Source: Mycobacterium sp.
Lineage (GTDB): Bacteria; Actinomycetota; Actinomycetes; Mycobacteriales; Mycobacteriaceae
Direction of reading: 5' to 3'
Assembly (NCBI GenBank): GCA_020438845.1
Contig: JAGQTV010000028.1
Coordinates: 62,001 to 126,000 of the forward strand
Length of the DNA stretch: 64,000 bases
The notes under the pieces were generated by a model that was given only the letters and a program-made list of their open reading frames with translations, was not told where the DNA came from and did not search any database. Positions 1 through 64,000 of this stretch are shown piece after piece. Every line of letters starts with the position of its first letter. The stretch's first letter is position 1. Both the position numbers and the translations under genes were made by a program.

Positions 1-2
1 GC

Positions 3-845
3 GCCGAGCGGCTGATCCCCTACAGCCTGGAACTCGGCGGCAAGGATCCGGCGATCGTGCTGGCCGACGCCGACATCGACCGGGCGGCCAACGGGATCAC
101 CTGGGGCGGGCTGTTCAACGCCGGGCAGGTCTGCATCTCGACCGAGCGGGTCTACGTCGAGGCCCCGGTCTACGACGAGTTCGTCGCCAAGCTCACCGAC
201 AACGTCCGCAAGATCCAGCAGGGCAGCGAGTCCGACTCCGGGTTCGTCTATGACATCGGTGCGATGGCCACCGCAGCCCAGCGCGACATCGTGGACCGCC
301 ACGTCCGGGAAGCTGCCGAGGCCGGGGCTACGGTGCTCGCCGGCGGCAAGCCGACCGGGAAGGGCACGTTCTTCCAGCCGACGGTGCTGGCCGACGTGAC
401 GCCGACCATGTCCTGCATCGCCGAGGAGACCTTCGGCCCGACTCTGCCGGTGGTGAAGGTCGCTGACGAGGACGAGGCGATCCGGTTGGCCAACGACTCC
501 CGCTACGGGTTGTCTGCCACCGTGTGGACCGGCGACGTCCAGCGTGGCGAGCGCATAGCCCGCCGACTGGAGTGCGGCGCGGTGAACATCAACGACGCCA
601 TGACCAACGTGTTCTGCCCGACGCTGCCGATGGGCGGCTGGAAGGAATCCGGGATCGGCTACCGATCCGGCGGCGCCAACGGTCTGGTGAAGTTCTGCCG
701 TCAGCAGGCGATCACCGCCCCACGGATTCCGACGAGTAAGTCGGAATTGATGTGGTACTCGTCGTCGAAGAAGCAGGGCCGGATCGCTATGGCAGCCATG
801 CGGCTGTTCGCCGGGCACGGCAAGCGCCGGTTCGGCCGGAAGTAA
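3..845 (+). CDS. Aldehyde dehydrogenase family protein, C-terminal part (5' end outside window)
   Basis: NAD(P)-dependent aldehyde dehydrogenase superfamily; oxidises an aldehyde to the acid in the cytoplasm. The reading frame is already open at the left edge. It shows the general-base motif ELGGKDP near the start and the catalytic-cysteine motif GQVCIS about 35 residues later, followed by the ETFGPTLPV and GGWKESGIGYR cofactor/oligomer-domain signatures. About 280 residues are present of a family length near 500, so roughly the first 200 (most of the Rossmann domain) lie upstream. The tail ends in a basic stretch, which is longer than many family members. The substrate cannot be told. It converges on the short-chain dehydrogenase gene, with 14 bp between stop codons. 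Confidence 0.9.
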   Translation, partial: AERLIPYSLELGGKDPAIVLADADIDRAANGITWGGLFNAGQVCISTERVYVEAPVYDEFVAKLTDNVRKIQQGSESDSGFVYDIGAMATAAQRDIVDRHVREAAEAGATVLAGGKPTGKGTFFQPTVLADVTPTMSCIAEETFGPTLPVVKVADEDEAIRLANDSRYGLSATVWTGDVQRGERIARRLECGAVNINDAMTNVFCPTLPMGGWKESGIGYRSGGANGLVKFCRQQAITAPRIPTSKSELMWYSSSKKQGRIAMAAMRLFAGHGKRRFGRK

Positions 846-859
846 AGCCCGGACCGGAC

Positions 860-1717
860 TCAGGCCTGGCGGTAGCCGGGCGGGTTCGGGGTGTCCACCC
901 ACAGGTCGACACCCAGGTCCGAGCCCGGCACGCAGTCATACACCGACAGGTCGGTGACACCGGCTTCCAGCAGGACGTCCTCGCACAGCAGCGACTGCCC
1001 GGTGTAGGAGTGGGCGGGCTGGCTCAGCACGGCATAGGCGGCGTCGGCGTACACCTCGGGCTTGCGTGAGCGTGCCATCGACTCGTCGCCACCGAGCAGG
1101 TTCTGCACCGCCGCGGTGGCGATCATCGTGCGCGGCCACAGTGTGTTCGAGGCTATCCCGGCATCCTTGAGTTCTTCGGCGATGCCCAGGGCGCACAGGC
1201 TCATCCCGTACTTGGCCATCATGTACGGCGCGGGCCGCAGCCACTTGGGCTCCAATCGGATCGGCGGGGACAGGGTGAGGATGTGCGGGTTCTCCCGGCC
1301 CTTCATGTGCGGGATACAGGCCTGTGACACCGCGTAGGTGCCGCGCACCTCGATACCGTTCATCAGGTCGAAGCGCTTCAGCGGCACCTGCTCGATGGAG
1401 CCCAGGTTGATTGCCGAGGCGTTGTTGACGCACATGTCGATGGCGCCGAACTGCTCGACGGTCCGGGCCACCGCGGCGGCCACCGAGTCGCCGTCGCGAA
1501 CGTCGCCGACGATCGGCAGGGCGTGGCCGCCGACCTCCTCGATCTCCTTGGCCGCGGTGTAGATGGTGCCCGGCAGTTTCGGGTGCGGCTCGGTGGTTTT
1601 GGCCACCAGAGCGACGTTTGCGCCGTCAGCGGCGATCCGCTTGGCGATCGCCAGGCCGATACCGCGACTCGCGCCGGAGATGAACATGGTCTTGCCGGAG
1701 AACCCATTCGCTGCCAT
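860..1717 (-). CDS. Short-chain dehydrogenase/reductase (Rv3224-like)
   Basis: Classical-type SDR of 285 residues. The N-terminus carries the dinucleotide motif SGASRGIG (residues 14-21), then NNAS of the central strand and the YxxxK catalytic pair as YMMAK. The frame is open much further upstream (to 2107), but that part is antisense to sigH. The ATG at 1717 is chosen because a -10 hexamer TAGGCT lies 7 nt upstream of it, which predicts a leaderless mRNA, and because the SDR fold begins within 10 residues. It is divergent from sigH across 48 bp, like the homologous gene beside sigH in M. tuberculosis, so regulation with the oxidative/heat stress response is plausible. Substrate unknown. Confidence 0.88.
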
Positions 1718-1765
1718 GCGGTACAGCCTATGTCCGTCATCGGCCGGGCCGTAGGATCGGATCCC
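1718..1765. promoter_or_regulatory. Divergent SDR/sigH promoter region
   Basis: The 48-bp gap holds two outward-facing -10 hexamers. On the minus strand TAGGCT (1725-1730) is 7 nt from the SDR ATG. On the plus strand TAGGAT (1752-1757) is 8 nt from the sigH ATG. Both spacings predict leaderless or near-leaderless transcripts. No clear SigH-type GGAAT/GTT pair was recognised within the gap, so an autoregulatory SigH promoter, if present, must lie inside the SDR gene. Confidence 0.55.
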
Positions 1766-2407
1766 ATGACGCCGCCGAAAACCGACGTCGCAGCCGAACC
1801 CGAAGAAACCGACGCTGAACTGACAGCGCGATTCGAGCGGGACGCCATCCCGCTGATGGACCAGCTCTACGGCGCCGCGCTGCGAATGACCCGTAATCCC
1901 GCCGATGCCGAGGACCTGGTGCAGGAAACCATGGTCAAGGCCTACGCGGCGTTCCGGTCGTTCCGGGCGGGCACCAATCTGAAGGCCTGGCTGTACCGCA
2001 TCCTGACCAATGCGTACATCAACAGCTACCGCAAGAAGCAGAGACAGCCCGCGGAGTACCCGACCGACGAGATCACTGACTGGCAACTGGCCGCCAACGC
2101 CGAGCACACTTCCACCGGATTGCGCTCCGCGGAGGTCGAGGCGCTGGAAAATCTCCCCGACAGTGAAATCAAAGAGGCGCTGCAGGCGTTACCAGAAGAG
2201 TTCCGGATGGCGGTGTACTACGCCGACGTCGAGGGCCTGCCCTATAAGGAGATCGCCGAGATCATGGACACCCCGATCGGCACTGTGATGTCCCGACTGC
2301 ATCGGGGCCGACGACAGTTGCGCACGCTTCTTACCGACGTCGCCCGCGATCGCGGTTTCCTGCGGGGCGCCGACCAGACGGCAGCGGCCCAGGAGGTCAC
2401 GCCGTGA
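1766..2407 (+). CDS. sigH: ECF RNA polymerase sigma factor SigH
   Basis: Extracytoplasmic-function sigma factor of 213 residues that directs RNA polymerase to thioredoxin, heat and oxidative stress genes in mycobacteria. Region 2 is clear ([16 protein letters not shown], then the [17 protein letters not shown] helix), and region 4 shows the HTH around [21 protein letters not shown]. Length matches mycobacterial SigH. The frame is open upstream to 1523, but ATG 1766 fits the -10 TAGGAT 8 nt before it. The stop codon overlaps the GTG of the anti-sigma gene, and that arrangement is typical of SigH/RshA. The identification rests on family resemblance plus this partner and the conserved neighbourhood. 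Confidence 0.93.
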
Positions 2408-2685
2408 ACACCCAGATTCCCGATCCCGACGCCGGACACACCGACTGTGCCGTCGTCATCCGTCAGGTTTGGATGCTGCTCGACGGCGAGGTCACCGACG
2501 AGACCCGCGCAGAACTACAGCAGCACTTGGACCATTGTCCGGCATGCCTGCGCCACTACGGGGTCGAAGAACGGATCAAGCGTCTGATCGCCGACAAATG
2601 CAGCGGCGAGAAGGCACCAAGCTATTTGGTGGAAAGGGTGCGGCTGGAGATCAGCCGCACCACCATCGTCCGGCGGGTGACCTGA
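2404..2685 (+). CDS. rshA: Zinc-binding anti-sigma factor RshA/RsrA
   Basis: 93-residue ZAS-family anti-sigma factor that binds SigH under reducing conditions and releases it upon disulfide stress. The diagnostic H-x3-C-x2-C motif is present (His41, Cys45, Cys48), with a further His12/Cys15 pair near the N-terminus. The GTG start overlaps the sigH TGA by 4 bp, implying translational coupling and near-stoichiometric production of the pair. The basic C-terminal tail follows a short helix. In M. tuberculosis the factor also serves as a kinase substrate; nothing in this sequence tests that. Confidence 0.93.
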
Positions 2686-2688
2686 AAC

Positions 2689-2763
2689 TCAGGCGTTGGG
2701 CCGCTTGCCGTGGTTGGCCTTGCTGTGTTTGCGGTCGCGCTTCTTCCGGCCACGTTTCGCCAT
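2689..2763 (-). CDS. Ribosomal protein bL37 (24 residues)
   Basis: A 24-codon gene on the minus strand in the gap between rshA and the biotinyl-protein gene. The product starts MAKRGRKKRDRK and ends KRPNA, and is almost entirely Lys, Arg and His. This matches the very small large-subunit protein bL37 found in the M. smegmatis ribosome structure, as I remember it. A perfect AGGAGG Shine-Dalgarno lies 7 nt upstream of the ATG. Its stop codon falls 3 nt from the rshA stop, so the genes converge. It is too short for ordinary ORF callers and easily missed. Confidence 0.9.
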   Translation of the reverse strand: MAKRGRKKRDRKHSKANHGKRPNA

Positions 2764-2869
2764 GGTCGATCCTCCTCGAGTTGTCCCCTGTGGTACCCCC
2801 CACTTGATAACTCCAGTGTCTCACGCCCGGTAGCCCGCCAGACACCTGGTGTTGTGGTTCGATAGGGGC

Positions 2870-3085
2870 ATGGCCGAGGACGTGCGCGCTGAGATTGTCG
2901 CCAGTGTGCTTGAGGTCGTGGTCAGCAAGGGCGACCAGATCGGCGTCGGAGACACTCTGGTGCTCCTTGAGTCGATGAAGATGGAGATCCCGGTGCTCGC
3001 GGAAGTGGGCGGAACCATCGTCGAGGTGAGCGTCGCCGTCGGCGATGTCATCCAGGCCGGCGACCTCATCGCCGTGATCGACTGA
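2870..3085 (+). CDS. Biotinyl/lipoyl-domain protein (TB7.3-like)
   Basis: A stand-alone biotin carboxyl carrier-type domain of 71 residues, the same length as mycobacterial TB7.3. The attachment signature LLESMKMEIPV is intact, with the modified lysine in MKM, followed by the symmetric half ending in QAGDLIAVID. It would carry biotin for an acyl-CoA carboxylase encoded elsewhere; no carboxylase gene is nearby. The ATG at 2870 is preferred over an upstream in-frame start at 2849, because the domain begins immediately after it and the length matches the family. It lies 23 bp before pdtaS and may be co-transcribed with it. Confidence 0.9.
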   Translation: MAEDVRAEIVASVLEVVVSKGDQIGVGDTLVLLESMKMEIPVLAEVGGTIVEVSVAVGDVIQAGDLIAVID

Positions 3086-3108
3086 TCTGCGTTCTGCGTC
3101 GGTGATCC

Positions 3109-4614
3109 GTGTCAACCCTCGGTGACCTGCTCGCCGAGCACACTGAGTTGCCGGGCAGCGCCGTCGATCATCTGCATTCCGTGGTCGCGGACTGGCAATT
3201 GTTGACGGACCTGTCTTTCGGCGACTTTCTGATGTGGGTTCGGCAGGGAAGAGGGGGCGCACTGGTGTGTGTTGCCCAGTGTCGGCCGAACACCGCCCCG
3301 ACCCTGTTGACCAAGGACGCGGTGGGCACCGTCCTCGCGGACGACGATTTGCCTCTGGTGGGTAGAGCCTTCAGTTCCGGGATCATCGGGCACGCCCCCG
3401 ACGACGACGGGATGCTCACCGTGGCGGTACCGGTGCGCTGCGGCGACGAGGTCGTCGCGGTTCTGACCAACCAGACCTGCGACGACGGCCGGCACATCTC
3501 CTCGCGGCTGGAGGAGTCCTACCTGGACTGTGCCGCGCGCCTGATGGACATGCTCGCCGAGGGCACCTTTCCCGGCGTCGGGGATCTGGCCAGGTCGCGG
3601 TCCAGCCCTCGGGTGGGTGACGGTTTCATCCGGCTCGACATGGACGGGGTGGTCACCTACGCGAGCCCCAACGCGCTGTCGGCCTATCACCGGATGGGCC
3701 TGGCCGCTGAGTTGGAAGGGCACAACCTGGTCGCGATCAGTCGTCCGCTGATCTCCGACCCCTTCGATGCCCAGGAACTCGCCGCCCACATCGGGGAGTC
3801 GCTGGCCGGCGGCCCGGGAATGAGATTGGAGATCGACGCCGGGGGTGCGGCGGTGCTGTTGCGCACTCTGCCACTCGTGGTGCACGGCACCCCGGCCGGT
3901 GCGGCGGTGCTGATCCGCGACGTCACCGAGGTCAAACGTAAGGACCGGGCCCTGCTGTCCAAGGATGCGACCATCCGTGAGATCCACCACCGGGTCAAGA
4001 ACAACCTGCAGACCGTCGCGGCGCTGCTTCGGCTTCAGGCCCGCCGGACCAACAACGCCGAGGCGCGGGAGGCCCTGACGGAGTCGGTGCGCCGGGTGGC
4101 CGCCATCGCGCAGGTGCACGAGGCGTTGTCGATGTCGGTGGACGAGGAAGTCAATCTCGACGAGGTCATCGACCGGATTCTGCCGATCATGAACGACGTC
4201 GCCCGGGTGGACGCCCCGGTCCGGATCAGCCGTGCGGGCAGTCTCGGGGTGCTCGATTCCGACCGGGCCACTGCGCTGGTCATGGTGGTGACCGAACTGG
4301 TCCAAAACGCCATCCAGCACGCTTTCGGCCCCGCCGACAGGCAGGGCAGCGTGGTGATCCGGGCCAGCCGTTCGGCCCCCAGGCTGGACGTCGTAGTCCA
4401 CGACGACGGGCGTGGGGTACCGGATGGGTTCAGCCTGGCGGATTCGGACAGTCTGGGTTTGCAGATCGTGCGGACCCTGGTTTCGGCGGAACTCAACGGT
4501 TCCCTGGAGGTGCGGCCCGCCGACGGGGGCGGGACCGATGTGGTGCTAAGGGTGCCGATCGGGCGTTCAGGGACAAAAAAAGTCGCGGCCCCGACCATGC
4601 GGGACCGCGACTGA
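3109..4614 (+). CDS. pdtaS: Sensor histidine kinase PdtaS
   Basis: Soluble two-component sensor kinase of 501 residues, partner of the RNA-binding antiterminator PdtaR in mycobacteria. The order is a GAF-type N-terminal domain, a PAS-like domain (about 165-280), a HisKA_2 dimerisation segment with the phospho-acceptor histidine in IHHRVKNNLQ (about residue 293), and a HATPase_c domain with the N box ELVQNAIQHAF and G box DDGRGVPDGF. There is no transmembrane segment. Length equals the M. tuberculosis protein. GTG 3109 is the only sensible start. The 3' end also encodes the whiB1 terminator on the opposite strand. PdtaR is not in the window. Confidence 0.93.
   Translation: MSTLGDLLAEHTELPGSAVDHLHSVVADWQLLTDLSFGDFLMWVRQGRGGALVCVAQCRPNTAPTLLTKDAVGTVLADDDLPLVGRAFSSGIIGHAPDDDGMLTVAVPVRCGDEVVAVLTNQTCDDGRHISSRLEESYLDCAARLMDMLAEGTFPGVGDLARSRSSPRVGDGFIRLDMDGVVTYASPNALSAYHRMGLAAELEGHNLVAISRPLISDPFDAQELAAHIGESLAGGPGMRLEIDAGGAAVLLRTLPLVVHGTPAGAAVLIRDVTEVKRKDRALLSKDATIREIHHRVKNNLQTVAALLRLQARRTNNAEAREALTESVRRVAAIAQVHEALSMSVDEEVNLDEVIDRILPIMNDVARVDAPVRISRAGSLGVLDSDRATALVMVVTELVQNAIQHAFGPADRQGSVVIRASRSAPRLDVVVHDDGRGVPDGFSLADSDSLGLQIVRTLVSAELNGSLEVRPADGGGTDVVLRVPIGRSGTKKVAAPTMRDRD
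4575..4612 (-). terminator. Intrinsic terminator of whiB1, embedded in pdtaS
   Basis: Read on the minus strand, AGTCGCGGTCCC pairs with GGGGCCGCGACT around an 8-nt loop (12 bp with one G·U), followed directly by seven T residues. This is a textbook rho-independent terminator 16 nt after the whiB1 stop codon. It lies inside the last 13 codons of pdtaS, so the coding sequence there serves two purposes. Confidence 0.85.
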
Positions 4615-4627
4615 AGTTGTGCTGTGG

Positions 4628-4882
4628 TCAGACCCCGGTGCGAGCCTTGGTGCGGGCGTTGCGGCGCTTGAGGGCGCGCCGTTCGTCCTCGCTCATGCCG
4701 CCCCACACGCCGGCGTCCTGGCCGGACTCCAAAGCCCAGGTCAGGCACTCGGTGACCACCGAGCAACGGTTGCAGACGAGCTTCGCGTCAGCAATCTGGG
4801 CCAGCGCCGGACCACTGTTGCCGACAGGGAAGAACAGTTCCGGATCTTCGTCCCGGCAGACCGCTCTGTGGCGCCAATCCAT
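4628..4882 (-). CDS. whiB1: Transcriptional regulator WhiB1
   Basis: 84-residue Wbl protein holding a [4Fe-4S] cluster, nitric oxide-sensitive and essential in M. tuberculosis; it binds the primary sigma factor. The four cluster cysteines are Cys9, Cys37, Cys40 and Cys46, and the GVWGG turn (58-62) and basic C-terminus KRRNARTKAR are intact. The ATG at 4882 follows a good GGAGAG ribosome site and gives exactly the family length; the open frame upstream to 4978 is untranslated leader. A strong terminator lies just downstream in pdtaS. Position beside pdtaS and the diacylglycerol kinase gene is conserved in mycobacteria. Confidence 0.96.
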   Translation of the reverse strand: MDWRHRAVCRDEDPELFFPVGNSGPALAQIADAKLVCNRCSVVTECLTWALESGQDAGVWGGMSEDERRALKRRNARTKARTGV

Positions 4883-5048
4883 CTTCGTTACTCTCCTTAT
4901 CTCAACTTGTGTGCGCAGCAAGGCAGGGCTATGCAGGGCGATATCCTGGCAAGCCTTTGGCTGTAAGCGCGTGCACACACAAATGTTGTTGCACTGTTAC
5001 ATCGATGTTTTCACAGGCTTCGCGGAAGTCAATAGAGGCGCGGCCAAG

Positions 5049-5064
5049 CGTGGTCAATGTCACT
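5049..5064 (-). promoter_or_regulatory. Candidate CRP (cAMP receptor) site upstream of whiB1
   Basis: On the minus strand AGTGACATTGACCACG fits the mycobacterial CRP half-site pattern GTGA-N6-TCAC with one mismatch. It lies about 170 bp upstream of the whiB1 start in the 229-bp gap (4883-5111). CRP control of whiB1 from comparable sites is established in M. tuberculosis. A weaker half-site TGTGA lies nearer the gene (about 5012-5016 region). The exact start point of transcription could not be fixed by eye. Confidence 0.5.
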
Positions 5065-5111
5065 CTGCTGGAGCGCTTTCGGGGTCCAATCCCTGGGTTT
5101 TGGTGCCGCGG

Positions 5112-6068
5112 TCAGTCTGCCGGGGCGACCACCGCCAGCGCGTCCGGGACCGAGGTGAACGTCATTTCCTCCCGTTTCCCCAGGAATTCCCCGTCGATCT
5201 GGCAGGCGATCGGTTCTGCGGCGGTGATCCGCACCCACGGCAGGTCGTCCTCGCGGATCAGGTGCCGGGCCTCGATCTTGGCCTTCCTTGACAGCATTCG
5301 GCGGACCAGCAGCAGGTTGGCAACAGTATTCATGCTGGTCACGGCGAAAATTCCCAGGTTTGTGTCGAACGTGGTCCCTGGATTGGTCCACACTGGCCGA
5401 CTGTTGACGTAGGTCCACGGGCTGGCGTTGGAGACGAATGCGAAATACACGCCGGAGATCGGCTCGTGGTCCGGCATGTGCACTGTCAGCAGGGGATCGC
5501 TGCGGACCTTGGTGAGCATCTCGCGGAAACCTATCCGCATGTAGCGGCCTGCGGTGACTTTGCGCCCCTTGGCGCGCTGGGCCTCAACGGCGGCGACCAC
5601 GTCGCCATCGACGCCCATGCCCGCAGTGAACACCGCCCACCGTTCGACGCAGTCCATCAGTCCGATGCGGCGCCACGGTTCGCCCCGGCGGTGCTCTCCG
5701 AGCAGGTCGATCAGCTGGTTGGTGGCCTCGATGGGGTCGGCGCTGATTCCCAGAGCGCGGGCGAACACGTTGGCCGAACCACCGGGCACCACCGAGACCG
5801 CGGGCAACTCGCCGGCTGCCGGGCGGTCCTGGCCCGGTGTGCCCAACAGGCCATTGACCACCTCGTTCACCGTGCCGTCGCCACCATGGACGATGATCAC
5901 GTCGATCCCGTCCCGTTTCGCGGCCTCGGCGATCTCGATGGCATGGCCACGGTGGTCGGTGTGGGTCACCACGAGTTCCACCCGGCTCTCCAGTGCGTGG
6001 GCCAGCAGGTCACGCCCGGCCGGGGTGGTGGACGTGGCGTTGGGGTTGACGATCAGTACGGCGCGCAC
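5112..6068 (-). CDS. Diacylglycerol/lipid kinase family protein
   Basis: 318-residue DAGK_cat family enzyme, which phosphorylates diacylglycerol or a related lipid with ATP. It opens with VRAVLIVNPNAT and carries the catalytic glycine motif HGGDGTVNEVVNG and PGGSANVFAR. The open frame extends upstream to 6800, but the rest is antisense to other genes. GTG 6068 is chosen because a TACAGT -10 hexamer ends 6 nt before it (leaderless) and homologues begin the same way. It is divergent from the small membrane protein gene across 60 bp. The distal half, with YVNSRPVW and FAVTSM strands, is the usual beta-sandwich domain. Confidence 0.9.
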   Translation of the reverse strand: MRAVLIVNPNATSTTPAGRDLLAHALESRVELVVTHTDHRGHAIEIAEAAKRDGIDVIIVHGGDGTVNEVVNGLLGTPGQDRPAAGELPAVSVVPGGSANVFARALGISADPIEATNQLIDLLGEHRRGEPWRRIGLMDCVERWAVFTAGMGVDGDVVAAVEAQRAKGRKVTAGRYMRIGFREMLTKVRSDPLLTVHMPDHEPISGVYFAFVSNASPWTYVNSRPVWTNPGTTFDTNLGIFAVTSMNTVANLLLVRRMLSRKAKIEARHLIREDDLPWVRITAAEPIACQIDGEFLGKREEMTFTSVPDALAVVAPAD

Positions 6069-6128
6069 GCGCCGACTGTAACGCCAGCGCAGCTTTCGGC
6101 ACTCCGGCACTGGCGCTACATTCGGCGC
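6069..6128. promoter_or_regulatory. Divergent leaderless promoters, DAG kinase / membrane protein
   Basis: Within 60 bp there is a minus-strand TACAGT (6075-6080), 6 nt from the GTG of the kinase gene, and a plus-strand TACATT (6117-6122), 6 nt from the ATG of the membrane protein gene. Both fit mycobacterial TANNNT -10 elements of leaderless transcripts. Confidence 0.55.
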
Positions 6129-6566
6129 ATGACCCACTCCGCTCTGGGGGCGCCCCCGGGAACCGTGCGACACGCCGCAATGCTGGTAGGACTGCAGGGC
6201 GCGATAGGCGTGATCGGCGCCGTAGTGTTCCTGATTCGCGGGCTCGCCGGCGCCGACCGGCACATCGTCAACGGCTACGGCAACGCATTGTGGTTCGGCA
6301 TCTTCGGCGGGGTGCTGCTGCTGGCCGGATGGGCGATGTGGACGGGCCGCCGCTGGGGCCGCGGAATCGGGATCTACGCACAGATGCTGCTTCTGCCGGT
6401 GAGTTGGTACGCCGGGGTGGGCTCGGGCCAATGGGGTTACGCCATCCCGGTTGCCCTGGTGTCGGTCGCCGTACTGGTGTTGTTGTTCAGCCCGGCCACA
6501 ATTCAGTGGTTGACCGGCGGGGCGGATTCGGCCAAGGCCGACAGATCCGGTCCGGACAAGCGGTAG
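6129..6566 (+). CDS. Small integral membrane protein (Rv3217c-like)
   Basis: 145 residues with four hydrophobic segments (about 20-40, 52-70, 76-98 and 100-122 by eye), short loops and a charged C-terminal tail. It matches the conserved mycobacterial membrane protein found at this place in the gene order. No catalytic motif is visible and no function is assigned. ATG 6129 sits 6 nt after a TACATT -10 box. Its last 64 bp overlap the 3' end of the convergent acetyltransferase gene, so the two mRNAs would be complementary over that stretch. Confidence 0.8.
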   Translation: MTHSALGAPPGTVRHAAMLVGLQGAIGVIGAVVFLIRGLAGADRHIVNGYGNALWFGIFGGVLLLAGWAMWTGRRWGRGIGIYAQMLLLPVSWYAGVGSGQWGYAIPVALVSVAVLVLLFSPATIQWLTGGADSAKADRSGPDKR

Positions 6567-6994
6567 GTGATCCATTCGCCGAGTGGGCGGGCACCGACCC
6601 CGTCGTAGAGCGTGATCGCATTGGAATTCCAATCCAGCACAGCCCAACTCAGTCGGCTGTATCCGCGTTCGACGCATACTGCCGCCAGCGTGGCCAGCAG
6701 CGAGCGGGCCAGGCCCCGGCGGCGGAAGCGGGGCCGGACGAACAAATCCTCCAGGTAGACCCCCGCCACCCCGTCCCAGGTGGAGAAAGTGCGGAACCAC
6801 AGCGCCATCGCCGCAATCTCACCGTCCACCTCGGCGAGATGACACGAGGCGACTGCGTCGTCGCCGAAAAGTGCTGCGGCGATCTGAGCTTCGGTCACTG
6901 TGCATTGATCCGACGCTTCCTCGAAGACAGCCAGTTCGCGGATCATCGTAACGATTGCGGACTCGTCGCCCGGGCGCGCCAAGCGGATCGTCAC
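6503..6994 (-). CDS. GNAT-family N-acetyltransferase
   Basis: 163-residue GNAT acetyltransferase. The acetyl-CoA pyrophosphate-binding motif A is clear as RFRRRGLARSLL, preceded by the strand VYLEDLFVRPRF, with motif B near LSWAVLDWNSNAI and YDGVGA. The pattern VYLEDLFV and DWN is typical of the diamine (spermidine/spermine-type) acetyltransferase subgroup, so a polyamine or amino-compound substrate is likely but not proven. Its GTG start overlaps the isochorismate synthase stop by 4 bp, making it the third gene of a coupled operon with the phosphatase and entC genes. Confidence 0.85.
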   Translation of the reverse strand: MTIRLARPGDESAIVTMIRELAVFEEASDQCTVTEAQIAAALFGDDAVASCHLAEVDGEIAAMALWFRTFSTWDGVAGVYLEDLFVRPRFRRRGLARSLLATLAAVCVERGYSRLSWAVLDWNSNAITLYDGVGARPLGEWITYRLSGPDLSALAESAPPVNH

Positions 6995-8079
6995 GACACG
7001 TCCAAGGCGGCCAGGATCGTGCGGAATTTCGTTGTCGTCTCGGCGACTTCGTCAGCGGCATCGGACTCGGCGACGATACCGCCGCCGGCCTGCGCGAGGC
7101 CTTCGCGCCGGTCGGCGGACAACACCGCGCCGCGGATGGCCACCACCCAGCGGCCATCGCCGCTGGCGTCGCACCAGCCCACCGCCCCGGCGTAGAAGCC
7201 CCGATCGCCCTCCAGTTCGGCGATCAAGTCCACCGCTGCCGGCGTCGGCACCCCTCCCACAGCTGGCGTCGGATGCAAGGCAAGCACCAAATCCAAAGCA
7301 GTGGTGGAGTTTTCGCGAAGGGTCCCTCGGATTGGGGTGCTCAGGTGCCACAGCGCGGCCGTGCTGCTCAGCTGCGGCTCCCCGGCGACCTCCAGGTGGC
7401 TGCACAACGGCTCCAACCCGGCCCGCATGGTGTCGACTACCAGTTGATGTTCGTGGCGGTTCTTGCTCGAACCGGCCAGCGCGGCACCGTTGGCGGCATC
7501 GACGGCCGGGTCGTCGGAGCGGGGTGCGGAGCCGGCGAACGGTTGGCAGATCACCTGATCGCCCCGGCGTGCGACAAGCAGTTCGGGGCTGGCCCCCAGC
7601 AGGAAACGTCCGGTGAAACCGCCTCCGGCGGGCGAGAGGTCGACCAGGTAGCCGCACGCCTCGGGGTCGGCGGCCCGCAGTCGGTTCAGGATGGCCATCG
7701 GGTCCAGCGGGGTATCGGACACCAGCCGTAGAGCGCGCGCCAAAACCACTTTCTGCAAAGGGTTTTCCGGGTCCGTCAGCCGCCCCAGTGCCGCCTCGAC
7801 GCGCATTCGGTGGACGTCCGGGTCGGGCAGCGTTCCGGCGATCCGCACGGTCGGAAGCGGCGTGGGCATGGGGGTCGGCAGCACCTGGGACCGGCGCATC
7901 GGCTGGTGCAGAGCGGCTGGGCCGCGAAGGTCGAACGGCAGTGCCCCGACGACGATTTCGGCCGCACCGTCACGCAATGCGGCCGCTGCCTGTGCGACGT
8001 CGCCATACCCGGTTTTGATCCCCTCCCCGACGAGGGTTCCGGCCGGGCTGCTCAGTGCGAACGACGGCAGCGCGGTCAC
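6991..8079 (-). CDS. entC: Isochorismate synthase (EntC/MenF-like)
   Basis: 362-residue chorismate-utilising enzyme that converts chorismate to isochorismate, in mycobacteria the entry to menaquinone. Family blocks seen include NPLQKVVLARA, FLLGASPELLV, QPFAGSAPRS, KNRHEHQLVVDTMR, HLSTPIRG, HPTPAVGGVPT, GFYAGAVGW and the C-terminal ESDAADEVAETTTKF. The GTG at 8079 overlaps the phosphatase stop (GTGA), and its own stop overlaps the acetyltransferase start, so all three genes are translationally coupled. The start at 8079 gives a length close to the family. Salicylate synthase MbtI is a relative; the compact N-terminus and the Rv3215 context argue for isochorismate synthase. Confidence 0.9.
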   Translation of the reverse strand: MTALPSFALSSPAGTLVGEGIKTGYGDVAQAAAALRDGAAEIVVGALPFDLRGPAALHQPMRRSQVLPTPMPTPLPTVRIAGTLPDPDVHRMRVEAALGRLTDPENPLQKVVLARALRLVSDTPLDPMAILNRLRAADPEACGYLVDLSPAGGGFTGRFLLGASPELLVARRGDQVICQPFAGSAPRSDDPAVDAANGAALAGSSKNRHEHQLVVDTMRAGLEPLCSHLEVAGEPQLSSTAALWHLSTPIRGTLRENSTTALDLVLALHPTPAVGGVPTPAAVDLIAELEGDRGFYAGAVGWCDASGDGRWVVAIRGAVLSADRREGLAQAGGGIVAESDAADEVAETTTKFRTILAALDVS

Positions 8080-8687
8080 GTCCCGGGCGCCGGCGGGTGG
8101 TGGCTGATCAGGCCCAGCGCCGACAGTTGGCGCAGTCCGTATTCGAAACCGCACACCGCCGCCGCAGCGGTGCCGAATCCGAACCGGGCTCCCTCGCGCA
8201 GGGGCTGCTCCACCCAGCGGGTCACCATCGAACGGGAGAAGTGACCGTGGCTGACGAACACCACGTCTCGGTCGGGCATGTGCTCGAGGGCATAGTTCAC
8301 GGCCTGGTCCGCGCGCATGCTGACCTGGTCGACGCTTTCCCCGCCCGGGCAGCCGTAGGTCCACAGCAGCCAGCCCGGGGTTTCGGTGCGGATTTCATGG
8401 GTGGTCAAGCCCTCGTAATCGCCGTAGTTCCACTCCACCAGCAGCGGGGACACCTCATCGACGGTGAGTCCGGCCAGTTCGGCCGTTTCCAGAGCGCGTT
8501 TACGCGGACTGCTGACCACCAGCGGGTTGTCCAGGTCCAGGTGGGCGAGGGTATCGGCGGACAGTCGGGCCTGCTCGCGGCCGGCCTCGATGAGGCCGAT
8601 GTCGGTGAAACTGGTGTGCTTGCGGTCCCGTGACCATTCAGTTTCGCCGTGCCGCAACAGGACCAGCCGATGGTTGCCGACGCTCAC
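8076..8687 (-). CDS. Histidine phosphatase family acid phosphatase (Gpm2-like)
   Basis: 203-residue histidine phosphatase, the length of its mycobacterial homologue Rv3214, which was annotated as a phosphoglycerate mutase but behaves as an acid phosphatase. The phospho-histidine motif LLRHGETEWS is at residues 9-18, and the second catalytic histidine is in VFVSHGHFSR. The GTG at 8687 is preceded by CACAAT 7 nt away, a near-consensus -10 box, suggesting a leaderless mRNA. It is the promoter-proximal gene of the phosphatase-entC-acetyltransferase operon. The substrate is unknown; association with entC hints at isoprenoid-quinone or aromatic metabolism. Confidence 0.88.
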   Translation of the reverse strand: MSVGNHRLVLLRHGETEWSRDRKHTSFTDIGLIEAGREQARLSADTLAHLDLDNPLVVSSPRKRALETAELAGLTVDEVSPLLVEWNYGDYEGLTTHEIRTETPGWLLWTYGCPGGESVDQVSMRADQAVNYALEHMPDRDVVFVSHGHFSRSMVTRWVEQPLREGARFGFGTAAAAVCGFEYGLRQLSALGLISHHPPAPGT

Positions 8688-8724
8688 GGAACTGATTGTG
8701 CACGAACCTGCAAGGATGGTCGCC

Positions 8725-9531
8725 GTGACCCGAGTATTAGCAGTAGCCAACCAAAAGGGCGGGGTGGCCAAGACGACCACGGTGGCCTCGCTGGGCGCAG
8801 CGTTCGTCTCCGAGGGCAAACAGGTGCTTCTCGTGGACCTCGACCCACAGGGGTGTCTGACGTTTTCGCTGGGCACCGACCCGGACAAGTTGCCGGTGTC
8901 TGTGCATGAGGTCTTGCTCGGCGAGGTCGAACCCAGCGCCGCGGTGGTGAGCACGCCGGAAGGCATGATGCTGCTTCCGGCAAATATCGACCTGGCCGGT
9001 GCCGAGGCCATGCTGCTGATGCGGGCCGGGCGGGAGTATGCGCTCAAGCGCGCCCTGGCCAAGCTGGGCGAGTTGGACCTCGACGTGGTGATCCTCGACT
9101 GCCCGCCGTCGCTGGGGGTGCTGACTCTCAACGGCCTGACCGCCGCCGACGAGGTCATCGTTCCGTTGCAGTGCGAGACGTTGGCACACCGCGGGGTGGG
9201 CCAGTTCCTACGCACCGTCGCCGACGTCCAGCAGATCACCAACCCCAATCTGACCCTGCTGGGCGCGCTGCCCACCCTCTACGACTCTCGCACCACGCAC
9301 AGCCGTGACGTTCTATTCGATGTCGCAGACCGCTACGAACTGCCGGTCCTGTCGCCGCCGATCCCGCGGACGGTGCGGTTCGCCGAGGCCAGCGCCTCAG
9401 GCTCGTCGGTGATGGTCAGTCGCAGCAAGAGGAACAAGGGCGCCGTCGCCTACCAGGAACTGGCCAAGTCCCTGCTCGAGTACTGGAACTCCGGAGCGGA
9501 CCTGCCGACGTTCTCGCCGGATGTCAATTAG
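8725..9531 (+). CDS. ParA/Soj-family ATPase
   Basis: 268-residue Walker-type ATPase of the ParA/MinD class. It has the deviant Walker A motif KGGVAKTTT right at the N-terminus, Walker A' LLVDLDPQG, and Walker B VVILDCPPSLGVLTLNGL. There is no ParB gene beside it, so it is probably an orphan positioning ATPase rather than the chromosomal ParA. GTG 8725 matches the homologue N-terminus (TRVLAVANQKGG); an in-frame ATG at 8716 would add three residues. Its 3' end overlaps the convergent beta-propeller gene by 8 bp. Confidence 0.9.
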   Translation: MTRVLAVANQKGGVAKTTTVASLGAAFVSEGKQVLLVDLDPQGCLTFSLGTDPDKLPVSVHEVLLGEVEPSAAVVSTPEGMMLLPANIDLAGAEAMLLMRAGREYALKRALAKLGELDLDVVILDCPPSLGVLTLNGLTAADEVIVPLQCETLAHRGVGQFLRTVADVQQITNPNLTLLGALPTLYDSRTTHSRDVLFDVADRYELPVLSPPIPRTVRFAEASASGSSVMVSRSKRNKGAVAYQELAKSLLEYWNSGADLPTFSPDVN

Positions 9532-10738
9532 CCACGTATCCTGCCAGCGTTGACTCCCGTTGCTCGACCACTGACGTGCCCACCGCCGCCGGTAGCACCG
9601 GGCCCTGGCCGGGAGGATGGGTGAGGGTGATCAGGCCCTCGCGGGCGCCGTCGGTCGGGTCGTAGACGGCCAGTCCGTCGGCCACCGGGACCAGTAGCTT
9701 GCCGGCCATCATGGTGGCCGGGCCCAGCGCCGGGGCCTCGAGGGTGAAGCGGTAGTCCAGTTTGGAGTCGAACACCATGACGGCGCTGCCTGTCCACCAG
9801 GTGATGTAGTCGCCGGCGTGGGTCACGGCCGGCGCAGCGCCGGTCAGCTCCGGCGGCGACGTCAGTTCGGTGCGCGACACCGTGGTGCCGGTGTCGTCGT
9901 ACACGACGACCCGCGGTTGTGGAACGGGCAGGTACACCGCCGCGGCGGTTGTGGTGACCGCCAGCACGCGGGCGTCGGAATCGGCGGCGATACCGGGCAG
10001 CGGCACGTGTTTGGTCTCCGGCTCGTCTTCCTCCTTGGCTGCCGTGAGCAGCGATAACCGCAGATCGTTGACATCCCGGCAGGCCTCCAGTACGGCGACC
10101 GCGGCGTCTGTGCCGGCCGCCGACATCAGCGTGCATCCGCTGCCCAGCTTGGTGTTGACCGGCTTGATCGGGGCATCGATCTCGCCGTAGGACAGCATGC
10201 GGACCAGATCGGAGCGCCACAGTTCCAGTCGGGTCGGTCCGTAGGACAGGATCGCGCTGCCGTCGGAGGTCACCACCACCTGTTTGTCGGCGTAGCTGGT
10301 CCGCGTCGGGCCGCGCTGGCCGGTGGCGGCCTTGATACCGCTTACCTGGCCGCAGCCGCGGCCGTCCGGGTAGACCGCAACGGCGAGGTCGTAGACGTAG
10401 GACACCGCGCACAACTCGGCGTCACGAGTGTAGGACCAGACCTGTTCCCCGGACTGCGGGTCCCGGCCGGCCATGGTGTGCCCGTCGCCGCTGAGGACGA
10501 CGCCCCCGACCACGACGGGTAGCAGTGTTCGCGGGCTGTGAGCGGTCCAGCGCTGTTCCAGACTTCCCGGAACGGCTTTGGCCGCAACCGGATTCACTGC
10601 CGGGGACTTCGCTGGACGACTGATGGTGGTCCGGGCCGTGCTGTGCCACCAGAAGCCTGCGACGACAACGGCGACGACAGCGGCGATAGCCGCGGCGGCG
10701 AGCAGGTCGCCTCTGGTCCGGCGTTCCGGTTTGACCAT
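9524..10738 (-). CDS. Membrane-anchored beta-propeller-like protein (Rv3212-like)
   Basis: 404 residues: a basic N-terminus, one transmembrane helix (about residues 12-30), a Pro/Ser linker and a large exported domain. The exported part contains repeated strand patterns such as GHTMAGRDPQSGEQVWSYT and DGLAVYDPTDGAREG, which resemble PQQ-like blades, and three to four cysteines (AELCAV, GRGCGQ, SGCTLM, EACRDV) able to form disulfides. No catalytic residues were recognised. Conserved in mycobacteria between the parA-like and rhlE genes. Two further proteins of this general architecture occur at 45205-48022. Confidence 0.78.
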   Translation of the reverse strand: MVKPERRTRGDLLAAAAIAAVVAVVVAGFWWHSTARTTISRPAKSPAVNPVAAKAVPGSLEQRWTAHSPRTLLPVVVGGVVLSGDGHTMAGRDPQSGEQVWSYTRDAELCAVSYVYDLAVAVYPDGRGCGQVSGIKAATGQRGPTRTSYADKQVVVTSDGSAILSYGPTRLELWRSDLVRMLSYGEIDAPIKPVNTKLGSGCTLMSAAGTDAAVAVLEACRDVNDLRLSLLTAAKEEDEPETKHVPLPGIAADSDARVLAVTTTAAAVYLPVPQPRVVVYDDTGTTVSRTELTSPPELTGAAPAVTHAGDYITWWTGSAVMVFDSKLDYRFTLEAPALGPATMMAGKLLVPVADGLAVYDPTDGAREGLITLTHPPGQGPVLPAAVGTSVVEQRESTLAGYVAN

Positions 10739-10747
10739 CCCGTGTGG

Positions 10748-12289
10748 TCAGCCTGCGGTGTTGGCGGTCCCGGCGGCGGTCCCAGAGGAGCTGCGGGGGC
10801 TGCGACGACGGCGGCGGCGCTTGCGCGGGGCGCCATCCGCGGTGGCCGACTCGGCCGGTCCGGCGCCGTCAGCGGGCTTGTCGGCGGCGGGCTGCTCAGG
10901 ATGCCCCTTCTCCGGGTGCCCACCGGCGGACTGGCCACTGCGGGTGCGCTGGCGGGATCGGGCACGGGGCGGACGCTTGCGCGAACCGGAATCGGTGGAG
11001 CTGACCCGGGTCTCGTCCCGATTCTCCGGGCGGGCGCCGCGCGGCTTGCGCGCCGCGCCGATGCTGCCGACGGCCTCGGTCGGAATGCCGAGCTCTTCGT
11101 AGAGGTGGGGCGAGCTGGAGTAGGTCTCGGCGGGATCGGGGCAGTCCAGCTGGAGCGCCTTGTTGATCATCGCCCAGCGTTCCAGCTCGTCCCAGTCGAC
11201 CAGGGTGATCGCGATGCCGGTCTTACCGGCCCGGCCGGTGCGCCCGATGCGGTGGACGTAGGCCTGTTCATCCTCGGGGATCTGGAAGTTGATCACATGG
11301 GTGATGTCGTCGATGTCGATGCCGCGGGCGGCGACGTCGGTGGCCACCAGCACGTCCACCTCACCCTCGCGGAAGGCCTTGAGTGCCTTCTCCCGGGCGA
11401 TCTGGCCAAGGTCGCCGTGGACGGCGCCGACCTTGAACCCGCGTTCGGCGAGTTCGTCGGCCACCTTCTGGGCGGTGCGTTTAGTCCTGGTGAAGATCAT
11501 CGTCGCGCCGCGGCCGTTGGCCTGCAGGATGCGGCTGACCATCTCGACCTTGTCCAGCGCGTGGGCCCGGTAGGCGAACTGCTCGGTGGTGTCGTGGGTG
11601 GCCGACGACTGCGGGGATTCCGCACGGATGTGCGTCGGCTGGTTCATGAAGGTGCGGGCCAGCGTGATGATCGGGTCCGGCATGGTCGCCGAGAACAGCA
11701 TCGACTGCCGGGTGTCGGGAATCCGGCTCAGGATCCGCTCGATGTCGGGCAGGAAGCCCAAATCGAGCATCTCGTCGGCCTCGTCGAGCACCAGCACCGA
11801 CAACCCGCCGAGCTGCAGGTGACCCTGCTGGGCCAAGTCCAGCAGCCGGCCCGGGGTGCCGACTACCACGTCGGCGCCCTTCTGCAGGGCCTCGATCTGC
11901 GGCTCGTAGGGACGTCCGCCGTAAATGGCGACGACCGAGAACGGCCGGCCGTCCGCGGTCAGGTACTTCGACGCGCCGGCCAGGTCGTCGTAGACCTGGA
12001 TGCACAGTTCGCGGGTCGGCACCACCACCAGCGCGCGGGGCGCCCCGGTCAGCGGTCGGGTGTCGTCGCCGACGATGCGGTGCAGCAGTGGCACGCCGAA
12101 GGCGAAGGTCTTGCCCATCCCGGTGCGGGCCTGGCCGATGAGGTCTTCGCCGGCCAGGGCCAGCGGCAGGGTCAGTTCCTGGATGGCGAAGGCATTCTCG
12201 ATGCCCTGCTCGGCCAGCGCCCGGACGATCTCCTCGCGAACGCCGAGCTGGCTAAAGCTGATGGGGGTATGGCTGTGCAGATGTGTCAT
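10748..12289 (-). CDS. rhlE: DEAD-box RNA helicase RhlE
   Basis: 513-residue ATP-dependent RNA helicase. The Q motif is followed by ARTGMGKT (motif I), PTREL (Ia), TPGR (Ib), VLDEADEMLDLGF (II), SATM (III), and in domain 2 VATDVAARGIDI (V) and HRIGRTGRAG (VI). The last 100 residues are a disordered, Arg/Lys-rich tail that probably binds RNA. ATG 12289 is preceded by a GAGGAAA ribosome site and a 200-bp leader region, as often seen for cold-responsive helicases. A long open frame on the opposite strand is only a codon-bias shadow. Confidence 0.93.
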   Translation of the reverse strand: MTHLHSHTPISFSQLGVREEIVRALAEQGIENAFAIQELTLPLALAGEDLIGQARTGMGKTFAFGVPLLHRIVGDDTRPLTGAPRALVVVPTRELCIQVYDDLAGASKYLTADGRPFSVVAIYGGRPYEPQIEALQKGADVVVGTPGRLLDLAQQGHLQLGGLSVLVLDEADEMLDLGFLPDIERILSRIPDTRQSMLFSATMPDPIITLARTFMNQPTHIRAESPQSSATHDTTEQFAYRAHALDKVEMVSRILQANGRGATMIFTRTKRTAQKVADELAERGFKVGAVHGDLGQIAREKALKAFREGEVDVLVATDVAARGIDIDDITHVINFQIPEDEQAYVHRIGRTGRAGKTGIAITLVDWDELERWAMINKALQLDCPDPAETYSSSPHLYEELGIPTEAVGSIGAARKPRGARPENRDETRVSSTDSGSRKRPPRARSRQRTRSGQSAGGHPEKGHPEQPAADKPADGAGPAESATADGAPRKRRRRRRSPRSSSGTAAGTANTAG

Positions 12290-12498
12290 AGGTTTCCTCG
12301 TGCGCTTTCAGGTTTGCTTGCAGTTTTTCCAAGCGCGCACGAGATGGTGGCTTTCGTTAAGAAGAGCGGGCCCTGCGCCCGGTATGGGGGCGGGCCGGCT
12401 TCGTGCACGCGCATTTCCGCTGGAGCCGTGTGCTCCACAACCCATGATAGCTGCTCAGCGGCTCCGAACGGGGATGCGGCCCGACTACAGTGACTCAG
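12290..12498. promoter_or_regulatory. Divergent rhlE / ferritin-like gene upstream region
   Basis: About 200 bp separate the two divergent genes. On the plus strand TACAGT (12486-12491) lies 7 nt before ATG 12499, predicting a leaderless transcript. That excludes the in-frame GTG at 12490, which falls inside the -10 box. The rhlE side has a long potential 5' untranslated leader containing a GC-rich segment around 12370-12395; no defined regulatory motif was recognised there. Confidence 0.45.
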
Positions 12499-13188
12499 AT
12501 GAGCGTCGGCCCGGAAGCGATCGATCACGCTTCGACCCCCAAGGTTCCCGCCGACCACCCGGGGGTCAACGAGTTGTTCGCCCTTCTCGCCTACGGCGAG
12601 GTGGCGGCCTTCTACCGGCTCACCGACGAAGCCCGCATGTCGCCTGACCTGCGCGGCCGCATCAATATGGCCAGAATGGCCGCGTCCGAGATGGGCCACT
12701 ACGACCTGTTGCGTTCCACCCTGGAAGCCCGGGGCGTCGACGTGTTGCCCGCGATGATCCGCTATGCGCCGGCCATCGAGCAGTACCACCGGCTGACCAC
12801 GCCCAGCACCTGGCTGGAAGCGCTGGTCAAGACCTACGTCGGCGATGCATTGGCCGCCGACCTCTACCTCACGATCGCCGGATCGCTGCCTGACGGGGTG
12901 GCTGACGTGGTGCGCGCCGCGCTGGCAGACACCGGGCACTCGCAGTTCGTGGTCGCTGAGGTCCGTGCCGCGGTGACCAGTAGCGGTAGGCAGCGCAGCA
13001 GGCTGGCCTTGTGGTCGCGCCGGTTGCTGGGCGAAGCCATCACCCAGGCGCAGTTCGTGCTGGCCGACCACGACGAACTGGTCGATCTGGTGTTGTCCGG
13101 CAGCGGGGGACTGGGCGGGCTCAGTGAATTCTTCGACCGGCTGCAGCGCACCCACGACGAGCGAATGAGCGATCTGGGGCTCGCCTAA
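12499..13188 (+). CDS. Ferritin-like fold protein (Rv3210c-like)
   Basis: 229 residues, largely helical, of the tRNA-hydroxylase MiaE-like ferritin fold family. Candidate carboxylate/histidine metal ligands are spread over helices: GEVAAFYRL, SEMGHYDLL (E-x-x-H type), DALAADLYL and DTGHSQFV. Such proteins usually bind a di-iron centre, but neither the metal nor the substrate can be deduced here. ATG 12499 is favoured because a TACAGT -10 element ends 7 nt upstream. The gene is a stable neighbour of rhlE in mycobacteria. Confidence 0.75.
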   Translation: MSVGPEAIDHASTPKVPADHPGVNELFALLAYGEVAAFYRLTDEARMSPDLRGRINMARMAASEMGHYDLLRSTLEARGVDVLPAMIRYAPAIEQYHRLTTPSTWLEALVKTYVGDALAADLYLTIAGSLPDGVADVVRAALADTGHSQFVVAEVRAAVTSSGRQRSRLALWSRRLLGEAITQAQFVLADHDELVDLVLSGSGGLGGLSEFFDRLQRTHDERMSDLGLA

Positions 13189-13193
13189 CCGTC

Positions 13194-13724
13194 TCAGCGA
13201 TTGCAGGTGGTGCTGGGACGGAACTCGGTGTCCGACACCACTGTCGTCCCGCTGACGGTGATCCAGCAGTTGAGCTGGCTGCCCCGGCTGTTGGCGGTCA
13301 CGTAGTTGACCGGCAGTTCCGGGGTGACGGTCATGGACCAGGGCAGGGTGACGTTCTGCAGGGTCTGCAACGTGCCGGTCTCGTCGGCGTAGACCACCGT
13401 CACCGGATCGTCGGGGCGCTGGTTGCCGGCCACGGTGTAGACGATCTGCCGCAGGTCGATGGTGGGACGTCCGGCCGTGCCGGGGAGGCGAACCGGGGTC
13501 TCTGAGACGGCGGCCGGGTCGACGGTGACGGTGACTTCGGCCGCCGACGGACCGGGCCTGGCCGGGCCGACGGTCGCCACCACGGTCCGCGGTGCTGAAC
13601 CGTCGGTGGTGACGGCTGGGCCCCCAGCCTCGATGACGACCATCGTGGCGGCCGCCCCGGTGATCAGGCCCAGGGCCGCCAGCACCACGCGGATGGGCCC
13701 ACGGCCGCGGCTGTCGTCGCTCAC
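13194..13724 (-). CDS. Membrane-anchored MmpS-like protein (Rv3209-like)
   Basis: 176 residues: a short basic cytoplasmic start, one transmembrane helix (about 11-30), a Thr/Pro/Val-rich linker, and a C-terminal domain with VVYADETGTL, NVTLPWSMTV, NYVTANSRGSQLNCWI and DTEFRPSTTC. That pattern is the MmpS-type beta-sandwich with two cysteines that probably pair. No mmpL gene is adjacent, so it is an orphan. GTG 13724 is chosen because TAACCT ends 7 nt before it, again a leaderless arrangement; the longer frame to 13961 lacks homology. Confidence 0.75.
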   Translation of the reverse strand: MSDDSRGRGPIRVVLAALGLITGAAATMVVIEAGGPAVTTDGSAPRTVVATVGPARPGPSAAEVTVTVDPAAVSETPVRLPGTAGRPTIDLRQIVYTVAGNQRPDDPVTVVYADETGTLQTLQNVTLPWSMTVTPELPVNYVTANSRGSQLNCWITVSGTTVVSDTEFRPSTTCNR

Positions 13725-13901
13725 ATTTTTCAGGTTAGGAAGCGTCCGCGACGGTGCCGAACCGCAGCACGCAGCTGATGCGATGCTGTTACCGCAGCTT
13801 GACGCACTTGTTGGGTAGCCGGGCTCGGCTCGAAGAAACCGGCGCAGGTAAGGTCCACTAGCCTGCTCGAGGTAGCGCAGTCGTAACGGAAAGGGGTCGG
13901 C

Positions 13902-14123
13902 GTGGAGGTCAAGATCGGTATCTCGGAGAGCCCGCGGGAGCTGGTCTTCAACAGCTCGCAAACGCCGGCCGAGATCGAGGACCTGGTGAAGGCGGCGCTG
14001 GCCGACAGCGGCGAGGTGCTGAGCCTGACCGACGACAAGGGCCGTCGCTTCCTGGTCCAGACCACGAAGATCAACTACGTCGAGATCGGGGCGGCAGACG
14101 CTCGGCGGGTCGGCTTCGCCTGA
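13902..14123 (+). CDS. DUF3107 protein (TB9.4-like)
   Basis: 73-residue small conserved actinobacterial protein of the DUF3107 family, known in M. tuberculosis as the antigen TB9.4. It begins VEVKIGISESPREL and ends near VEIGAADARRVGFA. It has no signal peptide or catalytic motif. The GTG start has an AAAGGGG ribosome site at good distance. It lies between the divergent MmpS-like gene and the convergent TetR gene (3 bp between stop codons). The function is unknown. Confidence 0.88.
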   Translation: MEVKIGISESPRELVFNSSQTPAEIEDLVKAALADSGEVLSLTDDKGRRFLVQTTKINYVEIGAADARRVGFA

Positions 14124-14126
14124 CCC

Positions 14127-14825
<699 letters not shown>

Positions 14826-14922
14826 TTACTACCCGCCATCAGGGGTCTGAGGGGCTGCTTGGCAGACTCGACACGGAGCCGCCGAAGAGCCGACGGAGCC
14901 GGGGCTGTGCCATCCTGGGACG

Positions 14923-15957
14923 GTGATCAATACCTCGGAGGCCCCCGAGGGTAGCCGCACGCCAGTGCTGCACAGCGAGTGGAACCAGCCGCTGCGCGCC
15001 CAGCGGGACCCCCTCGTCGACGGCTCGGGCCGCCCCAGGGCCAACCGCGACCAGCGCCGCCAGGTGCGCAAGCAGAGCTGGCTGGGCCGCTTTCTGGCCA
15101 CTTATGGATGGCGGGCCTATGCGCTGCCGGTCCTGGTGGTGCTTACCGGGGTGGTGCTCTACCAGACCATGGCCGGAACCCCGGTTGAATCGGTGAGTGA
15201 GCCGGTCAAAGGCCCCCCGACCCTGGGGGCGTCCGGCACGGCCATCATCGGCGCCCCGCCGCGCGGACTGACCGAGTTCGATGCCAGCCTGCCCACCGGC
15301 GTGCTGCCGGCCGGTGGCCCGTTCACCGAGGCCGGCGACAAGACCTGGCACATCGTCCCGGGAACCTCGCCGAAGGTCGGCGACGGTACCGCGAAGACGT
15401 TCGTCTACACCGTCGAGGTCGAGGACGGCGTCGACACCTCGTCATTCGGCGGCGACGAGGGCTTCGCACGGATGGTCACGGAGACGCTCTCCAACCCAAA
15501 GAGTTGGACGCACAACCCGCAGATTGCATTTCAGCGTGCTGATGCCGACACGCTGGGTGCCAAGCAGCCTGACTTCCGGGTTTCGCTGACCTCCCCGGCA
15601 ACGGTGCGTGAGGGCTGTGGCTACGAAATCGAGCTCGAGACGTCCTGCTACAACCCGGTCTACGGCCCCGACGCCGACCCTCGGGTGTTCATCAACCTGG
15701 CCCGCTGGGTGCGCGGTGCGATGCCGTTCCAGGGTGACATCGGGTCTTACCGGCAGTATCTGATCAACCATGAGGTCGGCCACGCCATCGGCTACACCAA
15801 CCATGAGCCGTGCGACCGCAACGGGGCGCTGGCGCCGATCATGATGCAGCAGACGTTCTCGACGTCGGACAACGATGCGGCGCGGTTCGATCCCGAGTCG
15901 GTCAAGCCCGACAACAAGACCTGCAAGTTCAACGCCTGGCCATATCCGATCGCCTAG
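14923..15957 (+). CDS. DUF3152 membrane-anchored, metalloprotease-like protein (Rv3207c-like)
   Basis: 344 residues: a cytoplasmic, basic N-terminus of about 55 residues, one transmembrane helix (WRAYALPVLVVLTGVVLY), a linker, and a secreted DUF3152 domain. The domain contains a zincin-like motif HEVGHAIGYTNH (His283, Glu284, His287, His294), followed by a Met-containing segment PIMMQQ, as expected of a Met-turn. Cysteines at EGCGYE, TSCYNP, EPCDRN and KTCKFN could form two disulfides. Zinc-protease activity is inferred from the motif only. GTG 14923 is used; the spacing to the third histidine is one residue longer than in classical metzincins. Confidence 0.82.
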   Translation: MINTSEAPEGSRTPVLHSEWNQPLRAQRDPLVDGSGRPRANRDQRRQVRKQSWLGRFLATYGWRAYALPVLVVLTGVVLYQTMAGTPVESVSEPVKGPPTLGASGTAIIGAPPRGLTEFDASLPTGVLPAGGPFTEAGDKTWHIVPGTSPKVGDGTAKTFVYTVEVEDGVDTSSFGGDEGFARMVTETLSNPKSWTHNPQIAFQRADADTLGAKQPDFRVSLTSPATVREGCGYEIELETSCYNPVYGPDADPRVFINLARWVRGAMPFQGDIGSYRQYLINHEVGHAIGYTNHEPCDRNGALAPIMMQQTFSTSDNDAARFDPESVKPDNKTCKFNAWPYPIA

Positions 15958-16003
15958 GCCCCGCTAGGCCCGCTGGGCCCGCTGGGCCCGCTGCTTCCGC
16001 CGA

Positions 16004-16052
16004 GTGTGCGGTTTTCGCCGCCAGCGCGGCGTGTCGCGGACGAAACCGCACA
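16004..16052. repeat. 49-bp nested palindrome before moeZ
   Basis: An outer inverted repeat (TGTGCGGTTTTCG and CGAAACCGCACA, one bulged base) encloses a perfect inner hairpin CGCCGC-CAGC-GCGGCG (16016-16031). It lies between the DUF3152 stop and the moeZ start, only 9 nt before the chosen ATG. Just before it, GGGCCCGCT-like units repeat (about 15960-15992). It could be a dispersed repetitive palindrome or a hairpin that affects readthrough or translation of moeZ. No T-tract follows, so it is not a standard intrinsic terminator. Confidence 0.7.
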
Positions 16053-16061
16053 ATGGAGGGC

Positions 16062-17234
16062 ATGCCCCTGCCGCCGCTGGTTGAGCCCGGCTCCGAGCTC
16101 ACCAAAGCCGAGGTCGCGCGCTACAGCCGTCATCTGATCCTCCCCGAATTCGGCGTGCTGGGGCAGCGGCGGCTCAAGAACGCCCGCGTGCTGGTGATCG
16201 GCGCCGGTGGGCTGGGCTCGCCAACGCTGCTCTATTTGGCCGCCGCCGGGGTCGGGACTTTGGGCATCGTCGACTTCGACACCGTCGAAGAGTCCAACCT
16301 GCAGCGCCAGATCATCCATGGCTGCTCCGACGTCGGCCGGCCCAAGGCTCAAAGCGCCCGCGACGCCATCGCCGAACTCAATCCGCTGGTCACCGTGCGG
16401 CTGCACGAAGTCCGGCTCGAACCCGAAAACGCCCTGGAGTTGTTTGAGCAGTATGACCTCATCGTCGACGGCACCGACAACTTCGCCACTCGCTACCTCG
16501 TCAACGACGCTGCGGTGCTGACGCACAAGCCGTACGTCTGGGGTTCCATCTACCGCTTCGAAGGCCAGGTATCGGTGTTCTGGGAGGACGCCCCCGACGG
16601 TCCCGACGGCGAGCGGCGGGGGATCAACTACCGCGACCTTTTCCCCGAGCCGCCACCGCCGGGTCTGGTGCCGTCCTGTGCCGAGGGCGGAGTGCTGGGC
16701 GTTCTGTGCGCCGCGATCGCCTCGGTGATGAGCACCGAAGCCATCAAGCTGATCACCGCTACGGGCGACCCCCTGCTGGGCCGGGTGCTGCTCTACGACG
16801 CTCTGGCCATGAACTACCGCACCATCGGCATCCGCAAGGATCCGGCTGCGCCGGCGATCGTCGAACTGGCCGACTACGAGCAACTCTGCGGCGGGTCGGG
16901 GCCCGATATCGGCTCTGGTATCACTCCGCAGGCGCTGCGAGACCTGCTCGACGCCGAGGCCGGGATCGTGCTGATCGACGTCCGGGAGCCCGCCGAGTGG
17001 CAGATCAATCGCATCGACGGCGCACATCTCATTCCGCTGTCGGCGATCGCGTCCGGAGCCGGCCTGGACCAACTGCCTGCCGACCGCGTCCCGGTGCTGT
17101 ACTGCAAGAGCGGGATCCGTTCGGCCGAGGCCCTGGCCGTCTTGCACCGGGCCGGGTTCGCCAACGCGCTGCACCTGGAGGGCGGCATCCTGGCCTGGGC
17201 CGAGCAATTCGAGCCCGACATGGCGATGTACTGA
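16062..17234 (+). CDS. moeZ: Adenylyltransferase/sulfurtransferase MoeZ (MoeB-rhodanese fusion)
   Basis: 390-residue two-domain protein. Residues 1-260 are the E1-like MoeB/ThiF adenylyltransferase, with the ATP loop VIGAGGLGSPTLLYLAAAGVG, the arginine finger NLQRQ and DGTDNFATRYLVND. Residues about 285-390 are a rhodanese domain with the persulfide loop CKSGIRS. It activates the C-terminal glycine of sulfur-carrier proteins and loads sulfur for molybdopterin, thiamine or cysteine (CysO) synthesis. ATG 16062 sits just after GGAGGG; ATG 16053 is an alternative. One CxxC pair of many MoeBs is absent; only the single Cys in PSCAEG is seen. Confidence 0.92.
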   Translation: MPLPPLVEPGSELTKAEVARYSRHLILPEFGVLGQRRLKNARVLVIGAGGLGSPTLLYLAAAGVGTLGIVDFDTVEESNLQRQIIHGCSDVGRPKAQSARDAIAELNPLVTVRLHEVRLEPENALELFEQYDLIVDGTDNFATRYLVNDAAVLTHKPYVWGSIYRFEGQVSVFWEDAPDGPDGERRGINYRDLFPEPPPPGLVPSCAEGGVLGVLCAAIASVMSTEAIKLITATGDPLLGRVLLYDALAMNYRTIGIRKDPAAPAIVELADYEQLCGGSGPDIGSGITPQALRDLLDAEAGIVLIDVREPAEWQINRIDGAHLIPLSAIASGAGLDQLPADRVPVLYCKSGIRSAEALAVLHRAGFANALHLEGGILAWAEQFEPDMAMY

Positions 17235-17269
17235 CGGGTACTGACCCCGCGACGGCTTACCCTGGCGGT

Positions 17270-18124
17270 GTGACCGACGAACGACCGCCTGACCATGTGC
17301 TGGCCGCGTTCGGTATCAAGAGCGGTGAGCCCCAGCACCTCGGCGACGACTGGGACGGCGGTTGGCGTTGCGGAGAGATTGTGTTGTCCCCGATCACCGA
17401 CCACCCGCGGGCCGCATGGTCGGCCAAGGTTCGCGAATCGCTGTTCGTGGACGGCCTGCGGCTGGCTCGGCCCGTGCGTTCCACCGACGGGCGCTACGTC
17501 GTGTCGGGGTGGCGGGCGGATACGTTCCTCGCCGGTTCGCCCGAGCCGCGCCACGACGAGGTGGTGTCGGCCGGGGTGCGGCTGCATGAGGCTACCGCCG
17601 CCTTGGAGCGTCCGAGGTTCCTGACTCAGGCCCCGGTGCCGCCGTGGACCGACATCGACGTGTTCGTGGTCGCCGACCGCGCCGCGTGGGAGGAACGCCC
17701 GCTGCAGAGCCTGCCCCCTGGTGCGCCGGAGATGCCGGACAGCGAGGACCGCCAGAGTTCCCGAGAATTGCTGACCCAGTTGGCCCGGTTGCGCAAGCCC
17801 ACCAAGAGCCCTCATCAGCTGGTGCACGGAGACCTTTACGGCACAGTGCTGTTCGCCGGCGCTTTGGCGCCGGGCATCACCGACATCGCCCCGTATTGGC
17901 GGCCGGCATCGTGGGCCGCCGGGGTGGCCGTCGTCGACGCGCTGTCCTGGGACGAGGCCGACGAAGGGCTCATCGAGCGCTGGGACATCTTGCCGGAATG
18001 GTCGCAGATGTTGTTGCGGGCGTTGATGTTCCGCTTGGCGGTGCACACCATGCATCCGCGGTCGACGCCTGCGGCCTTCCCCGGTCTGGTTCGCACCACT
18101 GCTTTGGTCCGGATGACGCTCTGA
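17270..18124 (+). CDS. Phosphotransferase-fold protein (TIGR02569-type, Rv3205c-like)
   Basis: 284 residues resembling the aminoglycoside/choline kinase fold. The Brenner-like motif VHGDLYGTVLF is present, but the following DFG-type aspartate is represented by GITDIAPYW, so activity is uncertain. The N-terminus starts VTDERPPDHVLAAFG; a TACCCT -10 hexamer ends 6 nt upstream of GTG 17270. It follows moeZ by 35 bp and is the usual neighbour in mycobacteria. The family has no established substrate. Confidence 0.78.
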   Translation: MTDERPPDHVLAAFGIKSGEPQHLGDDWDGGWRCGEIVLSPITDHPRAAWSAKVRESLFVDGLRLARPVRSTDGRYVVSGWRADTFLAGSPEPRHDEVVSAGVRLHEATAALERPRFLTQAPVPPWTDIDVFVVADRAAWEERPLQSLPPGAPEMPDSEDRQSSRELLTQLARLRKPTKSPHQLVHGDLYGTVLFAGALAPGITDIAPYWRPASWAAGVAVVDALSWDEADEGLIERWDILPEWSQMLLRALMFRLAVHTMHPRSTPAAFPGLVRTTALVRMTL

Positions 18125-18348
18125 GGCAGCCTTCAGGCGCGTCGCCCTGAAATTCTCCTGGGTTGCAGCCAAGATGTCCGGGCGCGGAATGAAAATTTAC
18201 TGACTGCCCTGTCTCCTGCCGCCCTGCGCACTCCGAAACATCCACTGGGAAAGCCGGTCACGCTCGGTGCGTTCCTGAATGCGTGGCAGATCAACTCCTA
18301 CGTGACCATCGAGGTCTCGAAGGCGGAGTCATCGCCACCATGGTCCGG
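18125..18348. other. Intergenic region, nothing recognised
   Basis: About 224 bp between two convergent genes. A short open stretch on the plus strand (about 18210-18350) reads LGKPVTLGAFLNAWQ, which does not resemble a family I know, and runs without a start into the antisense of the alkyltransferase-like gene. It might be the remnant of a lost gene. No terminator or repeat was seen. Confidence 0.4.
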
Positions 18349-18648
18349 CTATCCGAAGTCGTGTCGGACCTCGGCCAGCGGGATTCGGCCATCAGTGGCC
18401 AGCACACCTTCGGCCCGTAGCAGTTCCAGCTGCTGCGTTTCCAAGTGTGCGGCGGGGCGTCCGGAGGCGGTGATCACCCGATGCCAGGGCAGGCCGGCGG
18501 AGTCGGTCCGCATGATCCAGCCGACGATTCGCGGACTGGAAAGTCCTGCAGCGCTAGCGATGTCACCGTAGGTGGCGACCCGGCCCGCCGGTATCGAGGC
18601 CACCAATGCGCGCACCCGTTCCACTTGGGCGTCGGTGATCGCCGGCAT
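18349..18648 (-). CDS. Alkyltransferase-like protein (ATL; Rv3204-like)
   Basis: 99-residue homologue of the C-terminal domain of O6-methylguanine-DNA methyltransferase. The DNA-binding HTH region (GRVATYGDIASAAG) and arginine finger context SSPRIVG are intact, but the active site reads PWHRV (Trp55), replacing the alkyl-accepting cysteine of PCHRV. That is the hallmark of ATL proteins, which bind O6-alkylguanine and hand it to nucleotide excision repair instead of repairing it. ATG 18648 is chosen over the adjacent GTG 18651. It lies immediately downstream of the LipV-like gene, whose stop codon is next to it, so the two are co-transcribed. Confidence 0.9.
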   Translation of the reverse strand: MPAITDAQVERVRALVASIPAGRVATYGDIASAAGLSSPRIVGWIMRTDSAGLPWHRVITASGRPAAHLETQQLELLRAEGVLATDGRIPLAEVRHDFG

Positions 18649-18651
18649 CAC

Positions 18652-19434
18652 TCAGCCCAGCATGTCCCGGATGACGGCAGCGGTCTCGGCGGGCTTGACC
18701 TGGGCCACCATGTGTTGGCAGGCGAAATCCGCCAAGACGAAGTCGGCGCCGAGGTGGCTCGACAGGGTGTCGATCAACGCCTCGGTCACGTATGGCGGAT
18801 TCTGAAAGGCCGCACGCACCAGAGTGGTTCGGGTTCCGCGATGCGGCAGAGCGACATCGCGGGCCAGTTCACTCCAGTACGCGACCATCGCGGGAATACA
18901 GACCCGCCAGCCATAGCGGCCATTGGGTAGGGCGATCAGATGCTCATCGAGATCGTCGTCAAGTTCGACGGGGGGAACGTCGGCCCACACGCCGGTGGAT
19001 TTCTCGGTACGCGCCTCGGCGCGGTCGGTGTAGTCCGGTGAGGCCAGCGTGGCCTCGGCGATCTCGAGGACCCACTGCCCGTCCAAGGCCACCGCCGGGT
19101 CCAGCAGCACCACACCGGACACCAGGTCGGGGCAGGCCGCGGCAAAGTGCAATGCGATCGCGGCGCCGAACGAATGGCCCACCACAACGACGGGCCCCTC
19201 GGCCTCGTTCTCCACACACGTCGCCAGCGCGGCGACGTTGGCGTCGATCGTCCAGGGCGCGGCGTAGGACGAGTGGCCATGTCCCAGCAGGTCCGGAGCC
19301 AGCACGCCGACGTCGGACAGATACCGGGTGGCCAGCGTGCGCCAGCGTCGGCCGTGGCCGGTCAGGCCGTGGATGGCCAGCACCCGGGCGCCGCCCGGCG
19401 GGCCGTAGCGGTGCAGATGGAGGTGGTTGCTCAC
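18652..19434 (-). CDS. lipV: Alpha/beta hydrolase (LipV-like)
   Basis: 260-residue alpha/beta-hydrolase. The oxyanion segment is IHGLTGHG, the nucleophile elbow VVGHSFGAA has Ser88, an acid follows in the DPAV/VLLDPAV region, and the catalytic histidine is in CQHMV near the C-terminus. It has no signal peptide. Likely an esterase or lipase; substrate unknown. GTG 19434 gives an N-terminus that begins directly with the first beta strand. The gene is divergent from the beta-CASP nuclease gene with only 18 bp between start codons. Confidence 0.85.
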   Translation of the reverse strand: MSNHLHLHRYGPPGGARVLAIHGLTGHGRRWRTLATRYLSDVGVLAPDLLGHGHSSYAAPWTIDANVAALATCVENEAEGPVVVVGHSFGAAIALHFAAACPDLVSGVVLLDPAVALDGQWVLEIAEATLASPDYTDRAEARTEKSTGVWADVPPVELDDDLDEHLIALPNGRYGWRVCIPAMVAYWSELARDVALPHRGTRTTLVRAAFQNPPYVTEALIDTLSSHLGADFVLADFACQHMVAQVKPAETAAVIRDMLG

Positions 19435-19452
19435 GGGCCCTATGCTGCCACC
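19435..19452. promoter_or_regulatory. 18-bp divergent gap lipV / beta-CASP nuclease
   Basis: The gap contains a plus-strand -10 hexamer TATGCT (19441-19446) exactly 6 nt before ATG 19453, predicting a leaderless mRNA. The -35 region of each gene must lie inside the coding start of the other. No good -10 is seen for lipV in the gap (CAGCAT at best). Confidence 0.5.
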
Positions 19453-20823
19453 ATGGGTTCCGAACTCACTTTGTGCTGTCTCGGCGCTGCCGACACCGTC
19501 ACCGGCTCCAAGCATCTGTTGGAAGCCGCCGGCACCCGAATCCTGGTGGATTGCGGCCTGTTCCAGGGTGTCAAGAACCTGCGCGAGCAAAACTGGGACC
19601 GGCTGGCGGTCGACCCGTCGACAATTGACGCAGTCGTCCTCACCCACGCCCACCTCGATCACAGCGGTTATCTGCCCCGCCTGGTGCGACAGGGGTTCCG
19701 TGGGCGAATCTTCGCCACGGCGGCCACCGCTGCGGTCGCCGAAATCATTCTGCGCGACAGCGCGTCGCTGCAAGAACGCGATGCGGAGTTCCTGAACAGG
19801 CACAAGGCCACCAAACACCACCCGGCCCTGCCGCTGTACGACAGCGAGGATGCGCAACGTGCCATCGACCTGTTAACCACCCGGCCCTTCGGGCACGAGT
19901 TCGACCTGCCGGGCACCGGGGCGGTGGTCACCTTCCGACGCGCGGGGCACATCCTCGGCGCGTCGACTGTCGACCTGCTCTGGCACGGCCGTCGGCTCGT
20001 CTTCACCGGCGACCTGGGCCGCTACGACGATCCGGTGATGCTCAACCCGGAGCCGGTGCCGGCCGCCGACTATCTGGTGATGGAGTCGACCTACGGTGAC
20101 CGCGTCCATGACCGCTCCGACCCAGCCGGCACGCTGGCCACCATCATCGACACGACGGTGGAGCGCGCCGGCACCGTGGTGATTCCAGCCTTCGCGTTGG
20201 GGCGGGCCCAGACCCTGCTGTACTACCTGTGGGAGTTACGTCGTCAGCGGAGACTGCCCGATGTCCCGGTTTACCTGGACAGCCCGATGGCGATCAACGT
20301 CAGCAACCTGCTGCGTACCTTCCAGAACGACCACCGCTTGGATCCCGAGATTTACGAGGACATGTGCGCCATGGCGCACTACACGCAGGACGCGGAGGAA
20401 TCCAAGAAGATCTCGGCCAGCCGCGAACCCAAGATCATCATCTCTGCCAGCGGGATGGCCACCGGCGGCCGGATTCTGCACCATCTCAAGGCGTTTGCCC
20501 CGGATCCCCGTAACACGATCATGCTCACCGGTTATCAGGCGCCGGGTACCCGCGGCCGTTCGATCGCTGCGGGTGAGCGTCAGGTCAGAATTCACGGCGA
20601 ATGGGTCCCGATCAATGCCCAGGTTGCCAATCTGAAGATGCTGTCCGCGCATGCCGACGCCAACGAACTCATCCGTTGGGCCCGCGGCTTCACCTCACCG
20701 CCCCGACGGGTGTTCGTGGTCCACGGCGAACCTGAGGCGGCAGACACCCTTCGTGCCCGCCTGAGTCACGAATTAGGTTGGCAAGCAACGGTTCCTCGGC
20801 AGAACCAGCTGTTCGACCTGTAA
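19453..20823 (+). CDS. Metallo-beta-lactamase fold, beta-CASP RNA/DNA nuclease
   Basis: 456-residue beta-CASP family protein of the YSH1/CPSF73-like bacterial group. The metal motif THAHLDHSG has His65, His67, Asp69 and His70, with further ligands in RAGHILGAS and FTGDLGRYD. The beta-CASP insert contains ESTYGDR, FALGRAQTLLYYL, ISASGMATGGRILHHL, then LSAHADANELIRW and VFVVHGEPEAA. Such enzymes cut or trim RNA 3' ends, or act as 5' exonucleases; which applies here is not known. It is distinct from RNase J by motif spacing. The gene is not in the remembered M. tuberculosis order at this spot, so it is a lineage-specific insertion. Confidence 0.87.
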   Translation: MGSELTLCCLGAADTVTGSKHLLEAAGTRILVDCGLFQGVKNLREQNWDRLAVDPSTIDAVVLTHAHLDHSGYLPRLVRQGFRGRIFATAATAAVAEIILRDSASLQERDAEFLNRHKATKHHPALPLYDSEDAQRAIDLLTTRPFGHEFDLPGTGAVVTFRRAGHILGASTVDLLWHGRRLVFTGDLGRYDDPVMLNPEPVPAADYLVMESTYGDRVHDRSDPAGTLATIIDTTVERAGTVVIPAFALGRAQTLLYYLWELRRQRRLPDVPVYLDSPMAINVSNLLRTFQNDHRLDPEIYEDMCAMAHYTQDAEESKKISASREPKIIISASGMATGGRILHHLKAFAPDPRNTIMLTGYQAPGTRGRSIAAGERQVRIHGEWVPINAQVANLKMLSAHADANELIRWARGFTSPPRRVFVVHGEPEAADTLRARLSHELGWQATVPRQNQLFDL

Positions 20824-20826
20824 TCT

Positions 20827-20839
20827 TGCTGATTCAGCA
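20827..20839. promoter_or_regulatory. 13-bp perfect palindrome upstream of secreted-protein gene
   Basis: TGCTGATTCAGCA is a perfect inverted repeat with a single central base, placed 4 nt after the nuclease stop and 17 nt before the GTG of the next gene. It could be a protein-binding site or a small hairpin. No regulator was identified. Confidence 0.35.
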
Positions 20840-20855
20840 GGATAAGGGGGCCGAT

Positions 20856-21200
20856 GTGCTGACCAGAAGGCTTCACCTGATCACGGTGCTGGCGGCGACC
20901 GCTGTGGTCGTTCCGATGGGAGTCATCGCTGCGCCGACAGCCGCCGCGGATTGCAACTCGACCGGGAGCACTACGTTGTGTGCGAGCGGTGGTTCGGTGC
21001 GGGGCGGTTCCGGTGCTCCCGCATCGGTTCCCGTCTACGACCCGTATCCGTGTGTGGGCGATCCGTGGTGCGATCTCTACGACAATTACAACCCGGGTAT
21101 CGAATGGGATCTCCCCGATATCAATCGGCCAGGTCGTCCCGGGGGGCCTGACGGACCGGGTGGGCCCAGCAGACCGGGCAGACCGGGCAGACCGGGATAG
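20856..21200 (+). CDS. Small secreted protein with collagen-like Gly-Pro-Arg tail
   Basis: 114 residues. A signal peptide (VLTRRLHLITVLAATAVVV..., cleavage about AAPTAAA-DC) precedes a mature domain with four cysteines (DCNS, TLCAS, YPCVG, PWCDL), which probably form two disulfides. The C-terminal 25 residues are a low-complexity Gly-Arg-Pro/Gly-Pro repeat resembling collagen-like Gly-X-Y triplets, made by short GGCAGACCG-type DNA repeats at the 3' end. I do not recognise a family. The start GTG 20856 follows GGGGG at 8 nt. It is 38 bp upstream of the hemophore-like gene and likely in one operon with it. Confidence 0.7.
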   Translation: MLTRRLHLITVLAATAVVVPMGVIAAPTAAADCNSTGSTTLCASGGSVRGGSGAPASVPVYDPYPCVGDPWCDLYDNYNPGIEWDLPDINRPGRPGGPDGPGGPSRPGRPGRPG

Positions 21201-21238
21201 CCACGCCGAAAATCCGTTCGTTCAAGGGAGTCTGACTA

Positions 21239-21646
21239 ATGTCTTTGTCTTTTAGGTCCAATAGGTCCGCTGGAGCCCGTCGCGCGGTCGCCGGTGTTCT
21301 CACCGCCGCTGCGCTGACCGGCGTGGTGGTGGGCACCGCTCCCGTTGCGGCGGCCGACGATCCGCCCAACTGCACGGCGGCAGATCTCGCCGGTGTGGCG
21401 GCCGGTGTGTCGGCGGCCATGTCGGCCTACCTCTTCACCCACCCGGACGTCAACGCGTTCGCGACCAGTCTCAAGGGGCAGCCTCGTGATGAGGTCCAGG
21501 CCATGGTTCAGCAGTGGTCGGAGGCCCACCCGCAGGAGAGGGCCGAGATCAAGGCGATCCGCCAGCCGTTGGCCGATCTCCGGAACCGCTGCGGCGGGCT
21601 GGACAACGACCCGGTGGCCGACGTTCGGGGCGCCCTGGCCGGGTAG
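21239..21646 (+). CDS. Hemophore-like secreted protein (Rv0203/TB8.4-type family)
   Basis: 135 residues with a Sec signal peptide (positively charged start, hydrophobic core LTAAALTGVVVG, cleavage near APVAAA-DD). The mature part starts DPPNCTAADL and contains THPDVNAFATSLKG, a signature of mycobacterial haem-carrier-like proteins, and a second cysteine (RNRCGG) that would pair with the first. It is proposed to bind haem in the cell envelope; haem binding is inferred from the family, and no haem ligand was pinned down. ATG 21239 has an AAGGGAG ribosome site. No IdeR box was seen upstream. Confidence 0.8.
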   Translation: MSLSFRSNRSAGARRAVAGVLTAAALTGVVVGTAPVAAADDPPNCTAADLAGVAAGVSAAMSAYLFTHPDVNAFATSLKGQPRDEVQAMVQQWSEAHPQERAEIKAIRQPLADLRNRCGGLDNDPVADVRGALAG

Positions 21647-21712
21647 CCGCCGAACCGCGACCCGGTTGGGCGGCTTGGAATCAATGTCAGACCCTTCTGG
21701 TGTCATGCCGGT

Positions 21713-24700
21713 ATGGCAGAAGTTCGGGTGCTGGGCGGGCCAGGCACGGGCAAGACCAGCCTGCTGGTCGACACGGCTGCTGCGCATATCGCCGCGGGGC
21801 TGGAGCCCGAGTCGTTGCTGCTGCTGACCGGGTCTGGCCCGCTGGCTGCCTCGACGCGCAGCGCGGTGACAGCGCGGCTGCTCGCTGCGCGCTGCGCGGA
21901 GCCATGCCGGGCCGTGGTTCGCGAGCCTGTGGTGCGGTCGGTGCACTCCTACGCCTTCGCGGTGTTGCGTAAGGCCGCAGCACGGGCCGGTGATCCACCC
22001 CCGCGGCTGGTCACCCGTGCCGAGCAGGACGGCATCATCCGCGAGCTGCTCGCCGGAGATCTCGAGGACGGCGCGCTCCACTGGTCGCGGGAACTGCGCC
22101 CGGCGCTGACCACCGCCGGGTTCGCCACCGAGCTACGCGACCTGATGGCGCGGTGCGCCGAACGCGGGGTGGACCCAGCCGAACTGCAGCGCATCGGGCG
22201 ACGTTCCGGACGCAGCGAATGGGTTGCCGCGGGCCGGTTCGCCCGTCAGTACGAGCAGGTGATGCTGTTGCGTGCATCCGTCGGCACGGCGGCTCCGCAG
22301 GCGACGGTGCCGGCGCTGGGAGCTGACGAACTGGTCGGCGCGGCGCTGGATGCACTGGCTGCCGACCCCGATCTGCTTGCCACCGAACGGGCACGGGTGC
22401 GGCTGCTCTTGGTCGATGATGCCCAGAACCTCGATCCTCAGGCCGCCCGGCTGGTCCGGGTGCTGGCGGCTGGGGCGGAGTTGACCGTGTTGGCCGGTGA
22501 TCCCAACCAGGCCGTGTTCGGGTTCCGCGGCGGTGACCCCGAACTGCTGACAGCCACCGACGGCGAGACCATCGAGTTGACCCGATCGCATCGGTGCGCA
22601 CCGGAAATCGCCCGGGCGATCGCGGGGATTGCTGCCCGGTTGCCGGGCACCGGGTGGCGCACCGTCGACGGCTCTGGCGAGCCGGGGGCGGTCCGCGTGA
22701 CCGTGGCAGGTTCGGTTCACGCCGAGGCCGCGTTGGTCGCCGACGCGTTGCGCCGGGCCCATCTCATCGACGGAGTGCCCTGGTCGCAGCTTGCCGTGAT
22801 CGTGCGTTCGGCGTCGACTGCGTCCGCGCTGGCGAGGTCGCTGGCCACAGCCGGTGTTCCGGTGGACGGCTCCGCAGGTGGCGGACCGGTCGGTGCCCAG
22901 CCCGCTGCCCGCGCGCTGTTGACCGTGCTGAGCGCCACCATCGATGGCCTGGGCGAGGACCGGGCCATCACGCTGCTCACCGGGCCCATCGGCAGGGTCG
23001 ACCCGGTGTCGTTACGCCAGCTTCGACGCGTGCTGCGGCGCACCGGCACCACCCTGCCCGAGGCGCTGACCGGACAGGCTCCGCAGTTGCCGGGTGCTCT
23101 CGGGCGTGCGGTCAAGCGGGTCAGGTCCGTCCTGGCGGCTGCCGCGCGCGCCAACCGCGAACATCGCGATCCGCGTTACACGCTGTGGCAGGCGTGGGAC
23201 CGCACTGGTTTGCAGCGCCGCTGGTTGACCGCCGCCGAGCGCGGTGGGGTGGACGGGGCTTTGGCGGACCGCAATCTCAGCGCGGTCACTGCGCTGTTCG
23301 ACATCGCCGAGACCTACGTCGCCCGCACCACCGGCGCGTCGGTGTCGGGGCTGCTCGACCATGTCGCGGCTCTGCAGTTGCCGCCGGTGCCCACCGGCTC
23401 CGCAGCGGGCGCCGAGACGGTCGCGGTGCTCAGCCCGCACGCTGCCCTGGGCCGAGAGTGGGACATGGTCATCATCGCCGGTGTGCAGGAGGGGTTGTGG
23501 CCCAACACCACTCCACGTGGCGGCGTGCTGGGCACCCAGCGACTGCTCGACGTCCTGGACGGCCTCGGCGAGGACGTATCGACGCGAGCTCCGCTGCTGG
23601 CCGAGGAACGCCGGTTGCTGATCGCGGCGATGGGCCGGGCGCGGCGGCGGCTGTTGATCACCGCGGTCGACAGCGACGCCGGCGACGAGGCGATGCTGCC
23701 GTCCGTGTTCGTGACGGAGTTGGCAACCCTGGCAATCGAACCCGCCGACGAGCCTGCTCGGCCGGTGCCGGCGCCCGCACTGCTGTCGGCAGCGGCGGTG
23801 GTCGGCCGGTTGCGAGCGATGGTGTGTTCCCCTGAGGGCACTGTCGATGACGCCCGAAAGGTCAGCGCTGCAAGACAATTGGCGCGACTTGCCGAAGCCG
23901 GGGTGCCCGGGGCGGATCCCGCGCAGTGGCAGGGCCTGGCGCCGCTGAGCACCGAGGAGCCCCTGTGGTCCGACCCTGGACACTCCGTCACGCTGACTCC
24001 CTCGACGTGGCAGACGTTGACCGACTGCCCGTTGCGCTGGCTGGCCGAGGCCCATGGCGGCACCGGCCCTCGTCAGCTGAACTCGACCCTCGGATCGGTG
24101 GTCCATGCGTTGATCGCCGACCCCGCGGTGAGCGAGTCGCAGCTGGCTGTGGAGCTTGAGCGGCTCTGGGGCGCTCTGCCATTCGACTCGCCCTGGTATT
24201 CGGCCAACGAACTGGACCGGCACCGGGCCATGCTGTCGGCGTTCGTGGCCTGGCGCGCAGCCACCCGCCACGAGCTCACCGAGGTGGGCACCGAGGTCAG
24301 CCTCGGCGGCGTAGTCGCACCGGGAGTGCAGGTCCGCGGCCGCATCGACAGACTGGAGCGTGATCCGCAGGGCCGGTTGGTGATCGTCGATGTCAAGACC
24401 GCCAAGAGCCCGGTGACCAAGGACGACGCACAACAGCACGCCCAACTTCGGCTTTACCAGCTGGCAGTGGCAGCCGGATTGCTGTCGGACGGTGACGAGC
24501 CTGGCGGCGGCCGACTCGTCTACGTAGGAAAGCAGGCCGCCGGCGGCGGTGCCACTGAACGTGAGCAGACCGCTCTTGGCGCCGAGGATGTCGCCGGCCT
24601 GCGGGCCGATGTGGTTGCCGCCGCTGCCGCCACGGCCGGTCCGCAGTTCCTCGCACGGGCAAACGACGGCTGCGCGCACTGCCCGGTTCGGCCGTCCTGC

Positions 24701-24787
24701 CCGGCCCAGAACACTCAGCCGGCCCAGAACACTCAGCCGGCCCAGAACACTCAGCCGGCCCAGATCACGCAGCAGGAGCAGAAATGA
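21713..24787 (+). CDS. adnA: Helicase-nuclease subunit AdnA
   Basis: 1024-residue subunit of the mycobacterial AdnAB end-resection motor-nuclease. The UvrD-type N-terminal motor has Walker A GGPGTGKTS (8-16) and an atypical motif II LLVDDAQNL rather than DExQ, consistent with AdnA not being the lead motor. The C-terminal RecB-type nuclease has the ligand motifs RIDRLERD and VIVDVKTAK, and an iron-sulfur-type cluster CAHCPVRPSCP. The protein ends in a repetitive Gln-Asn-Thr-Gln-Pro-Ala tail. The stop overlaps the adnB start (ATGA), so the subunits are coupled. It acts in double-strand-break processing. Confidence 0.94.
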   Translation: MAEVRVLGGPGTGKTSLLVDTAAAHIAAGLEPESLLLLTGSGPLAASTRSAVTARLLAARCAEPCRAVVREPVVRSVHSYAFAVLRKAAARAGDPPPRLVTRAEQDGIIRELLAGDLEDGALHWSRELRPALTTAGFATELRDLMARCAERGVDPAELQRIGRRSGRSEWVAAGRFARQYEQVMLLRASVGTAAPQATVPALGADELVGAALDALAADPDLLATERARVRLLLVDDAQNLDPQAARLVRVLAAGAELTVLAGDPNQAVFGFRGGDPELLTATDGETIELTRSHRCAPEIARAIAGIAARLPGTGWRTVDGSGEPGAVRVTVAGSVHAEAALVADALRRAHLIDGVPWSQLAVIVRSASTASALARSLATAGVPVDGSAGGGPVGAQPAARALLTVLSATIDGLGEDRAITLLTGPIGRVDPVSLRQLRRVLRRTGTTLPEALTGQAPQLPGALGRAVKRVRSVLAAAARANREHRDPRYTLWQAWDRTGLQRRWLTAAERGGVDGALADRNLSAVTALFDIAETYVARTTGASVSGLLDHVAALQLPPVPTGSAAGAETVAVLSPHAALGREWDMVIIAGVQEGLWPNTTPRGGVLGTQRLLDVLDGLGEDVSTRAPLLAEERRLLIAAMGRARRRLLITAVDSDAGDEAMLPSVFVTELATLAIEPADEPARPVPAPALLSAAAVVGRLRAMVCSPEGTVDDARKVSAARQLARLAEAGVPGADPAQWQGLAPLSTEEPLWSDPGHSVTLTPSTWQTLTDCPLRWLAEAHGGTGPRQLNSTLGSVVHALIADPAVSESQLAVELERLWGALPFDSPWYSANELDRHRAMLSAFVAWRAATRHELTEVGTEVSLGGVVAPGVQVRGRIDRLERDPQGRLVIVDVKTAKSPVTKDDAQQHAQLRLYQLAVAAGLLSDGDEPGGGRLVYVGKQAAGGGATEREQTALGAEDVAGLRADVVAAAAATAGPQFLARANDGCAHCPVRPSCPAQNTQPAQNTQPAQNTQPAQITQQEQK
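24703..24772 (+). repeat. 18-bp tandem repeat at 3' end of adnA
   Basis: Three identical copies of GGCCCAGAACACTCAGCC (24703-24756) followed by a degenerate fourth. The unit is a multiple of three and encodes the hexapeptide AQNTQP in each copy, giving the disordered C-terminal tail of AdnA. Slippage would change tail length without breaking the frame. Confidence 0.9.
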
Positions 24788-27700
24788 CCTACAGCCCCAC
24801 CGAACTGGCTGCAGCCCTTGGTCTTCCGCAGCCCACTGACGAGCAGGCCGCGGTGATCGCCGCACCACCGGGGCCGCTGGTGGTGGTCGCGGGCGCGGGC
24901 GCCGGGAAAACCGAGACCATGGCCGCGCGGGTGGTGTGGCTGGTGGCCAACGGATTCGCCGAACCGGGCCAGGTGCTGGGGTTGACGTTCACCCGCAAGG
25001 CCGCCGGGCAGCTGCTGCGTCGGGTGCGTTCGCGGCTGGCCCGGTTGGCCGGCCACCTCGGTGTCGACCATTCCGGATCTCCGACCGTGAGCACCTATCA
25101 CGCTTTCGCCGGGACGCTGCTGCGGGAATTCGGTCCGTTGTTGCCGGTGGAACCCGACGCCCGGCTGCTCAGTGACACCGAGATGTGGCAGTTGGCGCAC
25201 GAGGTGGTCAGCGCGCACCCGGGGCCCATACCCTTCGACAAGACCCCGGCGGCGGTCACCGCGATGGTTCTGCGGCTGTCCGGCGAACTGGCCGAGCACC
25301 TGGTCGACACCGCGCAGTTACGCAACACCCATGGCGAACTTGAGCGCCTCGTTCTCACCCTGCCGCCGGGACCCCGGCAGCGCGAGACCCCGAACCGCCG
25401 GCTGTTGGCCATGCTGGATACCCAGACCCAGCGGGCCGCGTTGGTGCCGCTCATCGACGCGCTGCACGCCCGGATGCGAGCCGAGAGGGTCATGGACTTC
25501 GGATCGCAGATGTCCGCGGCTGCCCGCTTGGCGTCGGCCTGTCCGCAGATCGGTGAGCAACTGCGGGCCCGCTATCGGGTGGTGTTGCTCGACGAATACC
25601 AGGACACTGGGCACGCCCAGCGGATCATGTTGTCCTCGTTGTTCTCCGGCGGAGACCAGGCCTTGACCGCGGTGGGCGACCCGATCCAGTCCATCTACGG
25701 CTGGCGTGGTGCCTCTGCCACCAACCTGCCGCGCTTCACCACCGACTTCCCCCGTGCCGACGGCTCCCCGGCTCCCACCTGCGAACTGCTGACCAGTTGG
25801 CGCAACCCGCCGCGCACACTCGAACTGGCCAACGCCGTGTCGGCCGAGGCCCGGCAGCGCTCGGTCGGGGTGAGCCCGCTGCGGCCGAGGCCGGGGGCGC
25901 AACCCGGCACGGTGCTGTGCACGCTGCGCAACGACGTCGTGGCCGAACGGCAGTGGGTGGCCGATCAAATTGCGCGCCGCTGGGGCGAAGGGGTCACGGC
26001 GGCGGTCCTGGTGCGCCGCAACGCCGATGCCGGACCGATGGCCCAGGAGCTCGTCGCCCGGGGAATACCGGTCGATGTGGTCGGCCTGGCAGGCCTGCTG
26101 TCGATTCCCGAAGTGGCCCAGATCGTCTCGACCCTGCGGCTGGTCGCAGACCCGGCCGACGGGGTGGCGGCGATGGCAGTGCTAACCGGGCCTCGGTGGC
26201 GGCTGGGTACCGCAGATCTGGCCGCATTGTGGCGGCGTGCCGTGGCTCTGGACGGCGGCAGGCCGAGGGCGGCCACTGCGCAGGAGATCGCTCTTGCCGC
26301 GGCAGACCCCGACTCCGCGTCGCTGGCCGACGCACTGGCCGACCCGGGCTCGGCCGACAACTACTCGGCGATGGGCTACCGCCGAATCACCGCATTGGAA
26401 GCTGAATTGACAAGGCTGCGAGGCCATCTCAACCTCACCCTGACCGACCTGGTGGCAGAAATCCGGCGCGTCATCGGGGTCGAGGTCGAGGTACGGGCGG
26501 CCGGTGGGGGAGCCGCGCATCTGGACCGCTTCGCCGATGTGGTGGCCCGCTACGAGACGGGGCGAACCGACCGGGCCGGTGTTGGAGTCGGTGTCGCTGC
26601 CGGCGCCAACGGCCTGCTCGACTATCTCGATGCCGCCGCCGTCCAGGAGAACGGTCTGGCGCCGGCTGACGTCGGTGTCTCTGAGGACCGCGTGCAGATC
26701 CTCACCGTGCATGCCGCCAAGGGCCTGGAGTGGCAGATCGTGGCCGTCCCGCACCTGAGCGCGCGGGTGTTCCCGTCCACCGCATCGGCGCGCACCTGGC
26801 TAAACGACCCGGCCGACCTGCCGCCACTGTTGCGCGGTGACCGCGCAGACGACCGTTTCGGGAACGGGTTGCACGGGGTACCGGTGCTCGACACCTCCGA
26901 GGTGTGCGACCGCAAGGCACTCCACGATGTCATCGACGCCCACCGCGGACAGTTGAACCGCCGACGTATCGACGAGGAACGTCGACTGCTCTACGTCGCC
27001 CTGACCCGCGCCGAGGACACTCTGCTGCTCTCCGGGCATCATTGGGGTGCAACCGAATCGACCCCACGGGGGCCGTCGGACTTTCTGGTTGAGATGAAGG
27101 GCATCATCGAGGCCACCGGGTGCGGCGAGATCGACGGGTGGGCCCCGGACCCGGCCGAAGGCGAAGCGAACCCGTTGCAGAGCAGCACCGTCGAGATGCT
27201 GTGGCCGGTCGACCCGTTGCCGAACCGCACCGATGTGGAGCGGGGGGCGAAGTTGGTGGCCCAGGCCATGGGCGGCGATCTCTGCCAGCCAGGAGATGAT
27301 CCCGACGGCTGGGCAGCCGAGGTCGACGCACTGCTGGCCGAACGAGCCCGGGCGCACCAGCCGCGTCCTGCGCCGTTACCCGGCCAGCTGTCGGTCAGTG
27401 CCTTGGTGGACCTCGACCGTGACCCGCGCGGTGCAGCCAGGCGGCTCACCCGAAGGCTGCCGGGCCGCCCCGACCCGCACGCCATGCTGGGCACCGCCTT
27501 CCACGACTGGGTGCAGCGCTTCTACGGGGCCGACCGGCTGTTCGATCTCGACGATCTGCCCGGTGCCGGGGATAGCAGCGTGGCCGCCGACCCCGACCAG
27601 TTGGCCGCCCTGCAAGCCGCCTTCAGCGCCTCCCCGTGGGCGATTCGCACTCCGGTCGACATCGAGGTGCCCTTCGAGATGGCGCTCGGCGACACTGTCG

Positions 27701-27978
27701 TGCGCGGTCGTATCGACGCGGTTTTCGCCGATCCCGACGGCGGGGTCACCGTGGTGGACTGGAAGACCGGCGATCCTCCGGCCGACGGGGAAGGCCGTCG
27801 GCACGCCGCGGTGCAGTTGGCCGTCTACCGGCTGGCCTGGGCGGCACTGGCCGGAGTTCCGGAATCGCGGGTGGGGGCTGCGTTCCACTACGTGCGGTCC
27901 GGACGGACCATCACGCCGGAATCCCTGGTCGGCCCTGAGGAACTACTGGGTCTGCTGCGCCGCAGCGTGGTTACATAG
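24784..27978 (+). CDS. adnB: Helicase-nuclease subunit AdnB
   Basis: 1064 residues, the lead motor and second nuclease of AdnAB. UvrD-like motifs are complete: Q motif PTDEQAAVI, Walker A AGAGAGKTET, TFTRKAAG, motif II VVLLDEYQDTGHAQ, motif [26 protein letters not shown], and motif VI ALTRAED. The C-terminal nuclease domain shows GTAFHDW, RGRIDAVF and VTVVDWKTG. It loads onto DNA ends and unwinds and degrades them in complex with AdnA. ATG 24784 overlaps the adnA stop by 4 bp. The helicase residues are all intact, unlike AdnA. Confidence 0.95.
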   Translation: MTYSPTELAAALGLPQPTDEQAAVIAAPPGPLVVVAGAGAGKTETMAARVVWLVANGFAEPGQVLGLTFTRKAAGQLLRRVRSRLARLAGHLGVDHSGSPTVSTYHAFAGTLLREFGPLLPVEPDARLLSDTEMWQLAHEVVSAHPGPIPFDKTPAAVTAMVLRLSGELAEHLVDTAQLRNTHGELERLVLTLPPGPRQRETPNRRLLAMLDTQTQRAALVPLIDALHARMRAERVMDFGSQMSAAARLASACPQIGEQLRARYRVVLLDEYQDTGHAQRIMLSSLFSGGDQALTAVGDPIQSIYGWRGASATNLPRFTTDFPRADGSPAPTCELLTSWRNPPRTLELANAVSAEARQRSVGVSPLRPRPGAQPGTVLCTLRNDVVAERQWVADQIARRWGEGVTAAVLVRRNADAGPMAQELVARGIPVDVVGLAGLLSIPEVAQIVSTLRLVADPADGVAAMAVLTGPRWRLGTADLAALWRRAVALDGGRPRAATAQEIALAAADPDSASLADALADPGSADNYSAMGYRRITALEAELTRLRGHLNLTLTDLVAEIRRVIGVEVEVRAAGGGAAHLDRFADVVARYETGRTDRAGVGVGVAAGANGLLDYLDAAAVQENGLAPADVGVSEDRVQILTVHAAKGLEWQIVAVPHLSARVFPSTASARTWLNDPADLPPLLRGDRADDRFGNGLHGVPVLDTSEVCDRKALHDVIDAHRGQLNRRRIDEERRLLYVALTRAEDTLLLSGHHWGATESTPRGPSDFLVEMKGIIEATGCGEIDGWAPDPAEGEANPLQSSTVEMLWPVDPLPNRTDVERGAKLVAQAMGGDLCQPGDDPDGWAAEVDALLAERARAHQPRPAPLPGQLSVSALVDLDRDPRGAARRLTRRLPGRPDPHAMLGTAFHDWVQRFYGADRLFDLDDLPGAGDSSVAADPDQLAALQAAFSASPWAIRTPVDIEVPFEMALGDTVVRGRIDAVFADPDGGVTVVDWKTGDPPADGEGRRHAAVQLAVYRLAWAALAGVPESRVGAAFHYVRSGRTITPESLVGPEELLGLLRRSVVT

Positions 27979-27983
27979 ATTTC

Positions 27984-29060
27984 GTGGTCGACCGGGAGAA
28001 GCAACGCCGCCTCTTCGCGATCAACGAGAACCTGACAACCAAGCCGGATTCCGCCCTCGTCGAGTACCTGCACATCCCGCAGCGTTTCGTCAGCCCGGGC
28101 CGGCGCATCGCGCAACGTCTGCTCTACGCCGTGGCGGCGTTGCTGGCCGCGGTGGTACTCGTCTACCTCGACCGTGACGGATACCGCGACGTGCGCGACC
28201 AGCCGATGACGTTCCTCGACTGCTTCTATTACGCCACCGTGTCACTGTCGACCACCGGCTACGGCGACATCACCCCGTACACCGAACGAGCGCGTCTGAT
28301 CAACATCCTGGTGATCACCCCGCTGCGGGTGGCGTTCCTTATCGTGCTCGTCGGTACCACGGTGGAGACGCTCACCGAGGCCTCGCGGCAAGCCCTGAAG
28401 ATTCAGCGTTGGAGGAAAAAGGTGCGCAACCACACCGTTGTCGTGGGCTACGGCACCAAGGGCCGTACTGCGGTGAGCGCGATGATCGGAGACGGAGTCG
28501 CCCCGGCCGAGATAGTCGTCGTCGACACCGACCAAACCTTGCTCGACCGCGCCAGTTCCGCCGGCCTGGTGACTGTGCGCGGCGACGCCAACCGATCCGA
28601 CGTGCTGCGGTTGGCCGGAGCTCCGCACGCCAAGGCCATCGTCGTCGCCACCAACAGCGATCCGACCGCGGTGTTGGTCACCCTCACCGCCCGCGAACTG
28701 GCGCCCAAAGCGGCCATCATCGCCGCGGTCCGCGAGGGGGAGAACCGCCACCTGCTGCTGCAATCGGGCGCCGACTCGGTTGTGGTGTCATCGGAGACGG
28801 CGGGTCGCCTTCTGGGCCTGGCGACGAGCAAGCCGACGGTGGTCGAGATGATCGAGGACCTGCTGACCCCGCATGAGGGGTTCGCCATCGCCGAACGGGA
28901 GGTCGAGAGTGAGGAGATCGGCGGATCCCCGCGGCATCTGCCTGAGATCGTGCTCGGCTTGGTTCGGGACGGCCAACTGCTGCGGCTGACCGACCCGGGC
29001 GCCGATGCTTTGGAGAAGTCCGACCGGCTGCTGTTCGTCCGCGACGCAGAGGCGGGCTGA
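27984..29060 (+). CDS. Two-TM potassium channel with RCK (TrkA-N) domain
   Basis: 358 residues. After a 35-residue cytoplasmic start there are two transmembrane helices flanking a pore loop with the K+ selectivity filter TTGYGD (90-95). Next comes an RCK domain with the Rossmann motif VVVGYGTKG and a C-terminal RCK_C-like lobe. It conducts K+ under control of a nucleotide or cation bound to the RCK domain. GTG 27984 is 3 bp after the adnB stop. In mycobacteria the gene sits between adnB and nudC, so it is probably co-transcribed with them. Confidence 0.92.
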   Translation: MVDREKQRRLFAINENLTTKPDSALVEYLHIPQRFVSPGRRIAQRLLYAVAALLAAVVLVYLDRDGYRDVRDQPMTFLDCFYYATVSLSTTGYGDITPYTERARLINILVITPLRVAFLIVLVGTTVETLTEASRQALKIQRWRKKVRNHTVVVGYGTKGRTAVSAMIGDGVAPAEIVVVDTDQTLLDRASSAGLVTVRGDANRSDVLRLAGAPHAKAIVVATNSDPTAVLVTLTARELAPKAAIIAAVREGENRHLLLQSGADSVVVSSETAGRLLGLATSKPTVVEMIEDLLTPHEGFAIAEREVESEEIGGSPRHLPEIVLGLVRDGQLLRLTDPGADALEKSDRLLFVRDAEAG

Positions 29061-29066
29061 TCGGCG

Positions 29067-29984
29067 GTGAGCTTCCGGCTGCGCAATATCCCGGTGCTAT
29101 CCCGGGTCGGCGCCGATCGCGCCGACGATCTGCGCACCGACGTCGACGCCGCGGTCGCCGGGTGGTCCGAGGCAGTGCTGCTGCGGGTCGACAACCGCAA
29201 CCAAGTGCTCCTGGCCGACGGCGCCCTGGCGCTCGGCCCGGCCACCGGCTTCGCCGACACCCCACCGGCTGACGCAGTGTTTCTCGGCCGGCTCGCAGAC
29301 GGCCGCCATGTATGGGCGGTGCGGGCCCCGCTGGAACCTCCCGACCAGGGTGAGACCGCGGTGGTCGACCCCCGGCGCACCAGCCAACCGTTCGACGACG
29401 CCAGCGCTGGGTTGGTGGCCTCCGCCCTCGCCCTGCTCAATTGGCATGACCGGGCCCGGTATTCGCCGGTGGACGGCTCACCCACCCGGCCGGTTCGGGC
29501 CGGCTGGGCTCGGCGTAACCCGCTGACCGGCGAGGAGGAGTTTCCCCGTATCGACCCGGCGGTGATCTGCCTGGTGCACGACGGGGCAGACCGCGCCGTG
29601 CTGGCCCGCCAGGCGGTGTGGCCACCGCGGCTGTTCTCCTTGCTGGCCGGTTTCGTCGAGGCGGGGGAGTCGTTCGAGTCCTGCGTGGTCCGCGAGATCG
29701 CCGAGGAGATCGGGCTGACGGTGACCGACGTGCAGTACCTGGGCAGCCAGCCCTGGCCGTTCCCGCGTTCCTTGATGGTCGGCTTTCACGCCCTCGGCGA
29801 CCCCGATCAGGAGTTCGTTTTCCGCGACGGCGAGATCGCAGAGGCCGCGTGGTTCACCCGCGCCGAGGTGCGCGACGCCCTGGCCGCCGGCGATTGGAGC
29901 AGCAAGTCCGATTCGCGGCTGCTGCTGCCCGGCACCATCTCGATCGCCCGCGAGATCATCGAGTCCTGGGCCGCGGCCGACTGA
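29067..29984 (+). CDS. nudC: NADH pyrophosphatase NudC
   Basis: 305-residue Nudix hydrolase that splits NAD(H) into NMN(H) and AMP and can remove NAD caps from RNA. The Nudix box GFVEAGESFESCVVREIAEEIG is intact, and the NudC-specific SQPWPFPRSLM signature lies just after it. The usual zinc-ribbon cysteine pairs before the Nudix domain are missing; there is only one Cys there (ICLVHDG). M. tuberculosis NudC activates isoniazid/ethionamide-NAD adduct breakdown. GTG 29067 starts 6 bp after the channel stop codon. Confidence 0.92.
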   Translation: MSFRLRNIPVLSRVGADRADDLRTDVDAAVAGWSEAVLLRVDNRNQVLLADGALALGPATGFADTPPADAVFLGRLADGRHVWAVRAPLEPPDQGETAVVDPRRTSQPFDDASAGLVASALALLNWHDRARYSPVDGSPTRPVRAGWARRNPLTGEEEFPRIDPAVICLVHDGADRAVLARQAVWPPRLFSLLAGFVEAGESFESCVVREIAEEIGLTVTDVQYLGSQPWPFPRSLMVGFHALGDPDQEFVFRDGEIAEAAWFTRAEVRDALAAGDWSSKSDSRLLLPGTISIAREIIESWAAAD

Positions 29985-30042
29985 GGGCCCGCGCCGCCCG
30001 AGGAAAAGTGTTGTGCCTCCGGAGACCTCCGAACTACCGGGG

Positions 30043-30282
30043 CTACATCCCCAGCTTGGCCTTGACGGCTCCGATGCTGGGGTTCGTCAACGCCGTCCCG
30101 TCGGCGAACTTCAGCGTCGGCACGGTCTGATTCCCGTGGTTGACCGACATTACGAACTGCGCCGCAGCCGGGTCGTGCTCGATGTCCACCTCGGTGAAGG
30201 TGATACCTGCCGCCTTCATTGCGACCTTCAGTCGCTTGCAGTAGCCGCACCACACGGTGGTGTACATGGTCACGTCGGGCAT
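30043..30282 (-). CDS. mrx1: Mycoredoxin Mrx1
   Basis: 79-residue glutaredoxin-like protein that uses mycothiol to reduce mixed disulfides. The active site WCGYC (Cys12, Cys15) is followed by a cis-Pro segment NQTVPTLKF and a C-terminal glutaredoxin helix. ATG 30282 is selected because a TAAGTT -10 hexamer ends 7 nt before it, making a leaderless mRNA; an upstream TTG at 30291 is unlikely. It is divergent from uvrD2 by 29 bp, as in M. tuberculosis. Confidence 0.93.
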   Translation of the reverse strand: MPDVTMYTTVWCGYCKRLKVAMKAAGITFTEVDIEHDPAAAQFVMSVNHGNQTVPTLKFADGTALTNPSIGAVKAKLGM

Positions 30283-30311
30283 AGCGGTCAACTTAGCAAT
30301 TCCCTGCCAAG

Positions 30312-32399
30312 ATGGACGCCATGCCGCCGATCGCCGACCATCTCGCCGGCCTCGACGACGAACAGCGCGAGGCCGTCCTGGCCCCCCGAGGCCCGTTGTG
30401 CGTGCTAGCCGGTGCCGGTACCGGGAAAACCCGCACCATCACCCATCGCATCGCTCACCTCATCGCCGACGGCCACGTGGCGGCAGGCCAGGTGCTGGCG
30501 GTCACCTTCACCTCCCGCGCGGCCGGTGAGATGCGAACCAGGTTGCGAACCATGGATGTTGCCGGCGTGCAGGCGCTGACCTTTCACGCCGCCGCCCGCC
30601 GGCAGCTTTCCTACTTCTGGCCGCGCGTCGTCGGAGACACCGGGTGGCAACTGCTGGACAGCAAGTTCGCTGTCGTCGCCCAGGCCGCGAACAGGTCTCG
30701 GCTGCAGGTCTCCACCGAAGACGTGCGCGACCTGGCCGGTGAGATCGAGTGGGCAAAAGCCTCGCTCATCAGTCCCGAGGACTACCCGAACGCCGTCGCT
30801 GAGTCTTCCCGGGACATCCCGTTGGACGCCCAGAAGGTCTCCGCCGTCTACTCCGCCTACGAGAAACTCAAGGCCGACCGCGACGGGGTCACACTGCTTG
30901 ACTTCGACGACCTGCTGCTGCACACCGCGGCCGCGATCGAGAACGACCCCGTGGTGGCGGCGGAGTTCCGGGACCGCTACCGCTGCTTCGTCGTCGACGA
31001 GTACCAGGACGTCACGCCGCTGCAGCAGCGGGTGCTCGACGCCTGGCTCGGCGAGCGCGACGACCTGACCGTCGTCGGCGACGCCAACCAGACCATCTAC
31101 TCCTTCACCGGCGCCTCGCCGCGCTATCTGCTCGACTTCTCGCGACGGTTCCCCGACGCGACCGTCGTTCGACTTGAGCGCGACTACCGCTCCACCCCGC
31201 AGGTGGTGTCACTGGCCAACCGGGTGATCGCCGCGGCCCGGGGCCGGATGGCCGGATCCAAGCTGCACCTGATCGGCCAGCGCCCACCGGGTGCAGAGCC
31301 GACCTTTCACGAGCACCCCGATGAGGTGGCCGAGGCCGCCGCAGTGGCCCGCGCGGCCAAGAAGCTCATCGCCGCCGGCACCCCGGCCGCCGAGATCGCG
31401 GTGCTTTACCGGATCAACGCACAATCCGAGGTGTACGAGGAGGCGCTCACCGCGGCCGGTATCCCGTTCCAGGTGCGCGGCGGGGAAGGATTCTTCAGCC
31501 GACAGGAGATCCGCCAGTCGCTGGTGGCCCTGCAGCGTGCCGCCGAGCGGGGCGTCACCGGGGAGCTTCCCGATGTTGTCCGCAATCTCCTTGAGCCGCT
31601 TGGTCTTACCGCTGAGACACCTGCGGGCGTCAAGGCCCGGGAACGCTGGGAGGCACTGACGGCGCTGGCCGAACTCGTCGACGAAGAGGTCGCCGTCCGA
31701 CCTGATCTCGACCTGTCCGCACTGGTCGCCGAATTGCGGGTGCGTGCCGACGCCCGCCACCCGCCGACCGTCCAGGGCGTCACGCTGGCGTCGTTCCATG
31801 CCGCCAAGGGGCTCGAATGGGATGCCGTTTTCCTGGTCGGCCTGGCCGATGCAACCCTTCCCATCAGCCATGCTCTGAGCCACGGCCCGGACAGCGAAGC
31901 GGTCGAAGAAGAACGTCGTCTGCTCTACGTCGGAGTCACCAGGGCCCGAACGCATTTGGCACTCAGCTGGGCGCTGGCCCGCGCCCCGGGTGGTCGGCAG
32001 GGCAGAAAACCCTCCCGCTTCCTCAACGGCATCGCCCCCCAGACCAGGGCCGAAGTCTCGGCGCCGAACAAGCCGCGACGCCAGCGCGGCGCCACCCCCC
32101 GCTGCCGGGTCTGTAACGCCGTGCTCACCGCCACCACCGCAATCATGTTGCGGCGCTGCGAAACCTGCTCGGTCGATATCGATGAGGAACTGCTCGCCCA
32201 ACTCAAGGACTGGCGAATCGCGATGGCCAGGGAACTCGGCGTACCGGCCTACGTCGTCTTCACCGACAACACCCTGATCGCCATCGCCGAGTCGCTGCCC
32301 ACCGATGACACCGCATTGATCGCGATCCCGGGTATCGGCGCCCGCAAGCTCGAGCAGTTCGGCAGCGACGTACTGGAACTGGTACGCCGCCGCCAGTAG
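30312..32399 (+). CDS. uvrD2: DNA helicase UvrD2
   Basis: 695-residue SF1A DNA helicase, essential in mycobacteria. Motifs include Walker [21 protein letters not shown], motif [35 protein letters not shown] and [14 protein letters not shown]. The C-terminus has a tetracysteine module CRVCNAV...CETC and an HRDC domain (about 600-690), which is specific to UvrD2. ATG 30312 is used; ATG 30321 in the same frame would shorten it by three residues. The gene is separated by 12 bp from the MPT63-like gene, which converges on it. Confidence 0.94.
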
Positions 32400-32411
32400 C
32401 CAACTGCCCGC

Positions 32412-32945
32412 TCAGAAGCCGGTGCTGTGCGGCATCATCGGGTCATGCGGCGGGGGTGCCGGCGGGGCCGGGTTACTCATGGCCTGACCGACCCAGATCA
32501 ACAGATCATCGACGCCGTTGTTGTAAACGACGCTGTCGGGAACCTGGCCGACCACGTCGAAGTAGATTCGGCCACTGGACTTCTGGCCCTGGGCCAGGGT
32601 CAGGCCCTGGATGCCGCCCCAGGTCGGAACGGCGAGCATCCGGTAGGTGTCTCCATTGGCCGCGCGGGCGTTGAACATCGGCAGCAGCGGGGTGACGGTG
32701 CCCTTGACGGCATCGACCGTCACCGAGGCTTGATACAGCCTCCCTGCCACCGGGTAGGGGATCACGTCGACGCTGGGTGCCAGATAGTCCACCATGTAGC
32801 CGGTAACGACGAGTCCGTTTGCGTTGGTGAGGGTTTGGGTGGTTCCGAATGGAGCCACCGGGGCGGCCGATCCGGCCGGCGCGGTGCTGAGAGCGATCGT
32901 CGCGGCCGCGGCCGCGACACAGAACTTCATCCTGATTGTGGCCAT
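32412..32945 (-). CDS. Secreted immunoglobulin-like protein, MPT63-type (DUF1942)
   Basis: 177 residues with a Sec signal peptide (KFCVAAAAATIALSTAPAGSAA). The mature part matches the MPT63 antigen pattern: VVTGYMVDYL, YPVAGRLYQASVTVDAVKGTVTPLL, NARAANGDTYR, GRIYFDV and VYNNGVDDLLIWV. The fold is an immunoglobulin-like beta sandwich. A Pro-rich C-terminal extension (PAPPAPPPHDPMMP) of about 25 residues is additional compared with MPT63. The in-frame ATG at 32930 is an alternative start and would leave a better-shaped signal peptide. The function is unknown. Confidence 0.85.
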   Translation of the reverse strand: MATIRMKFCVAAAAATIALSTAPAGSAAPVAPFGTTQTLTNANGLVVTGYMVDYLAPSVDVIPYPVAGRLYQASVTVDAVKGTVTPLLPMFNARAANGDTYRMLAVPTWGGIQGLTLAQGQKSSGRIYFDVVGQVPDSVVYNNGVDDLLIWVGQAMSNPAPPAPPPHDPMMPHSTGF

Positions 32946-32968
32946 ATATAGACCCTACTAAATCTGCA

Positions 32969-32997
32969 CCGACTAGAAGGGAAAGTCGGGCTATCGT
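32969..32997 (+). promoter_or_regulatory. TetR operator and leaderless promoter of the tetR-mmpS-mmpL operon
   Basis: CCGACT (32969-32974) and AGTCGG (32984-32989) form a perfect inverted repeat around a 9-nt spacer. It directly precedes a TATCGT -10 hexamer (32992-32997), which is 6 nt from the GTG of tetR. A repressor bound here would cover the -35/-10 spacer, suggesting autorepression and control of the whole operon. It may also affect the divergent MPT63-like gene. Confidence 0.55.
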
Positions 32998-33003
32998 GAC
33001 CCG

Positions 33004-33609
33004 GTGACCAAGACTGCCCGGGAGAGCGAGTTACTTGCGGTCACGCTGGGTCTGCTGCAGCAGAAGGGTTACGACGGTCTGACGGTCGACGACGTCGCCG
33101 CCACCGCCCACGCCAGCAAGGCCACCATGTACCGACGCTGGCCCAACAAGGCCGAACTGGTTCTGGCCGCGGTCACCGAGGGGATCCGGCAAGTGTCGGT
33201 CCCGCCGAACACCGGGAACCTGCGGGATGACCTGCTGGCGATCGGCACCACGGTGTGCGAGCAGGCCCACGAGCATGCCGGAACCATGCGGGCCGTGCTG
33301 GTCGAGGTGTCGCGCATTCCCGAACTGAACGACACCCTGCAGCGTGAGTTCTTCGAGCAGCGCAGGAAGGTGATCACCCACGTGCTGCACCAGGCCGTCG
33401 AGCGCGGCGAGATCGATTCCGACGCCCTCGACGACGAACTGTGGGACGTGCTGCCCGGCTACCTCGTCTACCGTTCGGTCATTCAGAACCGGACGCCCAC
33501 TCGCCGTACCGTCGAAGCACTCGTCGACCAGGTCATCATTCCGGGCTTGACTCGCACCCGCGTAAATCCTGCGCCTGGCGGTACCGTCCCGTACTGTTCG
33601 GCGTGGTGA
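33004..33609 (+). CDS. TetR-family regulator of the mmpS/mmpL operon
   Basis: 201 residues; TetR DNA-binding domain at the N-terminus (TLGLLQQKGYDGLTVDDVA, recognition helix SKATMYRRWPNK), then a helical ligand domain of the C-terminal TetR_C_16-like type. GTG 33004 follows a leaderless -10 box and the inverted repeat proposed as its operator. The stop overlaps the mmpS GTG, so regulator and exporter genes form one coupled operon. Repression relieved by a lipid or drug substrate of the exporter is the natural model, but the ligand is not known. Confidence 0.88.
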   Translation: MTKTARESELLAVTLGLLQQKGYDGLTVDDVAATAHASKATMYRRWPNKAELVLAAVTEGIRQVSVPPNTGNLRDDLLAIGTTVCEQAHEHAGTMRAVLVEVSRIPELNDTLQREFFEQRRKVITHVLHQAVERGEIDSDALDDELWDVLPGYLVYRSVIQNRTPTRRTVEALVDQVIIPGLTRTRVNPAPGGTVPYCSAW

Positions 33610-34052
33610 AAAGCAATCCCGTCGTCCGGCTTGTTGCTCGGGGCTGGATGCTGTTCGTAGCCGCCGCCGTCATTGGCGTCGTCGGGTTCTCCGTTTACCG
33701 GTTGCACGGAATTTTCGGCTCGAATGTGAACACCAGCACTCCCAGCGGCGCCGCCGGCGAGATCGTCCCCTTCAACCCCAAGACCGTCGTCTACGAGGTC
33801 TTCGGTGACCCGGGGGCGACAGCCCAGATCAGCTACACCGACGTCCACGCCCGTCCGCAGCACGTCGAGAGCACGTCGCTGCCATGGTCCTATGAAGACT
33901 CCACGACCGCACCCGCGGTGATCGCCAACGTCATGGCCCAGAGCGACGGTTCGTCGCTGGGCTGTCGCGTCATCATCGACGGCAAAGTCAAGGCCGAACG
34001 CGTGGTAAATGCACCCAATGCGTACACCTATTGTCTGGACAAGTCCGGATGA
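33603..34052 (+). CDS. mmpS: MmpS-family accessory protein
   Basis: 149 residues: a short basic start, one transmembrane helix (about 16-36) and a periplasmic MmpS domain. The domain signatures are TVVYEVFGDPGATAQISYTD, STSLPWSYEDST, and two conserved cysteines (LGCRVI, YTYCLD). MmpS proteins assist their cognate MmpL transporter. GTG 33603 or 33606 may be used; both overlap the tetR stop. Its own stop overlaps the mmpL ATG (ATGA), so the three genes are translationally coupled. The numeric subfamily (MmpS4/5-like) is not decided here. Confidence 0.9.
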   Translation: MVKSNPVVRLVARGWMLFVAAAVIGVVGFSVYRLHGIFGSNVNTSTPSGAAGEIVPFNPKTVVYEVFGDPGATAQISYTDVHARPQHVESTSLPWSYEDSTTAPAVIANVMAQSDGSSLGCRVIIDGKVKAERVVNAPNAYTYCLDKSG

Positions 34053-37021
34053 GCGCGCCGAGCGGGAACCGCACCGCCAAGATCATCCGCCGGTTGGCGC
34101 CGCTGATCGCGCTGTTCTGGCTGGGCCTGGCGCTCTGGACCAACACTCAGGTGCCGCAACTGGAGAAGGTTGCCGAAGCGCACAACGTGGCGCTGGCCGC
34201 CGCGGACGCGCCGTCGATGATCGCCATGAAACACATGGGCAAGGTGTTCAAGGAGTTCGACTCCGACAGCGTGGCCATGATCGTGCTGGAGGGCAAACAG
34301 CCCCTGGGTGCCGAGGCGCACGAGTACTACGACACTCTTATCCAGAAGCTTCGCCAGGACACCAAGCACGTCACGCATGTTCAGGATTTCTGGTCCGACC
34401 CGCTGACCGCGGCAGGGGCGCAGAGCCCGGACGGCAAGGCCGCCTATGTCCAGGTCAACCTGGCGGGTAATCAGGGGCAGGCGCTGTCCGACGAATCGGT
34501 GCGGACCATCCGTCAACTCGTGGACAAGACCCCTGCACCGGATGGCGTCAAGGCGTACGTGACCGGGATGTCCCCGCTCATCGCCGACCAGTTCGACGTC
34601 GGCTCAAAGGGTTCGAAAAAAGTCACCCTCATCACGTTCGGGGTGATCGCGGTGATGCTGCTGTGGTACCTCCGGTGGATACCCGCGGTGTGGCTGACGC
34701 TGGTTGTGGTGGCTCTGGAAGTGGCGTGCGCCCGCGGCGTCGTGGCCGTCCTGGGCGACCACGACATCATCGGACTGTCGGTGTACTCGACGAACCTGTT
34801 GACGTTGCTGGCGATCGCGGCCGGAACCGACTACGCGATCTTCCTGATCGGCCGGTTCCACGAAGCCCGGCACGACGGTGAGAGTCGGGAACAGGCGTTC
34901 TACACCGCCTACCGCGGCACCGCCCACGTGGTGCTGGGGTCGGGCTTGACCATCATCGGCGCGGTGTACTGCCTGAACTTCACCCGGCTGCCGTACTTCA
35001 AGAGCCTCGCTGTACCTGCAGCGATCGGCATCGCCGTCGCACTGGTGGGTGCCCTGACGCTGGCGCCGGCGATCATGACACTGGGAAGTCATTTCGGGGC
35101 CTTCGACCCGCATCGGCCGATGAAGACCCGGGGCTGGCGGCGCATCGGCACCGCCGTCGTCCGCTGGCCCGGGCCGGTGCTCGCGGTGTCCATCGGAGTC
35201 GCGTTGATCGGCCTGGTCGCCCTGCCGGGGTACAAAACCAGCTACGACATCCGCCCGTATCTGCCTCCGGGCTCGCCGGCGAATGCCGGATACGACGCCG
35301 CCGAACGGCACTTCTCGGCGGCCCGGCTCAACCCCGAACTGTTGATGATCGAATCCGATCGCGACTTGCGCACTCCTGCCGGACTGCTGGTGCTGGAGAA
35401 GGTGGCCAAGGCTATCTTCCACACGCCCGGGGTGGCCATGGTGCAGACCATCACCCGGCCGTTAGGCACCCCGCTTGACCACAGTTCGATCCCGTTCCAG
35501 ATCAGCATGCAGAGTTCCACGCAATTGGAGACCTTGCCCTTCCAGCAGGCCCGTGCCAACGATCTACTCAAACAGATCAACGAGATCACCAACGGAATCT
35601 CGCTGCTCAAGCAGCAGTACGGGCTGCAGCAGCAACTCAGCAATGCCACCGACGATCAGGCCCAGGAATTCCACAACGCAGTCGAGATCATCGACGAATT
35701 GCGCGACAAGGTTGCCAACGTCGACGACTTCTTCCGGCCGATCCGCAACTACTTCTACTGGGAACCGCACTGTTACGACATCCCGGTCTGTTACGCCCTC
35801 CGCTCGCTGTTCGATGCGCTCGACGGCGTCGATAAACTCAGCGAACAATTTGCCGCCGTCACGGCCGCACTGGACCGAATGACGGCGATCCAGCCGGAGA
35901 TCCTGGCGCTGATCCCGGAGCAGATCGCCAGCCAGGAACGCGCGAAGTCGTTGGTGGAGAACAACTTCGCCACTCAGTCCGGTCTGCTGCAGCAGACCAA
36001 GGATGCGTTGAAGAACTCGCACGCCATGGGCCAGGCGTTCGACGAGGCCAAGGACGACAGCTCGTTCTACCTGCCGCCGGAGGTGTTCGACAACCCGGAG
36101 TTCAAGCGTGGGTTGTCAATGTTCTTCTCCCCGGACGGCCACGCGGTCCGGTTCATCATCACCCACGAAGGCGACCCGGCCACGCCCGAAGGCATTTCGC
36201 ATATTGACGGTATTGAGAAGTCGGTGCGACAGGCGCTCAAGGGCACCCCACTGGCCGGCTCGAACATCTACCTGGCCGGCACCGCGTCGACGTTCAAGGA
36301 CATTCAGTTCGGCGCCAAGTATGACCTGATCATCGCCGCAATCTCCGCGCTGGGGCTGATCCTGCTGATCATGATGTTCATCACCCGCAGCCTGGTGGCG
36401 GCGTTGGTGATCGTAGGAACCGTCGCCCTGTCTCTGGGAGCGTCGTTTGGCCTGTCAGTCCTGGTGTGGGAGAAGCTGTTAGGCATTGACCTGTACTGGA
36501 TCGTGCTGGCCATCGCGGTGATCCTGCTCCTGGCGGTGGGCTCGGACTACAACCTGTTGTTGATATCCCGGTTCAAAGAGGAGATCCATGCCGGCCTCAA
36601 CACCGGCATCATCCGGTCGATGGCCTCGACGGGTGCGGTGGTCACCGCCGCGGGCCTGGTGTTCGCCGCAACCATGTGTTCCTTCGTGTTCAGCAATCTG
36701 CGAGTACTGGCCCAGATCGGGACCACCATCGGCCTGGGCCTGCTGTTCGACACCCTGGTGGTGCGTTCGTTCATGACGCCGTCGTTCGCCGCACTGCTCG
36801 GACGGTGGTTCTGGTGGCCGCTGAAGGTGCGTCCGCGCCCGGCCAGCCAGATGTTGCGGCCGTACGGAACCCGCCCGTCGGTGCGCAAGTTGCTCCATCT
36901 CGACGAGGACGCTGTTCCGGCGAAGGTGCCGGCCGGCGGTATTTCGGACGGGGATTCCGACGGGGCTTCCGATGGCCCCGCCGAGCACGAGGATGATTCC
37001 GGCGCACGCTCGCCGCAATAA
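34049..37021 (+). CDS. mmpL: MmpL-family RND transporter
   Basis: 990-residue RND-superfamily exporter with about 12 transmembrane helices, two porter domains, and a long periplasmic coiled-coil insert (about 480-680) containing the pair PHCYDIPVCY. TM4 and TM10 regions contain the GTDYAIFL and GSDYNLLL proton-relay aspartate-tyrosine motifs. It exports lipids, siderophores or drugs with MmpS. The N-terminus begins ATG 34049, coupled to the mmpS stop, rather than the TTG at 34031. The last 30 residues are an acidic Gly/Ser tail. The coiled-coil insert resembles MmpL4/MmpL5. Confidence 0.93.
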   Translation: MSAPSGNRTAKIIRRLAPLIALFWLGLALWTNTQVPQLEKVAEAHNVALAAADAPSMIAMKHMGKVFKEFDSDSVAMIVLEGKQPLGAEAHEYYDTLIQKLRQDTKHVTHVQDFWSDPLTAAGAQSPDGKAAYVQVNLAGNQGQALSDESVRTIRQLVDKTPAPDGVKAYVTGMSPLIADQFDVGSKGSKKVTLITFGVIAVMLLWYLRWIPAVWLTLVVVALEVACARGVVAVLGDHDIIGLSVYSTNLLTLLAIAAGTDYAIFLIGRFHEARHDGESREQAFYTAYRGTAHVVLGSGLTIIGAVYCLNFTRLPYFKSLAVPAAIGIAVALVGALTLAPAIMTLGSHFGAFDPHRPMKTRGWRRIGTAVVRWPGPVLAVSIGVALIGLVALPGYKTSYDIRPYLPPGSPANAGYDAAERHFSAARLNPELLMIESDRDLRTPAGLLVLEKVAKAIFHTPGVAMVQTITRPLGTPLDHSSIPFQISMQSSTQLETLPFQQARANDLLKQINEITNGISLLKQQYGLQQQLSNATDDQAQEFHNAVEIIDELRDKVANVDDFFRPIRNYFYWEPHCYDIPVCYALRSLFDALDGVDKLSEQFAAVTAALDRMTAIQPEILALIPEQIASQERAKSLVENNFATQSGLLQQTKDALKNSHAMGQAFDEAKDDSSFYLPPEVFDNPEFKRGLSMFFSPDGHAVRFIITHEGDPATPEGISHIDGIEKSVRQALKGTPLAGSNIYLAGTASTFKDIQFGAKYDLIIAAISALGLILLIMMFITRSLVAALVIVGTVALSLGASFGLSVLVWEKLLGIDLYWIVLAIAVILLLAVGSDYNLLLISRFKEEIHAGLNTGIIRSMASTGAVVTAAGLVFAATMCSFVFSNLRVLAQIGTTIGLGLLFDTLVVRSFMTPSFAALLGRWFWWPLKVRPRPASQMLRPYGTRPSVRKLLHLDEDAVPAKVPAGGISDGDSDGASDGPAEHEDDSGARSPQ

Positions 37022-37026
37022 ATCAG

Positions 37027-37055
37027 TTGTGGCATCGCACGGCGGCCGCTAGTCT
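37027..37055 (+). promoter_or_regulatory. whiB7 promoter
   Basis: TTGTGG (37027-37032), 17 bp, then TAGTCT (37050-37055) forms a good SigA-type promoter. An AT-rich patch AATAAATCA directly precedes the -35, which is the position where WhiB7 with SigA is known to contact its own and other target promoters. The AT-rich patch overlaps the mmpL stop codon. The predicted start of transcription is 7 nt after the -10, at or just before the ATG of the uORF. Confidence 0.65.
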
Positions 37056-37062
37056 GGGCCGC

Positions 37063-37134
37063 ATGTTCTTCACCGCCAATGCTGCTGCGCATCACGCCGC
37101 CGCTACCTCGTCCGTGGACTGGAGTGTCACTTAG
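37063..37134 (+). CDS. whiB7 leader peptide (uORF, 23 residues)
   Basis: A 23-codon upstream ORF with product MFFTANAAAHHAAATSSVDW plus SVT. Its ATG lies 7 nt after the -10 hexamer of the whiB7 promoter, so it would be translated from a leaderless mRNA. Near its 3' end, GTCCGTGG (37110-37117) is perfectly complementary to CCACGGAC, the left arm of the downstream terminator. Slow or stalled translation (antibiotic, amino acid shortage) would free that segment and disrupt the terminator. Regulation of whiB7 by a uORF and attenuation is established in mycobacteria; this compact version is read from sequence. Confidence 0.75.
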   Translation: MFFTANAAAHHAAATSSVDWSVT

Positions 37135-37154
37135 GGCTAACCCCAACGACATTC

Positions 37155-37186
37155 GGGCCACGGACCTTCGGGACGTGGCCCTTTTT
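37155..37186 (+). terminator. whiB7 attenuator terminator
   Basis: GGGCCACG (37155-37162) pairs with CGTGGCCC (37174-37181) around an 11-nt apical part that includes a TTCG tetraloop closed by CC/GG. Five T residues follow (37182-37186). It is a strong intrinsic terminator 21 nt after the uORF stop and 24 nt before the whiB7 ATG. Confidence 0.88.
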
Positions 37187-37210
37187 GTATGCCTGGAAAG
37201 AGAGAGACCG

Positions 37211-37441
37211 ATGATTCCCTGTCAGGACGGTGATCCCGACCTGTGGTTTGCCGAGGAGCCTGCTGACCTCGAGCGCGCCAAGACCCTGTGCGGTGGGTGT
37301 CCGCTGCGGCGGGAATGCCTGGCCACCGCCCTCGAGCGGGCAGAACCCTGGGGCGTGTGGGGTGGGGAGATCCTTGTGGGCGGGGTGGTCATCGGCCGCA
37401 AGCGGCCGCGCGGCCGCCCACGCAAGGAGGTTGCGGCGTAG
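37211..37441 (+). CDS. whiB7: Transcriptional regulator WhiB7
   Basis: 76-residue Wbl regulator that turns on intrinsic antibiotic resistance (drug efflux, ribosome protection, erm, eis types) together with SigA. Cluster cysteines are Cys4, Cys27, Cys30 and Cys36. The WhiB7-specific EPWGVWGGE turn and C-terminal AT-hook KRPRGRPRK (64-72) are intact. It is shorter at the N-terminus than the 92-residue M. tuberculosis protein. ATG 37211 has an AAGAGAGA ribosome site, and in-frame upstream codons run back through the terminator, so no longer start is credible. The gene for an ABC1-type kinase converges on it. Confidence 0.95.
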   Translation: MIPCQDGDPDLWFAEEPADLERAKTLCGGCPLRRECLATALERAEPWGVWGGEILVGGVVIGRKRPRGRPRKEVAA

Positions 37442-37458
37442 TTGCTTTGGCTTTGCGG

Positions 37459-38790
37459 CTAATGTGCCGGCTCAGGCTCGGCGAAGCCGGGGATCAGCTT
37501 CTCGGCCATCTCTCGCACCGGCACATGGCAGTCCAGCTGGCAGGAGATCGCGACGTTGGAGGCGATTACCCGCAGCGGCATCGCCAGGCGCACCGGGAGG
37601 TCCATCTGCCGAGCCATCTTCAGCTGCTGTGGCGCGCGCTCCATGTTCTGGGCAGCGTGCTTCTGCAGCCACTTTCGGGTGTAGTGGAACACCGGTACCT
37701 CGACCGGTTCGACGTACTGCGCCAGCATCTCGTCGATGGCCTCGATCGAGAGCTGTTCACCCTTCTGGACGAAGCCGATCTTCTCCATGGTCGGCAGCAA
37801 CAGCTCGTAATTGCGGTGCAGCGCCAAGCGGATCATCATGCCCATCTCCACGGGCAGGCCGTCGGGCAGCGGTGCCACCGCGCCGAAGTCGATGACGGCA
37901 AGCCGCCCGTCGGGCATGAGCATGAAATTGCCCGGATGGGCATCGCCGTGCATCATCCCCACTCGGGCCGGAGCGTCGAAAGTCAGCTCGAAAAGCCTTG
38001 TGCCGCAGAGGTCACGCTCCTCGCGGGAGCCGTGCCGGATGATCTCCGACATCGGGATGCCGCCCTCGATCCACTCGCTGACCATGACCTTGGGCGCACT
38101 GCCTACGATGTGCGGCACCAAGAAGTGCGGGTGGCCATCGTAGGCCTTGGCGAACGCCCGCTGATGGTTGGCCTCCAGCCGGTAGTCGAGCTCCATCTCG
38201 GTGCGTTCGACCATCTCGTCGACCACGCCCTGCACGTCGGCGCCCGGGGCCAGTTGCTTGAGCACACTGGTCAGCCGCTGCATGGTCTTCAAGTCGGCGC
38301 GAAGTGCCTCGTCGGCGCCCGGATACTGGATCTTCACGGCCACGTCGCGGCCGTCGGCCCACACCGCCCGGTGCACCTGGCCGATGCTGGCCGAGGCGAC
38401 GGGCTCGTCGTTGAAGGAGCGGAACCGGACCGGCCACTTGGTGCCCAACTGGGCGTCGAGCATCCGGTGGACTTTTTCGGCCGGCAGCGGCGGCGCGTCT
38501 TTCTGCAGCTTGGTCAGCGCCTCGCGGTAGGGCCCGCCGTACTCCTCGGGGATGGCGGCCTCCAGCACCGAGAGCGCCTGGCCCACCTTCATCGCGCCGC
38601 CTTTGAGTTCGCCGAGCACGCTGAACAGCTGGTTAGCGGCTTTCTCCATCAACTCGGCGTTGACTTCGTCGCGGGATTTCCCGGTCAGCCGCTTGCCCAG
38701 CCCCAGCGCGGCCCGACCGGCCATACCGACCGGGATGCTGGCCAGCTTCGCGTTGCGGCGAGCACTTCCACGCTTGATGTCGTCGGCCAC
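37459..38790 (-). CDS. ABC1/UbiB atypical kinase family protein (Rv3197-like)
   Basis: 443-residue ABC1 (UbiB/ADCK) family ATPase. The family KxGQ motif is KGGAMKVGQ, the Ala-rich nucleotide loop is ASASIGQVHRA, the VAVKIQYPGAD lysine is present, and MHGDAHPGNFM with IDFGAVAPLP are the catalytic and metal-binding loops. The M. tuberculosis homologue is known as a macrolide-binding, WhiB7-regulated protein, so a link with the adjacent whiB7 gene is sensible. Unlike UbiB, mycobacteria make no ubiquinone, so the substrate is unclear. Confidence 0.9.
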   Translation of the reverse strand: MADDIKRGSARRNAKLASIPVGMAGRAALGLGKRLTGKSRDEVNAELMEKAANQLFSVLGELKGGAMKVGQALSVLEAAIPEEYGGPYREALTKLQKDAPPLPAEKVHRMLDAQLGTKWPVRFRSFNDEPVASASIGQVHRAVWADGRDVAVKIQYPGADEALRADLKTMQRLTSVLKQLAPGADVQGVVDEMVERTEMELDYRLEANHQRAFAKAYDGHPHFLVPHIVGSAPKVMVSEWIEGGIPMSEIIRHGSREERDLCGTRLFELTFDAPARVGMMHGDAHPGNFMLMPDGRLAVIDFGAVAPLPDGLPVEMGMMIRLALHRNYELLLPTMEKIGFVQKGEQLSIEAIDEMLAQYVEPVEVPVFHYTRKWLQKHAAQNMERAPQQLKMARQMDLPVRLAMPLRVIASNVAISCQLDCHVPVREMAEKLIPGFAEPEPAH

Positions 38791-38797
38791 GCCTCCA

Positions 38798-39655
38798 TCA
38801 TCCCCGACCCTGGGGTAACGGCAATGGTGAATCCCAACACGAACACAGCGGGTGTCGGGGCCACAGCCGGGCCCGGATCGCGTGTGAGGCGACGTGAACC
38901 TCCCAGGTGGTGTTCCAGGTGGACGGAGGCGGCCCGGCCTGGCCGTTTTGCCGAACGCCGTTGACGATCTTCAGCAGCTGACCCAATGCGAGCGCGGCGG
39001 TGGCCAGTAGCGTCGGCCGGTCAGCGCACCCGACCTCGTGCCGCAGTTGGGCGGCCAGTGCCGGCCAGGCGGCGTCGCGGTCGGCCCGGTGCAGATCGGC
39101 GCACAGCAGACAGCTGGTCACCCCGGGGATGACCAACGGTCCCACCAGGCCGGCGCCGTCGCGCACCCGAACCGCGAGGTGCGGCACCCCGGCGGCGTGC
39201 AGTTCGCGCAGCAGTCTGGGGTCGGGGGCCAGCGCGTCAGTCAGCACCACCAGATCCCCCGCGGACCCGGCGTGGCTGTGGCTGGTTGATGCCACCCGCG
39301 CTCCCGACCGGCGCAGCCCGTCGGTCATCAGTGCCGACAGTGGGCCGTCACCGTGCACCCGGATCGACAGTGTTCGTCCTGGTTTGTTGGCACACGTGCG
39401 CACCACGCCCCGGCCGGTCAGATCGTCGAGCACCTCATCCAACCCATGCGGGTCGCACAGCCCGTGCCGGGTGGCCAGCCGGTGTAGTTCCGAGCGCGAC
39501 GACGGCGAGGACATCTCACGCAGCACCGAGGCCAGACCCGAAGCGGTCAGGCCCGACGGTGGGCGCACCATCACCGCCCGCCGGGGATCCCAGCCAACCT
39601 GCACCGCGCCGTCGGGGCGCAGCAGCACCGGCATAGCGGGGTCGAGTGTCAACAC
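38798..39655 (-). CDS. E1-like/ThiF-type cyclodehydratase homologue (Rv3196-like)
   Basis: 285 residues. The pattern resembles the E1-like partner of YcaO in TOMM (thiazole/oxazole peptide) systems: an N-terminal winged-helix-type leader-peptide recognition region, a degenerate Rossmann-like core (DLVVLTDALAPDPRLL, HLAVRVRDGAGLVGPLVIPG), and two paired cysteine motifs SCLLCADLHRADRDAAWP and PLCSCW that would bind zinc. No YcaO gene or precursor peptide was found in the window, so function remains open. The start ATG 39655 is the first possible. It sits 7 bp after the kinase gene start, on the same strand. Confidence 0.68.
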   Translation of the reverse strand: MLTLDPAMPVLLRPDGAVQVGWDPRRAVMVRPPSGLTASGLASVLREMSSPSSRSELHRLATRHGLCDPHGLDEVLDDLTGRGVVRTCANKPGRTLSIRVHGDGPLSALMTDGLRRSGARVASTSHSHAGSAGDLVVLTDALAPDPRLLRELHAAGVPHLAVRVRDGAGLVGPLVIPGVTSCLLCADLHRADRDAAWPALAAQLRHEVGCADRPTLLATAALALGQLLKIVNGVRQNGQAGPPPSTWNTTWEVHVASHAIRARLWPRHPLCSCWDSPLPLPQGRG

Positions 39656-39710
39656 ATCACCAACCCTGGCATCGAATGCCCAAGCGGGCGTTCAGTTCTC
39701 CACAGGCTCG

Positions 39711-42119
39711 CTACTGGACGGGTTGGCCGACGCTCAGCGCCCGATCCGTCAGCGCGGCCAGGTAGTGCCAGTACAGGCCGTCGGCGATCGCCGCCCGTTG
39801 GGCTACCGGGTCGGCGGCTGTGTGGCCGGCATAGATGGCGCGTTCTTCCTGATGATCGGCGTAGGCCAACAACGCCTGCAACTGCGCGATCTCCCGGCCC
39901 TCAGCTTCCGACATCATCGGCGCCATCACCGCAAACCACAGATCCGCGGACCGGTCCTCGGGGCTCAAGGCGCTCGCCGGAGCAGCCGGCAGCAGCTTGA
40001 CCAGGGCCCTATCCGTGGTGGCGGCTAGGTGGCCGGCATGTTCGGGGGCGATCATCGCCAGCCTGTCTCGGCCGACCATCTGTGAGGTTTGTGGAATGTC
40101 GTCGTTTTCGAGCACCTGGTGGGAGGCCCCGACATCCACTCGATCGAGTTGGTCTTTGGTTCCGATCACCGCGCGCAACTCCACGCCTTGGGCCTGGGCC
40201 CAACCGGCCAGGGCCAACCAGGGACGCGTCGACCAGGACACCCGAGTGGCCAGTGGAACCGAGTCGTCCAGGCTGACGAAGCAGACCTGCTCCGGGAGAT
40301 TCTGCCCGGCCGGAAGGTAACCCATTCCAAAGGAATTGGCGACGAGGATACGGCCGTCGGTAGTCAATCCGGTGGCCCAGAAGAAGTTCGGCACGTGTCG
40401 TTCAGGTCGGTCTTGGGCGTTGAGCGCGGCCGCGATCCGGATGGCGAGCGTCAGGGGATCGGCCGCCCCGCCGCGTCGCGCACTCGACGCTTCGGCGTTG
40501 ACTGCCTGGAGAACCGCCTCCCGCTCGGCGCGCGCGGCGGTCACCGGAACCGGACCGGCCGCCAGCGTGCTCCCGGCGCCTGGGGCTGCCGCAGCGGGAC
40601 TGACTGCCGGACCCGTCATTGGAGCGCCGACCGGTGCGGCGGGCGCCGGTGTGGGCGGTGGTCCCAGGGGTGTCGAGGGTCCGGAGCCGGCAGGGGGACC
40701 CGCCCCGATCGGTGGGCCCGCCATTCCCGCTGGTGCGGGGGTTGTTGGCCCAGTCGTCGGGGTGGCGCCGCCAGCACCCGCCGCCGCGGGGACGACTCCG
40801 GCGGGCGGGACCGACAACGCACTCCCTCCCGGTGCGGCGGAAGCCGGGGCGGTGGATGCCGCCGGGGGAGCAGCCTGTGCCGCCGCAGCGGCTGCTGCTG
40901 CGGCCGGGTTGGCCAGAGGTGGCGGTGTGCTTTGCGGACCGCCTTGGCCGGCGCCCTGGCCTCCTTGGGCGCCGGAAGTGCCTGTGGGGGATTGGGCGCC
41001 GTTTGGTGAGCCGGAGATGGGGCTTCCACTGCCTGTCGGAGCTGTCGTTGGCGGGGTACCGTGACTGCCTCCCGGTGAAGACGAACCTGTTACGGGAGAT
41101 GAAGTCGACCCGAGCGATCCCGGCGACAGTCCCGAGGCGCTGCCCAAAGGGGCACCTGCCGATCCTGAGTTGGTGGCGGGCATACTGCCTGGAAAAGCCC
41201 CCGGCATGGCTGGTGTGGACTGCGGCTGAAGGGACGGAGAGGCGCCCGCTCCCGGGTTTTGGGCGGCAAGTGTCGCTTGATGATTGCCGAGATTGTCAGC
41301 CGATGGTGCTTTGGTGGGTGTTGGGGAGGTGCCGGTCGCGGGTGTCGGCTGTTGATTGCCGAGGCTGTCAGCCGATGGTGCTTTGGTGGGTGTTGGGGAG
41401 GTGCCAGCCGCCGGTGTCGGCTGTTGATTGCCGAGGCTCTCAGCCGATGCAGCTTTGGCTGGAACAGCCTGAGCCCCCGGGATTGAACCCGTCACGAGCC
41501 CCTGGCCAGCCGCCTTTCCGATACCCGGCACGGACCTCGTTGAGGGAGCGGCGAGTTGCTCCGCCGGGAGCGTCTTCCGGTTGCCCGAGATCTTGATCAG
41601 CTTGTTCATTTCGAATCGCGGTGGTCTGAAATCCACCGGGGCGACGAGCGCGGCGGCGTTGGCCACCACAGCGTGATTCGCGGACTGAGCAGTCGCAACT
41701 GTGCTCTCGAGTTGGGACTCCCAATCTGGGTTGAACGCTTGCGTCGCAAGTATTGCCGAAATATCTGCTTGCGCCGTCTCGACATTGGCAACCACCGTTC
41801 CTTTGGTCGTGACTACCGCTGCTGTGGTGGCCCTGTACCAGAGGATTGCTTTAGCCAAATCGTGCTGCTGATCACGCAAGGAAGCGATCACTTCGGTGAC
41901 TTTCACCGCTGCCGCCTCGGCCGCTGACCCCGACCAGGTCTCCGAAGTAAATAATTCGGCCTGCTCGTGCGCCCAGGATTCTAAGACTAATGTGACTTGA
42001 CGCAATTTCTCTGCCAAGGTCTGCGCGCGATCACTCAATGTGTCTTCATCGACCTCGGGCCAGGCCCCGTTGGATAACATTTCCTCGGCATATTGGCCCG
42101 TAGGCCTGGCGACTCCCAC
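39711..42119 (-). CDS. Long Ala/Pro/Gly-rich ESX-associated protein (Rv3899c/Rv0029-like)
   Basis: 802 residues in three parts. Residues 1-180 form a helical WXG-like hairpin (SETWSGSAAEAAAVKV). Residues 190-560 are a disordered Pro/Ala/Gly/Ser linker that includes a 24-residue tandem repeat (SADSLGNQQPTPATGTSPTP type). Residues 570-802 are a folded C-terminal region (FFWATGLTTDGRILVANSFG, VSWSTRPWLALAGWAQ, APEHAGHLAATTD). The layout is like the family of M. tuberculosis Rv0029, Rv2082 and Rv3899c, which accompanies type VII secretion genes. GTG 42119 follows a GGAAGGG site that overlaps the end of the preceding gene. Lower GC in the N-terminal third is noticeable. Confidence 0.72.
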   Translation of the reverse strand: MGVARPTGQYAEEMLSNGAWPEVDEDTLSDRAQTLAEKLRQVTLVLESWAHEQAELFTSETWSGSAAEAAAVKVTEVIASLRDQQHDLAKAILWYRATTAAVVTTKGTVVANVETAQADISAILATQAFNPDWESQLESTVATAQSANHAVVANAAALVAPVDFRPPRFEMNKLIKISGNRKTLPAEQLAAPSTRSVPGIGKAAGQGLVTGSIPGAQAVPAKAASAESLGNQQPTPAAGTSPTPTKAPSADSLGNQQPTPATGTSPTPTKAPSADNLGNHQATLAAQNPGAGASPSLQPQSTPAMPGAFPGSMPATNSGSAGAPLGSASGLSPGSLGSTSSPVTGSSSPGGSHGTPPTTAPTGSGSPISGSPNGAQSPTGTSGAQGGQGAGQGGPQSTPPPLANPAAAAAAAAAQAAPPAASTAPASAAPGGSALSVPPAGVVPAAAGAGGATPTTGPTTPAPAGMAGPPIGAGPPAGSGPSTPLGPPPTPAPAAPVGAPMTGPAVSPAAAAPGAGSTLAAGPVPVTAARAEREAVLQAVNAEASSARRGGAADPLTLAIRIAAALNAQDRPERHVPNFFWATGLTTDGRILVANSFGMGYLPAGQNLPEQVCFVSLDDSVPLATRVSWSTRPWLALAGWAQAQGVELRAVIGTKDQLDRVDVGASHQVLENDDIPQTSQMVGRDRLAMIAPEHAGHLAATTDRALVKLLPAAPASALSPEDRSADLWFAVMAPMMSEAEGREIAQLQALLAYADHQEERAIYAGHTAADPVAQRAAIADGLYWHYLAALTDRALSVGQPVQ
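41279..41461 (-). repeat. 72-bp tandem repeat in the linker of the Ala/Pro-rich gene
   Basis: The motif CAGCCGATG recurs at 41297, 41369 and 41441, exactly 72 bp apart; about two and a half units are present, the central two nearly identical. The unit encodes 24 residues (SADSLGNQQPTPATGTSPTP plus TKAP). The third unit has drifted. In-frame unit length makes size change tolerable. Confidence 0.88.
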
Positions 42120-42121
42120 AC

Positions 42122-43231
42122 TTACCCTTCCACTGCGAGGCAGGCAGCGCTAACAACGGCGCCGATGCTCTGAGCCGCAGCGTATAGTTCGGCATCCTGC
42201 ACTGAGAAGGTTGGGATTCCACTCGCATACGTCCGGTAATACTGAGCCGACAACGCCAAAAAATCTCCAATCACGGGGTTTCCTCCCGATTTTCCAATCT
42301 CCTCTATCTGGTCAGCGCGCTCAGCCAGGACCTGAGCTGCGTTTTCCCAAATCAGCTTGTCGGTCGGACTCCACTGTTCGGCAGGAACGTTGTCAAGTTT
42401 TAGCCACTCCCCAAGCTTGGCATCATCGCTCTTGTTCTGAGACCGCAATCTTGCGCAGACTGGTGAAGGGGCGGTTAGGAACCATGGTGCCTCGGCTGGA
42501 TCATCCACTCGGGCAGCTTCAGTTGGCTGCGCCGCCGCTGAGGATGGCGAATACCGCTTTGCTGCAGAGAGATTGGTAATTGAACTGCAGATGTGAAGCA
42601 AAGCGCCGCTGATGTTGTTTCCAACAACAGCGAAGGCATTGTCGCTCGGCTTGTAGGAGGGGATGGCGTCAGCGTATGAGCGGTAATAGGCAATGAGTTG
42701 TTCATAGAGTTCCCGCATGACTCGGTGGGGAGTCTCCCGTGCAAGAGGCACCGTGTGGTCGATCTGGGAGCGCAGCACGCGGCCTGCGGATTCGTAAATC
42801 TGGCGCTGCTCCGGAGTCCATGCAGACACCGGGATCGAATCGTCACGCTGACCCCACGCTTCAAGTTGGGAACTGCTGTTGCTCAAGAGCGCCAACCACC
42901 GATCACACGTCGGGTCCTCCGTGATGATCCCCACCGGCCCAGTGTCATTCGCGCTGGCGATCTCTCCGCTGGACCTCTGCGAACTCCCAGACGAGCCAGC
43001 CTGATTCCCCGGCCCCCGGTGGGTAACCCACACCGTCGCAGCAACACTAACCGCGATGACCGCCAAGAACGCCAAGGCGAGCAGGATCCACCGCAGGTTT
43101 CCGCGAGGAGGCCCAGGTGGGGGACCGGGTTGTGGCCAGGATCCTGGTGGATAGGGCCCTGGCCCTTGCGGACCAGGCCAGGGGGCGCCAGTAGGTGGCT
43201 GGCCGCCCGGCGGCAGAACAGGGCCGCTCAC
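42122..43231 (-). CDS. Pro-rich N-terminus, single-TM protein with duplicated Cys-flanked domain
   Basis: 369 residues. A Pro/Gly-rich cytoplasmic N-terminus of about 42 residues is followed by a transmembrane helix (WILLALAFLAVIAVSVAATVW) and an exported region. The exported part contains two homologous halves of about 115 residues. Each opens with a Cys (PTCDRWLALL; PVCARLRSQN), has a W-x-P-x-D/E-x-x-x-I-x-E-x-A core (AWTPEQRQIYESAGRVL; QWSPTDKLIWENAAQVL), a Y-Y-R-(S/T)-Y-A-x-(A/G)-I-P motif, and closes near a second Cys (LHICSS; SAACLA). The function is unknown. It lies 2 bp upstream of the Ala/Pro-rich gene, so both form an operon. Confidence 0.75.
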   Translation of the reverse strand: MSGPVLPPGGQPPTGAPWPGPQGPGPYPPGSWPQPGPPPGPPRGNLRWILLALAFLAVIAVSVAATVWVTHRGPGNQAGSSGSSQRSSGEIASANDTGPVGIITEDPTCDRWLALLSNSSSQLEAWGQRDDSIPVSAWTPEQRQIYESAGRVLRSQIDHTVPLARETPHRVMRELYEQLIAYYRSYADAIPSYKPSDNAFAVVGNNISGALLHICSSITNLSAAKRYSPSSAAAQPTEAARVDDPAEAPWFLTAPSPVCARLRSQNKSDDAKLGEWLKLDNVPAEQWSPTDKLIWENAAQVLAERADQIEEIGKSGGNPVIGDFLALSAQYYRTYASGIPTFSVQDAELYAAAQSIGAVVSAACLAVEG

Positions 43232-43411
43232 CGCTGATTTCCCTGGCCACTACCGCCCACAGAACGTCTCCCTTACGCACCCACCGACCACCAACGCGAC
43301 GCCAGGGTCGCGACAGCTATCTAGTCTAAATAGCGTTCCCGCGATCTGGGCCCGGCAGTTTGGGCACAGTGCGCAGGGATCAGCGCGAGAGGTCCGGAAG
43401 GGTGGTGGCAT
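43232..43411. promoter_or_regulatory. Divergent upstream region of the two Esp-like operons
   Basis: 180 bp between the minus-strand membrane-protein operon and the plus-strand EspA-like operon. AT content rises around 43318-43335 (ATCTAGTCTAAATAGCG), where TAGTCT and TAAATA could be -10 hexamers of one or both directions. The GTG 43412 start has an AAGGGTGG ribosome site. No palindromic operator was recognised. Confidence 0.4.
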
Positions 43412-44386
43412 GTGACAGGCGGTTCTGACGGCGGTTTGGGCGGCATTGGAGACATCGCCGACCTCTTCGAAGGCGTCAAAAGTGGCATCGAGCATTCAGG
43501 CGAGCTCATCGGCGACATCGGTTCCGGTCATTTTGGCGAGGCGTTGGACGACGGCGTCTCCGTCGTGCGCGACGTTGGAGGAATTCTTGAGTCCTTGGGC
43601 GGCCTGGGAGTGCACTACGGCAAGGTGGCCACGAAGTATGTGGACAAGCTCGTTCCACTCGCGGAGTCGAAAATTCTCTCGGCGGCGCAGCTGCTGATCG
43701 ACGGTGCGAAGTACACCACCGGCGAGGGTGATCCTGACCCAGGGGACGGTTTCAAAGATGCGGCGGACCGCTTACAGGGGGTTGTCGAAGTTCTGATCGA
43801 TGCGAACAGGCATGAGGATCGCTGGGATGGTGCAGCAGCGGAAGCGTACGAAAGCACTAATCACGACCACCGGGTAGCGACGTCGGCAGCCCAGGCGGCC
43901 GACGAACGCATCGCCAAGATCTTGGCCGGGGAAGCCGACCAGGTCGTTCGCACCCGGGAGAATCTCGACGGGCTCTCAGAGGGACTGCATGAATTCGATC
44001 TGGCCACAATGTGGATGAACTATGTACCGGGTGGAGCGGCTGCCAAGGCGGCTATGGATACCACCGCCGCCGCTGGGGCTACCGCAGCGATGCAGGCCAC
44101 CATGCTGAGCCTTTTCCAAGCCTCCGTCAGCAATGCAGCGCAGATCCGGCAAAGCACTAATGATTACGACCCAGCACTCAAGGACCACACGGGTGATGGT
44201 CGGCTTTGCGGCAGTGACATCTTCGTCAAACAGAACGAAGATCTTGAAAGACTTCCAACCCGATTGAAGTCGAACGCACCCTACGAGCTGCCCGCACCGG
44301 AGGAACCGCCGCAGTGGGGACCACCGGCGCAGCCCCTACCGGCGCCCGGCACCACGGCTCCGCCACCGGCGAGGGGACAGCGATGA
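43412..44386 (+). CDS. EspA/EspE-like type VII secretion-associated protein
   Basis: 324 residues. The N-terminal third is Gly-rich and amphipathic (GLGGIGDIADLFEGVKSG), then an alpha-helical region with a WxG turn in RWDGAAAEAYEST (Trp138, Gly140), a second helical region, and a Pro-rich C-terminus (EEPPQWGPPAQPLPAPG). This layout resembles EspA/EspE-family substrates of the ESX-1 type. No clear YxxxD/E signal follows the WxG turn. The stop overlaps the next gene's ATG (ATGA). Co-encoding with an EspC-like protein fits the known EspA-EspC partnership. GTG 43412 has a good ribosome site. Confidence 0.7.
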   Translation: MTGGSDGGLGGIGDIADLFEGVKSGIEHSGELIGDIGSGHFGEALDDGVSVVRDVGGILESLGGLGVHYGKVATKYVDKLVPLAESKILSAAQLLIDGAKYTTGEGDPDPGDGFKDAADRLQGVVEVLIDANRHEDRWDGAAAEAYESTNHDHRVATSAAQAADERIAKILAGEADQVVRTRENLDGLSEGLHEFDLATMWMNYVPGGAAAKAAMDTTAAAGATAAMQATMLSLFQASVSNAAQIRQSTNDYDPALKDHTGDGRLCGSDIFVKQNEDLERLPTRLKSNAPYELPAPEEPPQWGPPAQPLPAPGTTAPPPARGQR

Positions 44387-44706
44387 GCGACGGTGAAATG
44401 AACTTGCGGGTGGTCACCGAGCACCTCCTCCACTTGTCGGAGAAGCAATCACGTGCGGCCGACAAGCTCATTGGGGCTAATCGGGCGGTGTCCGGCGTCG
44501 CGGAGGCGGTCGCGAGCACTCACGGTGTCGCCTGCAGTCTGACCAACCAAGCCGTCACCGAGGCCGTTTCCCGGCGGGCCGCGGCGGGTGAGAATCTGCG
44601 CAAGGTATCGACCGAGTTGGATGAGAAGCTCAAATCCGCGGCGGGCAACTACGCCAATGCCGACTATATGGCCGGCAAGAGCATCGACAACGAGTGCAGC
44701 ATGTGA
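44383..44706 (+). CDS. EspC-family type VII secretion target
   Basis: 107 residues that align with the EspC family: the segment VASTHGVACSLTN compares to the Thr-His-Gly block of EspC, followed by a long helix and a C-terminal general secretion motif YANAD (Tyr90-Asp94, YxxxD). No signal peptide, as expected. The start ATG 44383 overlaps the EspA-like stop, and its stop overlaps the next GTG, so the three genes are translated in series. It is likely exported as a partner of the EspA-like protein by an ESX system encoded elsewhere. Confidence 0.8.
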   Translation: MSDGEMNLRVVTEHLLHLSEKQSRAADKLIGANRAVSGVAEAVASTHGVACSLTNQAVTEAVSRRAAAGENLRKVSTELDEKLKSAAGNYANADYMAGKSIDNECSM

Positions 44707-45218
44707 CCGATTCAACGACCCACGATGCGTGGGATGACGACGAGGATGACGAGGACGACTTCGACCGAAATGATGTCGCCGATGCTTTCGCCGGGTACCT
44801 GCCGCCGGTACGCCCCGATGACGCTGTCGACGCCTCGGACGACGACAGCGTCTCAACGCTGCTCTGCACAGCCAGCAATCCGCCCGGCACGGTATCGGCG
44901 ACGGCGCTGTTAAGCGGACGGATTCTCGACGTCGAGTTCTCACCGGAAGCCGCCCGGATGACAGGCCGGGAACTAGCGGAAGAGATCAGAAGTGTTGCTG
45001 CTCTTGCAAACCAGCAAGCCAGGGCGGCCCAGCACGCGGTCATGGCGACGTTGATGGACCGCCTCGGGAAGGATCCCGCCGAAACTCGCAGCTTTCTCGA
45101 ACGCGAGCTGGGGCTGCCTTCGCCGGAATCGGTGAACGCGGCACGCGCCCAATCGCTCGCGGCTCATTACGCGGGTGACAGTGAGCATTTCGAGGGCGGT
45201 TCCGGTGACGAACAGTAA
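44703..45218 (+). CDS. YbaB/EbfC-like (EspL-type) protein
   Basis: 171 residues: a very acidic N-terminus (HDAWDDDEDDEDDFDRND), then a segment with the YbaB/EbfC pattern VSATALLSGRILDVEFSPEA followed by helices MTGRELAEEIRSVAALAN and AVMATLMDRLG. YbaB-type proteins such as EspL and EspB partners in ESX-1 loci act as dimeric chaperone-like or nucleoid proteins. The GTG overlaps the EspC-like stop. The C-terminus overlaps the start of the next gene by 14 bp. The acidic tail is unusual for a DNA-binding YbaB and argues for a secretion-associated, chaperone-like role. Confidence 0.65.
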   Translation: MTDSTTHDAWDDDEDDEDDFDRNDVADAFAGYLPPVRPDDAVDASDDDSVSTLLCTASNPPGTVSATALLSGRILDVEFSPEAARMTGRELAEEIRSVAALANQQARAAQHAVMATLMDRLGKDPAETRSFLERELGLPSPESVNAARAQSLAAHYAGDSEHFEGGSGDEQ

Positions 45219-46611
45219 TACCGAGCCGATGCCAACCGAACGCCGAAGGTGGCCGCTTATCGCCGCGGTATTGGCAGTCGTCCTGCTGGTCGTGGTGGCG
45301 GTGCTGGTGTTCGGCTGGCCCCGAAGGGTTGGTGGTCTGGCGATCGGCCCGCGCCCGGCGTGGCAGCCGCCGCCCCAGACGCAGCTCAGTTCGTCGATGC
45401 ATGTCCCGCCGGTACCGGGCTGGCGGCTTCGCGCAACAGACCTCGGCTTGCCGACGCGGTTTGCCACGAGCGATGATCCACAGTTCGCCGACCCCTTCAT
45501 CGGAAACGTTGACAACCATGCCTATTTCCTTGCGGGTAGTTCCGCTGCCACCGGTACCCAATGGTGGCTGACAGGGGTCGATGTCGACAGCGGTCAGTCG
45601 ATGTTCAAACCGGTGCCGTTGAATACCGGCCAAAGGGCGCCGCAGTGTTTCCTCAATGGCCCGGCAGCAGTGCTGTGCGTCGACGATGAGCGCCAACGCT
45701 CCCGGGCTTGGGTGATTGACGTTCCCTCTGGCCGGGAATCCTACTCGGGGCCAACCGATTTACGTACCTTTGGAGCATCCCTCCGGGTCAAGCAAATCGG
45801 CATCTATGCCGTCGCCGACACGTCGGATCAGGGAATATATGGCGTTGGGGCTAAAGCGGAGACAACCTGGTTCGTTCCGGGCGACGGGTCGGCGCAGTAC
45901 CGTTATATGCCGGATGATTTTGCGCCACAGACCATCTCGACTCAGGCAGGTCTGGGACGCGCGACCGATCGCATGGTGGTATTCCGCGTTACCGATGGCC
46001 ATGTGTTCGAACCGGTTATGCCCGAAGGCACAAGTCCCGGTTCGGCTGCGGTATATCCAGGAGGATTTGCCGTCGAAATTCTCGATGACAGTGTAGGCGG
46101 GACGCGCGGAGGGGTGAACTTCTATGACGATGACGGTAAACTGCTGGGGCATATCGACTCTGGCAGCTCTCGTGGGTATCTGAAAAGCGGCGCGGTCGAT
46201 TTGCCGATGGTGAAAGCAGGCCGGGAGTCAACCGTTTACAGCATCGATGGCACCGATCTGGTTCACATCCAGGACATTTCGGACGAGTTGCTGATCGGCA
46301 GCCGGCTGTTCTATGAGGCGCTGAACGTCGAACAATACGACCTCAGCACGGGTAAACAGGTTGAACCCTGCAAGTTCGGGTACGCACATTCGACCTACGT
46401 TGCTACTGACGGTGTTGTAGGACTGTTCCGAACGGGTGGACAGAAAATCGGGATGGAAACCTATGGTCTCGACTTGGCGACATGCACGACACTGTGGACG
46501 AGGACGTCTCCTCCCGGCGCCTTCCACTACCTGTGGCGGATCAACACCACACTGGTTCAATTATCCGACGATGCAACCGAACTGATGTCGCTCGTCGCGC
46601 CGCAAAGCTGA
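45205..46611 (+). CDS. Membrane-anchored beta-propeller-like protein, copy 1
   Basis: 468 residues: basic start, transmembrane helix (WPLIAAVLAVVLLVVVAVLV), Pro-rich linker (RPAWQPPPQTQ), and a large exported domain of repeating beta-rich segments with three conserved cysteines (PQCFLN, VLCVDD, EPCKFG). It ends HYLWRINTTLVQLSDD. Signatures such as YDLSTGKQVEPC suggest PQQ/WD-like blades. It is the tandem paralogue of the next gene, clearly a duplication (over 60% of residues match by eye). GTG 45205 is chosen because a GAGGG site lies 8 nt upstream, although ATG 45229 is possible. It is the fourth gene of the Esp-like operon. Confidence 0.75.
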   Translation: MTNSNTEPMPTERRRWPLIAAVLAVVLLVVVAVLVFGWPRRVGGLAIGPRPAWQPPPQTQLSSSMHVPPVPGWRLRATDLGLPTRFATSDDPQFADPFIGNVDNHAYFLAGSSAATGTQWWLTGVDVDSGQSMFKPVPLNTGQRAPQCFLNGPAAVLCVDDERQRSRAWVIDVPSGRESYSGPTDLRTFGASLRVKQIGIYAVADTSDQGIYGVGAKAETTWFVPGDGSAQYRYMPDDFAPQTISTQAGLGRATDRMVVFRVTDGHVFEPVMPEGTSPGSAAVYPGGFAVEILDDSVGGTRGGVNFYDDDGKLLGHIDSGSSRGYLKSGAVDLPMVKAGRESTVYSIDGTDLVHIQDISDELLIGSRLFYEALNVEQYDLSTGKQVEPCKFGYAHSTYVATDGVVGLFRTGGQKIGMETYGLDLATCTTLWTRTSPPGAFHYLWRINTTLVQLSDDATELMSLVAPQS

Positions 46612-46621
46612 AGCCGTCAGG

Positions 46622-48022
46622 ATGACTGCACATAACACCGTTTCCCGCGGAAAACGCCGTAGTTGGCCTCTGATCGTCGCCGTGTTGGCGGTTGTTCTGA
46701 TGGTTGTGCTGGCGATGGTGGTGTTTGGCTGGACCCGGGCCGGTGTTCTGGGGATCGGCCCGCGCCCGGCATGGCAGCCCCCGCCGCAGACTCGACTCAG
46801 TTCGTCGATGCATGTCCCGCCGGTTCCGGGCTGGCGGCTCCGCGCGAGCAACCTCGGATTACCGACTCGGTTCGCCACGAGCGATGATCCGCAGTTCGCC
46901 GACCCGTTCATCGGCAACGTGGACAACCATGCTTACTTCCTTGCCGGTAGCCCCACTGCCACCGGTACCCAGTGGTGGGTTGCTGGGATCGATGTCGAGA
47001 GTGGTAAGTCGATGTTCAAACCGGTCCCGTTGAACATCGCCCCGTGGGCGCCGCAGTGTTTTCTCAATGGCCCGACAGCCCTGCTGTGCATCGACTTCGA
47101 CGGCCACCGCTCACAGGCGTGGGTGATCGACGTCCCAGCCGGTCGTCAATCCTTCTCGGGGCCAACTGATTTGCGCACCATCGCTGGGCACCTCGAGGTC
47201 AAACAGATCGGCATTTATGCTGTTGCTCAGACCTCGGGCCAGGGTGTCTACGGTATCGGCCCCAAAGCGCAGACGACGTGGTTCGTTCCCGGCGCTGGGT
47301 CGGCGGATTACCGATTCATGCCGGACGATTTTGCGCCGCAGACTCTTGTCACCCAGAACGCTCTCGGTCGCGGGGCCACCCGCATGGTGGTTTTCCGCGT
47401 CAGTGATGGCCACGTGTTCGAACCGGTTATGCCCGAAGGCGCGAATGCCGGTTCGGCAGCGGTGTATCCAGGCGGATTTGCGCTCGAAGTACGCGACGAC
47501 CGTCCCGGCGGAAGGCTGGTCGGGGTGAACTTCTATGACGACGATGGTAAACAGCTAGGGCACATCGACTCTGCCGGTTCCGGTGGCTCGCTACAACCGG
47601 GTGCTGTCGATCTCCCGATCGTGGAATCAGGAAGGGATGCGACGGTGTACAGCGCCGACGGCACGGCGCTGGCTCAGATACAGGACAATTCGGACGAACT
47701 ACTGATCGGCGATCGGCTCTTCTTCGAAGCATTCAACGTCGAACAGTATGACCTGAGCACGGGCACCAGGGTTGAACCCTGCAAGTTCGGATACGCACAG
47801 TCCTCCTACGTTGGGACCGACGGTGTCGTAGGCGTCTTCGAAAAAGGCGGACGCAAGGTCGCGATGAAAACCTATGGGCTCGACTTGGCGACCTGCAAGA
47901 CCCTGTGGACGACGACCTCGCGCCGCGATGCCTTCCATTACCTGTGGCGGGTCAACACCACGTTGGTTCAGCTCTCCGAGGATGCAACCGAACTGATGTC
48001 GCTGGTGGCTCCGCGCAGCTGA
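46622..48022 (+). CDS. Membrane-anchored beta-propeller-like protein, copy 2
   Basis: 466-residue paralogue of the preceding gene with the same anatomy: one transmembrane helix near residues 14-34, Pro-rich linker, and an exported domain. Blocks such as SSSMHVPPVPGWRLR, QFADPFIGNVDNHAYFLAG and HVFEPVMPEG are shared with little change; most differences lie at the surface-like segments. Cysteines are conserved. It starts 10 bp after copy 1, so both are in one transcript. The role is unknown; its position in an Esp-like cluster suggests an envelope component of the same process. Confidence 0.76.
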   Translation: MTAHNTVSRGKRRSWPLIVAVLAVVLMVVLAMVVFGWTRAGVLGIGPRPAWQPPPQTRLSSSMHVPPVPGWRLRASNLGLPTRFATSDDPQFADPFIGNVDNHAYFLAGSPTATGTQWWVAGIDVESGKSMFKPVPLNIAPWAPQCFLNGPTALLCIDFDGHRSQAWVIDVPAGRQSFSGPTDLRTIAGHLEVKQIGIYAVAQTSGQGVYGIGPKAQTTWFVPGAGSADYRFMPDDFAPQTLVTQNALGRGATRMVVFRVSDGHVFEPVMPEGANAGSAAVYPGGFALEVRDDRPGGRLVGVNFYDDDGKQLGHIDSAGSGGSLQPGAVDLPIVESGRDATVYSADGTALAQIQDNSDELLIGDRLFFEAFNVEQYDLSTGTRVEPCKFGYAQSSYVGTDGVVGVFEKGGRKVAMKTYGLDLATCKTLWTTTSRRDAFHYLWRVNTTLVQLSEDATELMSLVAPRS

Positions 48023-48042
48023 GCGAGGAACCCACCGGGAGG

Positions 48043-48088
48043 GCTTTTCGAAAGCCGATATCACCGGTGATAGCGGATTTCGAGAAGC
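48043..48088. repeat. Dispersed palindromic element, copy 1
   Basis: A 46-bp imperfect palindrome centred on ATCACCGGTGAT, with outer arms GCTTTTCGAAAGCC and GGATTTCGAGAAGC. It lies 20 bp after the stop codon of the second beta-propeller gene. The same element, in reverse orientation and including flanking GGACCCG...ATGCTT, occurs at 55795-55838. Such REP-like palindromes usually sit at 3' ends of genes. Confidence 0.75.
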
Positions 48089-48111
48089 ATTACCGGGTCC
48101 AATAGCCCCGC

Positions 48112-48462
48112 TCAGACGACCGTGACGTGGACGTGGTTGAAGTGGCCCGCCACCCGCCACATCGTGTACTTGACGCCGAAACGGTCCGCCTGACTTTGGA
48201 CGTCTGCGTTGATGGCATCACCGAGGCCCATGTCCGAGCCGATCATGATGTCCAGTGCGTGGCCGCTGGGGTGATCAGGGCGCGAATCCGAACGCACGCC
48301 ACCAATGGACTGAACACCGGGGTAGGTAGCCGCGAGGTACTGGTCGAGAGTGGAGGCGTTGGGGCACAGACCGTTCATCCCCACCTGGGGCATGGCGCTC
48401 GCCGTCGCTGATGACGTTGCAACCCAGCCGGCGGTGATCGTCGCTAGCACAATCGCTTTCAT
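48112..48462 (-). CDS. Secreted peptidase-like protein (LAS/M15-type fold)
   Basis: 116 residues with a signal peptide (MKAIVLATITAGWVATSS, cleavage near ASA-MP). The mature part carries the zinc-peptidase pattern PDHPSGHALDIM (His68, Asp71) and the C-terminal HFNHVHV (His110/His112), as in the D-Ala-D-Ala carboxypeptidase/lysostaphin-type (LAS) enzymes. The catalytic Glu/His of larger relatives is represented by the second histidine cluster. It likely acts on peptidoglycan stems or related peptides, but activity is unproven. A TAGCCT -10 hexamer ends 8 nt before ATG 48462, so the mRNA has almost no leader. Confidence 0.75.
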   Translation of the reverse strand: MKAIVLATITAGWVATSSATASAMPQVGMNGLCPNASTLDQYLAATYPGVQSIGGVRSDSRPDHPSGHALDIMIGSDMGLGDAINADVQSQADRFGVKYTMWRVAGHFNHVHVTVV

Positions 48463-48768
48463 AATCGAAAAGGCTAATTGGATTGCTATCCGGCGGAAAA
48501 GCCTTGTCGCAGGACGACGCTATTAACGCAGCATAGTCATATTTGCTGCGCTATAACGGCTTTCGGTGATCACTCGTGGTGGTGCAGGGTATATCACCAG
48601 GTCGGTCTGCTGCGGCTCAACCGCTCGAAAGCCCAGTTCAATGGCCATGTTAAACACCGAAGGTGCAGGTCGGCGAAGCCGGCTGGCTCAACGCAATTCC
48701 CGACTATCAATCAAAAATTTGCTGGCTGGCATGGAAATTCGCAACGTGTCGTCGAACACACTGCGGCG
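48463..48768. other. Low-GC intergenic stretch
   Basis: 306 bp without a credible gene, visibly more AT-rich than the neighbours. It holds a hairpin-forming repeat CGCAGCA/TGCTGCG (about 48531-48554). No reading frame shows homology, and no promoter was assigned except the -10 of the peptidase-like gene at 48471-48476. It marks the boundary between the inserted Esp-like block and the conserved Rv3195-like gene, so it may be a recombination scar or hold an unrecognised small RNA. Confidence 0.4.
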
Positions 48769-50094
48769 CTAAGAGCTTTCTCCGCTGTCGCCGGAACCGT
48801 CCATGTCTTTCTCGAATTCGGCTATCGCCGCGTCGATGTCGAGGTTCCCCACGTCGCCGCCGATCACCCGGTCGATGAACGCGGCCGGCTCGTCGAGGTC
48901 GGCGGAGGTGGGCAGCAGATCGGGATGCGCCCACACTGCGTCGCGGGCGTCGATACCTGCTGCGTCGGTCAACCGCTGCCAGAGCACGGCGGCCTCGCGC
49001 ATCTTGCGCGGCCGCAGTTCCAGACCGACCAGGGTTCCGAAGGTCTGCTCAGCGGGCCCGCCGGTGGCGCGACGGCGGCGCAACATCTCCGACAGGGCCG
49101 GGGTGCCGGGAATCCGGTCATCCAACGCAGCGGAGACGACGGTGGAGACCCAGCCCTCGATCAACGCCAGCGTGGTCTCCAGGCGATCCAGGGCGGAGGT
49201 CTGCTCCGGGGTGGCCTTGGGTTCGAACATGCCTTGGGAGAGAAGCTCTTCCATCTTCGAGGGGTCGCCCAACGTGGTGGGGTCGAAGTTCTGTGCCAGT
49301 GCCTCGACGCCGCTCATGTCGACCTTCATGCCGTTGGCGTAGGCCTCGACGGCTCCCATCAGCTGCGAGGACAGCCACGGCACGTGGCTGAACAGCCGGT
49401 GATGGGCGGCCTCGCGGGCGGCCAGGAACGTCAGGACCGCGCTGCGCGGTTGCTCCAGCCCCTGCGACAAGGTCTCGATGGCGCCGGGCATCAGGGCGGC
49501 AACACCCTTGGGCCCCAGAGGAAGTCCGACATCGGTAGAGGTCAACACCTCCCCGGACAATCGGCCCAGCGCCTGGCCCAACTGCGAGCCGAAGGCCATG
49601 CCGCCCATCTGGCTCATCATCGCCATCAGCGGACCGGCCATGGCTTTGGCCTCCTCGGGCAGCGCCGAGGTCCACACCGACGCGATCTGCGCAGCCATCG
49701 GGTCGCACAGGCGTTTCCAGGTGTCCATGGTGTTGTCCACCCAGTCCTGCGGAGTCCACGCAGCGGTCTTGGTGGCGCCGGCCGGCAGTGCGCTGGCCCC
49801 GTCCAGCCAGGTGTCGGCCAGGTGCACCGCGTCGGCGACGGCCTTGGAGGTGGCCTCCGGGATTGGTGCAGTGAAGCCGATGGAGCTCGACGCGAGCTTG
49901 CGGGCCAGATCGTAGTTCACCGGCCCGGAGCCCCCGCCGGCCATCGCCGAGCCCGCCCCGGAGAACATCTGGCCCAGCTTGGTGAAGATCTGCCCCAGGT
50001 CGGCCATGTTGAACTCACCGCCGCCCAGGGGGTCCTTGCTCTTGTCGCGGTTCGGGTCGTCTCCGGCGGAAAAGCCGAAGGGCAGGTCAGCCAT
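48769..50094 (-). CDS. DUF2342 (zincin_2 family) protein, Rv3195-like
   Basis: 441 residues. It starts MADLPFGFSAGDDP and has the family blocks WVDNTMDTWKRLCDPM, the Gly/Met-rich helix GPLMAMMSQMGGMAFG, AREAAHHRLFSHVPWL (zinc-site-like helix) and YANGMKVDMSGVE. It belongs to an actinobacterial family annotated as zinc-dependent metalloprotease-like or F420-biosynthesis-associated; the canonical HExxH is not seen, so catalysis is doubtful. ATG 50094 is chosen because TACGGT ends 7 nt before it; the longer open frame to 51054 is antisense to the protease gene. Confidence 0.82.
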   Translation of the reverse strand: MADLPFGFSAGDDPNRDKSKDPLGGGEFNMADLGQIFTKLGQMFSGAGSAMAGGGSGPVNYDLARKLASSSIGFTAPIPEATSKAVADAVHLADTWLDGASALPAGATKTAAWTPQDWVDNTMDTWKRLCDPMAAQIASVWTSALPEEAKAMAGPLMAMMSQMGGMAFGSQLGQALGRLSGEVLTSTDVGLPLGPKGVAALMPGAIETLSQGLEQPRSAVLTFLAAREAAHHRLFSHVPWLSSQLMGAVEAYANGMKVDMSGVEALAQNFDPTTLGDPSKMEELLSQGMFEPKATPEQTSALDRLETTLALIEGWVSTVVSAALDDRIPGTPALSEMLRRRRATGGPAEQTFGTLVGLELRPRKMREAAVLWQRLTDAAGIDARDAVWAHPDLLPTSADLDEPAAFIDRVIGGDVGNLDIDAAIAEFEKDMDGSGDSGESS

Positions 50095-50127
50095 GGCCAC
50101 TACCGTACCGCCGTTACCCTGGGCGGG
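50095..50127. promoter_or_regulatory. 33-bp divergent, doubly leaderless promoter
   Basis: Two -10 hexamers sit 7 bp apart: TACGGT on the minus strand (50102-50107), 7 nt from ATG 50094, and TACCCT on the plus strand (50115-50120), 7 nt from GTG 50128. Each gene's -35 region must lie within the beginning of the other gene, so the two promoters should compete for polymerase. Confidence 0.6.
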
Positions 50128-51150
50128 GTGAACAGGAGGATTCTGACGCTGGTGGTGGCCTTGGTGCCCATCGTCGTCTTCGGCGTGCTGGCCGCCGCGG
50201 TCCGGGTTCCCTACGTGGCGCTGGGCCCGGGACCGACGTTTGACACCCTCGGCGAGGTGGACGGCAAGGAGGTCGTCGCAATCGAGGGCACGGCGACCAA
50301 GCCCACCTCCGGGCACCTCAACATGACGACGGTGTCCCAGGTCGACGGCATCACGCTGGGGCAGGCGATCGCGCTGTGGGCCTCGGGCAGCAACCAACTC
50401 CTGCCGCGGGACCTGGTGTTCCCGCCGGAGAAGTCCCGCGAGGACATCGAGAAGACCCAGGCCGCGGACTTCCACAGCTCCGAGGACAACGCCAAGTTCG
50501 CCGCGCTGAACTACCTGCAATACCCCAAGGCGGTGACCGTGGAAAAGGTCAACGACCCGGGACCCTCGGTGAGCAAGCTGGAGGTCGGCGACGCCATCGA
50601 CGCGGTCGACGGCGTCAAGGTCGCCGCCGTCGAGCAGTTCTCCAAGCTGCTTAAGTCCACCAAGCCCGACCAGGAGATCGTCGTCGACTTCCGCCGCAAG
50701 AACGCCGCACCCGGTACCGCGCGGATCAAGCTGGGCAAAAACGAGGACCGTGACTACGGCTACCTGGGCATCGCCGTGCTCGACGCCCCGTGGGTGCCGT
50801 TCACCATCGACTTCAACCTCGCCAACATCGGCGGCCCGTCGGCGGGGATGATCTTCAGCCTGGCCGTGATCGACAAGCTGACCACCGGCGACCTCAACGG
50901 CGGCAAGTTCATCGCCGGCACCGGCAGCATCGGGGCCGACGGCCGGGTCGGCCCCATCGGGGGTATCACGCACAAGATGGCCAGCGCCCAGGAGGCGGGG
51001 GCCGAGGTTTTCCTGGTGCCCGCCGACAACTGCGACGAGGCCCGCACGGTCCACGGCGACACCATGCAGCTGGTCAAGGTCGAGACCCTGCCGCAGGCCG
51101 TCGACGCCCTCAAGGCCCTGAGCTCGGGTGGCAAGCCGCCGCTGTGCTAG
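50128..51150 (+). CDS. PDZ / Lon-type (S16) membrane-anchored protease, Rv3194c-like
   Basis: 340 residues: a signal-anchor helix (ILTLVVALVPIVVFGVLAA), a PDZ domain (about 145-205, VGDAIDAVDGVKVA), and a Lon-type serine protease domain with the Ser-Lys dyad in GGPSAG (Ser238) and GGITHK (Lys283). Length equals the M. tuberculosis homologue. It is an extracytoplasmic quality-control or regulatory protease; natural substrates are not known. GTG 50128 lies 7 nt after a TACCCT -10 hexamer, which makes it leaderless. The UPF0182 gene follows on the same strand after 76 bp. Confidence 0.9.
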   Translation: MNRRILTLVVALVPIVVFGVLAAAVRVPYVALGPGPTFDTLGEVDGKEVVAIEGTATKPTSGHLNMTTVSQVDGITLGQAIALWASGSNQLLPRDLVFPPEKSREDIEKTQAADFHSSEDNAKFAALNYLQYPKAVTVEKVNDPGPSVSKLEVGDAIDAVDGVKVAAVEQFSKLLKSTKPDQEIVVDFRRKNAAPGTARIKLGKNEDRDYGYLGIAVLDAPWVPFTIDFNLANIGGPSAGMIFSLAVIDKLTTGDLNGGKFIAGTGSIGADGRVGPIGGITHKMASAQEAGAEVFLVPADNCDEARTVHGDTMQLVKVETLPQAVDALKALSSGGKPPLC

Positions 51151-51226
51151 CTGTGCTGACCACGGCCGTCACGCCGCCTCGGCGCGCGATGCGTAAGGTT
51201 GACACCGTGATCCCAGGACCACGCCT

Positions 51227-54205
51227 ATGAGCATGCGTCAACCCGCCCGGATGCCGACCTTGAGTCGGCGCGGCCGCACCCTGGCCGGCGTCGCCGCCGT
51301 GATCGTGCTGCTGCTGATCATCGGTCCACGCCTGATCGACACCTACGTCAGTTGGCTGTGGTTCGGCGAGATGGGCTACCGCTCGGTGTTCACCACGGTG
51401 CTGTTCACCAGGCTGGTGGTGTTCGTCGCCGCCGCCCTGCTGGTCGGGCTGATCGTTTTCGCCGGGCAGGCGCTGGCCTACCGCACCCGGCCGGTGTTCG
51501 TACCCAGCGGCGGGGCCACCGACCCGGTGGCCCGCTACCGGATGGCGGTGCTGACCAAGCTGCGCGCGTTCGCATTCGGGGTGCCCGCTGTGATCGGCGT
51601 CCTGGCCGGTCTTGTCGCCCAGGGCTATTGGATGCGGGTGCAGTTGTTCCTGCACGGCGGCAACTTCGGGGTCGTCGACCCGCAGTTCGGCCGCGACCTG
51701 GGCTTCTACGCCTTCGACCTGCCGTTCTACCGGCTGCTGCTGACGTTCGTGTTCGTGGCGGTCTTTTTGGCCTTCATCGCCAACCTGGTGACGCACTACG
51801 TGTTCGGCGGCATCCGGCTGGCCGCCGGCACCGGCATGCTCAGCCGGGCGGCGCGCATCCAGCTGGTCAGCCTGGTCGGGGTGCTGATGCTGCTCAAGGC
51901 GGTGGCCTACTGGCTGGACCGTTACGAGTTGCTCAGCCACACCCGGATGGGCAAGCCGTTCACCGGGGCGGGCTACACCGACATCAACGCCGTCCTGCCG
52001 GCCAAGATGATCCTGGCTGCGATCGCGCTGATCTGTGCGGCGGCGGTGTTCTCGGCGCTGTTCTTGAAGGATCTGCGCTTCCCCGCGATCGGGGTGGTCC
52101 TGCTGCTGCTGAGCTCGCTGATCATCGGCGCCGGCTGGCCGCTGATCGTCGAGCAGTTCAGCGTCAAACCCAATGCTGCGCAGAAGGAGTCTGAGTTCAT
52201 CTCTCGCAGCATCACCGCAACCCGACAGGCTTACGGGTTGACCAGCGAGACGGTCACCTACCGCGACTACTCCGGCAACACCCCCGTCGGCGCCCAGCAG
52301 GTGGCCGCCGACCGGGCCACCACCTCCAACATCCGGGTGCTCGACCCGACCATCATCAGCCCGGCGTTCACCCAGTTCCAGCAGGGCAAGAACTTCTACT
52401 ACTTCCCCGACCAGCTGTCCATCGACCGCTACCTGGGCCCCGACGGCAACCTGCGCGACTTTGTGGTGGCCGCCCGAGAACTCAACCCGGCCCGGTTGAT
52501 CGACAACCAGCGCGACTGGATCAACCGCCACACCGTCTACACCCACGGCAACGGGTTCATCGCCTCCCCGGCGAACACCGTGCGCGGAATCGCCAACGAC
52601 CCCAACCAGAACGGCGGCTATCCGGAGTTCCTGGCCTCCGTCGTCGGCGCCAACGGCAGCGTCGTCTCACCGGGGCCGGCCCCGCTGGATCAGCCGCGCA
52701 TCTACTTCGGGCCGGTGATCGCCTCCGGTCCGGCCGACTACGCGATCGTCGGCAAGAACGGCAACGACCGCGAGTACGACTACGAGACCAACACCGAGAC
52801 CAAGAACTACACCTACACCGGTGTGGGCGGGGTTCCGGTGGGCAACTGGCTCGCCCGTGGGTTGTTCGCGGCGAAGTTCGCCGAGCGGAACTTCCTGTTC
52901 TCCAACGTGATCGGTCCCAACAGCCGCATCCTGTTCAACCGAGATCCGGCCAACCGGGTCAAGGCCGTCGCCCCGTGGCTCACCACCGACTCCACGGTGT
53001 ATCCGGCGATCGTCAACAAGCGCATGGTGTGGATCATCGACGGCTACACCACCCTGGACAACTATCCATATTCGGAACTGACGTCGCTGAATTCGGCCAC
53101 CGTGGACTCCAACGAGATCGCGTTCAACCGGTTGCTGCCCGACAAGCAGGTGTCCTACATCCGCAACTCGGTCAAGGCCACCGTCGACGCCTACGACGGC
53201 ACCGTCTCGCTCTACGCCCAGGACGAGAAGGACCCGGTGCTGGCGGCCTGGATGAAGGTCTTCCCCGGAACGGTCAAGCCGCGCAGCGAGATCACGACCG
53301 AACTGGCCGAGCACCTGCGCTACCCCGAGGACCTGTTCAAGGTGCAGCGAATGCTGCTGGCCAAGTATCACGTCGATGACCCGGTGACGTTCTTCTCCAC
53401 CTCGGACTTCTGGGACGTGCCGCTGGATCCCAACCCGACCGCGTCGAGTTTCCAGCCGCCGTACTACATCGTCGCCAAAGACATTGCCAAGGGCGATAAT
53501 TCGCCCTCGTTCCAGCTGACGACTGCGATGAACCGGTTCCGCCGCGACTTCCTGGCCGCCTACATCAGTGCCAGTTCCGACCCGGACAACTACGGCAAGC
53601 TCACCGTGCTCACCATCCCCGGCCAGGTCAACGGCCCCAAGCTGGCGTTCAACGCGATCAGCACCGACACCGCAGTGTCCCAGGATCTCGGCGTCATCGG
53701 CCGTGACAATCAGAACCGCATCCGGTGGGGCAACCTGCTGACCCTGCCGGTCGGGCAGGGCGGACTGCTCTATGTCGCACCGGTTTACGCCTCGCCCGGT
53801 ACCTCGGACGCCGCCTCGTCCTACCCGCGGCTGATCCGGGTGGCGATGATGTACAACGACAAGGTCGGCTACGGACCGACGGTGTCCTCGGCCCTGGACG
53901 GCATCTTCGGCCCGGGCGCGGGGGCGACCGCGACGGGCCCGGCTCCCGACGGCAGCCAGCCGGCCGCCAAACCCACCGACACCGCCGCCGCGGCGGCACC
54001 CCGGCCGGAGGTGCCCACCCCGCCGGTGGCCGCGCTGCCACCCGGGGGAGTTTCGCTGTCGTCGGCGAAGGCCGCCGCGCTGCAGGAGGTGCAGTCTGCC
54101 CTGGGTGCGGTGCGCGACGCCCAGCGCAGCGGCAACTTCGCCCAGTACGGGGCGGCACTGCAACGCCTCGACGAAGCGATGAACCGCTTCGAGGGCGCCA
54201 AGTAG
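51227..54205 (+). CDS. UPF0182 large membrane protein (Rv3193c-like)
   Basis: 992 residues: about seven transmembrane helices in the first 320 residues (e.g. [37 protein letters not shown]), then a large exported domain with family blocks such as [39 protein letters not shown] and [15 protein letters not shown] Pro/Ala-rich linker and a C-terminal coiled coil finish it. UPF0182 proteins are present in actinobacteria and cyanobacteria; function unknown. ATG 51227 is followed within three codons by another ATG. Confidence 0.92.
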
Positions 54206-54242
54206 GGCTGCTTTTGCTGGCCCTTGCTACAGCGGACTGAGC

Positions 54243-54647
54243 TCAGCCGGCTCGGTGTTTTTGCAGCGCGAACGCTCCCGCGCCGGCGAAGGCGATCACC
54301 AGGAACGCAAGGGCATACAGCACGGCGAGCTCGCCGCCGTTCTCGATGGGCAATAGGCCCTTGGGCTGGTGCTCGGTGAAGTAGGCGAAGGCCATCTCGC
54401 CGAGGCCGACCAGGGCGGCCAGCCGGCTGAACACACCGAGGATCAGCAGCACGCCGATGATGAGTTCGATGAGGCCGGCGTACCAGTACGGCCAGTTGCC
54501 GACCGGGATCTTGCCGACGGAAGTGGCAGGCCAGCCCAACACCTTGGCACTGCCGTGGAGGGCGAACATGAATCCGATGAGGATCCGGAAGATACCGAGC
54601 ACGGGGGAGGAGTGCTGGCTGAGACGGGCGTCCAGGTTCTGGGTCAT
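54243..54647 (-). CDS. DoxX-family membrane protein
   Basis: 134 residues with four transmembrane helices and the DoxX hallmarks RILIGFMFALHGSAKV, IELIIGVLLILG and MAFAYFTEH. DoxX proteins in mycobacteria are linked to thiosulfate/superoxide-detoxifying membrane complexes; no partner genes are adjacent. ATG 54647 lies 6 nt after a TACGCT hexamer, a leaderless arrangement. It converges with the UPF0182 gene. Confidence 0.88.
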   Translation of the reverse strand: MTQNLDARLSQHSSPVLGIFRILIGFMFALHGSAKVLGWPATSVGKIPVGNWPYWYAGLIELIIGVLLILGVFSRLAALVGLGEMAFAYFTEHQPKGLLPIENGGELAVLYALAFLVIAFAGAGAFALQKHRAG

Positions 54648-54710
54648 GGGGTTAGCGTAGGGCGGTTTGCGCGGCTGGGCAGGGCCTTGGCGAGCTCATT
54701 AGCTGCGGAT

Positions 54711-54740
54711 TTGGCGCGCTTGGTGGTACTTGGGTAGCCT
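54711..54740 (+). promoter_or_regulatory. Promoter of the initiator tRNA gene
   Basis: TTGGCG (54711-54716), 18 bp, then TAGCCT (54735-54740) forms a SigA-type promoter whose start site would lie about 7 nt before the tRNA 5' end. Confidence 0.55.
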
Positions 54741-54753
54741 TTGGGAGCAACGT

Positions 54754-54827
54754 CGCGGGGTGGAGCAGCTCGGTAGCTCGCTGGGCTCATAACCCAGAGG
54801 TCGCAGGTTCGAATCCTGTCCCCGCTA
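54754..54827 (+). tRNA. Initiator tRNA-fMet (CAU)
   Basis: 74 nt that fold into a complete cloverleaf: acceptor stem CGCGGGG with CCCCGCT, D-loop AGCTCGGTAG, anticodon stem and loop CTGGG-CTCATAA-CCCAG (anticodon CAT), T-arm CAGGTTCGAATCCTG, and discriminator A. Two initiator features are present: a 1-72 mismatch (C·U) in the acceptor stem and the three consecutive G-C pairs in the anticodon stem. CCA is not encoded. It is followed by an intrinsic terminator. Confidence 0.97.
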
Positions 54828-54833
54828 CTGAAT

Positions 54834-54868
54834 GGCCAGGTGAGAGGTAATTTACCTCTCACCTGGCC
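54834..54868 (+). terminator. Terminator of tRNA-fMet
   Basis: A perfect 15-bp stem, GGCCAGGTGAGAGGT with ACCTCTCACCTGGCC, around the 5-nt loop AATTT, starts 6 nt after the tRNA; a T-rich stretch TGCTTTCT follows. The near-symmetric form also allows bidirectional function. Confidence 0.85.
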
Positions 54869-55264
54869 TGCTTTCTATGGATGATGAGTCGGTATGTACT
54901 ACCGCGCCCTCGACCATGGCGGCGACCAGCCGACCTCAGGGAGTTTGCCGGATGCGGTGCTGACGTCACCGGGCCCGGGCATTCTAGTTGTCCTAATACC
55001 AGCTTTCGTCCTACCGACGATCATCTCGATTGCGATCTGCTACTCGGTACCCAGCACCCCGACAACCGCCAGGGGTCGTTTTCGTCGCTGATCGTCAAGT
55101 CAGCCCTCGAGACACCATTCCTGGTGACGGAGCACGCGCTCGTAGGAGTCACTCGTTCGTCCAGTACGGCCGCCACCGTTCGTCGAGAAACCGATTGAGT
55201 TCTGCCTTCGTCCAGCACGAGGGCATGCGGCCGCCGACTTTGTTCACCAAGGAGAATGATCGGC
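54869..55264. other. 396-bp stretch with no clear gene
   Basis: Between the tRNA terminator and the lipoprotein gene. A 65-codon frame (54894-55091, plus) starts with ATG and contains a hydrophobic run LVVLIPAFVLPTIISIAICY, which could be a small membrane protein, but it has no ribosome site and no recognisable family, so it is not called as a gene. No palindromes, attachment repeat or tRNA fragment matching the adjoining tRNA-fMet 3' end was seen. Confidence 0.4.
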
Positions 55265-55753
55265 ATGGCGGGTGCACTCGGGAAAGTGGCTGTCGCTGCG
55301 CTGGTCTGCATGGGTGTGAGCGCATGTTCGTCCGAATCGCAGCCGATATCCCAGGCCGCCCCGGCAAGTTCGTCGACCCGACAAACTTCGTCTGCCGCGT
55401 CCACGGTGGCGACTACGACGACCCCTTCCTGTGTCGGGCTGTCGATCTGCACCCCGCCGCCGCCCGACGCAGAGGGCAATTCACCGTGCAGCTACCGCGA
55501 CGGCTGGGACGCCGATCCGTCGGGATTGGGGATCAACGTCTACTACTTCCCGGAATCGTCCACCAATGCCGACGAGGTGACCGCCGACATCCGCATGAAG
55601 GACGGCAGCGTCGCATCCCAGATCGCTGCGATTGACGCGGGCCAGACATTTCATCGGTTCCAGTTCCCCGGCATCGACAAGGCGACCGTGCAGGAAGTGC
55701 TGTTGAACACCGGCTCCGGTCGGTGCTTTGTCATCGGCCCGGACGGCAGCTGA
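55265..55753 (+). CDS. Putative lipoprotein
   Basis: 162 residues. The signal ends in a lipobox MGVSAC, with lipidated Cys near residue 21, followed by a Ser/Thr/Ala-rich linker (SSSTRQTSSAASTVATTTT) and a compact C-terminal domain with Cys pairs (PSCVGLSIC, SPCSYRDG, GRCFVIG). The pattern is common in mycobacterial envelope lipoproteins of unknown function. ATG 55265 is preferred to ATG 55256, because the AAGGAG site is 10 nt upstream of it but only 2 nt from the other. A dispersed palindrome follows its stop codon by 41 bp. Confidence 0.78.
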   Translation: MAGALGKVAVAALVCMGVSACSSESQPISQAAPASSSTRQTSSAASTVATTTTPSCVGLSICTPPPPDAEGNSPCSYRDGWDADPSGLGINVYYFPESSTNADEVTADIRMKDGSVASQIAAIDAGQTFHRFQFPGIDKATVQEVLLNTGSGRCFVIGPDGS

Positions 55754-55794
55754 CGCCCTCGAGCAGCAGCACAAGACGGACCCGTCCGGTGATG

Positions 55795-55838
55795 CTTGTC
55801 GAAAAGTGGTATCGCCGGCGATATCGCCTTTCCGCAAG
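55795..55838. repeat. Dispersed palindromic element, copy 2
   Basis: A 44-bp imperfect palindrome centred on ATCGCCGGCGAT with outer arms CTTG/CAAG and mostly complementary interior. Its left flank GGACCCG...GATGCTT matches the reverse complement of copy 1 at 48043-48088. It lies between the lipoprotein stop codon and the convergent methyltransferase stop codon. Confidence 0.72.
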
Positions 55839-55874
55839 ACACATTGGTCAAGCCCCGGGGCCGAACGGCCGGGC

Positions 55875-56690
55875 TCAGCGACGGCGTCCGGTGACTATCA
55901 AGTACTCCCAGTTCATCACCGACGATCCGGCCAATTCCCGGTCGCCCAGCGCGGCAAGTTCGGCGTCGAGTGCGGCGACCTTGTCGGGGTCCTCGGCGAT
56001 TCCCCGGTACGCCGTTATCGTGGGGCCGTAATAGGCCTTGAAGTAGTCGCGGAAGGCCGCGCCGTCGGCGAACCCGTGGACCGGTAGCGCGCCGCGGCTG
56101 GTGTCGACATCGACCCGGTCGCCGAACAATGCCTGCACGTGGCTCTCGTCGCCCCACAGCGGCGGCGGTTGGACGCCGGGTGGTGGCGTCGGCAGGTAGG
56201 GCCTCATGGTGGCGAACATCCGCCCGACGAAGCCCTGCGGGGTCCAACTCAGCACCGACACCGTGCCGCCCGGCCGGCACACCCGGATCAGCTCGTCGGC
56301 GCACTGTTGGTGGTGCGGGGCGAACATGATTCCGATGCAGGAGATGACGGCGTCGAACTCACCGTCGTCGAACGGAAGCGCTTCGGCGTTGGCCTCCAGG
56401 AACTCCACCTCCACCCCGCGGTCGTCAGCCACGGCACGCCCGTGCGCCAGCAGCTCGGGGCACAGGTCGCTGGCGACCACGTGGGCCCCGAGGCCAGCCG
56501 CGGCGAACGCCGCGTTCCCGGTGCCGGCGGCGACGTCGAGTACTCGCTGCCCAGGCCGAATGCCCGCTGCCGCAGCGAGTTCCGACCCGAGCGGGGACAC
56601 CAGCTCATTGGCGATCGTGCGATAGTCGCCCAGCGCCCACATCGCGCGGTGCTTGGCTTCCAACTCACGCTCGATGGTTGTTGCACTCAT
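55875..56690 (-). CDS. Class I SAM-dependent methyltransferase
   Basis: 271-residue methyltransferase. Motif I is VLDVAAGTGNAAF (about 49-61), motif II acid in VVASDLCPELL, and post-I/IV features ALPFDDGEFDAVISCIGIMF and RVCRPGGTVSVLSW follow; the fold is the Methyltransf_11/UbiE-like type. The substrate cannot be assigned. ATG 56690 has an AAAGGGGA ribosome site. It is divergent from an HxlR-type regulator and probably regulated by it. The C-terminal part, with FKAYYGPTITAY, is longer than minimal methyltransferases. Confidence 0.88.
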   Translation of the reverse strand: MSATTIERELEAKHRAMWALGDYRTIANELVSPLGSELAAAAGIRPGQRVLDVAAGTGNAAFAAAGLGAHVVASDLCPELLAHGRAVADDRGVEVEFLEANAEALPFDDGEFDAVISCIGIMFAPHHQQCADELIRVCRPGGTVSVLSWTPQGFVGRMFATMRPYLPTPPPGVQPPPLWGDESHVQALFGDRVDVDTSRGALPVHGFADGAAFRDYFKAYYGPTITAYRGIAEDPDKVAALDAELAALGDRELAGSSVMNWEYLIVTGRRR

Positions 56691-56771
56691 CTCATTCCCC
56701 TTTCATCGTGCTGATCTCAGCGTGCGCTTCCAGGGCGAACCGAGTCCAGTGCCGGATGTGAACCACTGCCG

Positions 56772-56813
56772 GTACAACATCTGTACTAGTCGGCTCGGAC
56801 GGCGTGTACTGGT
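56772..56813. promoter_or_regulatory. Candidate HxlR operator between methyltransferase and regulator genes
   Basis: GTACA (56772-56776) and TGTAC (56782-56786) form an inverted repeat with a 5-nt spacer. A direct repeat TGTACTAGT (56782) / TGTACTGGT (56805) occurs 23 bp apart, about two helical turns. Both lie in the 147-bp divergent gap, a usual place for operators of this regulator class. Confidence 0.5.
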
Positions 56814-56837
56814 AACAGATCCGGAAAGGGGCTAGCG

Positions 56838-57512
56838 ATGTCGACCTACGGACAGTTCTGCCCGGTGGCCAAGGCGATGGAACTTCTCGATGAACGCTGG
56901 ACGCTGCTGGTGGTACGCGAGTTGCTACAGGGCAGCGCTCATTTCAACGACCTACGCCGCGGAGTACCCAGGATGTCGCCGGCGCTGTTGTCCAAGCGGC
57001 TCAAGTCGCTGGCCCGGGCTGGTGTTGTCGAACGCAGCGAGGTCGACGGGCGGGCGAGCTACTCGCTGACCGAGTGCGGGCGGGAACTATCCGACGTCGT
57101 CGACGCGCTGGGTGCGTGGGGCGTGCGGTGGGTGGGCGAGATCGGCGACGACGACCTGGACCCCCATCTGCTGATGTGGGACATGCAACGTCACCTGCCG
57201 CTGGACCGGTGGCCGCGGGCTCGCACCACGGTGGCCTTCCGCCTCGACGGCGTCGCCCCGAAAGCGTCGCACTGGTGGCTGGTGGTCTCCGAGGGGCGTG
57301 CCGACGTATGCGATTTCGACCCGGGTTACGACATCACCGCCACCGTGAGCACCAGCCTGCGCACCCTGACCCAGATCTGGCGCGGCGACGTGTCATGGTC
57401 ACGGGCCCTTCACGACGGCAGCGCCGTCCTCTCTGGCAGCGGCGAATCACGAACGGCGTTGCCGGACTGGATCGGTCAGTCGAAGCTTGCGGCGGTACCC
57501 CGCCCGTCGTAA
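56838..57512 (+). CDS. HxlR-family regulator with C-terminal sterol-carrier-like domain
   Basis: 224 residues. The first 95 are an HxlR winged-helix: the N-terminal CPVAKAMELLDERWTLLVVRELL, then FNDLRRGVPRMSPALLSKRLK and a wing ERSEVDGRASYSLTECG. The remaining ~120 residues resemble an SCP2-like domain (FRLDGVAPKASHWWLVVSEGRADVC, VSTSLRTLTQIWRGD), a combination known in mycobacteria and other actinobacteria. The N-terminal Cys in FCPVAKA is positioned like redox-sensing cysteines of the family. ATG 56838 has an AAAGGGGC ribosome site. It most likely controls the divergent methyltransferase gene. Confidence 0.85.
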   Translation: MSTYGQFCPVAKAMELLDERWTLLVVRELLQGSAHFNDLRRGVPRMSPALLSKRLKSLARAGVVERSEVDGRASYSLTECGRELSDVVDALGAWGVRWVGEIGDDDLDPHLLMWDMQRHLPLDRWPRARTTVAFRLDGVAPKASHWWLVVSEGRADVCDFDPGYDITATVSTSLRTLTQIWRGDVSWSRALHDGSAVLSGSGESRTALPDWIGQSKLAAVPRPS

Positions 57513-57638
57513 CTCCCGCCCCCGGCAGTCGATGTCGAGGCTTTGCGAACAGGCTCTGAGAAGCTGTGCGATAAACGCTTCGACTACCGCTCACAGGCAA
57601 CGTCTGCTTCGCGATCCGGTTGGTCAGGAAGAGAGATC

Positions 57639-58295
57639 ATGGCAGCCGAAATTGCACCACTGACCCACAGCATTTTGATCATCAACTACTTCGGCGACGT
57701 CGTGTTCGCGGTCAGCGGTGCATTGACCGCGGCCCGGTACCGGATGGACGTGATCGGGTTTGTGGTGGTCGGCACCATCACCGGGATCGGCGGCGGAACC
57801 CTCCGTGACCTGCTGCTGGGCCGCACTGTCTGGTGGACACAGAACCCACTCGAGGTGGTGCTCTGCATGGTGGCGGCGCTGGCGACCTTTCTTGTCGCCG
57901 GGCACCGCATCAATTACCGGAAGGGCATGGTCTGGGCTGACGCCCTCGGCCTGTCGGCCTTTGCAGTCGTGGGCTGCAACATTGCTCTCAACTTCGGTGC
58001 GCCTTTTGTCATCGCGATCTTTATGGGCGTGGTCACCGCGACCGGAGGCGGCGTCATTCGGGATGTGCTCACCAACACCCGGCCCATGATCACGAGCGGA
58101 CAACCGTATGCCACCGCCGCGCTGCTGGGATCCCTTACCTACGCCGGTCTGCACCACTTCGGAGCCCCGGAAATCGCCGCAGAACTGGTATCGGTCGCAG
58201 CGGCATTCACCCTGCGGGCGTCAGCGATAGTCCTCGACATACGCATGGGACCACCCGGCCAATTCTTACGGTTCGGCAGACGGCAGAGCGGCTAG
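57639..58295 (+). CDS. TRIC/YicG-type (UPF0126) membrane channel family
   Basis: 218-residue membrane protein with about seven transmembrane helices in two homologous halves, each with a Gly-rich motif: TGIGGGTLRDLLLGR (first half) and TATGGGVIRDVLTNT (second half), both followed by a charged Arg-Asp. This duplicated G-G-G-x-x-R-D motif defines the bacterial TRIC-type trimeric cation channel family (YicG in E. coli, proposed glycine transport). ATG 57639 has an AGGAAGAG ribosome site. Confidence 0.9.
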   Translation: MAAEIAPLTHSILIINYFGDVVFAVSGALTAARYRMDVIGFVVVGTITGIGGGTLRDLLLGRTVWWTQNPLEVVLCMVAALATFLVAGHRINYRKGMVWADALGLSAFAVVGCNIALNFGAPFVIAIFMGVVTATGGGVIRDVLTNTRPMITSGQPYATAALLGSLTYAGLHHFGAPEIAAELVSVAAAFTLRASAIVLDIRMGPPGQFLRFGRRQSG

Positions 58296-58340
58296 GTGTG
58301 TGGGTCCGTCGAAGCTGAGCGAGTCAGGCGATACTGGGTT

Positions 58341-58586
58341 GTGGTCAGAAATCCCCGCATCTGGATCTACTTGGTGGTCGGACTCGTGGCTGCTGGCCTT
58401 ATCGGATACTCCGAATGGCGCGACTCCGACGCTCAACGTCTCAAGCGCTGCGTCGATGCCTCCATGAATCAGATGATGCAGGACACTCCGGCGCTGGGCG
58501 GCTTCGAGAACGCCCAAACCGCCTTGGTCGCGATGTCGCGCGCACGGTGCATAAAGCACCTCGGGATCAGCCCCCAGCCACAGTAA
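58341..58586 (+). CDS. Small single-TM protein
   Basis: About 81 residues (96 if the GTG at 58296 is used): a short start, a transmembrane helix (IWIYLVVGLVAAGLIGY), and a 45-residue exported or cytoplasmic part with two cysteines (LKRCVD, RARCIK). No family was recognised. It follows the TRIC-type gene by 45 bp on the same strand. Start choice is uncertain; a GATACT hexamer lies 5 nt before GTG 58341. Confidence 0.45.
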   Translation: MVRNPRIWIYLVVGLVAAGLIGYSEWRDSDAQRLKRCVDASMNQMMQDTPALGGFENAQTALVAMSRARCIKHLGISPQPQ

Positions 58587-58646
58587 GGATCACGCCTCGC
58601 TCTCGGTAGAAGCCAAGCCGTCCACGATCCCCGGTAGCCTCAGATA

Positions 58647-59030
58647 ATGCCGGATACCGTACGGGAATTCATCGGTGTCTATGACGCTGACGGCACCGTC
58701 CTCGGCGAGGCGCGCTACTGGATCGGGGCCCGACTCGGTCGGACGCACTGCGCGCTGTGCGAGATCACCCACGGGCTGTTCACGGAGCGGGCCGACTGGC
58801 GGCGCTGTCGAGATCAACTCGACGTCGGGTTCCAGACCTATCACCGCAATGATGCTCCCGAGGATGTACTCGCCGTGGGGTCACCGGCGCCGTTCGTGGT
58901 GGCTCGCACCGACGGTGGCCTGGTTGCCCTGCTTGGCCCCGAGGAACTCGACGCGTGCGCCGGCGATGTCGAGGAGTTCCGCCGGGCCCTGATGCGAGCG
59001 TGTGCCGAACGGAACCTCGACGGAATCTGA
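58647..59030 (+). CDS. Conserved hypothetical protein (GTP/metal-site-like CxxC)
   Basis: 127 residues. The N-terminal part contains DADGTVLGEARYWIG and RTHCALCEITHG, where HCALC could bind metal together with downstream residues; a C-terminal acidic-helical part follows. I do not recognise the family. ATG 58647 is supported by a TAGCCT hexamer ending 6 nt upstream (leaderless). It is 60 bp after the previous small gene and converges on the NrtR-like gene. Confidence 0.6.
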   Translation: MPDTVREFIGVYDADGTVLGEARYWIGARLGRTHCALCEITHGLFTERADWRRCRDQLDVGFQTYHRNDAPEDVLAVGSPAPFVVARTDGGLVALLGPEELDACAGDVEEFRRALMRACAERNLDGI

Positions 59031-59141
59031 AGAGGTTCGCACCTGCATCTCGGCTGCCATGGCGATGTGGTTTCCGGCCGTGGGTCAAATTCGGCGCGCC
59101 GGGTGCGGGGGAGGGACTACGGGAGCCACGGCAGGCCCGGC

Positions 59142-59846
59142 TCAGCCCCGGTCGCGCTTTCGCCGGAACAGTTCCGCCGGCCGGCCCCGGCTCCCGGTGT
59201 GCTCCTGGAAATTCCCGGTGGCGACCAGTTGGTCTTTCATCAGGCGGCGGAATGCGTAGCGGCTGAGTTCGTCGTGCCCGGCGACGGCCTCATGAACCCG
59301 CTGCAGTTCGCTCAACGTGAAGCGAGGACCCAGCAGCCGGTCGGGGTCGGGCTCGGTTTCGTACCGCGACCGGACGTGCTCCTTGGCCAGCCGGACGATC
59401 TTGGGGTGGTCCCACACCAGCTCGCCGGGCCGGTCGACTGAAACCAGGCGAGTCGTGGCGGAGCCTGAGCCGAGCGATTCCAGTTGCTCGGGCCGGACGA
59501 CGGCAACGTAGGCCACCGAGATCACCCAGTCGCGGTCGTCGCGATCGGGGTCGTCGAACACCGCCAACTGATGCGGCCGGACGCCGTGTACACCGAGTTT
59601 GTCGCTCAAGCAGCGCTCCACGGCCTCGGCCAACGTTTCGCGCTCGCGCAGGAATCGGCCCGGCAACGCCCACTTTCCGGTGTCTCCGCGTGCCATCTCG
59701 GCCACCAGGAGCTGCCGCCGATCCAAGTCGACGGTGAGCAGCGCGACGTCCACGGCAACGGTGGGCCTCGGGAAGCTATGGAGTTTTTTGTCGGTGGGTC
59801 TCGCTACCCTTGGCCCATAAGCGTCCGGTATCGCATTGCTGCCCAT
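59142..59846 (-). CDS. NrtR-like Nudix-fold transcriptional regulator
   Basis: 234 residues. The N-terminal Nudix-like domain (about 28-160) contains a degenerate Nudix box LPGRFLRERETLAEAVERCL, where the metal-binding REUxEE glutamates are changed (R-C-L-S-D-K), so it should sense rather than hydrolyse. The C-terminal winged helix has the NrtR signature ELSRYAFRRLMKDQLV and SRGRPAELFRRKR. NrtR regulators respond to ADP-ribose or NAD-related ligands. ATG 59846 is supported by TAGATT ending 7 nt upstream. It is divergent from a three-gene operon across a palindromic site. Confidence 0.87.
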   Translation of the reverse strand: MGSNAIPDAYGPRVARPTDKKLHSFPRPTVAVDVALLTVDLDRRQLLVAEMARGDTGKWALPGRFLRERETLAEAVERCLSDKLGVHGVRPHQLAVFDDPDRDDRDWVISVAYVAVVRPEQLESLGSGSATTRLVSVDRPGELVWDHPKIVRLAKEHVRSRYETEPDPDRLLGPRFTLSELQRVHEAVAGHDELSRYAFRRLMKDQLVATGNFQEHTGSRGRPAELFRRKRDRG

Positions 59847-59888
59847 GAGGTTGAATCTAACATTTCGGGCGCATTGCGCATAAATTAA

Positions 59889-59909
59889 TATGTGCTATTA
59901 TCGCACATA
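59889..59909. promoter_or_regulatory. Palindromic operator of the NrtR-like locus
   Basis: TATGTGC (59889-59895) and GCACATA (59903-59909) are perfect inverted repeats with a 7-nt spacer, in an AT-rich island (59881-59915) that stands out from the GC-rich surroundings. TATAAA/TAATAT hexamers overlap the right edge and could be the -10 of the rightward operon. The size and the position fit an NrtR-type operator (about 21 bp). Confidence 0.7.
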
Positions 59910-59973
59910 ATATAAAGGGCATGGACAGCCCACGAACAAGGAGCGGGTCACTACTACTGAACGGGGGGAACCG

Positions 59974-60756
59974 ATGACTGAGATCAACACCAGCTTCGAC
60001 GTCTACGTCTTGGGGGATGTCGACACGTCGAAGCGGCTGGACATGCTGGCGGCAAAGGCGGCCGAACGCGGCGCGGTCATCGCGCAGACCTTCGCCTTCG
60101 GCGAGGGCGAGGCGGCGGGACACGACGACCTCACCGAGGTCGACGCGGTCGTGGAGGCGCTGGGCCGGGCGATCGCCACCCGCACGGACATCTGGCTGCC
60201 GTTCTGGCTTCAGGATCTGTGCCGCGAAGCCCATCTGCGTCGGCTCAGCCTGGCGCTGCAGAGGCACGGGTTGCATCTGCTCCTGGGCCCGGAGTTGGCG
60301 CCCTGCCCGGTCAAGGGCGGCTTCAACGAGATCGACGCCGCCCTGCGCAGCGAAGTCAGGGCGGTGTTCGCACTCGACGACGCGGCTCTGGCCGCCGCGG
60401 GTGTGCGGTCGTTGGGCGCCGAGATCGAGGCCGCGCTGGCGAAGCCTGCGACGTTCGGCCCGGTGGACGAGCCGCCCTTCGAGTGGTGCGAGCCCGAGGA
60501 GCGCTACTTCAGCACCGCAGAGGCGGCGGCCCTGTTCGGCAAGTCCGCCGACTGGGTGTCGCGCGGACTGCGGGAGAAGACGTTCGTCTACCCCGACGGC
60601 TCACCCGTCGAGCCGGCCAGCGCCGGCAGGGGCGGGCGGCGTCGGTTCACCGCGGACATGGTGCGCGCGATGGCCTTCTCGGCCTACCGCCGCGGCACGG
60701 TGAGCCCGAAGCAACTGCAGGAGGTGTTGGCGGAGCTGGCCCGCGCGGTGCGGTGA
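59974..60756 (+). CDS. Unknown protein with C-terminal HTH (first gene of NrtR-linked operon)
   Basis: 260 residues. The N-terminal 150 residues have an alpha/beta pattern with a Rossmann-like first strand (FDVYVLGDVDTSKRLDMLAAKA) and DIWLPFWLQDLCREAHLRRL; no nucleotide-binding loop was recognised. The C-terminal 75 residues form a MerR/excisionase-like HTH (YFSTAEAAALFGKSADWVSRG, then GGRRRFTADMVRAMAFSAYRRG). A ligand-sensing DNA-binding protein is possible. ATG 59974 has a GGGGGGAA ribosome site. It heads an operon divergent from the NrtR-like gene. Confidence 0.68.
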   Translation: MTEINTSFDVYVLGDVDTSKRLDMLAAKAAERGAVIAQTFAFGEGEAAGHDDLTEVDAVVEALGRAIATRTDIWLPFWLQDLCREAHLRRLSLALQRHGLHLLLGPELAPCPVKGGFNEIDAALRSEVRAVFALDDAALAAAGVRSLGAEIEAALAKPATFGPVDEPPFEWCEPEERYFSTAEAAALFGKSADWVSRGLREKTFVYPDGSPVEPASAGRGGRRRFTADMVRAMAFSAYRRGTVSPKQLQEVLAELARAVR

Positions 60757-60840
60757 CCGCCAGCCGCGGCCGGCTCGTCTGCTGCGCCGCTGCCAGCACC
60801 CCCGTGCATCCGTCAAGCCTGCCGATCCAAGGAGAAAACC

Positions 60841-61416
60841 ATGAATGGCAACAACAACATTCCCAACTGGGCGCACGACCGGCTCATCCACGGCTACTGG
60901 GTGATCCCGGACCGGCTGCTCGCCACGGAGTACCCCGGCGCCAAGACACGCGAGAAAGCTGCGGAGAAGCTGGCGACGCTGCTCGACGCCGGCGTCTCCT
61001 CGTTCGTCGACCTAACCGAAGCCGGTGAGAAGACCTGGGGAGGCAACCGGATGAAGCCCTACGACGCGCTCCTGCGCGACGTTGCGGCCCAGCGCGGGCT
61101 GGCCGTCGACTACCGGCGCCACCCGATTCGCGACTGCTCGATCACCACCGACGTTCATTACGACGAGATCCTTGAGCACATCCGTGCCGAGCTCGCCGGC
61201 GGCAGAGTCGTCGTCGTGCACTGCTGGGGCGGGAAGGGTCGCACCGGCACCGTGGTGGGTTCCTGGCTCATCGACGAGCAGGGCCTGGGCTACCCCGAGG
61301 TGATCGACCGAATGCAGGAGCTGCGTCGCGGATCCAAGAAGGACGATCAGCCAGTGCCCGAAACCCAGGAGCAGCACGACGTCCTTCGTCGTCGCGCCCA
61401 GCGGAAGGGGGCCTGA
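60841..61416 (+). CDS. Dual-specificity/tyrosine phosphatase-like protein
   Basis: 191 residues with the CX5R active site VHCWGGKGRTGTVVG (Cys128, Arg134), preceded by the acidic-loop region IRDCSITTD and followed by helices of the PTP fold. A WPD-type aspartate may be in HPIRD. Family members can act on proteins, nucleotides or phosphoinositides; the operon suggests a small phosphorylated metabolite (for example an ADP-ribose phosphate) but this is inference. ATG 60841 has an AAGGAGAA ribosome site. The next gene starts 2 bp after its stop codon. Confidence 0.82.
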   Translation: MNGNNNIPNWAHDRLIHGYWVIPDRLLATEYPGAKTREKAAEKLATLLDAGVSSFVDLTEAGEKTWGGNRMKPYDALLRDVAAQRGLAVDYRRHPIRDCSITTDVHYDEILEHIRAELAGGRVVVVHCWGGKGRTGTVVGSWLIDEQGLGYPEVIDRMQELRRGSKKDDQPVPETQEQHDVLRRRAQRKGA

Positions 61417-61417
61417 C

Positions 61418-62431
61418 ATGACCACGCGGGACTGGTTCGAACGGCTGGTGGGATTCAGCGAGAGCGACGGCTACACCGCCACCCAGAGCCGGCTGGCCGT
61501 CGAAGGTGATCAACTGGTCTCGACGGTCAACGGCAAGCGCTACGGCATCGGGCAGCTGACCGTGCCGACCCTGGCCGAACTACGCTCCCGGGTGAACCCG
61601 GCTCGGGGACAACGCAGTTCGGCGCACATCGTAGTCGGCGACGTCCGGAAACTGCACTCCGATCCGGAGTTCGAGGGTGCCCTGTTCCAGGTGGCCTCCC
61701 AGTTCAATCTGCTGGAGATGGTCGCGCCGCACGTCACCCCTGAGCAGGGCGTGGCGAGGTATGCCCACGACCCGACCCAGGGTCCGGCATGCGCGATCTC
61801 CGCCGGTGCGGGGACGATCTACCGCAACTACCTGGTGCCGGTGGGTGACGGGATCGGTCAGACTCGTGACCGCCAGATCGACACACTGGCGGGCGTCGGG
61901 GAGGAACTGTCGGATCTGACCGGGCTGCCGGCGTCGCGGTTGTGGCAGATGCGCAACGGCTACGCGCTGTGCACCGCCGAGGGCCTCAGTGCCATCAACC
62001 GCCTTCTGGGCAGCGCATCCGAGGATGTTCTCGACCGGCTGCGCGGGCGACTCGCGATCGGCCTGTACCGAGACGTCGAGGTCACCGACGGCAGCGGTCG
62101 GCGCGTCTCGCAGGCCTACTGCTCAGCCCTTCCCGTGGCCTATTCGGAACTACCCGAGGAGGATTGGGAATCGTTCGCGCGCCTGGTGTTGCAGGCCTCC
62201 TACGAGGCCACGCTGCTGGCCGCGGTCGAGCAGGCCGGCGCCGGCGGCTCCAATAAGGTGCTGCTGACCCGGATCGGTGGGAGCGCTTTCGGCAACGGCG
62301 ACGACTGGATCGATAGTGCCATCGAGCGGGCCATGGGCTTCGTCGAGGATGCCGGCCTGGAAATCATCATCGTCGGTTACTTCGGCGTCAGCCCGGAGGT
62401 CGAGGCGATCGTCGACCGGTATGCGCGGTGA
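61418..62431 (+). CDS. Conserved uncharacterised protein of NrtR-linked operon
   Basis: 337 residues with strikingly conserved-looking blocks: YTATQSRLAVEGDQLVSTVNGKR, FQVASQFNLLEMVAPHVTPEQ, DPTQGPACAISAGAGTIYRNYL, RLWQMRNGYALCT, and a C-terminal LLTRIGGSAFGNGDDWIDSAI. The mix of Gln-, Asn- and Gly-rich turns looks enzymatic, perhaps nucleotide- or ADP-ribose-related, but I cannot name a family with confidence. No signal peptide or transmembrane segment. It is tightly coupled to the phosphatase gene. Homologues seem, from memory, to be spread across bacteria and some eukaryotes. Confidence 0.7.
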   Translation: MTTRDWFERLVGFSESDGYTATQSRLAVEGDQLVSTVNGKRYGIGQLTVPTLAELRSRVNPARGQRSSAHIVVGDVRKLHSDPEFEGALFQVASQFNLLEMVAPHVTPEQGVARYAHDPTQGPACAISAGAGTIYRNYLVPVGDGIGQTRDRQIDTLAGVGEELSDLTGLPASRLWQMRNGYALCTAEGLSAINRLLGSASEDVLDRLRGRLAIGLYRDVEVTDGSGRRVSQAYCSALPVAYSELPEEDWESFARLVLQASYEATLLAAVEQAGAGGSNKVLLTRIGGSAFGNGDDWIDSAIERAMGFVEDAGLEIIIVGYFGVSPEVEAIVDRYAR

Positions 62432-62449
62432 ATGCGGTTGTGGGTTCGT

Positions 62450-62707
62450 CCGGCGACCGGACGTCCTCGGTTATCACCACAGTGCCGAGTGTGACGACAG
62501 GCAGGCCGGTTCTGGGGCTGTAGGAAAGCCCAGCGTGGCGTGGGAGCGCATCCCCCGCCGAATCAGGTCGGCGACAGTGTCGCTGAAGGTACGGCGCGCA
62601 TCGCGGGCGATGGCCAGCACCTGGCGGTGCAGGTCATCGGGGAGATCGATCGTTCGATCCCGCGTCGCCGTTGCGCGGCAGGGGGCGATGACGCCACCCG
62701 GCGCCAC
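62450..62707 (-). pseudogene. Frameshifted vapB antitoxin remnant
   Basis: Frame one encodes a ribbon-helix-helix VapB antitoxin core, RTIDLPDDLHRQVLAIARDA and FSDTVADLIRRG. Its C-terminus should read ...PRTGLPVVTLG and EDVRS as in VapB proteins; those residues are present, but in a different frame that starts around 62535-62545, and the first frame ends at an early stop (62474). A frameshift has therefore broken the gene. The toxin partner that should follow (to the left) is absent, replaced by the end of the uncharacterised gene. Confidence 0.75.
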
Positions 62708-62854
62708 ATCATGAGTCGGCGCAGATCAGCGAGAAGTCGAAGTCGGTGAGCTTTCGGTCGGGAAGTCGTGGCTTGGGTGCCGACGAGAACTGACCAACTT
62801 GTCCTACCGCGCTGGTGGGTTCATCCGGCATGTCCTAGTGGTGGGAGTGTGGTG

Positions 62855-63256
62855 TCACACGGCAATCACGGACAGCGCACTGTGAATGCCTCGAAAGTCG
62901 TTCTCGTTGCGCGTGATTAGCGGAATCCCAAGATCGACGGCGACTGCGGCGATAAGAAGGTCGAACCGGCGCGGCTTCGGATCTCGGCCAATGGCGCGCA
63001 CATTTGCGCATAGCGCGCCATACACGCGTGCAGCACCGCGGGCGAAGGGTATCGGGTCGAAGGTGTCGGAAATCCAGTGGTATCTCTGCTCGCGTGCGGC
63101 GTTGCGGAGCGGATCCTCGGTGTGCAGGCCGTACGCAAGTTCGGCGAGGGTGATGGTGCTGATTGCGGCCGTTCTTGCGTGAGCCGCCACTGCTGTGGCC
63201 GGGTAGTCGATGACCACCGAGGTGTCGAGCAGCACTCGTTCGTTGACGGGGCTCAC
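62855..63256 (-). CDS. vapC: VapC-type PIN-domain toxin
   Basis: 133-residue PIN ribonuclease. The metal-binding acids are Asp11 (LLDTSVVIDY), Glu in TLAELAYG, Asp in RRFDLLIAAVA and the final NENDF. The start GTG overlaps the antitoxin stop (GTGA), the standard toxin-antitoxin coupling. PIN toxins of mycobacteria cleave tRNA or rRNA; the exact target is unknown. It differs from the neighbouring vapB remnant, whose own toxin is gone. Confidence 0.9.
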   Translation of the reverse strand: MSPVNERVLLDTSVVIDYPATAVAAHARTAAISTITLAELAYGLHTEDPLRNAAREQRYHWISDTFDPIPFARGAARVYGALCANVRAIGRDPKPRRFDLLIAAVAVDLGIPLITRNENDFRGIHSALSVIAV

Positions 63257-63543
63257 AGCCTGCCCCAGCGATCGTCATCGTTGTCGTTGACCGCAGCGTC
63301 GAGTTGACGTAATTCGGCGGCGAAGCGATCGCCGTCCCAGTCGGGAAGTCGGCTGAGGCCGGCCGCGAGATCGTCGACTGACACGAATCGTTCACGGTGA
63401 TCCGCTGCGGCCCGGTCGTGGGGCACGAGCTCTGCCACTGGCAGGCCATTCCTGGTGACGGTGAAGTGCTCTCCGGCCTCGACGCGGCGCATGATTGCCC
63501 CGCTGTCATTGCGAAGCTCCCGCTGACTGATCACGGTCCCCAT
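63253..63543 (-). CDS. vapB: Phd/YefM-family antitoxin
   Basis: 96 residues with the Phd/YefM N-terminal DNA-binding pattern ISQRELRNDSGAIMRRVEAGEHFTVTRNG followed by PVAELVPH, and an acidic C-terminus (AAVNDNDDDRWGRL) for toxin binding. It probably represses its own promoter. A TACGGT -10 hexamer ends 6 nt before ATG 63543, so the transcript is leaderless, and a GTAGCA/TGCTAC hairpin site overlaps that promoter. Confidence 0.9.
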   Translation of the reverse strand: MGTVISQRELRNDSGAIMRRVEAGEHFTVTRNGLPVAELVPHDRAAADHRERFVSVDDLAAGLSRLPDWDGDRFAAELRQLDAAVNDNDDDRWGRL

Positions 63544-63552
63544 ACGACGACC

Positions 63553-63570
63553 GTAGCAGTGAGGTGCTAC
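63553..63570. promoter_or_regulatory. Candidate operator of the vapBC-type pair
   Basis: GTAGCA (63553-63558) and TGCTAC (63565-63570) form an inverted repeat with a 6-nt spacer, overlapping the -10 hexamer of the antitoxin gene; a further GTAGC follows. This is the expected place for antitoxin binding. The rest of 63571-63783 shows no gene. Confidence 0.45.
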
Positions 63571-63783
63571 GCGGTGTAGCGCTTTCTTTGGGGTGATCAG
63601 GCGGTCGATCCCTTCACGGCGCTGTCAGGTTGGTCAGGACCCGTCAGGATCTTCGAGTCCGTCCGACGTCTGCCGCACGGTGAAGACGGTTCGCCCCAAC
63701 GCTCAGATCAACGGGCAGGTTTGAGGGGACTGGCGCGTAGCTGACTTGCTGCTCTTCTCGGTGGGGAATTCGACGGCTGCTAG

Positions 63784-64000
63784 GCCGCGCTTAGCCAAGC
63801 CGGACAGAAATACCGAGAGACCGACCAGATGCTGGCGGAGAAGGCCAAGCGACACCAGTTCCTCAGTGGTGAGGGCGGCATCGGGGATTCGGTCTCCGAC
63901 GAGTTGCTGCGCAATATGGCCGACGGCGGGCCTTCTGGGACGGGCACCCCCGGACTACCGGGATCGCTATTGCCCGACGAGACCGACTGGATCCTGGGCG
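63784..64000 (+). CDS. Right-edge open frame: possible type VII secretion substrate fragment
   Basis: The frame is open from just after a TAG (63781) to the window end. It reads AALSQAGQKYRETDQMLAEK and then a Gly/Pro-rich segment (GGPSGTGTPGLPGSLLPDE). YRETD is a YxxxD general secretion motif after a helix, as found at the C-terminus of WXG100/EspC-type substrates. An ATG at 63829 could start a short protein, but the motif lies upstream of it and the sequence before the TAG is not coherent. This suggests a truncated 5' end or pseudogene. The true 3' end is outside the window. Confidence 0.4.

Follow-up and report, generated by a model that had tools for sequence, protein, structure and literature searches.

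The window, a stretch of 64,000 nucleotides from a Mycobacterium sp. contig (JAGQTV010000028.1), carries a cassette of four open reading frames, all of which were confirmed as real and correctly placed (Table 1). The regulator and HTH genes are divergent, with starts 127 bp apart. Only 1 bp separates the phosphatase gene from the gene for a 337-residue protein, here called U337; the tight operon spacing claimed in a preliminary description of this DNA thus holds for that pair but not for the HTH and phosphatase genes, which are 84 bp apart, with AAGGAG directly 5' of the phosphatase ATG. By Pfam, the four genes include no ADP-ribosylating enzyme, and no NAD biosynthesis gene was found among them. 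Relatives of U337 were compared at 88 loci: the best 80 (45–82% identical) of 324 related stretches in genome contigs, five from a search of the window's order, and three of 337 plasmid records with relatives. The co-occurrence on which the preliminary description had made its reading depend was found, as all four genes also stand together at L010, L012, L013 and L018. The HTH protein is an optional part of the cassette, present at 5 of the 88 loci including the window.

Table 1. Features of the cassette, with positions counted from the first letter of the window.
Feature	Position	Strand	Description
NrtR-type regulator	59142-59846	-	234 aa; degenerate Nudix domain and C-terminal winged helix
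Palindrome TATGTGC-TATTATC-GCACATA	59889-59909		candidate operator for the regulator
HTH protein	59974-60756	+	260 aa; C-terminal DUF7229 HTH
Cysteine phosphatase, dual-specificity/rhodanese-phosphatase kind	60841-61416	+	191 aa; HCWGGKGRTG active-site loop
U337	61418-62431	+	337 aa; predicted macrodomain-like; core protein of the finding
U337 conserved blocks	61685-61834	+	FQVASQFNLLEM and DxTQGPACAI...TIYRN; candidate ligand or active site
U337 C-terminal PARG-like part	62165-62383	+	residues 250-322

The assignment of the first gene to the NrtR-type regulators stands, since both its winged helix (NrtR_WHD, 46.3 bits; cut-off 27) and its Nudix domain (NUDIX, 29.7 bits; cut-off 21.1) exceed the Pfam cut-offs. 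Its solved relatives are AraR (5bs6, 9e-19), a MutT/nudix protein (2fml, 6e-17) and 3gz5 (5e-16); against the NCBIfam NrtR-type equivalog it scores 87 bits, far below the cut-off of 400. The canonical Nudix motif is marked by the REUxEE glutamates; here the box reads GRFLRERETLAEAVERCLSDKLGV, with RCLSDK at those positions, and was rightly described as degenerate. The 7-7-7 palindrome noted earlier is also present between the divergent genes, and no second copy exists in the window's genome when as many as two mismatches are allowed. With three allowed, a palindrome-type pattern is not rare: among 100 shuffles of the window, 54 had at least one match. For the window site, a local test of 9-bp arms around a 7-bp gap gave P ~0.005 (400 shuffles). 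When the same fixed test was applied to eight relatives, L012 held a repeat matching at 8 of 9 positions (P ~0.01) and L011 one matching at 7 of 9 at the corresponding place (P ~0.18), while the other six reached 5–6 of 9, no better than shuffles. A wider scan found one such repeat in L002. The palindrome does not recur generally among the relatives.

The HTH protein matches DUF7229 (85.6 bits, Pfam) at its C-terminus, preceded by an N-terminal domain of ~165 residues with no fold assignment; a xylose-isomerase-like hit to the latter (E 0.05) was taken as chance. The C-terminal part has matches in 210 phage records, none spanning 80% of the protein, at 28–33% in the ten listed. The N-terminal domain (query 6–173) occurs without this C-terminus at six places in five other genomes of the order. 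The phosphatase exceeds the Pfam cut-offs for both Tc-R-P (51.3 bits) and PTP-SAK (45.9 bits). Its CX5R loop is intact, as the preliminary description held, and has the HCX5R sequence that cysteine-dependent dual-specificity phosphatases require; H127, C128, G130, G131, G133, R134 and T135 are invariant in ten sequences, the window's included. On a Sphaerotilus plasmid, a phosphatase 41% identical to that of the window lies directly 3' of a MavL-like ADP-ribosylhydrolase macrodomain, and upstream of this pair are a sirtuin and a WYL regulator (by annotation). On the IMG/VR contig L206, the phosphatase stands before the copy of U337.

U337 proved to be a conserved protein, as the preliminary description held, and it has no match in the family libraries searched: nothing exceeded the cut-offs of Pfam and NCBIfam, and PADLOC and PHROGs gave nothing at E ≤1. 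Hits to Csx1/CARF proteins (E 0.29) and TetR_C_18 (E 0.17) were treated as chance; an endolysin reading was also set aside, its weak PHROG hit (E 2e-4) occurring in one relative only, the giant-virus-like L211. ARPP-1 (PF20208) was also rejected, as its Pfam model was not listed for U337 or its relatives; a genome search with it covered 11 of 12 genomes and matched none, the control genomes having no match either. In text searches of open-licence papers, no U337-like family was recognized. The relatives come from many phyla as well as from F-type plasmids, phage contigs and one giant-virus-like contig; several loci lie on MAG contigs, the titles of which may be wrong. Seven further loci come from IMG/VR; U337 was not found in an annotated phage collection, although IMG/VR contigs carry it. 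Its distribution is patchy: it occurs in 5 of 200 genomes of the window's order. A search with the A2 profile in the phylum of a Bacteroidota locus matched 3 of 296 genomes, one match being a weak C-terminal fragment with stops.

The sequence blocks singled out earlier, VASQFN and TQGPACAI, lie within the best conserved part of the family (residues 90–139). Invariant in 68 sequences are Q91, A93, S94, Q95, F96, N97, L99, E100 and M101 in the first block, and D118, T120, Q121, G122, P123, T133, R136 and N137 in the second. C125 is likewise invariant in the 68 but is replaced in L211, and covalent chemistry at this residue was therefore rejected. A middle region contains an invariant NGY block.

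The surroundings of U337 bear out the ADP-ribose link suggested for the cassette. A partner from ADP-ribose systems was found at 41 of 88 loci, compared with 1 of 60 control stretches (Fisher 1e-10), and at 41 of 86 once U337s more than 90% identical (L003/L014, L050/L064) were merged. The controls were the first ≤17 kb of contigs 1 and 2 of 46 U337-carrying genomes rather than random draws; 14 genomes supplied two stretches each, and 15 stretches fell short of 17 kb. At E 1e-4, none of them had a match to any of the window's four proteins. The most frequent partner was the R-P phosphatase (28 of 88 loci), which lay within 250 bp of U337 in 25 cases, 23 of them on the same strand. WYL regulators followed (11 loci), then NrtR (10, with weaker matches at L052 and L078), calcineurin phosphatases (7), ADP-ribosylglycohydrolases (4), sirtuins (2) and TY-Chap (2); the window itself (L001) was trimmed to 4 kb, leaving its NrtR uncounted. 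Tests of single partners were weaker (calcineurin, p 0.04; NrtR, p 0.03). Hits from these same loci had served to train the partner profiles, and single-sequence phmmer searches gave lower or equal counts (for example, phosphatase 26, WYL 7 and ADP-ribosylglycohydrolase 2 of 88). Mapped on the tree of U337, the phosphatase requires 10 changes by gain or loss, 8 of them forced; WYL requires 8 for 8 rows and calcineurin 6 for 6, but NrtR only 2. A family scan of adjacent ORFs, from which phosphatase hits had been removed, took in 78 of 97 ORFs, with 25 of 63 families listed. For ADP-ribosylating enzymes, the scan of the 88 loci covered sirtuins. Since 47 of the 88 loci have no partner, U337 may also work alone; many of these loci are cut by contig ends. 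No partner was found at 6 of the 7 IMG/VR loci or at three further plasmid loci.

The same neighbourhood could instead serve free ADP-ribose derivatives, such as signals or second messengers, with U337 binding or processing these rather than macromolecular adducts and the cassette acting as a metabolite detoxification or signal-degrading device; the phosphatase would then act on phosphorylated ADP-ribose, as first proposed. Small molecules suit an NrtR-type sensor as well as a phosphatase, and the 6 of 7 IMG/VR loci with U337 but no detected phosphatase are what signal-degrading phage proteins might show. One E. coli plasmid carries a TIR-annotated gene ~3.6 kb from U337 (Pfam TIR_2, weak and below cut-off), although this association appeared in only one of four enterobacterial plasmids opened. 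Linkage to ADP-ribosylglycohydrolase, sirtuin and TY-chaperone genes fits macromolecular adducts better, albeit at few loci (4, 2 and 2 of 88), and we regard the free-derivative explanation as unlikely.

A resemblance to macrodomains emerged from the C-terminal third of U337, where residues 250–322 would form helix, strand, GGSAFGN loop, helix and strand. A PARG profile from six other genomes (six of eight loci with a usable frame; L097 and L133 dropped, L098 repeating L092) was run on 8,842 ORFs; its first ten hits were all U337 (best E 0.0009, best other 0.2). With the C-terminal half of PARG, U337 took ranks 1–25 and 72 of the top 100 among 15,609 ORFs, counts that are not independent because the U337 rows are mutually related. 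In hhalign, U337 scored 30.1 against PARG (null maximum 22.7, 60 shuffles), rising to 31.9 when phage rows other than L206, L210 and L212 were joined (maximum 23.0, 100 column shuffles); the giant-virus-like row alone reached 34.4 at 33% probability, a score without its own shuffle null. Probabilities were low throughout (10–33%). The match is co-linear, beginning at the helix that precedes the glycine loop and ending with the strand that follows it, and profiles of six other families scored 9.3–18.2.

It is nevertheless conceivable, if quite improbable, that U337 is no macrodomain but some other enzyme or a binding protein, in which the C-terminal strand-loop-helix became PARG-like by convergence, which would leave the ADP-ribose link of the neighbourhood real. 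The C-terminal third alone aligns, the GGG-QEE half of PARG giving no signal (p 0.99), and PDB profile searches with U337 returned no macrodomain. At E ≤10, Pfam listed neither PARG nor Macro for 71 relatives (25 of 28 families listed) or for 10 relatives, six of them among the 71. The ordinary macro and MavL-like profiles scored 20.0 and 16.8, both inside the null, and reversed U337 scored 25.4 against macro. An ordinary macro domain (PF01661) was accordingly rejected, the best whole-profile rank of U337 being 12; the C-terminal half of that profile is weakly positive, with 19 of the top 100. This ranking, the co-linearity and the rise in score on joining divergent rows argue against convergence. 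As the GGG-QEE half is undetected and U337 reads QGP where PARG has QEE, canonical PARG catalysis is unlikely. A PF05028 search had no match in any genome, controls included, and is hence uninformative; PF10021 occurred in 2 of 249 genomes of a second phylum.

ADP-ribose tags are a chemical mark used in conflict between microbes and viruses, and the U337 family probably helps to remove or process them. We read the cassette, with a probability of about 0.58, as an ADP-ribose-responsive system of the predicted ARG-centric kind, with U337 acting as a divergent macrodomain-like protein in the position of the hydrolase. The idea put forward in the preliminary description is largely supported. The NrtR-type protein would sit on the AT-rich divergent promoter, probably at the palindrome, and repress in both directions, as the biology of NrtR suggests. 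It would release the DNA once ADP-ribose or a related compound is present, for example after host molecules have been tagged by an enzyme from a phage or a competitor. U337, with a PARG-type fold partly supported by sequence, would replace ADP-ribosylglycohydrolase and remove or process the adduct. The coupled phosphatase could then clear a terminal phosphate from the ADP-ribose product or an unmasked nucleic-acid end, and the DUF7229 protein may be a lineage-specific second regulator or sensor. An ordinary NAD-metabolism regulon with incidental neighbours is very improbable: NrtR proteins classically control NAD genes, as titles cited in PMC9503650 also state, and the NCBIfam match exists, though far below cut-off, but the four genes lack one for NAD biosynthesis, NrtR or WYL regulators and phosphatases accompany U337 in several phyla, its distribution is patchy with plasmid and phage copies, and the palindrome has no second site in this genome at up to two mismatches, which speaks against NAD biosynthesis genes having the same operator.

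More tentatively, U337 may define a new macrodomain class in which an invariant QFNLLE/D-x-TQGP site has taken the place of QEE within a PARG-type fold. Spread horizontally over bacterial chromosomes, F-type plasmids, tailed phages and giant-virus-like genomes, such proteins could serve both sides of ADP-ribose warfare; in hosts, NrtR/WYL sensors and the phosphatase would make up an inducible operon for adduct repair. For ADP-ribose-sensing operons that have no ADP-ribosylglycohydrolase, U337 is a specific candidate for the absent hydrolase. The finding gives an ADP-ribose context to a strikingly conserved family that has no over-cut-off match in the libraries searched and that is shared by chromosomes, conjugative plasmids, phages and one giant-virus-like contig. 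It also offers a testable case of hosts holding ADP-ribose repair off until ADP-ribose itself signals attack.

Several known systems share parts with the cassette. NrtR/AraR-type Nudix regulators have the same domain order and degenerate Nudix box, but the neighbours here are neither NAD nor arabinose genes. MavL-like macrodomains (PF16062/PF24754, formerly DUF4804), which are arginine-ADP-ribose hydrolases, adjoin the same kind of phosphatase on the Sphaerotilus plasmid, yet align with U337 in the glycine-loop region alone and without significant similarity (probability 0.3%, single-sequence template). Bacterial-type PARG (PF10021; SCO0909, DRB0099) appears to share the predicted C-terminal helix-strand-glycine loop-helix-strand with G-x-G-x-F, and is described as guarding against an antibacterial RNA-modifying toxin (PMC11833690). 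It differs in its QEE catalytic signature (QGP in U337), in an N-terminal half without detectable similarity to U337, and in lacking the middle region with the NGY block. The preliminary description had found no named system to match; the layout does fit the ARG-centric systems predicted to counter viral ADP-ribosylation in section 3.8 of Iyer et al. (2022; PMC9503650), as a variant without an adjoining ADP-ribosylglycohydrolase (PF03747), the window's genome having one match on contig 53 while the window lies on contig 3. The text of that section names no component recognizable as U337. Its listed parts are an R-P phosphatase, an NrtR/WYL regulator, a calcineurin phosphatase, ADP-ribosylglycohydrolase, sirtuin and TY-chaperone (PMC9503650). 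As that section describes them, ARG-centric systems share with the window or other U337 loci a Nudix (NrtR-like) or WYL regulator, a rhodanese-phosphatase superfamily or calcineurin phosphatase, and TY-chaperones at some loci (PMC9503650). A coupled ADP-ribosylating enzyme is not expected in such systems; Pfam showed none among the window's four genes, and sirtuins lie near U337 at 2 of the 88 loci.

ORF calling recovered the four genes of the preliminary description, one on the minus strand and three divergent from it (table). The divergent starts of the NrtR-like and HTH genes are 127 bp apart, 84 bp separate the HTH gene from the phosphatase gene, and 1 bp lies between the latter and the gene for the 337-residue protein, here called U337. 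The regulator had been described as a degenerate-Nudix NrtR-type protein, and this assignment holds: alongside its two Pfam domains, the catalytic Nudix glutamates are absent. Its solved relatives are AraR (5bs6), 2fml and 3gz5/3gz6, the last of which we take to be an NrtR. To the right of the cassette lies a type II toxin-antitoxin-like pair, in which a 133-aa PIN-domain protein overlaps a 96-aa Phd/YefM antitoxin, each above the Pfam cut-off.

Coordinates of the cassette and of related features (window positions, or positions local to each locus)
Feature	Locus	Coordinates	Strand	Description
NrtR-like gene	window	59142-59846	-	234 aa; Pfam NrtR winged helix and NUDIX, each above cut-off
Palindrome	window	59889-59909		TATGTGC-N7-GCACATA
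HTH protein gene	window	59974-60756	+	260 aa; DUF7229 at C-terminal end
Cysteine phosphatase gene	window	60841-61416	+	191 aa; intact HCWGGKGRTG loop
U337 gene	window	61418-62431	+	337 aa; no match above cut-off in Pfam or NCBIfam
Toxin-antitoxin-like pair	window	62855-63543	-	PIN domain; Phd/YefM
SRAP/U337 stretch	L008	7024-8990		Klebsiella plasmid
SRAP/U337 stretch	L136	4048-5990		Klebsiella plasmid
TIR-annotated gene	L134	9606-10445		E. coli plasmid
Phosphatase and U337 copy	L206	5394-7005		phage or prophage contig
619-aa frame	L211	5401-7260		IMG/VR contig 3300042389_000498

The palindrome between the divergent genes is the sole such site in the genome, with up to 2 mismatches allowed, and is unusual against the local background (P about 0.005). 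A comparable element was found in one relative (L012) and a weaker one, at the matching place, in another (L011); the same test detected no such element in six other relatives, and the palindrome therefore stays a candidate operator. The HTH protein shares its DUF7229 part with 210 phage records, with matches spanning 28-33% of the protein's length in the 10 records listed. Since 5 other genomes of the order encode its N-terminal domain without this C-terminus, that domain looks like a separable sensor.

U337 is present in 5 of 200 genomes of the order, counting the window's own. Its relatives are encoded on 324 stretches of genome_contigs, the best 80 of which show 45-82% identity and carry record titles from Actinomycetota, Bacteroidota, Cyanobacteriota, Planctomycetota and others. 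Plasmid records matching U337 number 337 (Klebsiella 260, Escherichia 58), of which 288 are typed as conjugative; all four enterobacterial plasmids opened are F-type, with U337 close to traX and repA in three. Both Klebsiella plasmids opened have a gene annotated as SRAP (SOS response associated peptidase) about 300 bp upstream of U337, and the L008 copy has a Pfam SRAP match. The E. coli plasmid L134 carries, on the far side of repA and about 3.6 kb away from U337, a gene annotated as TIR domain (Pfam TIR_2 match below cut-off). On a tree of 68 U337 sequences, phylum labels change 18 times, against a minimum of 10 and a shuffled mean of 31.8; Actinomycetota form one group, Bacteroidota another, and the remaining phyla are intermixed. 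This pattern suggests, without proving, horizontal transfer.

Seven U337 loci, comprising 5 different proteins, were found in IMG/VR, and the annotated phage collection searched gave no matches. At L209, U337 adjoins SbcC- and SbcD-like phage genes, and the L207 contig also encodes a head maturation protease. On L206, a rhodanese-phosphatase superfamily (R-P) phosphatase gene stands just upstream of a U337 copy whose conserved VAS-FNLLEM block is interrupted by one in-frame stop. The L211 contig encodes a ribonucleotide reductase as well as a 29% relative of U337 within a 619-aa frame, the lysine- and tyrosine-rich tail of which looks like that of giant-virus proteins.

Seventy-eight proteins adjacent to U337, phosphatases excluded, were scanned against Pfam; among the 25 of 63 families listed, ADP-ribosylglycohydrolase and SIR2 occurred twice each and WYL once, together with unrelated families seen once or twice, LysR and cytochrome c among them. 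TY-Chap1 and TY-Chap3 both matched one adjacent protein. Profiles from such neighbour seeds, for partners drawn from the components listed in PMC9503650 section 3.8 and from sirtuins, were run on 88 U337 loci (1.12 Mb) and on 60 control stretches (0.88 Mb) out of 46 U337-bearing genomes. Any partner was found in 41 U337 loci, against one NrtR and no other partner in the controls (Fisher p 1e-10; 8e-11 with near-identical U337s merged). The sole control match is an NrtR-like ORF on L149, from a genome carrying U337 and an ADP-ribosylglycohydrolase at L019. The R-P phosphatase is the most frequent partner (28 loci, p 6e-8), lying within 250 bp of U337 in 25 of the 28 and on the same strand in 23 of those 25; it is followed by WYL (11, p 0.003), NrtR (10, p only 0.03), calcineurin phosphatase (7, p only 0.04), ADP-ribosylglycohydrolase (4), sirtuin (2) and TY-Chap (2). 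The expectation that the four genes are kept together elsewhere was borne out, as the complete set recurs in L010, L012, L013 and L018. In Rhodoferax antarcticus (L041), where U337 and the phosphatase are paired, genes for a WYL regulator, a calcineurin phosphatase and a TY-chaperone are also close by. No partner was detected in 47 of the 88 loci, 6 of the 7 IMG/VR loci and all 3 further plasmid loci. On the U337 tree, labels change 10 times for the phosphatase, 8 times for 8 rows for WYL and 6 times for 6 for calcineurin, and these links were therefore gained or lost many times; NrtR changes twice for 7 rows. Two planctomycete loci (L049 and L087) share an extra gene of 353-362 aa downstream of U337, the L049 copy lacking a Pfam match and the L087 copy having a weak methyltransferase match below cut-off. 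At two betaproteobacterial loci (L032 and L037), U337 is flanked by several copies of a 320-360-aa family (protein cluster 34), one short member of which also occurs in L027.

U337 partially resembles PARG. With a profile of bacterial PARG sequences from six other genomes, the first ten matches over 8,842 ORFs were all U337 (best E 0.0009; best non-U337 0.2). Over 15,609 ORFs, the C-terminal half alone placed U337 at ranks 1-25 and in 72 of the first 100, counts in which the U337 rows are not independent of one another, and the N-terminal half (GGG-QEE) gave no U337 signal. The halves of an ordinary macro profile gave weak signals (19 of the first 100 for the C-half, 2 for the N-half). The U337-PARG profile-profile score was 30.1, against a maximum of 22.7 in 60 column shuffles, and 31.9 against 23.0 in 100 shuffles with phage and giant-virus-like rows added; reversed U337 scored 19 against PARG, and six unrelated families 9 to 18. 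L211 alone reached 34.4 (probability 33%), a figure without a shuffle null. Scores against ordinary macro (20.0) and a MavL-like protein (16.8) fell within their shuffle nulls, and reversed U337 scored 25.4 against macro, above the forward value. No PARG or macro model is among the families listed from Pfam scans of U337 relatives at E up to 10, and PDB profile searches with U337 found none. On these comparisons, at least the C-terminal third of U337 is interpreted as a divergent macrodomain of the PARG type whose active site has changed; the invariant blocks QFNLLEM, D-x-TQGP, T-x-x-RN and NGY are candidates for that site. Cys125 is not a likely catalyst because it is replaced in L211.

Neither PADLOC nor PHROGs gave a match to U337 at E up to 1. 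A Pfam scan of 71 relatives touched 28 families (best E 0.0055), none of the 25 listed occurring in more than two relatives, and text searches of open-licence literature, in main texts, did not find the family named. Identity with ARPP-1 was rejected, as U337 does not match its Pfam model. The analysis establishes the four genes, how they are conserved, the statistics of the U337 neighbourhood and the partial resemblance to PARG. Beyond this, the cassette may be pictured as one in which the regulator would sense ADP-ribose, U337 would act as a hydrolase and the phosphatase might take a phosphorylated ADP-ribose derivative, possibly in defence. The two published passages bearing on this proposal make it plausible, and U337 is the subject of neither.

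The closest published counterparts are predicted host systems centred on ADP-ribosylglycohydrolase, for undoing viral ADP-ribosylation, which include repressors of the Nudix or WYL type, phosphatases of the rhodanese-phosphatase or calcineurin kind, TY-chaperones and the protein ARPP (PMC9503650, section 3.8). Unlike these, the window's cassette has no ADP-ribosylglycohydrolase. On a Sphaerotilus plasmid, a phosphatase of the window's kind directly follows a MavL-like macrodomain gene, and a sirtuin and a WYL regulator are annotated upstream; therefore, an ADP-ribose hydrolase of known kind can occupy the place of U337.
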